Source of the DNA: a virus
Reading direction: 5' to 3' (one strand)
Length of the DNA: 31,126 bases
IMG/VR virus record: IMGVR_UViG_3300044825_001287
Coordinates: 1 to 31,126 of that record
The translations under genes and the position numbers were made by a program. Below the pieces are notes generated by a model that worked only from the letters and a program-made list of their open reading frames with translations, did no database searches and was not told where the DNA came from. Each line of letters begins with the position of its first letter. Position 1 is the stretch's first letter. Below, piece by piece: positions 1 through 31,126 of this stretch.

Positions 1-25
1 TGTTGTGTAGGGTTAGTATGTCCGC

Positions 26-274
26 CTAGTCTTCGGTAATTCCCCCTGCGCGTATTCTTTCAACCATCGCAAAGTGACCACGAAGGCTTCCTTCCGATGC
101 CTCATCCTGCGCGATATGACCGCCTACGCGGTTCTTGTATTCATCAAGTCTCCACACAAGAGTTTCTGCATACCTTCCACCTTCCATTGATGAACTATCC
201 CGGTCTATTGTAGACACAGAGTAGAAGTCTTCACCGTGGCATACTGTTGTAGCGGCAAGAAACTTGCTAGCCAT
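26..274 (-). CDS. Hypothetical protein, 82 aa
   Basis: I do not recognise this protein. It is short, mixed in charge and rich in G, R and E (ends AGGITED), with no membrane segment or signal peptide. Two in-frame ATGs exist, at 280 and 274. A GAGGG Shine-Dalgarno lies directly against the first but 6 nt before the second, so I prefer 274. It is the last gene seen in the leftward direction and is separated from the SSB gene by a structured non-coding stretch (about 281-457). Its DNA is less GC-rich than the recombination genes upstream, which may mean it was acquired separately. Function unknown. Confidence 0.6.
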   Translation of the reverse strand: MASKFLAATTVCHGEDFYSVSTIDRDSSSMEGGRYAETLVWRLDEYKNRVGGHIAQDEASEGSLRGHFAMVERIRAGGITED

Positions 275-307
275 ACCCATCCCTCACTGGTAGTTAAAAA
301 CGCGTCT

Positions 308-385
308 TCTGCATTCGTGGATGGTGGCGACCCGTAGGCCGTCGCGCGCCTGAACCGTTTGTAACTCACCACCCACGAATGCAGG
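308..385. other. Long near-perfect hairpin (candidate structured RNA or DNA element)
   Basis: Bases 309-327 pair with 366-384 over 19 positions with one mismatch (A321/C372) and one G-U pair when read as + strand RNA. In the minus-strand transcript the same positions become a U-G pair and an A-C mismatch. Inside lies a small second stem, GCGAC (327-331) with GTCGC (341-345). The element lies between the stop of the SSB gene and the start of the 82-aa gene. In the leftward transcript a TTTTT run follows the 3' arm after 8 nt. It could be a terminator-like or processing element. The stretch 281-457 holds no other feature I can see. Confidence 0.6.
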
Positions 386-457
386 CTATCTCTAGCCAAC
401 ACCCGCCGGACACATCACCCATCGGCAGTCCGACGCCGCCGCCCGTCCGTGGGCTAA

Positions 458-829
458 TCAGAATGGAATCGGCTCCTCGTCGCTGTCCGCCGGCTTATCA
501 CTCGCCACCGGTTGCGCGCTTGCAACATCATCACGCTTCCCGCCGGCCAATGTCAACGACGTAACGCGCACACTGATCTTTGCCGGATAGTCACCCTTGG
601 CAGGCGTCAACGACACCTCGCCACTAACAACAACCGTCTGGCCTTTCTTCAGGTACGGAGATACTGCCTTGCCGCCCGCACCCCAGTACGCGCAGTCAAT
701 CCAGTGCGTCTGCTTCTTGTCGCCGTAGCCGCTGGTGCAGGCCACGGAAAAGTTACACACGTCCGTACCGCCGACCGTGTTGGTACGGCAATCGCCGCCC
801 AGGTTACCGCTGAATGTGAACACGTTCAT
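458..829 (-). CDS. ssb: Single-stranded DNA-binding protein (SSB)
   Basis: A 123-aa protein that would coat single-stranded DNA during replication and recombination. The N-terminal part (about residues 1-95) reads as an OB fold of the bacterial SSB type: it starts MNVFTFSGNLGGD, has a central WIDCAYWG and a VVVSGEV strand. A short flexible linker rich in A, S and D leads to the acidic tip DEEPIPF, which matches the SSB C-terminal peptide (usually DDxIPF) used to recruit partner proteins. It is slightly shorter than E. coli SSB because the linker is short. Its start overlaps the stop of the upstream 210-aa gene by 4 nt, and it is the last gene of the leftward recombination operon. Confidence 0.92.
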   Translation of the reverse strand: MNVFTFSGNLGGDCRTNTVGGTDVCNFSVACTSGYGDKKQTHWIDCAYWGAGGKAVSPYLKKGQTVVVSGEVSLTPAKGDYPAKISVRVTSLTLAGGKRDDVASAQPVASDKPADSDEEPIPF

Positions 830-1458
830 CCGAAAGTCTCCCCGTCTTCTGGTTGTGCGGCTGGTGCCACGATTGTTTCATCAGTTTCATGCACTTCAAT
901 CGGTGCCAGACCTTCAAGCACCTTCAACTGCTCGGCGGACAGTACGCCGGTCTTCTGGCATTGCGCGATGATCTGCTGCAACGTCATCGTTCCTTCCTTC
1001 AGTGCCTTCGCCATCGCGGGCACGGCCTTCTGGAACTTGTCCGCCGGATATGCTGTTTCGTCAACAACAAGCAGCGGCACATGGTACGGCTCGGTCTTCT
1101 TCTGGTTGATCCGCAACGTGAACGCCAGACCGCGTTCGGAAATGTGCGACATTGCGCGAATGCGAATACCGCCAACGTCGCCTCCTGCGTACTTCACTGA
1201 CGGTTCGTAGTAAATCTGCACGCGCTTGCCGATCCATGCTGTGGACTCGCGCCCCCATGCGCCGGCCAGCACGCGCAGCATGCCTTTGCTCGGTTTCCAC
1301 GGGCGGCCGTTGTCGCCATCGAAATACACAAACACCGGCTGCTGTGGCGTCTTGTGAACCTTCACGTCACGGATGCGGATGACCGGTTCCGCACCGACGA
1401 TATCCAGCGCGTTCAGTTGGTCGCTTTTTGCCTCAAGTGCAAACGATATGTCAGCCAT
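826..1458 (-). CDS. Unknown recombination-operon protein, 210 aa; candidate annealing/accessory factor
   Basis: I do not recognise a named family. The first 130 residues look like a compact beta-rich domain (WIGKRVQIYYEPSVKY, then GGIRIRAMSHI). A charged middle follows, then a helical tail (KFQKAVPAMAKALKEG) and an acidic disordered end (ETIVAPAAQPEDGETFG). The gene is sandwiched between a RecE-like exonuclease (1-nt overlap, TAATG) and SSB (4-nt overlap). In phage recombination operons that slot usually holds a single-strand annealing protein (RecT, Erf or Redbeta type) or an accessory factor. The annealing role is inferred from position only; no RecT or Erf motif is visible. Confidence 0.85.
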   Translation of the reverse strand: MADISFALEAKSDQLNALDIVGAEPVIRIRDVKVHKTPQQPVFVYFDGDNGRPWKPSKGMLRVLAGAWGRESTAWIGKRVQIYYEPSVKYAGGDVGGIRIRAMSHISERGLAFTLRINQKKTEPYHVPLLVVDETAYPADKFQKAVPAMAKALKEGTMTLQQIIAQCQKTGVLSAEQLKVLEGLAPIEVHETDETIVAPAAQPEDGETFG

Positions 1459-2270
1459 TACGCAATCTCCCCTGCCATTTCGTTATCCATCTGCGCGATG
1501 AACCAGCCAGGCATCGCAATCATGTGTGGGCTGCCGTCGATTCCCGGCCATTCGTCACGCGCCAGACAGTCGGCGTAGCGGTTTAGGTCGGCTCGGTACA
1601 GTTTGCGGCCGTACTCGACAACATCGTCTGGCAGGCGCACGAACGCGGTGCAGTGCGGCGCGTCTGACTCAACGACTGCAAACGACCAGTCGGTCAGCGT
1701 TTCGCCAGTTTCCCACTTGAACACGTCAGCGTAAAACGCCTGCTGTACGTGGTAGCGGTAGTTGACGATTGACTTACCGAACGCGTCGTCGCTGGCATCG
1801 GCTGCGGTTTTCAACTCAACGGCGCGGTTGCTGGCCGTCAGCCAGTCAAACCGTGCGCGAACCTGCACACCGGTTACGGGGTCGGTCGTGAAAAACGATA
1901 TTTCCGCCTCACCAGCGGACGTCAACAGTGCGCGCATGTGCGGGTTACCGTTGACGGCTTCCTGCATGGCAACAATGCGGTCTGCCTCGGTCTGCGTGAG
2001 ACAGAACTCCTCGCCCTTGGTTTTGACGGCTTCCTTCCAGACAGTCGACCGGCGGTCATCAACCGGCACGATGACGAACTGTTCGCGGAACGCTGCCGGC
2101 TCCAAAATTGCCGCGTGCGTTGCGCTGCCGATGGTCATTGCGCGTGTCGGTCCCTTGCGTGGTGCGTAACGAAAATGCGCCGGGCTGCGCGCAATCAAAT
2201 TAAGGCCCGTCTTGCTGATCGAGTCGTTGCGGCTGTGATAATCCGCGTTTGACATACCATGATAGATCAT
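1458..2270 (-). CDS. RecE-like PD-(D/E)XK exonuclease, 270 aa
   Basis: Probable 5'-3' double-strand DNA exonuclease of the RecE/exodeoxyribonuclease VIII C-terminal type, which makes 3' single-strand tails for recombination. The opening MSNADYHS and then SISKTGLNLIARSPAHF is typical of this family. The nuclease core is visible: H52 in GSATHAAILEP, D142 in RARFDWL, and E152-x-K154 in VELKTA, with a downstream YHVQQAFY helix (about 173-180). A longer frame runs upstream, but the ATG at 2270 has an AGGAG site 8 nt before it and gives the family's usual N-terminus. It is the first gene of the leftward operon, 49 nt from the predicted promoter -10 element. Confidence 0.9.
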   Translation of the reverse strand: MIYHGMSNADYHSRNDSISKTGLNLIARSPAHFRYAPRKGPTRAMTIGSATHAAILEPAAFREQFVIVPVDDRRSTVWKEAVKTKGEEFCLTQTEADRIVAMQEAVNGNPHMRALLTSAGEAEISFFTTDPVTGVQVRARFDWLTASNRAVELKTAADASDDAFGKSIVNYRYHVQQAFYADVFKWETGETLTDWSFAVVESDAPHCTAFVRLPDDVVEYGRKLYRADLNRYADCLARDEWPGIDGSPHMIAMPGWFIAQMDNEMAGEIA

Positions 2271-2294
2271 TGTGTTTCTCCTGTGGTGCGCCGG

Positions 2295-2326
2295 TTGACA
2301 TAGCCAGCGGACGGACGCACTATAAG
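2295..2326 (+). promoter_or_regulatory. Possible weak rightward promoter
   Basis: A perfect TTGACA (2295-2300) is followed by TATAAG (2321-2326) on the + strand, but the spacer is 20 nt, longer than the optimal 17. Some promoter must lie here to read the Cro-like and replication genes. This pair is the best candidate seen, and it overlaps the palindromic operator. Confidence 0.3.
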
Positions 2327-2347
2327 CGGACTTATACACCGCGTCAA
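2319..2347 (-). promoter_or_regulatory. Predicted leftward promoter of the recombination operon
   Basis: On the minus strand a -35 element TTGACG (2347-2342) is followed by a spacer of exactly 17 nt and a -10 element TATAGT (2324-2319). This is close to the sigma70 consensus. It lies in the short gap between the Cro-like gene and the exonuclease gene, so it would drive exonuclease, the 210-aa gene and SSB with a leader of about 40 nt. Confidence 0.7.
2321..2336. promoter_or_regulatory. Candidate Cro-like repressor operator (palindrome)
   Basis: TATAAG-CGGA-CTTATA is a perfect inverted repeat with 6-nt arms and a 4-nt spacer. It overlaps the -10 and spacer of the leftward promoter and sits 23 nt before the start of the Cro-like gene. 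A dimeric helix-turn-helix repressor bound here would block the leftward promoter and probably also its own. Only one copy is seen in the gap. Confidence 0.5.
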
Positions 2348-2358
2348 CAGGGGGACGA

Positions 2359-2547
2359 ATGAAAAAACAGGAAGCCATGGAACTGCTAGAGGCGCGAACG
2401 CAGACCGAACTGGCCGACCGGCTCGGCATATCGCAGGCTGCCGTTTCGCAGTGGTCGGAGGAACTGCCAGAACATGCGGTCAGACGCGTGGAGTCGCAGT
2501 TGTACCGGCGGATCAACAAGCGGGGGCGTCGTAATGCAACTCCGTGA
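2359..2547 (+). CDS. Cro-like helix-turn-helix repressor, 62 aa
   Basis: A small DNA-binding protein. Residues about 14-34 (TQTELADRLGISQAAVSQWS) are a clear lambda Cro/CI-type helix-turn-helix, with the recognition helix at SQAAVSQW. The tail is strongly basic (RRINKRGRR). A GGGGG ribosome site precedes the ATG. It is the first rightward gene next to a palindromic operator and a divergent promoter, the classic position of Cro. It overlaps the helicase gene by 14 nt, so the two are probably translated together. No partner CI gene is in the window. Confidence 0.85.
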   Translation: MKKQEAMELLEARTQTELADRLGISQAAVSQWSEELPEHAVRRVESQLYRRINKRGRRNATP

Positions 2548-3955
2548 CGACCAACACGAACTGCTGAACGCCGCCCGCCAAGCACTGCGCACGCATCGGC
2601 GCATCATCATGCAGGGCAGCACGGGGTTCGGTAAGACGTTTATTGCGCTGACGATCATCCGCAATGCCATCGGCAACGGCAAGCGCGTCCTGTTCCTATG
2701 CCATCGCCGCGAACTGGTACGCCAGTCGTCGCGGGCGTTCTGGCTGCAAAACGTGCCGCACGGGATGGTTATGGCCGGCCGCGCTATGTCCAACACGCAG
2801 GCGAACGTCGGTGTCATCAATACCGTCGTGAACCGCATGGACAAGATGCAAAAACCCGACATCATCATCGTGGACGAAGCACACCGGTCGGTATCACCCA
2901 TGTACCTGCGCGTGCTCGAGCAATGGCCGGACGCCATTGTCATCGGGCTGACGGCAACGCCAGAACGGACGGACGGTAAGGGGCTAGGTGCCGCTGGCTA
3001 CACGGACATCGTGACCGCTCGCCCTATGCGCTGGCTGATCGACAACGGCATCCTGTCAGAGTACGAAATCATCGCGCCGGCATCGTCGCTGTCGCTGGCT
3101 GGCGTCGATATCAGGGCCGGCGACTACGCCACCGACCAACTGGCTGCGGCCGTCGATAAACCGACCATCACGGGTGACGCTGTACAGGCGTACATCGACC
3201 ACGCGAACGGCGAGCGGTGCATGGTGTTCTGCGTCACTATCGAACACTCGCAGCATGTGGCCGAATCGTTCCGGGCGCGTGGCATACCCTGCGAACACGT
3301 TGACGGGAACCACACCGACGCCGAGCGTGACGCGATATTCGGCCGGCTGCGGTCTGGCGAGACGCTTGTCGTCACATCGGTGCAACTGGCTATCGAGGGT
3401 CTGGATGTGCCTGCTATCAGTGTGGTGCAGTTCCTGCGCCCTACCGCGTCCCTGATCGTGTACCTACAAGCCATCGGGCGCGGCCTGCGCGTCGAACCCG
3501 GCAAACGGCGGGCGCTGATTCTGGATCAGGTCGGCAACTGGGCGCGCCACGGGCTGCCTGACGATGTGCGCGAGTGGTCTTTGGAAGGCCGCAAGTCACG
3601 CAAGCGCGGCCCGAACGACAACGCGCCGGACGTGAACGTCAAGCGGTGCGCCAAGTGCTACGCCGTGTTCCGTACCGGGCCGGCCGTCTGTCCGTCGTGC
3701 GGCGCTCCGGTTCCTGGCGGTGGCCGTGACGCGCCGGAAACGGTTGACGGCACACTGGTCAAGATTGACCAGGACATGGTTCGCCGCGAACAACGTCGCG
3801 CACAGGGCGGGGCGCGCACTATCGAAGACCTTGTTGCGCTTGGCGTCCGTAGCGGATTCAGTCATGCAGACCGGTGGGCTGCCAACGTCTTTGCTGCACG
3901 CGCCGGCCGTAAACCGACACCGGAAGAATACTCACGGGCGAGGGCTGCATTGTGA
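2534..3955 (+). CDS. DEAH-box superfamily 2 helicase, 473 aa
   Basis: ATP-dependent DNA helicase of the type I restriction/UvrB-like SF2 group common in phage replication operons. Motifs in order: Walker A GSTGFGKT (28-35), DEAH box VDEAH (113-117), motif III GLTATPERTDGKG (138-150), and motif VI QAIGRGLR (312-319). A C-terminal four-cysteine zinc ribbon follows (C372, C375, C386, C389). The frame is open further upstream, but the ATG at 2534 gives the conserved start MQLRDDQHELL, with a helicase Q-motif-like region, and a GGGGGC site 6 nt before it. It probably unwinds DNA at replication start or during recombination. It couples to the nuclease gene by a 4-nt GTGA overlap. Confidence 0.9.
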   Translation: MQLRDDQHELLNAARQALRTHRRIIMQGSTGFGKTFIALTIIRNAIGNGKRVLFLCHRRELVRQSSRAFWLQNVPHGMVMAGRAMSNTQANVGVINTVVNRMDKMQKPDIIIVDEAHRSVSPMYLRVLEQWPDAIVIGLTATPERTDGKGLGAAGYTDIVTARPMRWLIDNGILSEYEIIAPASSLSLAGVDIRAGDYATDQLAAAVDKPTITGDAVQAYIDHANGERCMVFCVTIEHSQHVAESFRARGIPCEHVDGNHTDAERDAIFGRLRSGETLVVTSVQLAIEGLDVPAISVVQFLRPTASLIVYLQAIGRGLRVEPGKRRALILDQVGNWARHGLPDDVREWSLEGRKSRKRGPNDNAPDVNVKRCAKCYAVFRTGPAVCPSCGAPVPGGGRDAPETVDGTLVKIDQDMVRREQRRAQGGARTIEDLVALGVRSGFSHADRWAANVFAARAGRKPTPEEYSRARAAL

Positions 3956-4302
3956 ACGCCGAAACCGCACTGCAACGCGAAATCATGCTCGCGCTATCCG
4001 AGGCTGGCTGCACCGTCTGGCGCAACAACACGGGGGCCGCACACAACGGGCGCGTCATCCACAAATCAGGCAGCACGGTCACGCTGGCCGACTCTCGCAT
4101 GATCACCTACGGACTGTGCGTAGGGTCGGCCGACCTGATCGGCATACGGCCGGACGGTCGGTTCATCGCCATCGAAGTGAAAACACCGAAAGGCCGCGTC
4201 ACGTCGGAACAGGAACGGTTCATATTCCACATCCAACTGATGGGCGGCATCGCAGGCGTTGCGCGCTCCGTCGATGATGCACTAACCTTGATTCGCGGAT
4301 AG
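3952..4302 (+). CDS. VRR-NUC domain nuclease, 116 aa
   Basis: A stand-alone VRR-NUC (virus-type replication-repair nuclease) domain, a PD-(D/E)XK fold related to Holliday-junction resolvases. Visible residues: E10 in the first helix (LQREIMLAL), GSADLIGI with D61, the core E75-x-K77 in FIAIEVKTP, and Q87 in TSEQERF. Length (about 110-120 aa) is normal for the phage form. It starts with GTG, overlapping the helicase stop by 4 nt. It probably cuts branched or structured DNA together with the neighbouring helicase; that pairing is recurrent in phages. Confidence 0.9.
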   Translation: MNAETALQREIMLALSEAGCTVWRNNTGAAHNGRVIHKSGSTVTLADSRMITYGLCVGSADLIGIRPDGRFIAIEVKTPKGRVTSEQERFIFHIQLMGGIAGVARSVDDALTLIRG

Positions 4303-4377
4303 GGCGGCCACCCGAAAAGCACCTTGTCAGTGCCTTCCGCGACCCTTACTGACTACCCAACGACTAGGGGAATAACA

Positions 4378-6612
4378 ATGTTTCCGCAAGAACTGCAATC
4401 GCTCCGTCAGTGGCTTGTCTGGAAGTTCGAGCCAAACGGCGACCGCAAACCGCGCAAGGTTCCATACTACGTCAACGGTAGCCGGCGTTCTGGTAAGCAG
4501 GGCGGCGACGATGACCGCGCCGCACTGACCGACTACGCGACCGCCTGCGCCGCGCTTAACGGATACGAGGGGCTTGGTTTCGCGTTCCTGCCGGGCGACG
4601 GTCTGGTCGGTATCGACCTTGACGGCATCACCGAGTCACCCGAACGCGCAGACCGGGCGCAACGCATCATTGATGCCTGCCAGTCGTACACCGAACACAG
4701 CCCTTCCGGTAACGGCGTCCACATCATATGCCGTGGCGAGACGGAGACATTCAAGTCCAACATACTCGGCATCGAAGTGTTCAGCGGCCGGCAGTTCTTT
4801 ACGATGACCGGGCAGCCATACGGCGAGCCGCGCCCGCTCGTTGACGTGTCGGCGGAAGTGTTCGCCAAGATCAAGCGCACCGTCCGCGCCAAGGCACACG
4901 ACAGCACTGCACCCGTCAGCGCGCCCGTTGTATCGACCGGCGACAAAATCCATGACGCGCTGGCCTACGTGTCTCCAGACTCCGGCTACGAAGAATGGCT
5001 GCGCGTCGGCATGGCACTGCATTCCGAACTTGGCGACGGCGGCCTTGGCGTCTGGGATATGTGGTCGTCGCGGTCTGCCAAGTACCCTGGAAACCGCGAA
5101 GTCGCATCGCACTGGCGTTCGTTCCGGTCTGGCGGCGGCATCACCATCGCCACCCTGTACGGCATGGCCAAGGACAACGGATGGAAACCGCCGCGCCGTG
5201 AGCCGCCACCGGTACGCACGCCGTCCGATGCCCCCACATCGGAACCGACCATCATTGACCCGAAGTCGCCACTGAACACTGCCCGCCAGTTTGTCGCTGA
5301 ACGGCACACAGACCGCGATGTGGCTACGCTGCATTTCTGGCGCGGCGACTGGTATCGGTGGGCCGGGCACTACTACAGCATGATGGAAGAGGACGAACTC
5401 AAGTCCCGACTGTACGGGTTCCTTGAACGCTGCCTTCAATACGACAAGACCGGCAACCTTGAGCCGGTCAAACCCTGCATCAACATCGTCGGTGAGGTGA
5501 TGGCCGCCTTGCGTGCCACGCAACTGCTGATGATTGAGGACGCGCCGGCATGGATCATCCAGCCAGACGTACCGATTGCGCCGTCGAACATCATCCCGTG
5601 TGGCAATGGGTTTTTGATCATTTCCACACGTGAGGTAATACCGTCTACGCCTAAACTGTTCGTCACCGCATCGCTTGACTTTCCCGTCCCTGATAACCCG
5701 CCTGCGCCGGCAGAGTGGCACCGGTTCCTTGCCGGCGTCTGGCCGGACGATCCCGGCAGCATCGAATCGCTGGCCGAGGCCATCGGCTACATGCTCACCG
5801 ACCAGACCGACCAACAGAAGGCGTTCATGCTGGTCGGCCCGAAACGCTCCGGCAAGGGCACCATCCTGCGGATCATTGAGGCGCTTGTCGGCCGACACAA
5901 CAAAGTTTCCCCGTCGTTCAACTCCCTCGGCACCGATTTCGGCCTTGCGCCGCTGATCGGCAAGCGCATCGCCATGATCAGTGACGCCCGCCTGTCGCAC
6001 AGGGCGGATCAAGCGTCGATCACCGAGAACATACTCCGCATCACAGGCGAGGACTCGGTATCAGTGAACCGCAAGTTCAAGGACGCATGGAACGGCAAAC
6101 TGCCGACCAAGTTCCTTGTCGCCACCAACGAACTGCCGTCGTTCTCCGATGCCTCCGCCGCGCTGGCGTCGCGGTTCATCATCTACCGGTTCACGCGGTC
6201 GTTCATCGGTAGCGAGGATTTTGGGCTGACCGACAGGATCAAGTCTGAACTGCCAGGCATCTTGATGTGGGCGCTGGATGGCCTTGAGCGCATGCGCACC
6301 CGTGGCCGGCTGCTACAGCCCGTCAGCGGGCAAGGACTGGCAGACGAACTGGAAGAAATGACAAGCCCCATCATGCAGTTCGTTGACGACGCCTGCATGA
6401 TCGGCGGCGCGTTCTCCGTACCGGTCAGCGACCTGTTCACCGTCTGGCTGGAATGGTGCAAGGACAACGGCCGCGACCATCCCGGCACCGTACAGGTGTT
6501 CGGTAAACAGTTGACCGCCGCGTTTCCGACCATTACGAAGGCCAGACTGACCGACGACGGCAACCGTGTACGGTCGTACTCCGGAATCCGCGTCAGAACG
6601 TCCTATGACTGA
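4378..6612 (+). CDS. P4-type primase-helicase, 744 aa
   Basis: Bifunctional replication protein. The N-terminal third resembles a primase-polymerase (AEP) domain: GLVGIDLDGI carries the D80-x-D82 pair, followed by HSPSGNGVH (108-116) and EVFSGRQFFTMTG. A PriCT-2-like linker follows (SPDSGYEEWLRVGMALH, near residue 200). Then a D5-N region leads to an SF3 helicase: Walker A GPKRSGKGT (about 487-495), motif B near KRIAMISDAR (about 525), and motif C with FLVATNELP (about 578). The frame is open upstream to a TTG at 4324, but the ATG at 4378 has AGGGGAA upstream and the standard start. It probably opens the origin, primes and unwinds; iterons lie just downstream. Confidence 0.93.
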   Translation: MFPQELQSLRQWLVWKFEPNGDRKPRKVPYYVNGSRRSGKQGGDDDRAALTDYATACAALNGYEGLGFAFLPGDGLVGIDLDGITESPERADRAQRIIDACQSYTEHSPSGNGVHIICRGETETFKSNILGIEVFSGRQFFTMTGQPYGEPRPLVDVSAEVFAKIKRTVRAKAHDSTAPVSAPVVSTGDKIHDALAYVSPDSGYEEWLRVGMALHSELGDGGLGVWDMWSSRSAKYPGNREVASHWRSFRSGGGITIATLYGMAKDNGWKPPRREPPPVRTPSDAPTSEPTIIDPKSPLNTARQFVAERHTDRDVATLHFWRGDWYRWAGHYYSMMEEDELKSRLYGFLERCLQYDKTGNLEPVKPCINIVGEVMAALRATQLLMIEDAPAWIIQPDVPIAPSNIIPCGNGFLIISTREVIPSTPKLFVTASLDFPVPDNPPAPAEWHRFLAGVWPDDPGSIESLAEAIGYMLTDQTDQQKAFMLVGPKRSGKGTILRIIEALVGRHNKVSPSFNSLGTDFGLAPLIGKRIAMISDARLSHRADQASITENILRITGEDSVSVNRKFKDAWNGKLPTKFLVATNELPSFSDASAALASRFIIYRFTRSFIGSEDFGLTDRIKSELPGILMWALDGLERMRTRGRLLQPVSGQGLADELEEMTSPIMQFVDDACMIGGAFSVPVSDLFTVWLEWCKDNGRDHPGTVQVFGKQLTAAFPTITKARLTDDGNRVRSYSGIRVRTSYD

Positions 6613-6615
6613 TCC

Positions 6616-6829
6616 GCGTCCGCGCAAACCCGGACGGCGTCCGCGCAGCGTCCGCGCAAACGCGAAAATAAAAACGGCTGAAACCCTTGGGAGAGTAAGG
6701 CGCGTCCGCGTGTGGTACAGCACGGTACAGTATTTTTAACACGTAAGGAGGGGAAGTCTTATTAGTAGAGAGAGGACGTGTATGTAATAGGGGCGGCTAC
6801 AATGGTATTGGTCGCGGACGTGCGCGGAC
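6616..6829. repeat. Iterated GTCCGCG repeats, candidate replication origin
   Basis: Directly after the primase-helicase gene, GCGTCCGCGCA occurs at 6616-6626, 6637-6647 and 6648-6658; two of these extend to GCGTCCGCGCAAAC. A variant GCGTCCGCGTG lies at 6702-6712. Two inverted copies of the core follow at 6813-6820 and 6821-6829. Between them are AT-rich patches (aaaataaaaa near 6664 and tatttttaa near 6731) and a doubled GGTACAG. P4-type primases bind iterated repeats at their origin, so this non-coding stretch is a candidate ori. The repeats could instead be regulatory sites. The region 6613-6801 has no convincing gene. Confidence 0.5.
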
Positions 6830-6942
6830 ATCGCGGCCAGCAACTCACCGAACACGTGTACGCGACCGTCCGTCGCCTCCCCAAAAATAATCCACACAAA
6901 CGCCGAAACGATGTGTATAGTTACCACATCGGCAGCAAGTGA
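6802..6942 (+). CDS. Possible small basic protein, 46 aa
   Basis: An ATG at 6802 preceded by AGGGGCGG at a suitable distance opens a 46-codon frame ending GSK. The product would be basic (RRLPKNNPHKRRN). It overlaps the two inverted iteron copies and the GATGTG/CACATC inverted repeat, so the frame may be accidental. No family recognised; the good ribosome site is the only positive evidence. Confidence 0.25.
   Translation: MVLVADVRGHRGQQLTEHVYATVRRLPKNNPHKRRNDVYSYHIGSK
6910..6930. promoter_or_regulatory. Inverted repeat around a -10-like box before the small-gene operon
   Basis: GATGTG (6910-6915) and CACATC (6925-6930) are perfect 6-nt inverted arms around a 9-nt spacer holding TATAGT (6916-6921), the same -10 form as the leftward early promoter. 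It sits 41 nt before the first gene of the 6971-7625 cluster. No good -35 is seen at 17 nt (CACACA). It could be an operator, an activated promoter or a small RNA hairpin. Confidence 0.35.
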
Positions 6943-6970
6943 CGCCGACAACCAGACAGGGGAAAGGATC

Positions 6971-7159
6971 ATGATCAAGGTAGACGACCTGCAAGTAGGC
7001 GACCGCGTAATGTTCAACAAGGCCTGCCCTGTTTATGTCCGAGAACTGAAAGCAGACCGCGTTATGGTCTCAAAGCAGCAAGACGGCATGGCGCTTTTTT
7101 CTATCCCTACAACGTCGGCAAACTTTGAAGACCTTCGTAATCGTGTGGAGTTGGCATGA
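6971..7159 (+). CDS. Hypothetical protein, 62 aa
   Basis: No family recognised. The sequence begins MIKVDDLQVGDRVMF, a pattern of beta strands seen in small SH3-like or KOW-like barrels, then VYVRELKADRVMVSKQ and a short acidic helix. A GGGGAAAGG ribosome site precedes the ATG at 6971; the frame is open further up, but that part overlaps the inverted repeat and is unlikely to be translated. It overlaps the next gene by 4 nt (ATGA). Base composition is less GC-rich than the replication and head genes on each side. Confidence 0.7.
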   Translation: MIKVDDLQVGDRVMFNKACPVYVRELKADRVMVSKQQDGMALFSIPTTSANFEDLRNRVELA

Positions 7160-7368
7160 GCATTGACGAAGAAATTGACGAGGCCTTTGATTATTGGGTC
7201 TTTCAGCACAGAAAGTTTATGCTTGATAACAATGAGCGGATTGCGGCATACGCACATCGGAGCAGACTTGATTTTGAGGCAGGTTACCGCGCTGCCGTTG
7301 AGTCAGCCAAGAAAACCGAATACAAGTACCAGACATTTGACGGCAGAGTAATAATTCCAAGTGTTTAG
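7156..7368 (+). CDS. Hypothetical protein, 70 aa
   Basis: No family recognised. The first half is acidic and helical (MSIDEEIDEAFDYWVF) with a central helix FEAGYRAAVESAKKTE, and the end is short strands (YQTFDGRVIIPSV). It is translationally coupled to the previous gene by an ATGA overlap. The codon use is markedly AT-richer than the flanking replication and packaging genes, suggesting a later acquisition. Soluble; no signal or membrane segment. Confidence 0.7.
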   Translation: MSIDEEIDEAFDYWVFQHRKFMLDNNERIAAYAHRSRLDFEAGYRAAVESAKKTEYKYQTFDGRVIIPSV

Positions 7369-7400
7369 GGTTTTCCTAATAACTCAAAAAGGAAACGACA

Positions 7401-7625
7401 ATGACTTTTGAACTCTTTGAGACCGGATCAGACGCACGCGCCGCCAGCCGTTGTGTTTGCACTGTACGCAATGGCGTTTTCTACGATGCGTTCAACGGCC
7501 AGTACCGCCCGCAGACTGACGACTTCGGCAACACTGTCGGCGTCCGTCCGATTCCTGCCGCCAATGGCTACCATCACCAAGGCTTCGGACTGCTGTACCT
7601 GTACGAACGCCTGCAACTCGCCTAA
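7401..7625 (+). CDS. Hypothetical protein, 74 aa
   Basis: No family recognised. The protein has two cysteines in CVCTV near residue 20, a short strand GVFYDAFNGQYRPQTDDFG and ends HHQGFGLLYLYERLQLA. It begins with ATG at 7401 after AAAGGAAAC, a good ribosome site. GC content returns to the level of the late genes. A strong small hairpin follows the stop. Function unknown. Confidence 0.7.
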   Translation: MTFELFETGSDARAASRCVCTVRNGVFYDAFNGQYRPQTDDFGNTVGVRPIPAANGYHHQGFGLLYLYERLQLA

Positions 7626-7631
7626 CCACCC

Positions 7632-7650
7632 GCCCGCTTAACCAGCGGGC
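7632..7650. other. Perfect 7-bp hairpin between genes
   Basis: GCCCGCT (7632-7638), loop TAACC, AGCGGGC (7644-7650). No T run follows on either strand, so it is not a standard intrinsic terminator. It may limit read-through or stabilise the upstream message. Confidence 0.4.
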
Positions 7651-7672
7651 AAACCAATACAAGGACGCTAAC

Positions 7673-7927
7673 ATGCGCATCACCGTCATCCTTGCATCCG
7701 TATGGCTCACCGCCTGTGCCACAACCCCGCAGCCCATCATCGACCGCCAAAACACCCGCTACGACCAGTGCGTCGACCGCATCCACGAACAGGCGGCCAA
7801 GCGACCCGTCAACTGGTCGCTGGAAATCGACGCCTGCATGGGGCGCAAGGGCGAGGAATACGACCGATACCAGGCTGCCAAGGATTCCAAGTTGCCGCCG
7901 CGCTGGGCTGTGCAGGGTTCCAAGTGA
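7673..7927 (+). CDS. Small phage lipoprotein, 84 aa
   Basis: The N-terminus is a lipoprotein signal: MRITVILASVW then the lipobox LTAC with the lipidated cysteine at residue 15. The mature part (about 70 aa) is polar and charged, with two further cysteines in DQCVDRI and DACMGRK that could form a disulfide in the periplasm. The length is too great for a lambda-type Rz1, and it is far from the lysis genes. Small phage lipoproteins expressed on their own often act in superinfection exclusion; that role here is only a guess. It overlaps the next gene by 4 nt (GTGA). Confidence 0.8.
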   Translation: MRITVILASVWLTACATTPQPIIDRQNTRYDQCVDRIHEQAAKRPVNWSLEIDACMGRKGEEYDRYQAAKDSKLPPRWAVQGSK

Positions 7928-8076
7928 CCACACCAACCCCCAAACCCCGCACCACCCGCCGCAACTACACCGTCACGCCCGCAGACCATGCCGCGCTGCT
8001 GGCTGTGGGCGATGGGAACGCATCACGCGGCATACGCCGACTCATCGCGCTTGCGGCCATCAACGAACACCGCTAA
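7924..8076 (+). CDS. Small basic protein, 50 aa, possibly ribbon-helix-helix
   Basis: GTG start overlapping the lipoprotein stop by 4 nt. After a basic, proline-rich start (TPTPKPRTTRR) comes NYTVTPADHAALLAVGDGN followed by ASRGIRRLIALA. A strand, a helix, a tight turn and a second helix in about 35 residues fit a ribbon-helix-helix DNA-binding fold (CopG/Arc type). The fit is by pattern only. If correct it would be a small regulator just before the late genes. The longer frame upstream is a shadow of the lipoprotein. Confidence 0.55.
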   Translation: MTTPTPKPRTTRRNYTVTPADHAALLAVGDGNASRGIRRLIALAAINEHR

Positions 8077-8158
8077 ACTCAAACCTTCGCCAGCCCTACA
8101 GCACACTCCAGCCAACCGCAAAAGGCTGTACGTGGCTGGCAACTCACAAGGACGCATC

Positions 8159-8536
8159 ATGGCCTTCCGCGCACTTCACGACATCATCATCGTCAAGCGT
8201 GAATCTACCGACTCCATCATTGAGATCGTCGGACACAAGGAACACATCGGCACCGTGCTGGTAGCAGGCCCAGGCAAGTACTGCCAGAACAAGGAAACCG
8301 GCGCAGAGTGGTTCGTCCCGATGACAGTCAAGGCCGGCGACCGGATCATGTTCAGCCATCGGGCCGGAATGGAAGTCACCATCGACGGCGAGAAAGTCCT
8401 GTCCATGCACGAAGCCGACGTTATCTGCGTACTTGAGCCAGACGCCGCCGTCAGCATGACCGACGATTGGCGGCAGGAAGCCTGCGACGTTGTGGGGACT
8501 TACAACGTACACGGCCAGAAGGCTGTGAGGGTGTAA
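8159..8536 (+). CDS. GroES-like co-chaperonin (Cpn10), 125 aa
   Basis: Residues 1-93 follow the 10-kDa chaperonin pattern: LHDIIIVKRE at the start, a mobile-loop-like stretch (STDSIIEIVGHKEHIG), GTVLVAGPGKY, then VKAGDRIMFSHRAGMEV and the terminal strands HEADVICVLE. About 30 extra C-terminal residues are unlike GroES. It would cap the host GroEL ring, as T4 gp31 does. P22 coat protein folding is known to interact with GroEL/ES, and this phage has a P22-type coat, so help in coat folding is a reasonable inference. ATG at 8159 follows AAGGACG. The stop overlaps the next start (TAATG). Confidence 0.85.
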   Translation: MAFRALHDIIIVKRESTDSIIEIVGHKEHIGTVLVAGPGKYCQNKETGAEWFVPMTVKAGDRIMFSHRAGMEVTIDGEKVLSMHEADVICVLEPDAAVSMTDDWRQEACDVVGTYNVHGQKAVRV

Positions 8537-8829
8537 TGGCCGAGGGCACCGTCGGAGCGCCGGAAGGCAACGAAAACTCAAGCCGCGATAACAGGATGTG
8601 GCGGAATACAATCAAGCGCGCCATTGCGCAGGGCAACCCTGACCGGCTGCGCGCCATTGCCGAAAAGTTGCTGGACAAGGCCGCTGAAGGTGACCTGTCT
8701 GCAATCAAAGAGTTAGGCGACCGGCTTGACGGAAAGTCCAGCCAGCAACTGATCGTCAACGGCGATGAGGAAGGCGGCGCGGTCAAGATCGAGCGCATCA
8801 AGCGGGTGATTGTTGACCCGAAAGCCTGA
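8536..8829 (+). CDS. Terminase small subunit (probable), 97 aa
   Basis: Probable DNA-recognition subunit of the packaging terminase. The middle (MWRNTIKRAIAQGNPDRLRAIAEKLLDKAAEGDLSAIKEL is the region, residues about 22-60) is typical of a group of phage small terminases, with helices followed by GDRLDGK. The C-terminus (VKIERIKRVIVDPK) is basic and could contact DNA or the large subunit. It is short for the class. The call rests mainly on position: it overlaps the large terminase by 1 nt (TGATG) and is the first packaging gene. It starts at the TAATG overlap with the GroES-like gene. Confidence 0.75.
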   Translation: MAEGTVGAPEGNENSSRDNRMWRNTIKRAIAQGNPDRLRAIAEKLLDKAAEGDLSAIKELGDRLDGKSSQQLIVNGDEEGGAVKIERIKRVIVDPKA

Positions 8830-10103
8830 TGCCAGAACTAGAGATAGCAACCCCTAGATGGGCTGTCCCGCTACTCAAAGACGCTAGATACAAGGGCGCA
8901 AAGGGTGGCAGGGGTTCTGGCAAGTCGCACTTCTTCGCAGAACTAGCCGTCGAGGAAATGGTCGCAGACCCCTACCTTGACTTTGTTTGCATCCGCGAAA
9001 TCCAAAAGTCCCTGAAACTGTCCAGCAAGAAACTGATTGAAGACAAGATCAGGGCGCTAGGCGTTCAGCGCCTTTTCGACATCACGCAGACCGAAATCAG
9101 GCGCAAGGGAACCGGCGCTAACGGCATCATGGCGTTTCAAGGAATGCAAGACCATACGGCGGACTCTGTAAAGTCCCTAGAGGCATTTGGCCGGGCATGG
9201 GTCGAGGAAGCGCAGAACCTGTCCGAACGGTCATGGACGCTGTTGCGGCCTACCATCCGTGCGCCAGGATCACAGATATGGGCATCGTGGAACCCTGACC
9301 TGCCGTCCGACCCTGTTGATGCATTCTTCGCCGGCAGCCCGAACAATAGCGTTCTGGTACACGTAAACGTCGATGACAACCCGTTCAAGACGCAGGAACT
9401 GTTGGACGAAATGGAACTAGACCGGCGCATCTACTCGCCGGAGAAGTTTGCCAACGTCTGGGGCGGTGAATACAACCTGACCGTAGACGGGGCCATTTAT
9501 GCCGCCGAACTGCGGCAGGCTAGGGTTGAGGGCCGCATCACCGAAGTCCCATACGACCCCCTGCTGCCCGTCCATACCTTCTGGGACTTGGGCGTTCTTG
9601 ACCCAACATCCATATGGTTTGCGCAGTACTCAGGCGGGGAGATACGGATCATTGACTACTACGAGGCCAGCGACCTTGGCCTGTCAGCACATGCGCAAGT
9701 CCTGCTGTCCAAGGGCTACCAGTACGGCAAGCACTTTGCCCCGCATGACATACAGGTGCGCGACTTCAGCACCGGCAGAACCCGCCTTGAGGCCGCTGCC
9801 GCGCTTGGCATCCGGTTTGAGGTTGTCCCGCGTCAGTCGGTGGAAGACGGCATCCACGCCGCCCGGATGATGATGCCCAAATGCTGGTTCGATTCCATTA
9901 GAACAAAAACAGGGGTAAACTCCCTTTCTAATTACCGGCGAGCATATAACACGTCGATGGGAGAGTTCACCGCAACACCCGTACACGACCACACAAGCCA
10001 CGCGGCTGACGCTTTCCGGTACATGGCTATCAGCCTGACCGAGGAAAAGCCGAAGCCAAAACGGATGGGTGGCAACTTCGGACACTCACAGGCGTGGATG
10101 TAA
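8829..10103 (+). CDS. terL: Terminase large subunit, 424 aa
   Basis: The motor ATPase and nuclease that packages and cuts the DNA. The ATPase domain begins after TPRWAVPLL: Walker A GGRGSGKS (residues 26-33), and Walker B region with acidic residues in RAWVEEAQ (about 120-127). The nuclease domain starts with HTFWDLGVLDPTSIWF (about 250) and ends near HTSHAADAFRY, giving the expected acidic metal ligands. The closest type is the PBSX/Terminase_3-6 group. Length is normal. It overlaps the small terminase by 1 nt and the portal by 1 nt, so the three are translated together. Confidence 0.95.
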   Translation: MPELEIATPRWAVPLLKDARYKGAKGGRGSGKSHFFAELAVEEMVADPYLDFVCIREIQKSLKLSSKKLIEDKIRALGVQRLFDITQTEIRRKGTGANGIMAFQGMQDHTADSVKSLEAFGRAWVEEAQNLSERSWTLLRPTIRAPGSQIWASWNPDLPSDPVDAFFAGSPNNSVLVHVNVDDNPFKTQELLDEMELDRRIYSPEKFANVWGGEYNLTVDGAIYAAELRQARVEGRITEVPYDPLLPVHTFWDLGVLDPTSIWFAQYSGGEIRIIDYYEASDLGLSAHAQVLLSKGYQYGKHFAPHDIQVRDFSTGRTRLEAAAALGIRFEVVPRQSVEDGIHAARMMMPKCWFDSIRTKTGVNSLSNYRRAYNTSMGEFTATPVHDHTSHAADAFRYMAISLTEEKPKPKRMGGNFGHSQAWM

Positions 10104-12238
10104 TGGGCAAAAAAGCAGACGACGCGATTCTTGCCGAGGTGCGCAAGCGGATCAAAGCCTGCGCAGACGCGACATCCAAGCAACGCCAGCAAATGCTGGA
10201 CGACCTGCGCTTCGCTGCCGGTGACCAGTGGCCGACCCTCGTCCGGGCGTCACGCGAAGACCCGACACAGCAAGGCGGCCCGCGTCCCTGTTTGACCGTC
10301 AACAAGATGAGTCAGTACATCCACCAGGTTGTGAACGACTCGCGCCAGAACGCCCCGAGCATCGACACGCGCCCGGTAGACGACGGTGCTGACGTTGAGG
10401 TGTCAGAGATTCTCGACGGTATCATCCGGCACATCCAAGACCAGTCCAGCGCACAAGTTGCCTACGACACGGCCATCGACATGTCGGCCCGCTGCGGGCT
10501 TGGATACATTCGGGTGCTGACCGACTGGCAGATTACCAACCCGATGCTGCAAGACATATTCATTCGCCGGGTCATCAACCCGTTTTCGGTCTACTTTGAC
10601 GAAAACAGCACCGAGCCTGACGGTTCCGATGCACGCTGGTGCGCTATCTGCGACGAAATTGACGCGGACGTGTTTGCCGAGGACTATCCAGACGCCGAGC
10701 CGGATGGCATCGACGTGGATTCCATTGGCGACGACATGGCCGAGTGGTATCCCGAGCAGGGCAAGAAAGTCCGCATTGCCGAGTATTTCCGCAAGCGGGA
10801 AGTACCTGATACGCTGGTTCAGTTGTCTGACGGCACTATCGCCTACAAGTCCGACCTGCCGCCCGGCCTGCCAATGGGCATCGCCATCGCCCGTGAGCGC
10901 AAGGCGTACAAGTGTGTCGTGGAGTGGTACAAGGTCAGCGGCAGTGCCATCCTTGAGCGGTCAACGATCCCGTCCATGTGGATTCCGGTGATTCCCGTCA
11001 TTGGCGAGGAAATCAATATCGGCAACGTGCGTATCTTGCGCGGTCTGGTTCACTCGGCCCGCGATGCGCAGATGATCTACAACTACATGCAGTCGGCTGC
11101 CGTTGAGCGTGTGGCATTGGCACCGATCCCGCCTGTGATTGCGGCTGCCGGGCAGGTTGAAGATTTCCAGTCCGAGTGGACAAGCAACAGCAACGTCAAG
11201 GTGGCACGCTACAATCCGGTGTCGGCTGGCGGTCAACTGTTGGGCGCTCCGCAGCGCACGCAAGCCCCTGACGTGCCGACCGGCTTCCTCGCCATCGCCA
11301 ACCGTGCAGAGCAGGACGTACAGACGACCCTCGGCATGTACAACGCATCGCTTGGCGCGGAGAGTAACGAGAAGTCTGGTCGCGCAATCATGGCCCGCCA
11401 GCGTGAGGCAGACGTTGCCACGTTCCACTTCGTTGACAACCTCGCCCGGTCTATCCGTCATGTCGGCCGAATCATTATCGACATGATTCCGAAGGTCTAC
11501 GACACCGAGCGCGTGGCCCGCATCCTTGGCAACGATGGGGAAACCAAGACGGTACAGATCAACCCCGACCAAGCCGAGGCCGTCCGCGAGTACCGCGACG
11601 AAATGGGCGAGATACAGAAAATCTACAATCCTGGCGTCGGCACCTACGACGTTACGGTAAACGTCGGCCCGTCCTACACCAGCACGCGGCAAGAGGCCGC
11701 CGAGGCCATGATGCAAATGGTGCAGGCTGTCCCGCAACTGATGCCAGTGATTGGCGACCTGATGATCCGCAACATGGACTGGCCGGGCGCGGAAGACATT
11801 GCCGACCGCCTGAAAAAGACGCTGCCGCCGAACCTGCAAAGCGACGACGAAGACACCGAGGAGTCGCCGCAGATGGCCGCCCTCAAGCAGCAAGTACAGC
11901 AGGTCATGCAGGGTGCCGCGCAGAAGATCGAGCAGTTGACTGCCGAGTTGCAAGCAGCCAAGTCTGGCGACCGTTACAAGGAAATCCAGTTGCAACTGGA
12001 AGCCGAAAAGATCGCCTTGGACAAGTACAAAGCCGACCTGAACGCCGCCATGCAGCAGGACAAACAAGCGCACGAGTCCCGCATGGCGCTGGCTATGCAC
12101 GTCAACAAGAACAAGCACGACATCGACATGGTGGAAGCCAAGGCCGAAGCCGATATTGCCGTGAACATGGCAAAGGCCGGTCAGTCGGGTGCGGTTGACG
12201 TGTCGCTGTCCGTAGATGATCAAGGCGTTGCGTTATAA
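10103..12238 (+). CDS. P22-type portal protein, 711 aa
   Basis: Dodecameric ring at one vertex of the head through which DNA is packaged. The N-terminal part (CADATSKQRQQMLDDLRFAAGDQW region, then RPCLTVNKMSQYIHQVVND) is characteristic of the P22-like portal family, and length is close to P22 gp1 (725 aa). The last 120 residues are glutamine-, alanine- and lysine-rich (from about 600: AALKQQVQQVMQGAAQKIEQL) and form a probable coiled coil, matching the long P22 portal barrel. The start at 10103 overlaps the terL stop (TAATG); an in-frame ATG at 10094 lies inside terL. Confidence 0.93.
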   Translation: MGKKADDAILAEVRKRIKACADATSKQRQQMLDDLRFAAGDQWPTLVRASREDPTQQGGPRPCLTVNKMSQYIHQVVNDSRQNAPSIDTRPVDDGADVEVSEILDGIIRHIQDQSSAQVAYDTAIDMSARCGLGYIRVLTDWQITNPMLQDIFIRRVINPFSVYFDENSTEPDGSDARWCAICDEIDADVFAEDYPDAEPDGIDVDSIGDDMAEWYPEQGKKVRIAEYFRKREVPDTLVQLSDGTIAYKSDLPPGLPMGIAIARERKAYKCVVEWYKVSGSAILERSTIPSMWIPVIPVIGEEINIGNVRILRGLVHSARDAQMIYNYMQSAAVERVALAPIPPVIAAAGQVEDFQSEWTSNSNVKVARYNPVSAGGQLLGAPQRTQAPDVPTGFLAIANRAEQDVQTTLGMYNASLGAESNEKSGRAIMARQREADVATFHFVDNLARSIRHVGRIIIDMIPKVYDTERVARILGNDGETKTVQINPDQAEAVREYRDEMGEIQKIYNPGVGTYDVTVNVGPSYTSTRQEAAEAMMQMVQAVPQLMPVIGDLMIRNMDWPGAEDIADRLKKTLPPNLQSDDEDTEESPQMAALKQQVQQVMQGAAQKIEQLTAELQAAKSGDRYKEIQLQLEAEKIALDKYKADLNAAMQQDKQAHESRMALAMHVNKNKHDIDMVEAKAEADIAVNMAKAGQSGAVDVSLSVDDQGVAL

Positions 12239-12310
12239 CCGAATCGAATATAGACTTGACTTTGCTAGAACTTACCGGCCAGTCAGACCGGGGTAAATCG
12301 TGGGTATCCC

Positions 12311-13117
12311 ATGTCAGAACTTGAGCAGGTGCCGACAACCGAGGCCGAAAAGCCTGAATTGGTCGAACCCCCGAAAGGGGAAACCGTAGCGGAAACGGGT
12401 GAAGCACCGCAGGAAGGGGAGGCGAAAACCCCAGAGGAAGGCAAACCGCACAAACGGTCAGCCGGAATTGAAAAACGCATGAGCGAGTTGACGGCCAAAA
12501 GACGCGAGGCAGAGGCCCGCGCTGAAGCCGCTGAACAACGATTGGCAGAACTGACTGCGCAGCCAGACGCCGAGGGTGAAAAACCCCCGTCGCTTGACGA
12601 CTTCAACACCTACGAAGACTTCGTAGACGCGAAGGCGCGATATGCAGCCCGCCAAGAGTTCAAGGCGCAACAGCGTACCGCTGCCGAGGCTGGAAAGAGT
12701 GCTGCTAATGGGCAGCGTGAGGAAGTGTTGAAGGCTGGCTTTGCGGCGCAAGTCGAAGATGCCAGAACCCGATACACCGACTTTGACGCTGTAGCGTTTG
12801 ACCCGAAAGTGCCGGTAACGGCGGCGATGCAGGCTGCAATCCTTGAGTCTGACATGTCCGCAGACGTTGCCTACCACCTAGGCAAGAACCCAGACGTAGC
12901 GTTCCGACTGGCAACCATGTCTCCGTTGGCTGTGGCTCGTGAGATTGGCAGGATTGAACAGACCATTCTGTCCACTCCTGCGGTAGTGAAAGCCACGCAA
13001 GCGCCTGATCCGATCAGTCCGGTAGGTCAACGCTCTGCCCCCGTGCAGAAAGACCCCGACCAGATGACAGACGCAGAATACTTCGCGTGGCGGAAATCCC
13101 AAAAATCCGCGAGGTAA
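12311..13117 (+). CDS. Scaffolding protein (probable), 268 aa
   Basis: Probable internal scaffold that guides coat assembly and leaves the prohead. It lies between portal and coat, as P22 gp8 does. The N-terminus is disordered and acidic (about residues 1-55), then a long charged helix (KRMSELTAKRREAEARAEAAEQRLAEL is the region, about 57-83), a central helical part, and a C-terminal segment ending QMTDAEYFAWRKSQKSAR, basic at the tip. P22 scaffold binds coat through a basic C-terminal helix-turn-helix, which fits. A 72-nt gap precedes it, holding only a weak hairpin. The ribosome site is weak (GTGGG). Confidence 0.85.
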   Translation: MSELEQVPTTEAEKPELVEPPKGETVAETGEAPQEGEAKTPEEGKPHKRSAGIEKRMSELTAKRREAEARAEAAEQRLAELTAQPDAEGEKPPSLDDFNTYEDFVDAKARYAARQEFKAQQRTAAEAGKSAANGQREEVLKAGFAAQVEDARTRYTDFDAVAFDPKVPVTAAMQAAILESDMSADVAYHLGKNPDVAFRLATMSPLAVAREIGRIEQTILSTPAVVKATQAPDPISPVGQRSAPVQKDPDQMTDAEYFAWRKSQKSAR

Positions 13118-13123
13118 TTTGAC

Positions 13124-14326
13124 ATGAGCAACGCGACCCTTTCCCCGACTGCGGTTACGCGCCGCGCTCTGGAACGCCTGCAAAACAACTTGGTTTTCAC
13201 CAAGCAGATCAACCGCTCCTACGATTCCTCGTTCGCCAACGAGGGCGGCAAGATCGGTACGTCTCTGAAAATCCGCCTGCCGAACCAGTACACGGTCCGC
13301 ACCGGCGCTGCACTGGCCGCACAGGACACGTCGGAAGATTCCGTCACCCTGACCGTTGCCACGCAGAAAGGCGTTGATGTCAACTTCAGTTCTTCGGAAC
13401 TGACCATGAGCATTGACGACTTCAGCGAGCGCATCCTGGAGCCGGGCATGGCTGAACTGGCTGCCAACATCGACTTCACCGGCATGGGTCTTTACAGCGA
13501 CATCTACCAACTGGTAGGCACCGCTGGCCAAGTCCCCAACACCGCGCTTGTGTACCTGCAAGCCGGCCAGAAGTTGGACGAATCAGCAGCCCCCGGCGAC
13601 ATGCGCCGCATGATCATCAACCCGGCAGCCAACGCCAACACGGTAGACGCGCTGAAAAGCCTGTTCAACCCGTCCGGCAAGATTGCCACGCAGTACGAAA
13701 AGGGCTTGATGGGCAAGAACGCGCTTGGCTTTGACTTCTACTCCTCGCAGTCGGTCAACGTCCACACCTGCGGCACGCGCACCAACACGACCCCGATTGT
13801 CAACGGCACCGTCACAAGCGGTTCCAGCATCGTGGTGTCTGGCGCTGGCAACGCGGTCACCTATACCGTAGGTGACGTGTTCACCGTTGCGGATTGCTAC
13901 GCGGTCAACCCGCGCACCAAGCAGTCCACCGGGTCGCTTCAGCAGTTCGTGGTCACCGCCGCCAACACGTCGAGCGGTGGAGGCGCTGTTACCTTGGCTG
14001 TTTCTCCGGCCATCGTGACTAGTGGCGCGAAGCAAAATGTGTCCTCGACTGGCGTTGTCAGCGGCAAGGCGCTCACGTTCTTCGGTGCCGCTTCCGCGGT
14101 GCTGGCACAGAACGTCGCGTTCCACCGTGACGCCTTTGCTCTGGCCACTGCCGACCTGATTGTTCCGAAGGGCGTTGACTTCGCATACCGTGCTGTCAAC
14201 GATGGCATGTCGCTGCGTGTCGTGCGTCAGTACGACATCAACAACGACCTGTTCCCATGCCGCATGGACATCCTGCACGGCTTCAAGACGATCCGCCCGG
14301 AACTGGCCTGCCGCGTCAGCGCCTAA
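13124..14326 (+). CDS. Major capsid protein, P22 coat family, 400 aa
   Basis: Main head protein with the HK97 fold of the P22 coat family. Recognisable features are the N-terminal TPTAVTRRALERLQNNLVFTK-like helix region (residues 7-25), RSYDSSFANEGGKIGTSLKIR, and the middle stretch VDVNFSSSELTMSIDDFSERILEP, which are typical. The central Thr-, Ser- and Val-rich insert (about 215-310, with NGTVTSGSSIVVSGAGNAV) matches the position of the P22 I-domain. Length is near P22 gp5 (430 aa). GAGG ribosome site 9 nt before ATG. Six nt separate it from the scaffold gene; a hairpin follows the stop. Confidence 0.93.
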   Translation: MSNATLSPTAVTRRALERLQNNLVFTKQINRSYDSSFANEGGKIGTSLKIRLPNQYTVRTGAALAAQDTSEDSVTLTVATQKGVDVNFSSSELTMSIDDFSERILEPGMAELAANIDFTGMGLYSDIYQLVGTAGQVPNTALVYLQAGQKLDESAAPGDMRRMIINPAANANTVDALKSLFNPSGKIATQYEKGLMGKNALGFDFYSSQSVNVHTCGTRTNTTPIVNGTVTSGSSIVVSGAGNAVTYTVGDVFTVADCYAVNPRTKQSTGSLQQFVVTAANTSSGGGAVTLAVSPAIVTSGAKQNVSSTGVVSGKALTFFGAASAVLAQNVAFHRDAFALATADLIVPKGVDFAYRAVNDGMSLRVVRQYDINNDLFPCRMDILHGFKTIRPELACRVSA

Positions 14327-14328
14327 AC

Positions 14329-14357
14329 AAAGCGGGCCGGTTAGCCGGCCCTGCTTT
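14329..14357 (+). terminator. Hairpin after the coat gene, possible terminator or attenuator
   Basis: AAAGC-GGGCCGG, loop TTAG, CCGGCCC-T-GCTTT: a 12-bp stem with one bulge. The 3' arm ends TTT but no longer T run follows, so it is probably a partial terminator or an RNA-stability hairpin that raises coat gene output relative to downstream genes. Confidence 0.55.
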
Positions 14358-14380
14358 CAATCATTTGAGGAGATACAAAA

Positions 14381-14575
14381 ATGGCTATCAATCAAGTTGG
14401 TGACGGCGGGCCGGATGGCGTCAAGTTGCCGGCCACGAAAGTCGGATTCTACGGCACAACCCCGATTGCACAACCTGCGACCGTTGCTGATGCGACTGAC
14501 GCGGCTACTGCAATCACCACGGTCAACACCGTTATTGACCGTTTGCAAGCACTCGGTCTGATCGCTTCTGCCTGA
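14381..14575 (+). CDS. Small virion-associated protein, 64 aa
   Basis: A small protein rich in A, T, V and G. The block KVGFYGTTPIAQPA followed by two Ala/Thr-rich helices ending VIDRLQALGLI is a recurring phage pattern found as a stand-alone protein or at the end of head-fibre proteins. It probably is a minor head or decoration protein, inferred from its place right after the coat gene. A strong ribosome site (GAGGAG) lies before the ATG. It overlaps the glycosyltransferase start by 1 nt (TGATG). Confidence 0.75.
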   Translation: MAINQVGDGGPDGVKLPATKVGFYGTTPIAQPATVADATDAATAITTVNTVIDRLQALGLIASA

Positions 14576-15192
14576 TGAAAGAGGCGGGCCGGCTGTTCAT
14601 CGCCTCGCCCGCCTACTCGGGTACGTATTGTGCTGAATACGTTGAGTCACTGGTCGCTACGACCAAGGATTGCAGCGCGCACGGGATCAAAACGCTTTAC
14701 AAGCAAGTGAACGGCGTCCACTGGATTGATATAGCGCGGGACATCCTGGCGCATATCTTCCTGCACACGGACTGCACGCACATGCTGCAAGTCGATTCAG
14801 ATTTGGGTTGGAGTCCTGACGCGCCGCGAAGGATGATGGAACGTGACCTGCCGATCATCGGTGGAGTCTATCCATTCCGCGCAGACATCGAGACGTTTCC
14901 GACCGCGCACCACGGGTTACAGGGTGGGTTTATGATGATCCGCCGTGACGTGATAGAGAAGATGGCCGCTCCGTTGCCGAAGTACAAGTGCGCTGCGCTG
15001 CCTTGGGGACAAATGCACGTTGCGCCGCTGTTCACGCGCATCATGCGAGAGGACGGATATACCGGCGAGGACTTCGCATTCTGCAGTCGGGCTTTTGACG
15101 CAGGGTACGAAATCCACGTAGAGGACAACATTGACTTCGCGCACGTCGGTTCTAAAGCGTGGCGCGGTAATTTTGCGAACCGGAGTCAATGA
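14575..15192 (+). CDS. Glycosyltransferase-like protein (GT-A fold), 205 aa
   Basis: Probable nucleotide-sugar-dependent glycosyltransferase. The start RLFIASPAYSGTYCAEYVESL resembles the first strand and helix of GT-A enzymes. HMLQVDSDLGWSPDA (about 65-79) gives the DxD-like DSD metal site, followed by IIGGVYPFR. A central GGFMMIRRDVIEKM is typical of Anp1/MNN9-like and phage relatives. The end carries GEDFAFCSRAFDAGYEIHVED and DFAHVG, also family-like. It sits among head-completion genes, overlapping its neighbours by 1 and 4 nt. Its substrate is unknown; a virion protein or host surface glycan are both possible. Confidence 0.8.
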   Translation: MKEAGRLFIASPAYSGTYCAEYVESLVATTKDCSAHGIKTLYKQVNGVHWIDIARDILAHIFLHTDCTHMLQVDSDLGWSPDAPRRMMERDLPIIGGVYPFRADIETFPTAHHGLQGGFMMIRRDVIEKMAAPLPKYKCAALPWGQMHVAPLFTRIMREDGYTGEDFAFCSRAFDAGYEIHVEDNIDFAHVGSKAWRGNFANRSQ

Positions 15193-15902
15193 TGGCGACC
15201 GCACAACAACTGATCAATCAATCACTCCGCATCCTTGGCGTTATCGGTGCAGGCGAGACGCCTTCTGCCGAGGATTCCACCGACGCGCTGACGGCCCTGA
15301 ATGGCATGCTGTCGTCGCTGTCGCTTCAACGCCTGTCGGTCTACGCCGAGGCGCTAGATAGCAAGACGCTTATTCCGTCGCAGCGCGCCTATACCATCGG
15401 TACCAGCGGCACTCCCGACTGGTCAACGCAGCGGCCTAACGCCATCAAGTCGGCATTTGTGCGTGTTGGCCAGAATGACTATCCCGTTCAGATCGTTGAC
15501 CAAGACACCTACGACGGGTTCGTAGACAAGTCCGTTTCCACCGACATCCCAAATCGGCTGTTCTACGACTCGACCGCGCCGAACGGGACGATCTACATGT
15601 ACCCGACGCCATCGGCAGCCAATGTGCTGTACATCCGTGCGTGGCGTCTGATCGAGTCGTTCGCGTCACTGTCCGAAGACGTAGACCTTCCCACCGGATG
15701 GGTAAACGCGCTCAAGTGGGCGCTGGCACGCGAACTGTCAGCCGAGTACGGCAAGCCGATCACGCAAGACATCGAACGTATGTATCTTGAGTCGCTCGGC
15801 AACATCAAGCGCCTGAATGCTTCAGGAAATCCCATCCTTGGCGACCTGTCAGAACTGACGCGCCGTGGCCGGTACAACGTCTACACTGATCAGGGTGGTT
15901 AA
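15189..15902 (+). CDS. Head-tail adaptor, P22 gp4-like, 237 aa
   Basis: Probable head-completion/adaptor protein that binds under the portal and receives the stabilizer. The start ATAQQLINQSLRILGVIGAGE followed by DALTALNGMLSSLSLQRL is typical of phage gp4-like proteins. There are polar strand-rich segments (YTIGTSGTPDW), then the WVNALKWALARELSAEYGKPI helix and a closing helix with LNASG near the end. Two consecutive ATGs at 15189 and 15192; the first overlaps the upstream stop by 4 nt. P22 gp4 is 166 aa, so this belongs to the longer group found in many podoviruses. Confidence 0.85.
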   Translation: MMATAQQLINQSLRILGVIGAGETPSAEDSTDALTALNGMLSSLSLQRLSVYAEALDSKTLIPSQRAYTIGTSGTPDWSTQRPNAIKSAFVRVGQNDYPVQIVDQDTYDGFVDKSVSTDIPNRLFYDSTAPNGTIYMYPTPSAANVLYIRAWRLIESFASLSEDVDLPTGWVNALKWALARELSAEYGKPITQDIERMYLESLGNIKRLNASGNPILGDLSELTRRGRYNVYTDQGG

Positions 15903-17342
15903 ATGGCTCGCATCGGTATCGTCGGGCCTGCCTACGCGCTGAACGACGTGGGAGCCGCTGCGCAGCGGTGCGTTAACCTGTTCCCGCAAGCCATCGAAGT
16001 GCCGAACGAGCCGGCGCGGATCATGCTGCGCAGTACGCCAGGATTGGCTGTCGCCGCCACGGTTGACGCTTCCGAACCTGTGCGCGGTGCCATCAACGTC
16101 GGCAACGGGCTGGCGCTGGTCGTCTGCGGCACTGGCGTGTACACGGTCACCACGGCCTACGTTGCCACGCTGGTCGGCACGCTGGTCACCTCGCAGTCGG
16201 TTGTGTCTATGGCGTCTAACGGTCAGGAAATAATGATCGTTGACGGCCTGAACGGTTATTACTACGACATCAATGCCAACACACTGACGCAGATCAGCGA
16301 CCCTGATTTCCCGGGCGGCGAGATTGTCTGTTTCATTGACGGCTATTTTGTTGTCAGCGACCCTGACACACAGGACATCTACATCAGCGGCATCTACGAC
16401 CCGTCAACGTGGGCGGCGCTCGACTTTGCGGCTGCCGAGGGTGACCCTGACAACATCGTTTCACTTGCCATCCTCAACTCCCAGATATGGGCGTTTGGAG
16501 AATCGACTGTTGAGCCGTTCTACAACTCGGGCAATGCTGACTTTCCTTTCGCCCGCGTGTCCGGTGCGCTGATTGAGAAAGGCTGCGGCGCTGCGCACTC
16601 GGTCGCCAAGTGTGACAACTCGGTATTTTGGCTGTCCGACCAACGTGTTATCTATCGCTCGCAGGGCTATCAGGCCATGCGTGTGTCAACGCACGCTATT
16701 GAAGAATCCATTGCGCGTTACGACACCGTGAGCGATGCCATCGGCATGTCCTACGAACAGGAAGGCCATTCGTTCTACGTGCTGACGTTCCAGACGCAGG
16801 GTGTAACTTGGGTTTACGACGCTGCCACGGGCCTGTGGCATGAGCGCGGCGAGTGGAAGGAAATCGACCAAGGCACATACGGCTTCGGTCGCTGGCGCGC
16901 AAATTGCCTGTGCTACTTCAACGACGGCATTCTGGCCGGCGACTATGCAAACGGCAAAATCTACACGTTAGACCTTGACACCTACACCGACAACGGCGTC
17001 GGCATCATCCGTCTGCGTACCAGTCCGCACGCCCGTGCAGGTTCGTTCAACCGCATATTCCACAAGTCCCTGACACTGACGATTGAAACCGGCGTCAACG
17101 GCATGACTGACGCGATTCCCATGCCAGAGCCTCAGATCATGCTGCGCTGGTCTAACGACGGCGGCTACACATGGGGCAACGAACTGTGGCGCTCACTTGG
17201 CGCGCAAGGCCAGTACAGCCTGAAAGTAGACTGGCACCGGCTCGGCATGGCCCGCACCCGCGTGTACGAAATCCGCGTCAGTGACGCCGCCCGTGTGTCG
17301 ATCATCGACGATGACCTAGAGGTCGCAGCCGGTGCCACTTAA
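15903..17342 (+). CDS. Packaged-DNA stabilization protein, P22 gp10-like, 479 aa
   Basis: Tail hub subunit that closes the portal channel after packaging and carries the tail spike and needle. Length (479) is close to P22 gp10 (472). The opening GPAYALNDVGAAAQRCVNLFPQ and the early VPNEPARIMLRSTPGL are the hallmark of the family. The rest is repeated beta strands of a propeller type (VVCGTGVYTV, IMIVDGLNGYYYD, WVYDAATGLWHER). It starts immediately after the gp4-like stop (TAAATG) and overlaps the next gene by 11 nt. No signal or membrane segment. Confidence 0.92.
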   Translation: MARIGIVGPAYALNDVGAAAQRCVNLFPQAIEVPNEPARIMLRSTPGLAVAATVDASEPVRGAINVGNGLALVVCGTGVYTVTTAYVATLVGTLVTSQSVVSMASNGQEIMIVDGLNGYYYDINANTLTQISDPDFPGGEIVCFIDGYFVVSDPDTQDIYISGIYDPSTWAALDFAAAEGDPDNIVSLAILNSQIWAFGESTVEPFYNSGNADFPFARVSGALIEKGCGAAHSVAKCDNSVFWLSDQRVIYRSQGYQAMRVSTHAIEESIARYDTVSDAIGMSYEQEGHSFYVLTFQTQGVTWVYDAATGLWHERGEWKEIDQGTYGFGRWRANCLCYFNDGILAGDYANGKIYTLDLDTYTDNGVGIIRLRTSPHARAGSFNRIFHKSLTLTIETGVNGMTDAIPMPEPQIMLRWSNDGGYTWGNELWRSLGAQGQYSLKVDWHRLGMARTRVYEIRVSDAARVSIIDDDLEVAAGAT

Positions 17343-17967
17343 TCTGATCCCGCCGCCGTTACAGCATCCGGTTATCGGGCCTAACGGCATGGTCACGGTT
17401 GCGTGGGCGTCCTACTTTCGTTCCCTGTCCACAGCGATAGATGGCGAGTTCGCCGGCCTGACCGCTGCGGATATTGGGCTTGGCAACGTGCAGAACGTAG
17501 ACCAGACCGATGCAGACAACCTGACCAGCGGCACCGTGGCGACCGCAAGGCTGCCGGACGCCGCACTGATCGGCTATGCACTGATGGGCTATGGCGTGAG
17601 TTCAGGCGCGCTGACGGACGGTCAGACGCTCTATTGGGGCGGTCAGCCTGGGGAGTCCGTCACCACAACGCCAGCAGTCCGCAAAATCTACATACCGAAA
17701 GCGGGCACCATCACGGCCTGCTACGCATGGGCGCTGGCCAGCACAACCGGCAGCGGTGAAGCATGGCCGCTGTACATTCGGGTTAACGACACGACCGACT
17801 ACCTGATACAGCAGACCGTTGCTGCGGAGACTTACCGATTCTGGGGCCGCGTTGACGCTTCAGTGCCGGTCGAGGCTGGCGACTTCATAGAGTTCAAGAT
17901 GGTCAACCCGACATGGGCGAGCAACCCAACGATAGACGGGTTCGGCGGGTGCGTGTATGTGTCCTAA
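17332..17967 (+). CDS. Minor tail protein in the tail-needle position, 211 aa
   Basis: Structural protein of uncertain role. The N-terminal 40 residues are typical of phage tail proteins (PNGMVTVAWASYFRSL). GLTAADIGLGNVQNVDQTDADN (about 41-62) is the repeat pattern of trimeric fibres, and a Thr/Gly-rich globular domain follows (about 90-211), ending in strands. It sits directly after the gp10-like gene, where P22 encodes needle gp26. Needles of some relatives end in a globular knob, which would fit, but no long coiled coil is visible. GTG start, overlapping the stabilizer stop by 11 nt. Confidence 0.75.
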   Translation: MPLNLIPPPLQHPVIGPNGMVTVAWASYFRSLSTAIDGEFAGLTAADIGLGNVQNVDQTDADNLTSGTVATARLPDAALIGYALMGYGVSSGALTDGQTLYWGGQPGESVTTTPAVRKIYIPKAGTITACYAWALASTTGSGEAWPLYIRVNDTTDYLIQQTVAAETYRFWGRVDASVPVEAGDFIEFKMVNPTWASNPTIDGFGGCVYVS

Positions 17968-18050
17968 TGGCATAACGGCGCGTGACCTTATAACCAAAAC
18001 GTGCGAACATTGCATTTATAGTTGGCTGGTACAGCCGTAGGAGTCGTGAT

Positions 18051-18689
18051 ATGGGTCCAGGTATGGCAATGGCTGCCGATGCGGGCATTAATTTGCTCGG
18101 CTCATACATGGCCAGCAAAGCGCAGAAAAAGGCGCAGGCCCGCGATCAGGCATTCCAACGGGAAATGTTCCAGAAACAGGTTGACTTGCAGCAGCCGTGG
18201 CGGGATACCGGCATCGGTGCGCTGTCTGACCTGCGCAGTCTGATGTCCGACCCGTCGAAACTGCAAGATTCTGCCGCCTACCAGTTCCGGCTTGGCGAAG
18301 GCCAGAAGGCTGCCGAACGCAACCTTGCGGCCCGTGGTGGCACGCTTGGCGGTGGTGCTTTGCGTGAACTTACCCGCTACGGTCAGGGCATGGCTTCGGA
18401 CGAGTTCACAAACCAGTTCAACCGGCTGGCATCCTTGGCCGGCATCGGTCAGTCTGCGACCAACGCAACGAGCAACGCCATCGGCAACTACGCGCAGGCC
18501 GGCAGCAACGCTATCACCGGCATGGGCAACATCAACGCATCGTCCTATCAGGGTGCCGCCAACGCCATCAGCGGCGGGATTGGCGATTACATGAATTACA
18601 ACCTGATGAGGGACTTGTATGGCGACGGTGGCGGCAGCGGCGGTTATTCCGGCGGCATGAAAGCCCCACGCGCTGACACGGGGTACTAA
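18051..18689 (+). CDS. Ejection protein, P22 gp7-like, 212 aa
   Basis: Probable internal virion protein injected with the DNA. The start (MAMAADAGINLLGSYMASKAQKKAQARDQ region) has an amphipathic hydrophobic helix, then QQPWRDTGIGALSDL and QFRLGEGQKAAERNLAARGGTLGGGALREL, which are the typical block of P22 gp7-like DNA-transfer proteins. The end is Gly/Ala-rich and flexible (GDGGGSGGYSGG). TAGGAG precedes the ATG. An 83-nt gap before it holds a TATAGT box (18017-18022) and a small GGCTG/CAGCC hairpin (18025-18037); neither is proven to be functional. Confidence 0.85.
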   Translation: MGPGMAMAADAGINLLGSYMASKAQKKAQARDQAFQREMFQKQVDLQQPWRDTGIGALSDLRSLMSDPSKLQDSAAYQFRLGEGQKAAERNLAARGGTLGGGALRELTRYGQGMASDEFTNQFNRLASLAGIGQSATNATSNAIGNYAQAGSNAITGMGNINASSYQGAANAISGGIGDYMNYNLMRDLYGDGGGSGGYSGGMKAPRADTGY

Positions 18690-18692
18690 CCC

Positions 18693-19700
18693 ATGCCAAT
18701 CGACTACCGCATCCCCGCTGAAATCGGCGCAATCCGCAGCCGGATGATCGACCCGATGACGCTGGCGAACTTGCGTGAGCAGGTAACGCTGCGCCGTGAA
18801 AAACAGGCGCAAGAACAGGCGCAAATGGAGCAGCAGAACACGCTGCGGAACTTGCTGTCGCAGACGGTCACACCTGAAGGCCAAATCAACCAGAACGCCT
18901 TTGCCGCCTACATGCAAAGCGGCGGCGACCCGCGTGACGTTGCGGCTGTTCGGCAGTCGATTATGGGGCCGCAGGAAACGGCGAAGTTTACCGCGCCGCG
19001 AACGGTGCGAGACGTTGTACGCGAAGGCAAGTCCGGACAGTTGGTTATTACTCCGGAAGGTGAGCGGTTCGAGCCGTATCCGGAAGAAAAGCCGGCAGCA
19101 CCCAAGTCTCCGCAGCGCGCCCCGCTTGGCTACCGCTACAAGGACGACGGTTCGCTTGAGCCGATCCCCGGCGGCCCTGCGGCTGGTGGTGGCATTGGTG
19201 GAAAACCGCCGACCGAGAGTCAGCAGAAGTTCTCCTTGTACGCGCAGTCGCTTGGCGATGCGTTGCCGTCTCTCAATCAGTTGTATGCGACTGGCTATCA
19301 GCCGTCGCCGGCGGCATTGAAACTGATTGCACTTGACCCGACCGCGTGGAGTACTAGTGGCTTGATGGGCGGAATGAGTCAGCCAGACCTTGAGTGGGCA
19401 AGTCTTGTTCAGGGCATTTCTGACGCAATCGTGCGCCCCCGTTCTGGCGCGGCAATCACCGCAGGCGACGTTGCCAATACGCTGTCGGCCTATATCCCGC
19501 TGCCAAGCGAAGGGCCGGAAACGCGCCGCCGTAAAATGGCGAACCTTGAAAAGCAGCGCACCTATCTGATGAACATTTCCGAGGGTCGCGGCGCTGGCAT
19601 CAGTAAACCGACCGCACCGGCAGTACCGTCTGGCCGCCCCGCAACATCCGGCGGCAAGCAACCCGCGCGCCCACCACTGTCCGCATTCGGAGGCAAGTAA
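18693..19700 (+). CDS. Putative ejection protein, 335 aa (gp20 position)
   Basis: No clear sequence family. It lies between the gp7-like and the large ejection gene, where P22 encodes gp20. The N-terminal 60 residues form a long charged helix rich in Q, E and R (VTLRREKQAQEQAQMEQQ), then an Ala/Gln-rich part and a proline-rich linker (PAAPKSPQRAPLGYRY) with disordered tail. The helix-plus-flexible design is common among ejection proteins. The role is inferred from gene order. It overlaps the next gene by 1 nt (TAATG). Confidence 0.7.
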   Translation: MPIDYRIPAEIGAIRSRMIDPMTLANLREQVTLRREKQAQEQAQMEQQNTLRNLLSQTVTPEGQINQNAFAAYMQSGGDPRDVAAVRQSIMGPQETAKFTAPRTVRDVVREGKSGQLVITPEGERFEPYPEEKPAAPKSPQRAPLGYRYKDDGSLEPIPGGPAAGGGIGGKPPTESQQKFSLYAQSLGDALPSLNQLYATGYQPSPAALKLIALDPTAWSTSGLMGGMSQPDLEWASLVQGISDAIVRPRSGAAITAGDVANTLSAYIPLPSEGPETRRRKMANLEKQRTYLMNISEGRGAGISKPTAPAVPSGRPATSGGKQPARPPLSAFGGK

Positions 19701-21832
19701 TGGCTTTCGATTACGAAAAAGCGCGCAAGGCTGGCTATTCTGACGAAGAAATCGCCACAAACCTTGCCGAAAAACACGGCATCGACGTGCAGAAAATCCC
19801 ACCGACAATGGCATGGGATCGGATTGCCGCTGAACTTGTCGCACTGGATAGCAAGGTTGTGCCGGCCAGCCCCGCTGTAGACCCCTACAAAGGCGCAGAA
19901 CGCGGCGACATCAGGCGCAATTTCATCCCGCTTGGCGCTGCGATGATGGCCCCCGTTGCTGGCGTTCGGCAGTTGTTCGGCAACGAGCAGGCTGGCGCGC
20001 AGGCGCTTGAGGCGCAGGACGCGATTGCGCGTAACATTCCAGGCGGCCAAGGCGGGATGACTGCCGGCAAGATTGGCGTCACGTCATTGCTGGCTGCGCC
20101 TACGTCTGGCGTCGGCGCTGGCGTCACTGGCGCGGCTGGCGTTGCCGCCCGCGCCGCCGGTGCTGGCGCAACGCTCGCTGGTGCCCGCGCGCTTGACCCT
20201 ATGCGGCCAGATCAAAGCCGCGCATGGGAAGCCGCCAAGACTGGCCTTGTAGCGGCTGCCATTTCACCGGCGGCCGAGGGCGTTATCGGCGGCGCATCGT
20301 GGCTTGCCGGTAAGGGAATCGACGTTGCCAAGTCCGTCGCCAGCAAGTTTGCCAACGGCCCGCAGCCAAGCGGTGCGCAGGTTCAGCAAGAACTGATCCT
20401 TAAACTCAAGGCGCAGGGCGTTGATTGGGCGCAGTTGAGCGACAAGATCAAGGAACAACTGACCAAGGTTGCCAGCGAACCGCTGACCGATAATGCGCTG
20501 GTGCGTGCGGCCCGTGTCGAGCAGACTATCGGCGTCCCAGCGACACGCGGGCAGGCTGAACGGTCAACCGAGATTATGCGCAACGAACAGCAGTTCGGCG
20601 GCCAGTCTATCCTTGACCGCGAGGCGGCACAGAACGACGCATTGCAGGCCAAGTTGAGCGAACTGGCAACGGCTCGCGGTGGTTCGCTTGACCCAATGCG
20701 CCAAGGCGAAAGCATCCGCAATGCGACGATTGCCAAGCAGACGCAGGCCGACGACGCTATCAGTGCGGCTTACAAGGCTGCGGATGAGGAAGTCGGCAGC
20801 GTTCCTGTATCGGCTGACGCATTTGCTGAAATCATCAGCAAGAACCCACTTGTTCCGGGCGTTGATACCATCGCCGCGAAGTTGAAAAAGGCCGGCGTCA
20901 AGTTCGACGACAACGGCGACATCATCGCTGGTCAGTCTATCCCCGCGTCCTACATGGGCGAGATTCGCAAGGTAGCGTCAGCCATGACGCAATCGCCAGA
21001 ACGCGCAGCCATCGGCAAGTCTGTCAAGGACGCCGTTGACGACACCTTTGCGCAGTCCGGCATCAAGCAATACGCCGAAGCCGTTAGCCGTGCACGCGCA
21101 GGGTTCGCACAGTTTGACAATCGGGAAATACCCGCCGCCATCCTTGCCACCCGTAAGGGTGTCGAGTCGATCAAGGCGACCAGCCAACTGTCAGACTGGG
21201 TTATGGCAAAGTCGCCGGAACAGTTGCGCGAACTGAAAGTGTTTTTTGCGCGTGGCAACGAGAAGAAACTGCGCGAGTTCTACGGCGACAACGCGGCCAA
21301 GTCCGGCGTGCAGGCAGTCAACGACCTGAAGGCTGCCGCTATCGGTGCCATCATCAACAAGGGCGTCCGCAAGAGCGCAACGGCGGAAGGTGGAACGTGG
21401 ACGGCAGACCCCGCTGCCATCGTGACCGCCTATCGCCAGTTCGGGGGCGGGCAAGGGCCGGCAGCCATTGCGCGGGCCGATGAGAAGATGCGCGCCATTC
21501 TCGGGGCTGGCGACTTCCAGAAGTTCAAGTTGCTGATTCAGGTGGCGGAAGACTTATCTGTTCCTGGACGTGCGCAAATGAAAGGTTCTGCTGACGCCAA
21601 TACCAACCTTGCGATGCGCTTCCTGTCGGCTATGGCTGGTTCGCCGGCTGTCGGTCTTGAGGCTGTCGGCATGGCAAGGGGCGCGGCTAGTGCTGGCAGC
21701 GGCAAGAAGTCGGCGCAATGGACGGCAGAGCAGCAAGCAAACAGCATGGGCAAGACCGTCATTAACGCTCGCGGGCCTCGCATTGCCGCTGGTAAACTAG
21801 GCTCGCTGGAGTCGTTGAGGGTGGATAAGTAA
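19700..21832 (+). CDS. Large ejection / internal virion protein, 710 aa (gp16 position)
   Basis: A large Ala-rich helical protein, probably injected with the genome to form the channel across the cell envelope. It starts DYEKARKAGYSDEEIATNLAEKHGIDV, a short helical domain recurrent in phage virion proteins. An Ala/Gly-rich hydrophobic stretch follows (about residues 135-165, GVGAGVTGAAGVAARAAGAGAT), which could enter membrane. The rest is helical with many Q, A and K. Length is close to P22 gp16 (609 aa) but larger. GGAGG 7 nt before ATG. It abuts the fibre gene by a 1-nt overlap. Confidence 0.8.
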   Translation: MAFDYEKARKAGYSDEEIATNLAEKHGIDVQKIPPTMAWDRIAAELVALDSKVVPASPAVDPYKGAERGDIRRNFIPLGAAMMAPVAGVRQLFGNEQAGAQALEAQDAIARNIPGGQGGMTAGKIGVTSLLAAPTSGVGAGVTGAAGVAARAAGAGATLAGARALDPMRPDQSRAWEAAKTGLVAAAISPAAEGVIGGASWLAGKGIDVAKSVASKFANGPQPSGAQVQQELILKLKAQGVDWAQLSDKIKEQLTKVASEPLTDNALVRAARVEQTIGVPATRGQAERSTEIMRNEQQFGGQSILDREAAQNDALQAKLSELATARGGSLDPMRQGESIRNATIAKQTQADDAISAAYKAADEEVGSVPVSADAFAEIISKNPLVPGVDTIAAKLKKAGVKFDDNGDIIAGQSIPASYMGEIRKVASAMTQSPERAAIGKSVKDAVDDTFAQSGIKQYAEAVSRARAGFAQFDNREIPAAILATRKGVESIKATSQLSDWVMAKSPEQLRELKVFFARGNEKKLREFYGDNAAKSGVQAVNDLKAAAIGAIINKGVRKSATAEGGTWTADPAAIVTAYRQFGGGQGPAAIARADEKMRAILGAGDFQKFKLLIQVAEDLSVPGRAQMKGSADANTNLAMRFLSAMAGSPAVGLEAVGMARGAASAGSGKKSAQWTAEQQANSMGKTVINARGPRIAAGKLGSLESLRVDK

Positions 21833-22812
21833 TGGCACAAATAGTCAACAGTCCCGTCTTCCAAGCCTTCGACGACGCGGGCGGCTTTCTTGTCGGCGGG
21901 TTGCTGTACACCTACGCGGCAGGCACCAGCACGCCGAAAACTACTTGGTCATCGTCTACCGAGTCGGCACCGAACGAGAACACGAACCCGATTGTTCTGG
22001 ATGCTCGTGGTGAGGCGATTTTGTACGGTTCGGGAACATACAAGTTCGTCCTGAAAACGTCCGCAGGCGCTACCATTTGGACGGCTGACAACATCGCCAT
22101 CGGCGGAACGGTCACGACTGCCGACATTGCAGACGGTGCTGTCACGACTGCAAAACTCGCCAGCAACGTGCTGTCTGCCGATGCTACCGGGCGTGGCAAG
22201 ATGCAAGACGGCTTCGTCACGTCGGCAAAGTTGGCCGTTGTTGCGCTGCCTTCTGGGTCGACTGCTACCACGCAGACATCCAGCGACAACAGCACGAAGG
22301 TCGCCACGACTGCTTACGCTGATGCGCAGGCCACTGTTGGCTATAGCGCGGCCATCGCGCAGGCGCGTCTGTACGACGGTATCAGGGAAACACTCGACAC
22401 CGTTACATCGACGGCGGGGTCGATCATCCCTTATGACGACACAGTGCCAACCGTGTCGGAAGGAACGGAGATATTCTCTGTCTCCTATACTCCAACGTCC
22501 GCGTCTATCGACCTTGCCATTGACGCCTTTATTCCAGGCACCGGCAACGACAACTACGCACGGACTGCTGCCGTTTTTGTCGGTAGCACATGCATTTCCG
22601 CAGTTTCCGTCTACGGTGCCAGCGGGGTGAATATCATCCTTGCATGCAGTGGAATCTACAGCCCAGTCAGCACAAGCCCTGTGACAGTTTCCGTCAGGGT
22701 AGGCAGCGCCGCTGCGGTTGATTTCTACGTCAACGGCGGCGACAACGCCGGCAACAGGAAGAACGGCGGCGCTACCAAGTCAACGCTAACTATTCGTGAA
22801 ATTACACGGTAA
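21832..22812 (+). CDS. Tail fibre/spike protein, 326 aa
   Basis: The N-terminal 90 residues (NSPVFQAFDDAGGFLVGGLLYTYAAGTSTP, ending with IVLDARGEA and GSGTYKFVLKTSAGATIWTADNI) are the particle-binding domain found on many podovirus and myovirus fibres. Then come short repeated strands (TTADIADGAVTTAKLASNVL), a pattern of trimeric triple-beta helices, and a compact C-terminal beta domain (about 220-326) that probably contacts the receptor. The first 1 nt overlaps the ejection gene stop. Too short for an endosialidase or enzymatic tailspike. Confidence 0.85.
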   Translation: MAQIVNSPVFQAFDDAGGFLVGGLLYTYAAGTSTPKTTWSSSTESAPNENTNPIVLDARGEAILYGSGTYKFVLKTSAGATIWTADNIAIGGTVTTADIADGAVTTAKLASNVLSADATGRGKMQDGFVTSAKLAVVALPSGSTATTQTSSDNSTKVATTAYADAQATVGYSAAIAQARLYDGIRETLDTVTSTAGSIIPYDDTVPTVSEGTEIFSVSYTPTSASIDLAIDAFIPGTGNDNYARTAAVFVGSTCISAVSVYGASGVNIILACSGIYSPVSTSPVTVSVRVGSAAAVDFYVNGGDNAGNRKNGGATKSTLTIREITR

Positions 22813-22824
22813 GAGGATTCAGAA

Positions 22825-23172
22825 ATGGCAATTCGTAAAGTAGCGGTACAGATTGGCAACGGTGGCACTACGTCAGATTGGATTGCGGCCAAGGACATCG
22901 CAGACAACGGCACGCTGTCGATTGTCGGCGTTGCCACGCCGGGAACGGTTGACGCCGTTGCGCTGTCTATCGAGTTTTCGATTGATGGATCAACCGCGCT
23001 GGCAGTGACCAATGAAGCCGGCACCGCGCAGAGCATCGTGCAGGCTGCGAACACTTACGTGTCGTTGCAACCGGCGAACTATCCGGTCGTCCCCGCGTTC
23101 TTCCGGCTCAAGGCCGCAGGCGCAGTGGCAGCCGCACGCGACTACACTGTTGTTCTGCGGGACATTACGTAA
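22825..23172 (+). CDS. Small beta-rich virion protein, 115 aa
   Basis: No family recognised. It has alternating short strands rich in V, A, S and T and no charged helix (VAVQIGNGGTTSDWIAAK, LSIVGVATPG, ALSIEFSIDGS, YTVVLRDIT), consistent with a beta-sandwich such as a decoration or fibre-accessory protein. It lies between the fibre gene and the SPRY-like gene, so a fibre cap, chaperone or tail accessory role is plausible. GAGGATTC ribosome site before ATG. It overlaps the next start by 1 nt (TAATG). Confidence 0.75.
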   Translation: MAIRKVAVQIGNGGTTSDWIAAKDIADNGTLSIVGVATPGTVDAVALSIEFSIDGSTALAVTNEAGTAQSIVQAANTYVSLQPANYPVVPAFFRLKAAGAVAAARDYTVVLRDIT

Positions 23173-24383
23173 TGTTGCTGCTGCTCAAGTCGGCTACAAG
23201 CGGCGGCGCAGGTGCTGCGTCTTATCCATTGGACGACGACGGCACTCTAGCTGCCGCATTCGGCTTCGGCTGGCTTGAGACTGACGCGCCGGATTACCAC
23301 AACGCGGACTACACGTATCTGGCACCGGCTACGGGCAACCTTGCGGCTGCCTTGCCGACTGCTGCGAACGCATGGACATCGCAGGCCATCGTAGTCGATA
23401 CCGGCACGATTCTCGCTTGTGAGGCTGTGATCAATTCCGTATCGGCTGCGCAGTTTGCCAATCTTGGCATTGCGGCTGCGGCTTCGTCCGGTGGTACTCC
23501 GTCGGGTGTTGCGGTGACCAACTCCATCGACAACAACGGCTCCCCGCGCTGGCTGGTATCTGGCACGGGTGGTACTCGGGCACGCTCTGGCGCGACTTCC
23601 GGCTACCGCGTCGGCATCGAGCTGAACGGCAACGACGGCACGATCACGATGCGGTCTAGCGACGGGTCGGCGCTGTGCTCAACGACGTTTACCCCAGGAA
23701 CCGCGTTCACGTTCTACCTGTTCATCACCGACGCGGGAACGCCTGCTGCCGGCCAGACCGCGAGCATTACCCTTGTCCCGGTCGGTGCCGACATGCAACT
23801 CGGCTATTCGGCAGGGACTACCGACTTTAACGGCGATGCGTGTCCGCAGACTGCCGCCGTGTGGAATCCGTACTTCTCGAATGCAAGGGTTGGATTTTCC
23901 AACGCAAACCTTCGCGCCACTCTGCTGGAAGTCTCCAACTGGTCAAGTTTCGGGTCTACCGGCGTGATTCTGCCCGGTGAGAAGAAATGCTTCGGCATCA
24001 TCGTCGGAACAGCCGGGAACACGATGATCGGGTTCGGCAACTCTTCTGCTTCGGTAGTGGACAATCAGTTCCTTGGGTTTACGGCTGACGCAGTAGGGTT
24101 CTTCAATGCTGGGCAGGTGTACTGGAACGGGTCAGGCTCGACATATACGCCATCGTGGACTTCCGGCGACTTCATTCTGCTTGCCATCAACCGGGTAGAC
24201 AACGAAGTGACGCTGTACAAAAACGGCGTGGCTGCGGCGACCATTTCCATACCTGCGGTGACTGGTGATTTGATCCCGATGGCGAGTTTCGAGGGGTTAA
24301 CGGGCCGCTACATCGACGGCTATTTCGATCCGGACACGTTCCCGAATGCAGCGCCGACAGGGTACACAGGGGTGACGACATGA
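23172..24383 (+). CDS. Probable receptor-binding protein with two SPRY-like domains, 403 aa
   Basis: A secreted-type beta protein of the tail. The second half (about residues 270-385) reads as a B30.2/SPRY domain: KKCFGIIVGTAGNTMIGFGN, then AVGFFNAGQVYWNGS, SGDFILLAINRVDNEVTLYKNG and IPAVTGDLIPMASFEG follow the SPRY order of core strands. The first half (about 55-235) has a similar, weaker pattern (YRVGIELNGNDGTITMRSSDG). SPRY and lectin-like sandwiches are used for protein or sugar binding, so host recognition is a reasonable inference. Starts right after the 115-aa gene and overlaps the next by 4 nt. Confidence 0.75.
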   Translation: MLLLLKSATSGGAGAASYPLDDDGTLAAAFGFGWLETDAPDYHNADYTYLAPATGNLAAALPTAANAWTSQAIVVDTGTILACEAVINSVSAAQFANLGIAAAASSGGTPSGVAVTNSIDNNGSPRWLVSGTGGTRARSGATSGYRVGIELNGNDGTITMRSSDGSALCSTTFTPGTAFTFYLFITDAGTPAAGQTASITLVPVGADMQLGYSAGTTDFNGDACPQTAAVWNPYFSNARVGFSNANLRATLLEVSNWSSFGSTGVILPGEKKCFGIIVGTAGNTMIGFGNSSASVVDNQFLGFTADAVGFFNAGQVYWNGSGSTYTPSWTSGDFILLAINRVDNEVTLYKNGVAAATISIPAVTGDLIPMASFEGLTGRYIDGYFDPDTFPNAAPTGYTGVTT

Positions 24384-24622
24384 TCAGCGTTGAGTTTCTT
24401 TGCGAACAGCACGCCGTAACCCGGTCAGCAACGGATGGCCAGACCGTGACGTACACCGCTGATCCTGGCGTCGTGCTTAAAAAACTGTCCGGCGGGATTG
24501 AGTCGGTTGTATCTGCCCCGTCCCCATTCGTTCACCACGGGCCTGACTGCGACTACATGCTTGAGTGTGTCAGTTATTCCGGCGCTCCTGTTTACGGCAC
24601 TCTGTCCATCGAGGGGGCCTGA
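24380..24622 (+). CDS. Hypothetical tail-region protein, 80 aa
   Basis: No family recognised. It is a small strand-rich protein (MISVEFLCEQHAV, TVTYTADPGVVLKKL) with cysteines in DCDYMLECVSYS, and ends VYGTLSIEGA. No membrane segment. It is coupled to the SPRY-like gene by an ATGA overlap and precedes the lysis genes, so it may be the last virion gene or a fibre accessory. Confidence 0.7.
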   Translation: MISVEFLCEQHAVTRSATDGQTVTYTADPGVVLKKLSGGIESVVSAPSPFVHHGPDCDYMLECVSYSGAPVYGTLSIEGA

Positions 24623-24624
24623 CG

Positions 24625-24939
24625 ATGAGCGCACCGAAGAAAGAACACTGGCTGCGATTCGTCCCCGAGGTATCTGTCGGCACGCTGCTGACGATCTGCT
24701 CGGGCTGCATTGTCGCTCTCGGATTCTTCTACACGATGGGCGTGGCTGTCGCTGACAACGACCAGACCAACAAGCGGCAGGACGCCGACATCACCCGCGT
24801 GGCCGAACAGGTCGCTGCTGTGAAGGCCGCGACTGACACGCGGGCCGAGAAGCTCGACACGAAGATCGAGGAAATGAATCGCAACATCGTTGCGCTGATG
24901 GTGGCGCAAGGGGTCAAGCCGGCAGGGGGTGGTCAGTGA
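24625..24939 (+). CDS. Single-pass membrane protein with coiled coil, 104 aa
   Basis: Residues 17-38 (EVSVGTLLTICSGCIVALGFFYTMG region) form one membrane helix, followed by a charged heptad-like helix (TRVAEQVAAVKAATDTRAEKLDTKIEEMN, about 55-84). The layout of a short N-terminal part, one membrane segment and a periplasmic coil resembles an inner-membrane spanin or a small holin-associated protein, but no family is recognised. ATG at 24625, three nt after the upstream stop; GTGA overlap with the endolysin gene. Confidence 0.75.
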   Translation: MSAPKKEHWLRFVPEVSVGTLLTICSGCIVALGFFYTMGVAVADNDQTNKRQDADITRVAEQVAAVKAATDTRAEKLDTKIEEMNRNIVALMVAQGVKPAGGGQ

Positions 24940-25271
24940 GCCTATCCAGCAAGCAGCGCAATTTCGTGCGCATGGTCGGCCTGCTGATCGAGCATGCCTA
25001 CCAGCAAGGCTATGAACTGACGTTCGGTGACGCATACCGCGATCCACGGCTTCACGGCGCGATGGGGAAAAATGGCGGCTACGGCGCGCCAAACAGTTGC
25101 CACAAGTTGCGTCTGGCGGTCGATTTCAACCTGTTCAAGGATGGCAAATATCTGACCGCCACCGACGACTACCTGCCGCTCGGTTTATACTGGGAGTCAA
25201 TCGGCGGCACATGGGGCGGCCGGTTCAAGGACGGCAATCACTTTTCGCTGGAGCATGAGGGCTTCCGATGA
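24936..25271 (+). CDS. Endolysin, M15-type peptidoglycan peptidase, 111 aa
   Basis: Zinc peptidase of the VanY/D-Ala-D-Ala carboxypeptidase or L-alanyl-D-glutamate endopeptidase type, which cuts peptidoglycan at lysis. Ligands are visible: SCHKLRLAVDFNLF gives H56 and D63, and FKDGNHFSLEH gives the catalytic acid D99 and third ligand H102. A short YRDPR (34-38) motif matches the family. Length is minimal, and no signal peptide is present, so release depends on a holin. GTG start overlapping the upstream stop by 4 nt. Confidence 0.9.
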   Translation: MSLSSKQRNFVRMVGLLIEHAYQQGYELTFGDAYRDPRLHGAMGKNGGYGAPNSCHKLRLAVDFNLFKDGKYLTATDDYLPLGLYWESIGGTWGGRFKDGNHFSLEHEGFR

Positions 25272-25459
25272 AACTCGCAGACAACATCAGCAAAGCATGG
25301 AGCGTGTGGCTTCTGTCCGCAGCGACCGCTGTGGCTGGCCTTGAGCCGTTCTTTCCGGCGCTTAAAGAGGCATTGCCGCCGAACTGGTACGCGATTGCGC
25401 TGCCGGTCATCCTTGTGGCTCGGGTTATTAAGCAGGCAGCCAATGAGCCGCACCCGTAA
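25268..25459 (+). CDS. Holin-like protein, 63 aa
   Basis: Small membrane protein with one or two hydrophobic segments: VWLLSAATAVAGLEPFF (about 12-28) and WYAIALPVILVARVIKQ (about 40-56), joined by a charged turn and ending in a polar tail. It sits directly after the endolysin with an ATGA overlap, the standard place for a holin. It resembles the short class II/III holins of tailed phages but shows no unique signature. Confidence 0.75.
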   Translation: MKLADNISKAWSVWLLSAATAVAGLEPFFPALKEALPPNWYAIALPVILVARVIKQAANEPHP

Positions 25460-25607
25460 AGGCGCAAAGTCCGCCGGCTGGGAGTTCTGGTCGCGCAGGC
25501 CGGGACGCGGAAGGGGCGTGCATGCAAAGCGGTTCTGCATTCGCACAGAGAGGCAACAAGGAAAGCGCACGGCGAGGAGCATCAATGATGAACATGACCC
25601 CCACTGA
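25443..25607 (+). CDS. Small basic conserved phage protein, 54 aa
   Basis: Strongly basic (many R and K) with the recurring phage pattern SRTRKGAKSAGWEFWSRRPG near the start and RTERQQGKR near the end. Similar small basic proteins, with a WEFW or YEFW motif, are common next to lysis or head genes in phages of proteobacteria; their function is unknown. It overlaps the holin by 17 nt in another frame and the next gene by 23 nt. Confidence 0.6.
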   Translation: MSRTRKGAKSAGWEFWSRRPGRGRGVHAKRFCIRTERQQGKRTARSINDEHDPH

Positions 25608-25707
25608 CCGCTGGATGGCGCTACTCGGCGTCCTTTTCATCCTGACCGTTGTCCTTGTCTGCGGCATCGCTATCGGCGGTTCCTCGTGCGCCGCTTCGGT
25701 GTTCTGA
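25585..25707 (+). CDS. Small single-pass membrane protein, 40 aa
   Basis: MMNMTPTDRWM followed by one hydrophobic helix (ALLGVLFILTVVLVCGIAIGG) and a short cysteine-containing end. A GCGAGGAGC ribosome site precedes the ATG. It overlaps both its neighbours. It could be a small antiholin or a spanin part; neither can be shown. No lipobox. Confidence 0.5.
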   Translation: MMNMTPTDRWMALLGVLFILTVVLVCGIAIGGSSCAASVF

Positions 25708-25823
25708 ATACCGTGTGGTTCTACGTCACGGCGTTCGCCATGATGTTCCTGTTCATTGTCGGCCTGTTTGTGCTCGCCGGAATGTGGCTTGTCGGCCGCT
25801 TGAGTCCTGACGATGAACCGTGA
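25686..25823 (+). CDS. Small single-pass membrane protein, 45 aa
   Basis: A GTG at 25686, inside the previous gene, opens a 45-codon frame too short for most gene finders: RRFGVLNTVW then a long hydrophobic helix (FYVTAFAMMFLFIVGLFVLAG is the span) and an acidic end SPDDEP. The next gene starts within its last 11 nt. A clear membrane helix in a lysis region makes it credible, but no family is recognised. Confidence 0.45.
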   Translation: MRRFGVLNTVWFYVTAFAMMFLFIVGLFVLAGMWLVGRLSPDDEP

Positions 25824-26334
25824 CGCATATCTGGCGATTGCCTGCGGGCTGCTAGGGCTTGCGCTGGGGTATGCGATATGGGGCAGGCAGACGGAAGTGA
25901 TCATCGAAGCGCCCGCGCCATCGGTGACGTGGCAGGACGGGTCTGTAACGGCTGCCCGCGTTGTCAACGAAAAGCCTAAACTGCCAGCACCATCAAAGCC
26001 GAAAGGCGGCAAGCCTATCCGCACGGTTGAAGTGACGGTTCAGCCTGTCGCCAAGCCAGACGCGCCACCCTGCGAACCCGTCAACCTGCGAATCGACCTA
26101 GACCAATACAAGGACGGCATCCGCGCATCGGTAATTGCCGAGAATGGCTCGGTAGTTGACGCGGCGGATTATCCCGTGTCACCACTGATACGACCTGTGG
26201 AGCGCCCGTGGTCTGCCGGCGTGGAAAAGGATGGCGACAACTACCGGCCAGTAATCCAACACGATATTGGCCGGCTGATCGTCGGTGCTACCGTCGGTGA
26301 CGGGCTGCGGCTGCGGGTGTTGTATCGGTTCTGA
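25813..26334 (+). CDS. Membrane-anchored protein of the lysis region, 173 aa
   Basis: Residues 5-22 (AYLAIACGLLGLALGYAI) are an N-terminal signal-anchor helix. A proline- and lysine-rich linker follows (KPKLPAPSKPKGGKP, about 53-67), then a domain of short strands ending GLRLRVLYRF, whose last residue is phenylalanine. The layout of anchor, proline-rich spacer and periplasmic domain suggests a protein that spans the periplasm, for example a spanin-like factor. No Rz family signature is visible. ATG overlaps the previous gene by 11 nt. About 78 nt without a gene follow. Confidence 0.7.
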   Translation: MNRDAYLAIACGLLGLALGYAIWGRQTEVIIEAPAPSVTWQDGSVTAARVVNEKPKLPAPSKPKGGKPIRTVEVTVQPVAKPDAPPCEPVNLRIDLDQYKDGIRASVIAENGSVVDAADYPVSPLIRPVERPWSAGVEKDGDNYRPVIQHDIGRLIVGATVGDGLRLRVLYRF

Positions 26335-26412
26335 CCGCCTGTCGGAATAATGCGTTAGCACACACTCCTGTTGCTACTCTTGACCGCACTGTCAGCCACA
26401 GGAAAGTCAAGC

Positions 26413-27570
26413 ATGGATTCCGCCTATCTTGAGTTCTGTATCACCGACGAACAGCGGCGCGTGCTAAATGCCGTCATCGAACACAAGTCAAACTCAAAGG
26501 CGGCGAAGGCGCTAGACAAGGACAGGCGGGCCATAGACAGGATGCTTGGCACCATCCGACTACAGGCCGAGCGGCGAGGATATAGCCCTGCGCACGGCAT
26601 GATTCACGCGACACCACCTACGCATATCGTCAAAGGAACCAGCACGTACTACGACCGCGACGGCGTGCAGGCCGGCCAATGGGTCAAGACAGACCGCGTA
26701 GCAGAATCACTGGCCGAGTCCATCCGCGCCGTTGTCGAAGGTCTGAAAGACGAAATACCGAGAGCCGCAAAGGTTCCCGTACCAGCCGCAGGAAACACAG
26801 ACCTGCACAACGCCTACATCATCACTGACTATCACCTTGGCATGCTCGCATGGGGCGAGGAATGCGGCGAGGATTGGGACTTGGCCAAGGCAGAAACGCT
26901 GCTCTATCAATGGTTCGAGGCCGCCATTCTCGCCGCGCCACGGGCCGCTACAGCGACGTTCGCGCAGTTGGGTGACTTCATACACTGGGATGGTCTGGAT
27001 GCCGTCACGCCGGCAAGCAAGCACATCCTGGATGCCGACACGCGATTCCCAAAGGTCGTCCGCGCTGCCATTCGCATGATCCGCCGCATTATCCGGCTGC
27101 TGCTGACGCGCCATCAATCCATCACGGTCATCATGGCCGACGCGAATCACGACCCCGCCAGCGGCGTGTGGATGCGCGAGATGCTTGCCGAGTTCTACGA
27201 CCACGAACCGCGTGTAACCGTGGACAACTCGCCGGACAGTTACTACGCCGTCCGGTTCGGCAAAACGCTGACCATGTACCACCACGGCCACAAGCGAAAC
27301 GTGAGCAACGTGGATTCTGTCATGGTCGCCAAGTTCCGCGAGGACTACGGACAGACGACCTACCACTACTGCCACACCGGGCACCTTCACCACGACAAGG
27401 TGCGCGAATCGAACCTGATGCACATTGAACAGCACGAAACGCTGTCAGCCAAGGACGCCTACGCCAGCCGGCATGGGTTTATGTCGCACCGTAGCGCAAA
27501 GGTCATTACCTACTCAAAAGAGTACGGAGAGGTTTCCCGCGTGACTATCAGACCGGAAATGCTGTCGTGA
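26413..27570 (+). CDS. Metallophosphoesterase with N-terminal helix-turn-helix, 385 aa
   Basis: Calcineurin-like phosphoesterase. Metal motifs in order: DYHLG (D139, H141), GDFIHWDG (G187-D188), ANHD (N245-H246-D247), HHGH (290-293) and HTGHLHH (321-327). The first 60 residues form a helix-turn-helix-like region (SNSKAAKALDKDRRAIDRML), as in other phage copies. The frame is open to a TTG at 26371, but the ATG at 26413 has AGGAAAG before it. The substrate could be DNA ends or nucleotides; unknown. GTGA overlap with the next gene. Confidence 0.88.
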   Translation: MDSAYLEFCITDEQRRVLNAVIEHKSNSKAAKALDKDRRAIDRMLGTIRLQAERRGYSPAHGMIHATPPTHIVKGTSTYYDRDGVQAGQWVKTDRVAESLAESIRAVVEGLKDEIPRAAKVPVPAAGNTDLHNAYIITDYHLGMLAWGEECGEDWDLAKAETLLYQWFEAAILAAPRAATATFAQLGDFIHWDGLDAVTPASKHILDADTRFPKVVRAAIRMIRRIIRLLLTRHQSITVIMADANHDPASGVWMREMLAEFYDHEPRVTVDNSPDSYYAVRFGKTLTMYHHGHKRNVSNVDSVMVAKFREDYGQTTYHYCHTGHLHHDKVRESNLMHIEQHETLSAKDAYASRHGFMSHRSAKVITYSKEYGEVSRVTIRPEMLS

Positions 27571-27770
27571 GTTTCTACGACGGCTTCACCACAGACGAAG
27601 AACTGGCCGACATTGCCGAACGGATGAAAACCGCGCCCGGCGAGGCTTACGCGACGATCAGAATGTGTACTTTGCGGGAGGTGTTACGTGACCGAGAAAA
27701 AGATAGGGCGGATCGGGCTAGTAGTCGAGAATCAGAAGCCGGCGACCGAGGAATCGGTAGAACTGATTGA
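27567..27770 (+). CDS. Hypothetical protein, 67 aa
   Basis: No family recognised. Acidic start (FYDGFTTDEELADIAERM), then AYATIRMCTLREVLRDREKD, a helical segment. The last 25 residues are rich in D, R and S and lie out of frame over the start of the next gene (83-nt overlap), which is unusually large here. Either the natural end is earlier or the overlap is real. It is coupled to the metallophosphoesterase by GTGA. Confidence 0.6.
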   Translation: MSFYDGFTTDEELADIAERMKTAPGEAYATIRMCTLREVLRDREKDRADRASSRESEAGDRGIGRTD

Positions 27771-27864
27771 CACACTCATCGACATGCTGACCCGTGCGCG
27801 GCCGGCCAACTGCTCGGGCTGGCGATGGTCGAAATTGAGTCAGACGGGGAATATACGCCACTGA
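27688..27864 (+). CDS. Hypothetical protein, 58 aa as read; 5' part of a probably frameshifted gene
   Basis: GTG start with a strong GGGAGG site 8 nt before it. The first 37 residues (KKIGRIGLVVENQKPATEE, then a helix SVELIDTLIDMLTRA) look like the start of a known phage small-protein pattern. After GCG CGG near 27798 the frame gives a poor-looking end (PANCSGWRW). The -1 frame instead continues as AGQLLGLAMVEIESDG to the stop at 27948. One extra G in the GG at 27800-27801, or one extra C at 27802-27803, would join both halves into an 87-aa protein. Confidence 0.6.
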   Translation: MTEKKIGRIGLVVENQKPATEESVELIDTLIDMLTRARPANCSGWRWSKLSQTGNIRH

Positions 27865-27950
27865 TGGCCGGTGACATCGGGTCAATCGGTGAGGTCTATT
27901 TTGCGCTGCACAAACTTGCCGGAACCTTGTGGCGAGCGAATGACGACTAG
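27825..27950 (+). CDS. Hypothetical 41-aa frame; 3' part of the frameshifted gene
   Basis: The segment MVEIESDGEYTPLMAGD, then IGEVYFALHKLAGTLWR, has the strand-turn-helix feel of a normal protein domain. The open frame continues upstream to 27771 without a good start; the residues just before the ATG (GQLLGLA) would fit the -1 continuation of the previous frame. It has no ribosome site of its own. It is best read as the C-terminal half of the gene starting at 27688. Confidence 0.45.
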   Translation: MVEIESDGEYTPLMAGDIGSIGEVYFALHKLAGTLWRANDD

Positions 27951-27973
27951 GAAGAAAACCCGGACGGCTGACA

Positions 27974-28009
27974 AAAAGACGCCCCATCGACCGGGAGGAA
28001 GTGGGGCGT
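27974..28009 (-). terminator. Intrinsic terminator for the leftward gene cluster
   Basis: ACGCCCCA (27979-27986) pairs perfectly with TGGGGCGT (28002-28009) across a 15-nt loop. Read on the minus strand, the stem is followed one base later by TTTTT (complement of aaaaa at 27973-27977). This is a standard intrinsic terminator and lies where the rightward and leftward gene sets converge. On the + strand no T run follows. Confidence 0.75.
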
Positions 28010-28086
28010 TGAGGGCCGGCGTCAACCGGCTGGGAGTATTTGTGCCGGTTACTGCGCCGCCGGCTCGGCGTTGGCCGTGGAACCCG

Positions 28087-28338
28087 TTAACGCCGGCTGT
28101 TGTCCGACGATGCCGGTGCTGATTTTACCTGCCTGTGCCTTGACCCCGCAACCCCTCCACGCCTGCGCGCATCTGCCAGAACATCAGGGTCAGCCGCGTA
28201 GAAGCAACGATCTTCTGTGACTCGGATAGGCTCGGTGACTACGGGGCCGTGCTTGGCCTCCCATTCAGCAGTTGCCGCTGCGATCTGTTCGCTCGTTGGG
28301 CGGCGCACTTTGATGTCGTAATTCAGGAATCTGCTCAC
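28087..28338 (-). CDS. Hypothetical protein, 83 aa as read; probably frameshifted near its end
   Basis: GTG start at 28338 with GGGGG 9 nt before it and GTGA overlap with the upstream gene. Residues 1-65 look normal (RRPTSEQIAAATAEWEAKHGPV, then EDRCFYAADPDVLADARRRGG). After VAG the frame gives a basic, low-quality end (SRHRQVKSAP). One added G in the GGGG run (complement of 28144-28147) would continue as VKAQAGKISTGIVGQQPAL and stop at 28049-28051, just before the terminator, giving a 96-aa protein. No family recognised. Confidence 0.7.
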   Translation of the reverse strand: MSRFLNYDIKVRRPTSEQIAAATAEWEAKHGPVVTEPIRVTEDRCFYAADPDVLADARRRGGVAGSRHRQVKSAPASSDNSRR

Positions 28339-28535
28339 GGCGTCAACCCCCAGCACATCAACACAAAAGACGCGACAACCGCCCAGCCAGGAACAGACCG
28401 ACGCAGGCACATGGCGATGATAAACCCGATTGGGCCTGTAAGTATGGCAGGTAACGGTGCCCACCATGGAAGTCGGTCGGCTGTCAGAATGTAGGCGGCG
28501 ATGCCGAACGCAACCCATAGGATTCCGGTAATCAC
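28335..28535 (-). CDS. Small membrane protein, 66 aa
   Basis: Nearly all hydrophobic: ITGILWVAFGIAAYIL (about 2-17), WWAPLPAILTGPIGFIIAMCL (about 25-45) and GWAVVASFVLMCWGL (about 51-65), so two or three membrane helices. GTG start at 28535 (GTGA overlap with the previous gene); the longer frame upstream is a shadow. Function unknown; a small early membrane protein could affect host physiology or exclude other phages, but nothing shows this. Confidence 0.7.
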   Translation of the reverse strand: MITGILWVAFGIAAYILTADRLPWWAPLPAILTGPIGFIIAMCLRRSVPGWAVVASFVLMCWGLTP

Positions 28536-28849
28536 ACCACCACCCGCAGCGCGGCCTTTGTCACGGCGGCGCGGAAGGATGCGGGGGTGTTGTCGTAATA
28601 CTCGGCACGCTTTGACCATCCTGTTCCATCTTCGACAACGTAGAAAATGCTGTCGTGCGTCACGCGGTTGTTGTGGTCATGGCCAAGCAACCAGCACAGC
28701 ACCGCGACGGCCTGCGAGTCGTTGTTGGCGGGGTCGAAGATGTTGGCCATCTCGCACTTGTTGTCGACCCATATCCGGCCTGCGCCATCCATGAATGCGG
28801 ACGGGTCGTAAGCCCGCGCCAGTTTCAGCATCGCGTCTTGGTCGGTCAT
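28532..28849 (-). CDS. Hypothetical protein, 105 aa
   Basis: No family recognised. MTDQDAMLKLARAYDPSAF opens with a helix, then strands with a short GRIWVDNK, a central helix (QAVAVLCWLLGHDHNNRV), a strand HDSIFYVVEDG and a closing helix (FRAAVTKAAL). The general pattern is that of small phage early proteins. Overlaps its neighbours by 4 nt on both sides. Confidence 0.75.
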   Translation of the reverse strand: MTDQDAMLKLARAYDPSAFMDGAGRIWVDNKCEMANIFDPANNDSQAVAVLCWLLGHDHNNRVTHDSIFYVVEDGTGWSKRAEYYDNTPASFRAAVTKAALRVVV

Positions 28850-29058
28850 GGCGACACCTTTTGCGCACTCCGCGCTTTGTGAAACGCATCTGTGTCGGCG
28901 GTAGTTGTTACGTTAATCCAGTCCGTGTAACCCATCGGGCACATAGCGCCAGACGCATCTATGCCGAACTTGATTGTCCGGTACTGCAAAACGGCCTCTC
29001 CAACGTATGTGTATTGCGGAACCAGTTGGCGCATTTCTATTGCATGACCGTTGTTCAT
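28846..29058 (-). CDS. Hypothetical protein, 70 aa
   Basis: No family recognised. Mixed strands (VPQYTYVGEAVLQYRTIKFGID) with a CPMGYTDWINV segment and a charged, flexible end. No membrane segment. ATG start with the GAAATGA junction also carrying the ribosome site of the gene (AAGGGGGAG); 4-nt overlaps on both sides show translational coupling. Confidence 0.7.
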   Translation of the reverse strand: MNNGHAIEMRQLVPQYTYVGEAVLQYRTIKFGIDASGAMCPMGYTDWINVTTTADTDAFHKARSAQKVSP

Positions 29059-29261
29059 TTCTCCCCCTTGCCGGACTCGGCAGACTGTAGCGTCATCGGA
29101 TATACGACGTCGGTAGGCCCGAACACGTCAAAGATTGGCAGTCCACACGCGCCGCACAGGTTCTCCCCATGCTCAAGGTCGTCGTGAAATGCACCGCACT
29201 GGCAAACGTCGTCCGGCTCTCTTTCTTCCCACATTTCGTGGGAGCACATTTGATGCTCCAT
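29055..29261 (-). CDS. Small zinc-ribbon protein, 68 aa
   Basis: Visible cysteine pairs: CQC near residue 20 and CGAC near residue 38, with GLPIFD after, typical of a short zinc ribbon. The start MEHQMCSHEMWEEREPDD has further C and H. The open frame extends further up, but GTG 29264 or ATG 29261 is preceded by GGGGGTGGA; ATG 29261 overlaps the previous stop by 1 nt. C-terminus ends in SGKGEK, a tail shared with other genes here. Function unknown. Confidence 0.7.
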   Translation of the reverse strand: MEHQMCSHEMWEEREPDDVCQCGAFHDDLEHGENLCGACGLPIFDVFGPTDVVYPMTLQSAESGKGEK

Positions 29262-29461
29262 CACTCCACCCCCTTGCCGGCTGACTGCGCGGCTTCCTGT
29301 TTTTCGAGCAGTTCGATCAACCGACAAGCGTTGTTGCCATAACCGTCTGCAAGCAAGAATGTCAGTTGCTGCATCACATGTTCCATGCGATCCGCTGCGT
29401 GGCTCATTTTGTCCGCTGCCGATTCCATTCTGCGAATCGCGTTCCAGTCAACTTCGCTCAC
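29261..29461 (-). CDS. Small helical protein, 66 aa
   Basis: No family recognised. The middle (RRMESAADKMSHAADRMEH, about 10-28) has heptad-like hydrophobic spacing and a repeated AADxM unit, suggesting a coiled coil. It ends SAGKGVE. GTG start (GTGAGCGAAG) with GGAAGGAGC before it. 4-nt overlap with the upstream gene and 1-nt with the next. Confidence 0.7.
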   Translation of the reverse strand: MSEVDWNAIRRMESAADKMSHAADRMEHVMQQLTFLLADGYGNNACRLIELLEKQEAAQSAGKGVE

Positions 29462-29778
29462 GCTCCTTCCCCCTTCGCTGCCTGCTGGGAGGCGGAGAGC
29501 ATGGCGCGGTAGATTCTGGCCGCTGCGTTCTGATCGTTTTCAGTTGAACCGCTAATCCCGTATTGCTTTGCGCAATCAAAGAAGGTTTCGCCACCTACGA
29601 TATACATTTCTGCGGATATTTCTTCCGCCGCCGCCTCCCGCTTGGCGAGGGCTGCGCGGAGTCCCATGATTTCAGCGGCGGCAGCAAGGCAGAGTTTATG
29701 GTAGGCGGTTACCTGCGCCGTCCGTCCCGCCGCTGAACCAAACCCGTCTTCAAGTCTGGCAACTATGTCGTCGCTCAC
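29458..29778 (-). CDS. Hypothetical protein, 106 aa
   Basis: No family recognised. Helical: DDIVARLEDGFGSAAG, then TAYHKLCLAAAAEIMGLRAALAKREAAAEEI, a probable coiled coil, and a Ser/Asn-rich end with ENDQNAAARIYRAM. GTG at 29778 has GGAG before it and overlaps the previous stop by 4 nt. The C-terminus ends AAKGEGA, sharing the repeated tail of this cluster. Phage proteins with this helical plan often sit in small early operons. Confidence 0.72.
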   Translation of the reverse strand: MSDDIVARLEDGFGSAAGRTAQVTAYHKLCLAAAAEIMGLRAALAKREAAAEEISAEMYIVGGETFFDCAKQYGISGSTENDQNAAARIYRAMLSASQQAAKGEGA

Positions 29779-30455
29779 GTTGCGTCTCCTTTGGCGAGGA
29801 TGGCGGCTTCCAGTATGCGGCGCATTTGCGGACGCGTTACGCAGTCTTTCGATTCGTCCCAATCAACTAACGAGCCAAGCGGGTCGGCTTCTTTCAATGC
29901 CGCTACCAGCATCGCTTCCGTAACCACATCCCGCGCATCGCCGGCAGTCTCCGGGGCAGGATGCGCTTCCATAGCGTCATAGCCGCAATCTTCAAGCACA
30001 TTCAGCAAGTCGTAAATACGGCGCAAGAAACCCTGCGAAATATCGTTGTCGATAGTGACTCGCCCGTCTGCGTGTTCCTCGCAATCTTCCATCATCAGTG
30101 CGACTTGCCGAACGAGGCTATTCAGACAGGGAGCGTACTTATCGGGGGCAGGCTGCGCTGGGGCGGCTGCGTAGCGCTCTACAGCAGTATCGAACCCGCG
30201 AGTAAATCCTGCGTTGAAGATATGCCTATTGCTCGCCATATCGAGGCTGCTATGGCGAGCAGAAAAGTAGTCTTCTTCGCTGTTTGTTGCATACGCCTCA
30301 CGCAATGCGATATGGCTTTCGCGGTAAATCGGCACCGCCCGCCGCTGCGCTTCCAGCGTGTCGCAGACTGTGCGGATGGCTTCCGTATAGTCAACGCGAA
30401 GGTGTGGCGCGTAATGGCGAAGTTGCGCAATCGCTTCGTCTTCCGTCATCTTCAT
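29775..30455 (-). CDS. Hypothetical protein, 226 aa
   Basis: No clear family. Parts resemble small early phage proteins: TEDEAIAQLRHY near the start, DTLEAQRRAV, SNRHIFNAGFTRGFDTAVE (about 80-100), a middle helix (LVRQVALMMEDCEEHA), and VTEAMLVAALKEAD followed by RRILEAAILAKGD near the end. The three domains look modular. Overlaps both neighbours by 4 nt. Confidence 0.75.
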   Translation of the reverse strand: MKMTEDEAIAQLRHYAPHLRVDYTEAIRTVCDTLEAQRRAVPIYRESHIALREAYATNSEEDYFSARHSSLDMASNRHIFNAGFTRGFDTAVERYAAAPAQPAPDKYAPCLNSLVRQVALMMEDCEEHADGRVTIDNDISQGFLRRIYDLLNVLEDCGYDAMEAHPAPETAGDARDVVTEAMLVAALKEADPLGSLVDWDESKDCVTRPQMRRILEAAILAKGDAT

Positions 30456-31102
30456 GGCTTCTGCTCCAGGTTCAGGTTCGGGCGGGAGATGAGTTCGATT
30501 AATTCGTATTCACCGCTAATTGAATGGCGGTCGTTGTAAATCAGTCCTGTACGGCATTCCTTGTAGCGCCGCCACTCTACCGGCGCACCCTCCACCAGCG
30601 CCTTGCCGCGGGCGAGTTCCGCCGTCAGCGTTGCGACTTGTTCTATCAGCGAGCCTACATTCTCTCGCGCCTCTGCATAATCAAGCCCCTTAAATCCGGC
30701 CTCATTGAGTGCAGCAACCAGCGGATACACATGCTCGGAAAAGTTCACAGTTTGCGCGCCAACAATACTGTTGCGGATTGCATTCACCTTATCCGCCATT
30801 GCCGTCAGCGTTGCGACTTGGGCGCGGAGGGCTTGCTTTTCGTCTGCCATCGCAATCAGTTGGTCAGCGGCTCGCTTGGCAATCTCGTCAAGCCTGTCGG
30901 CGCGCACATATGGAATGCACACCGATACCGGGTCAACGCCGCTGAACCACGTCACCTCCTGCGTATCATCAAACTCGTACAGCCAGTCCTCGCTTTCGTC
31001 GCCAATGGCAAGGCCGATGCGCTCTGGTGCTGACTTGTAAAGCGGCAAGGTCGTTTTGTCGGCCGCGTCAATGTCGATCATGTCTTCCGATTCGTCGCTC
31101 AC
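30452..31102 (-). CDS. Hypothetical modular coiled-coil protein, 216 aa
   Basis: Acidic N-terminal part (ESEDMIDIDAADKTTLPLY), with VSVCIPYVRADRLDEIAKR, then a coiled-coil region with QVATLTA repeated (about residues 95 and 155), and a strand-rich end (ECRTGLIYNDRH). GTG 31102 is 7 nt after AGGAG; GTG 31108 is too near that site to be likely. The repeated QVATLTA is encoded by an identical 20-nt direct repeat. Function unknown. Confidence 0.75.
   Translation of the reverse strand: MSDESEDMIDIDAADKTTLPLYKSAPERIGLAIGDESEDWLYEFDDTQEVTWFSGVDPVSVCIPYVRADRLDEIAKRAADQLIAMADEKQALRAQVATLTAMADKVNAIRNSIVGAQTVNFSEHVYPLVAALNEAGFKGLDYAEARENVGSLIEQVATLTAELARGKALVEGAPVEWRRYKECRTGLIYNDRHSISGEYELIELISRPNLNLEQKP
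30621..30820. repeat. 20-nt direct repeat, exactly 180 nt apart, inside a coding region
   Basis: The same 20 bases occur at 30621-30640 and 30801-30820. The distance is exactly 60 codons, so both copies encode the same residues (QVATLTA) in one protein. This points to duplication or recombination of a coiled-coil module. Confidence 0.75.
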
Positions 31103-31104
31103 AG

Positions 31105-31126
31105 TCACTCTCCTTTGCCAGATTCG
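31105..31126 (-). CDS. 3' end of another small gene (partial)
   Basis: The last 22 bases give, on the minus strand, ESGKGE followed by a TGA stop at 31107-31105. This is nearly the same tail (ESGKGEK) as the zinc-ribbon gene ending at 29055. It shows that the leftward cluster continues beyond the window edge. Confidence 0.5.

Follow-up and report, generated by a model that had tools for sequence, protein, structure and literature searches.

A small phage gene apparently split by a single-base frameshift downstream of an exonuclease gene in a metagenomic viral contig

Genes and open frames at the locus

The stretch of DNA analysed, hereafter the window, is the IMG/VR virus record IMGVR_UViG_3300044825_001287 (31,126 bases), the large genes of which match phage terminase, portal, major head protein, primase and exonucleases. 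The gene studied here lies between an exonuclease gene and a short hairpin element, and an earlier note on this DNA had described it as a single phage gene split by a one-base frameshift. The features needed to follow the analysis are given below; P0001 is the product of the corresponding gene in a related contig, G001.

26371..27570, + strand: DNA-repair exonuclease/phosphoesterase gene (phrog_704, E=1.5e-127); the start given is the most upstream one, and the similarity runs from about 26407
27688..27800, + strand: 5′ part of the split gene, in the frame of 27688, with a GTG start and ∼37 codons; codon-phase score +10.3 bits; 37-aa match to P0001
27797..27811, + strand: likeliest interval of the net one-base deficit, a GC-rich CGCGGCCGGCC tract; best composition switch point
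27801..27950, + strand: 3′ part of the same gene, read in the −1 frame and ending at TAG 27948-27950; composition +6.6 and +2.4 bits; anchored extension of the homology
27688..27864, + strand: mechanical 58-aa ORF, the last ∼20 codons of which are out of frame; tail −10.1 bits
27971..28018, no strand assigned: 48-bp hairpin/terminator element just past the split gene, 100% identical in G001

The coordinates in the earlier note, a 5′ frame at 27688 and a stop of the −1 frame at 27948, were correct. The 5′ frame starts with GTG and closes at 27862-27864 after 58 aa; in the −1 frame a TGA at 27768-27770 is followed by open sequence from 27771 to the stop. Both frames are therefore open over 91 nt, and judged by the open frames alone the switch from one to the other could lie anywhere in 27771-27861. 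The −1 frame also contains an ATG at 27825, which would start a 41-aa protein.

Several neighbouring features were recorded. The ORF at 27567-27770 (+ strand), for which no homologue was found, shares 83 nt with the next gene, whereas overlaps between other adjacent + strand genes do not exceed 11 nt; the stop of its −1 frame is TGA 27689-27691, which would leave a 4-nt overlap of a type common in this contig. The ORF may contain a second one-base slip, near 27650-27665; the gain in composition score that it would bring is just 2.8 bits. On the opposite strand, an antisense ORF at 27718-27987 was considered and rejected as a gene, the sole minus-strand similarity to G001 there being the shared terminator. 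The 48-bp element itself lies between convergent gene sets, and it is identical in G001 despite the differing flanking genes. Its hairpin has z values of −2.4 (minus strand) and −3.1 (plus strand), with a T-run on the minus strand; it is probably a terminator, and possibly also a recombination joint. Beyond it, in the region of small minus-strand genes, short blocks with 95–97% DNA identity to G001 (28685-28851 and 29474-29655) are separated by unrelated stretches, a pattern that suggests a mosaic of exchanged cassettes. Further upstream, at 24936-25459, a gene for an M15-type peptidase is followed by a DUF7940 gene, in what looks like a lysis cassette.

Coding signal and homology across the break

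The coding signal was measured with a phase-specific composition model trained on the window's other genes. The first frame scored +10.3 bits over 27688-27800 and then collapsed, in agreement with the earlier claim that it degenerates after about 27800: over 27801-27862 it scored −10.1 bits, against +6.6 bits for the −1 frame, which went on to score +2.4 bits over 27863-27950. Over the whole of 27801-27950 the −1 frame exceeded the first by 35.6 bits. The significance of this reversal was assessed with a leave-one-gene-out null comprising 1983 interior positions of other genes, the model being retrained without each gene in turn. The −1 frame was open for 150 nt at 323 of these positions, and at none of the 323 did it match the score of the true frame (best difference, −13.4). 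Composition places the best switch point at 27797-27811, so that the coding signal of the −1 frame precedes ATG 27825. A Viterbi gene model allowing frameshifts, given neither the homology nor a prior location, also changed frame here, at 27810/27811; the remaining frame changes that it called were gene boundaries, the window's other genes being intact. The coding signal thus changes frame at a single point inside the gene, and the −1 frame carries on as normal-looking protein, as had been proposed.

The exonuclease gene upstream led to the IMG/VR contig IMGVR_UViG_3300005664_000042 (G001), the exonuclease of which is 83% identical; the same query found no relatives among genome contigs. Shortly after the exonuclease gene, and before the identical 48-bp terminator element, G001 bears an uninterrupted gene of 104 codons (L002:4369-4680), which specifies P0001. 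This protein starts MDKPSDKKLGRIGIA..., and the window protein MTEKKIGRIGLV...; the two are 38% identical over 55 aligned residues across the break, where LTRAR.GQLLGL is aligned with LAEVRAGRMVGL. The gene in G001 thus resembles that in the window in its place after a phrog_704 exonuclease and before the same terminator, and in the alignment across the break, but differs in its unbroken frame, in a longer, divergent C-terminal part, and in being preceded by a DUF3310 gene (between the exonuclease gene and that of P0001) that is absent from the window.

Against P0001, the first 37 aa scored 67 (shuffle mean, 23), and the joined protein 99. This increase was rarely reached with shuffled second parts (P about 0.0007; P = 0.0027 when the junction residue was masked), and none of 8854 other 49-residue peptides from the window attained the joined score. 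By itself, the second half was not significant (P = 0.16–0.20), so its homology evidence rests on collinearity with the first; past the junction this evidence comes from one homologue and mostly from the 20 residues that follow the break. Beyond those residues, the −1-frame part has the support of composition. P0001 showed no similarity to the final, out-of-frame codons of the 58-aa ORF. The homology puts the deficit at about 27799-27804, and the similarity in the −1 frame, like its coding signal, begins before ATG 27825. Since the continuous gene of G001 aligns over both halves, the two halves in the window are taken to be one gene, which upholds the central claim of the earlier note. The homologues that would have spoken against that claim did not appear: the only full-length homologue found, P0001, covers both halves in one frame, none was found that ends at the first stop, and no independent homologue of the second half was found in viral contigs.

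Weighing the explanations

The reading best matching these results is that of one small phage gene starting at GTG 27688 that very probably lacks one base in ∼27797-27811 by accident, either through an error or through a recent deletion; we infer that the deficit is not a control device. Translation would begin at GTG 27688, and the missing base would cause the ribosome to leave the true frame and to stop at 27864. The collinear alignment leaves some small room for another view, in which an unrelated C-terminal part has been joined to a shared N-terminal part, there being only one homologue and the second half alone giving P values of 0.16–0.20. Were the two frames instead separate overlapping genes, one for the 58-aa protein and one for the 41-aa protein from ATG 27825, the existence of that ATG would be accounted for; but the 58-aa ORF scores −10 bits over its last 20 codons, both the coding signal and the homology of the −1 frame start ahead of the ATG, and the relative has a single gene, making this arrangement very unlikely. 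Programmed −1 ribosomal frameshifting, as in phage tail-assembly chaperone genes, would have the right direction, and the 91-nt double-open overlap would allow it. Like the lambda G/GT-type genes, the gene in the window shows a −1 change between two overlapping open phage frames; unlike them, it has no slippery site, no structure and no tail location, and its relative needs no shift. Eight classes of −1 slippery motif (taken from PMC10885494, the exact forms being an interpretation of the class names) were looked for in 27762-27870 and none occurs there, nor is there an X XXY YYZ site, as noted earlier; RNA structure in 27802-27880 is no stronger than in shuffles (z −0.68, for pseudoknot-free folds). 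Conserved phage −1 frameshifting occurs in the tail-gene region (review, PMC5009743), outside which this gene lies, and the frame change is not conserved, the sole relative found encoding the whole protein in one frame. Because of these four features (no motif, no unusual structure, a non-tail location and a relative needing no shift), programmed frameshifting is very unlikely, as the ranking of recoding below error or mutation in the earlier note had anticipated. It is just as hard to credit that a motif-less form of −1 recoding yields the full 87-residue protein beside the 58-aa form in this phage lineage.

An accidental loss of one base could have arisen in the consensus or in the phage itself. 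That the sequencing or assembly is at fault, the gene being intact in nature, has about an even chance. The break is the lone one in a contig with otherwise intact genes, codon usage is normal in both halves, and the tract is a GC-rich, repetitive dinucleotide; the anomalous 83-nt overlap of ORF 27567-27770, explicable by a second slip, also hints weakly at poor local sequence. However, the classical signature of homopolymer errors is absent, there being no run of three or more at the junction, and short-read assemblies have few indels: in a mock viral community, fewer than 2 per 100 kb were found in long-read-scaffolded short-read assemblies, compared with ∼474 in unpolished long-read ones (PMC6487183), although this may not be the technology used for the present contig. 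The same lone break and normal codon usage would be expected if the sampled phage, or some sub-population of it, had in fact lost one base recently and a dispensable gene had thereby been inactivated; the chances of this fall somewhat short of even. The zone appears mosaic and exchangeable, the neighbouring position being occupied by a DUF3310 gene in G001 and by an unrelated ORF in the window, and the rarity of the gene family is consistent with dispensability. Against this, no second record was seen to share the break: a DNA pattern spanning the junction and allowing any length at the break found no other copies in IMG/VR, as searched with near-identical records perhaps withheld. Moreover, dead genes tend to disappear quickly from phages, so that breaks are seldom caught. 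On balance, a consensus error is slightly favoured over a real deletion. Since normal codon usage persists on both sides, the break would in either event be recent or artefactual, its source being a consensus error in the CGCGGCCGGCC tract or a deletion in the sampled phage.

The gene family and the meaning of the break

Neither the window protein nor P0001 matched a Pfam or PHROG family. A match to phrog_796 (E=0.021) was obtained with the joined query only; the family was found neither in this record nor in 21 related ones, P0001 did not match it, and the hit was discarded as chance. No further homologue was found with the joined protein in phages (tblastn), with the P0001 protein in viral contigs and phages, or with an alignment of the pair in genome contigs and viral contigs; the second half alone found none in viral contigs, free-standing or otherwise. 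As far as these searches reach, the family of this gene is rare, with two phages as its only carriers, and it is uncharacterised. Its place, ending the + strand gene series shortly after the exonuclease gene, leads us to guess at a small accessory protein.

The case resembles indel-broken genes in metagenomic viral contigs in its single-base net change, the coding character of both frames and its intact neighbours, but differs in that the break is not at a long homopolymer. It is an ordinary broken gene or assembly error: rather than a new mechanism, the split most likely reflects faulty sequencing or assembly, or else a mutation of recent date. For annotation, the fragments are best recorded as one broken gene rather than as two small proteins or a candidate for recoding. 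If the deletion is real, the product of this phage would be a truncated protein of 58 aa, probably non-functional.
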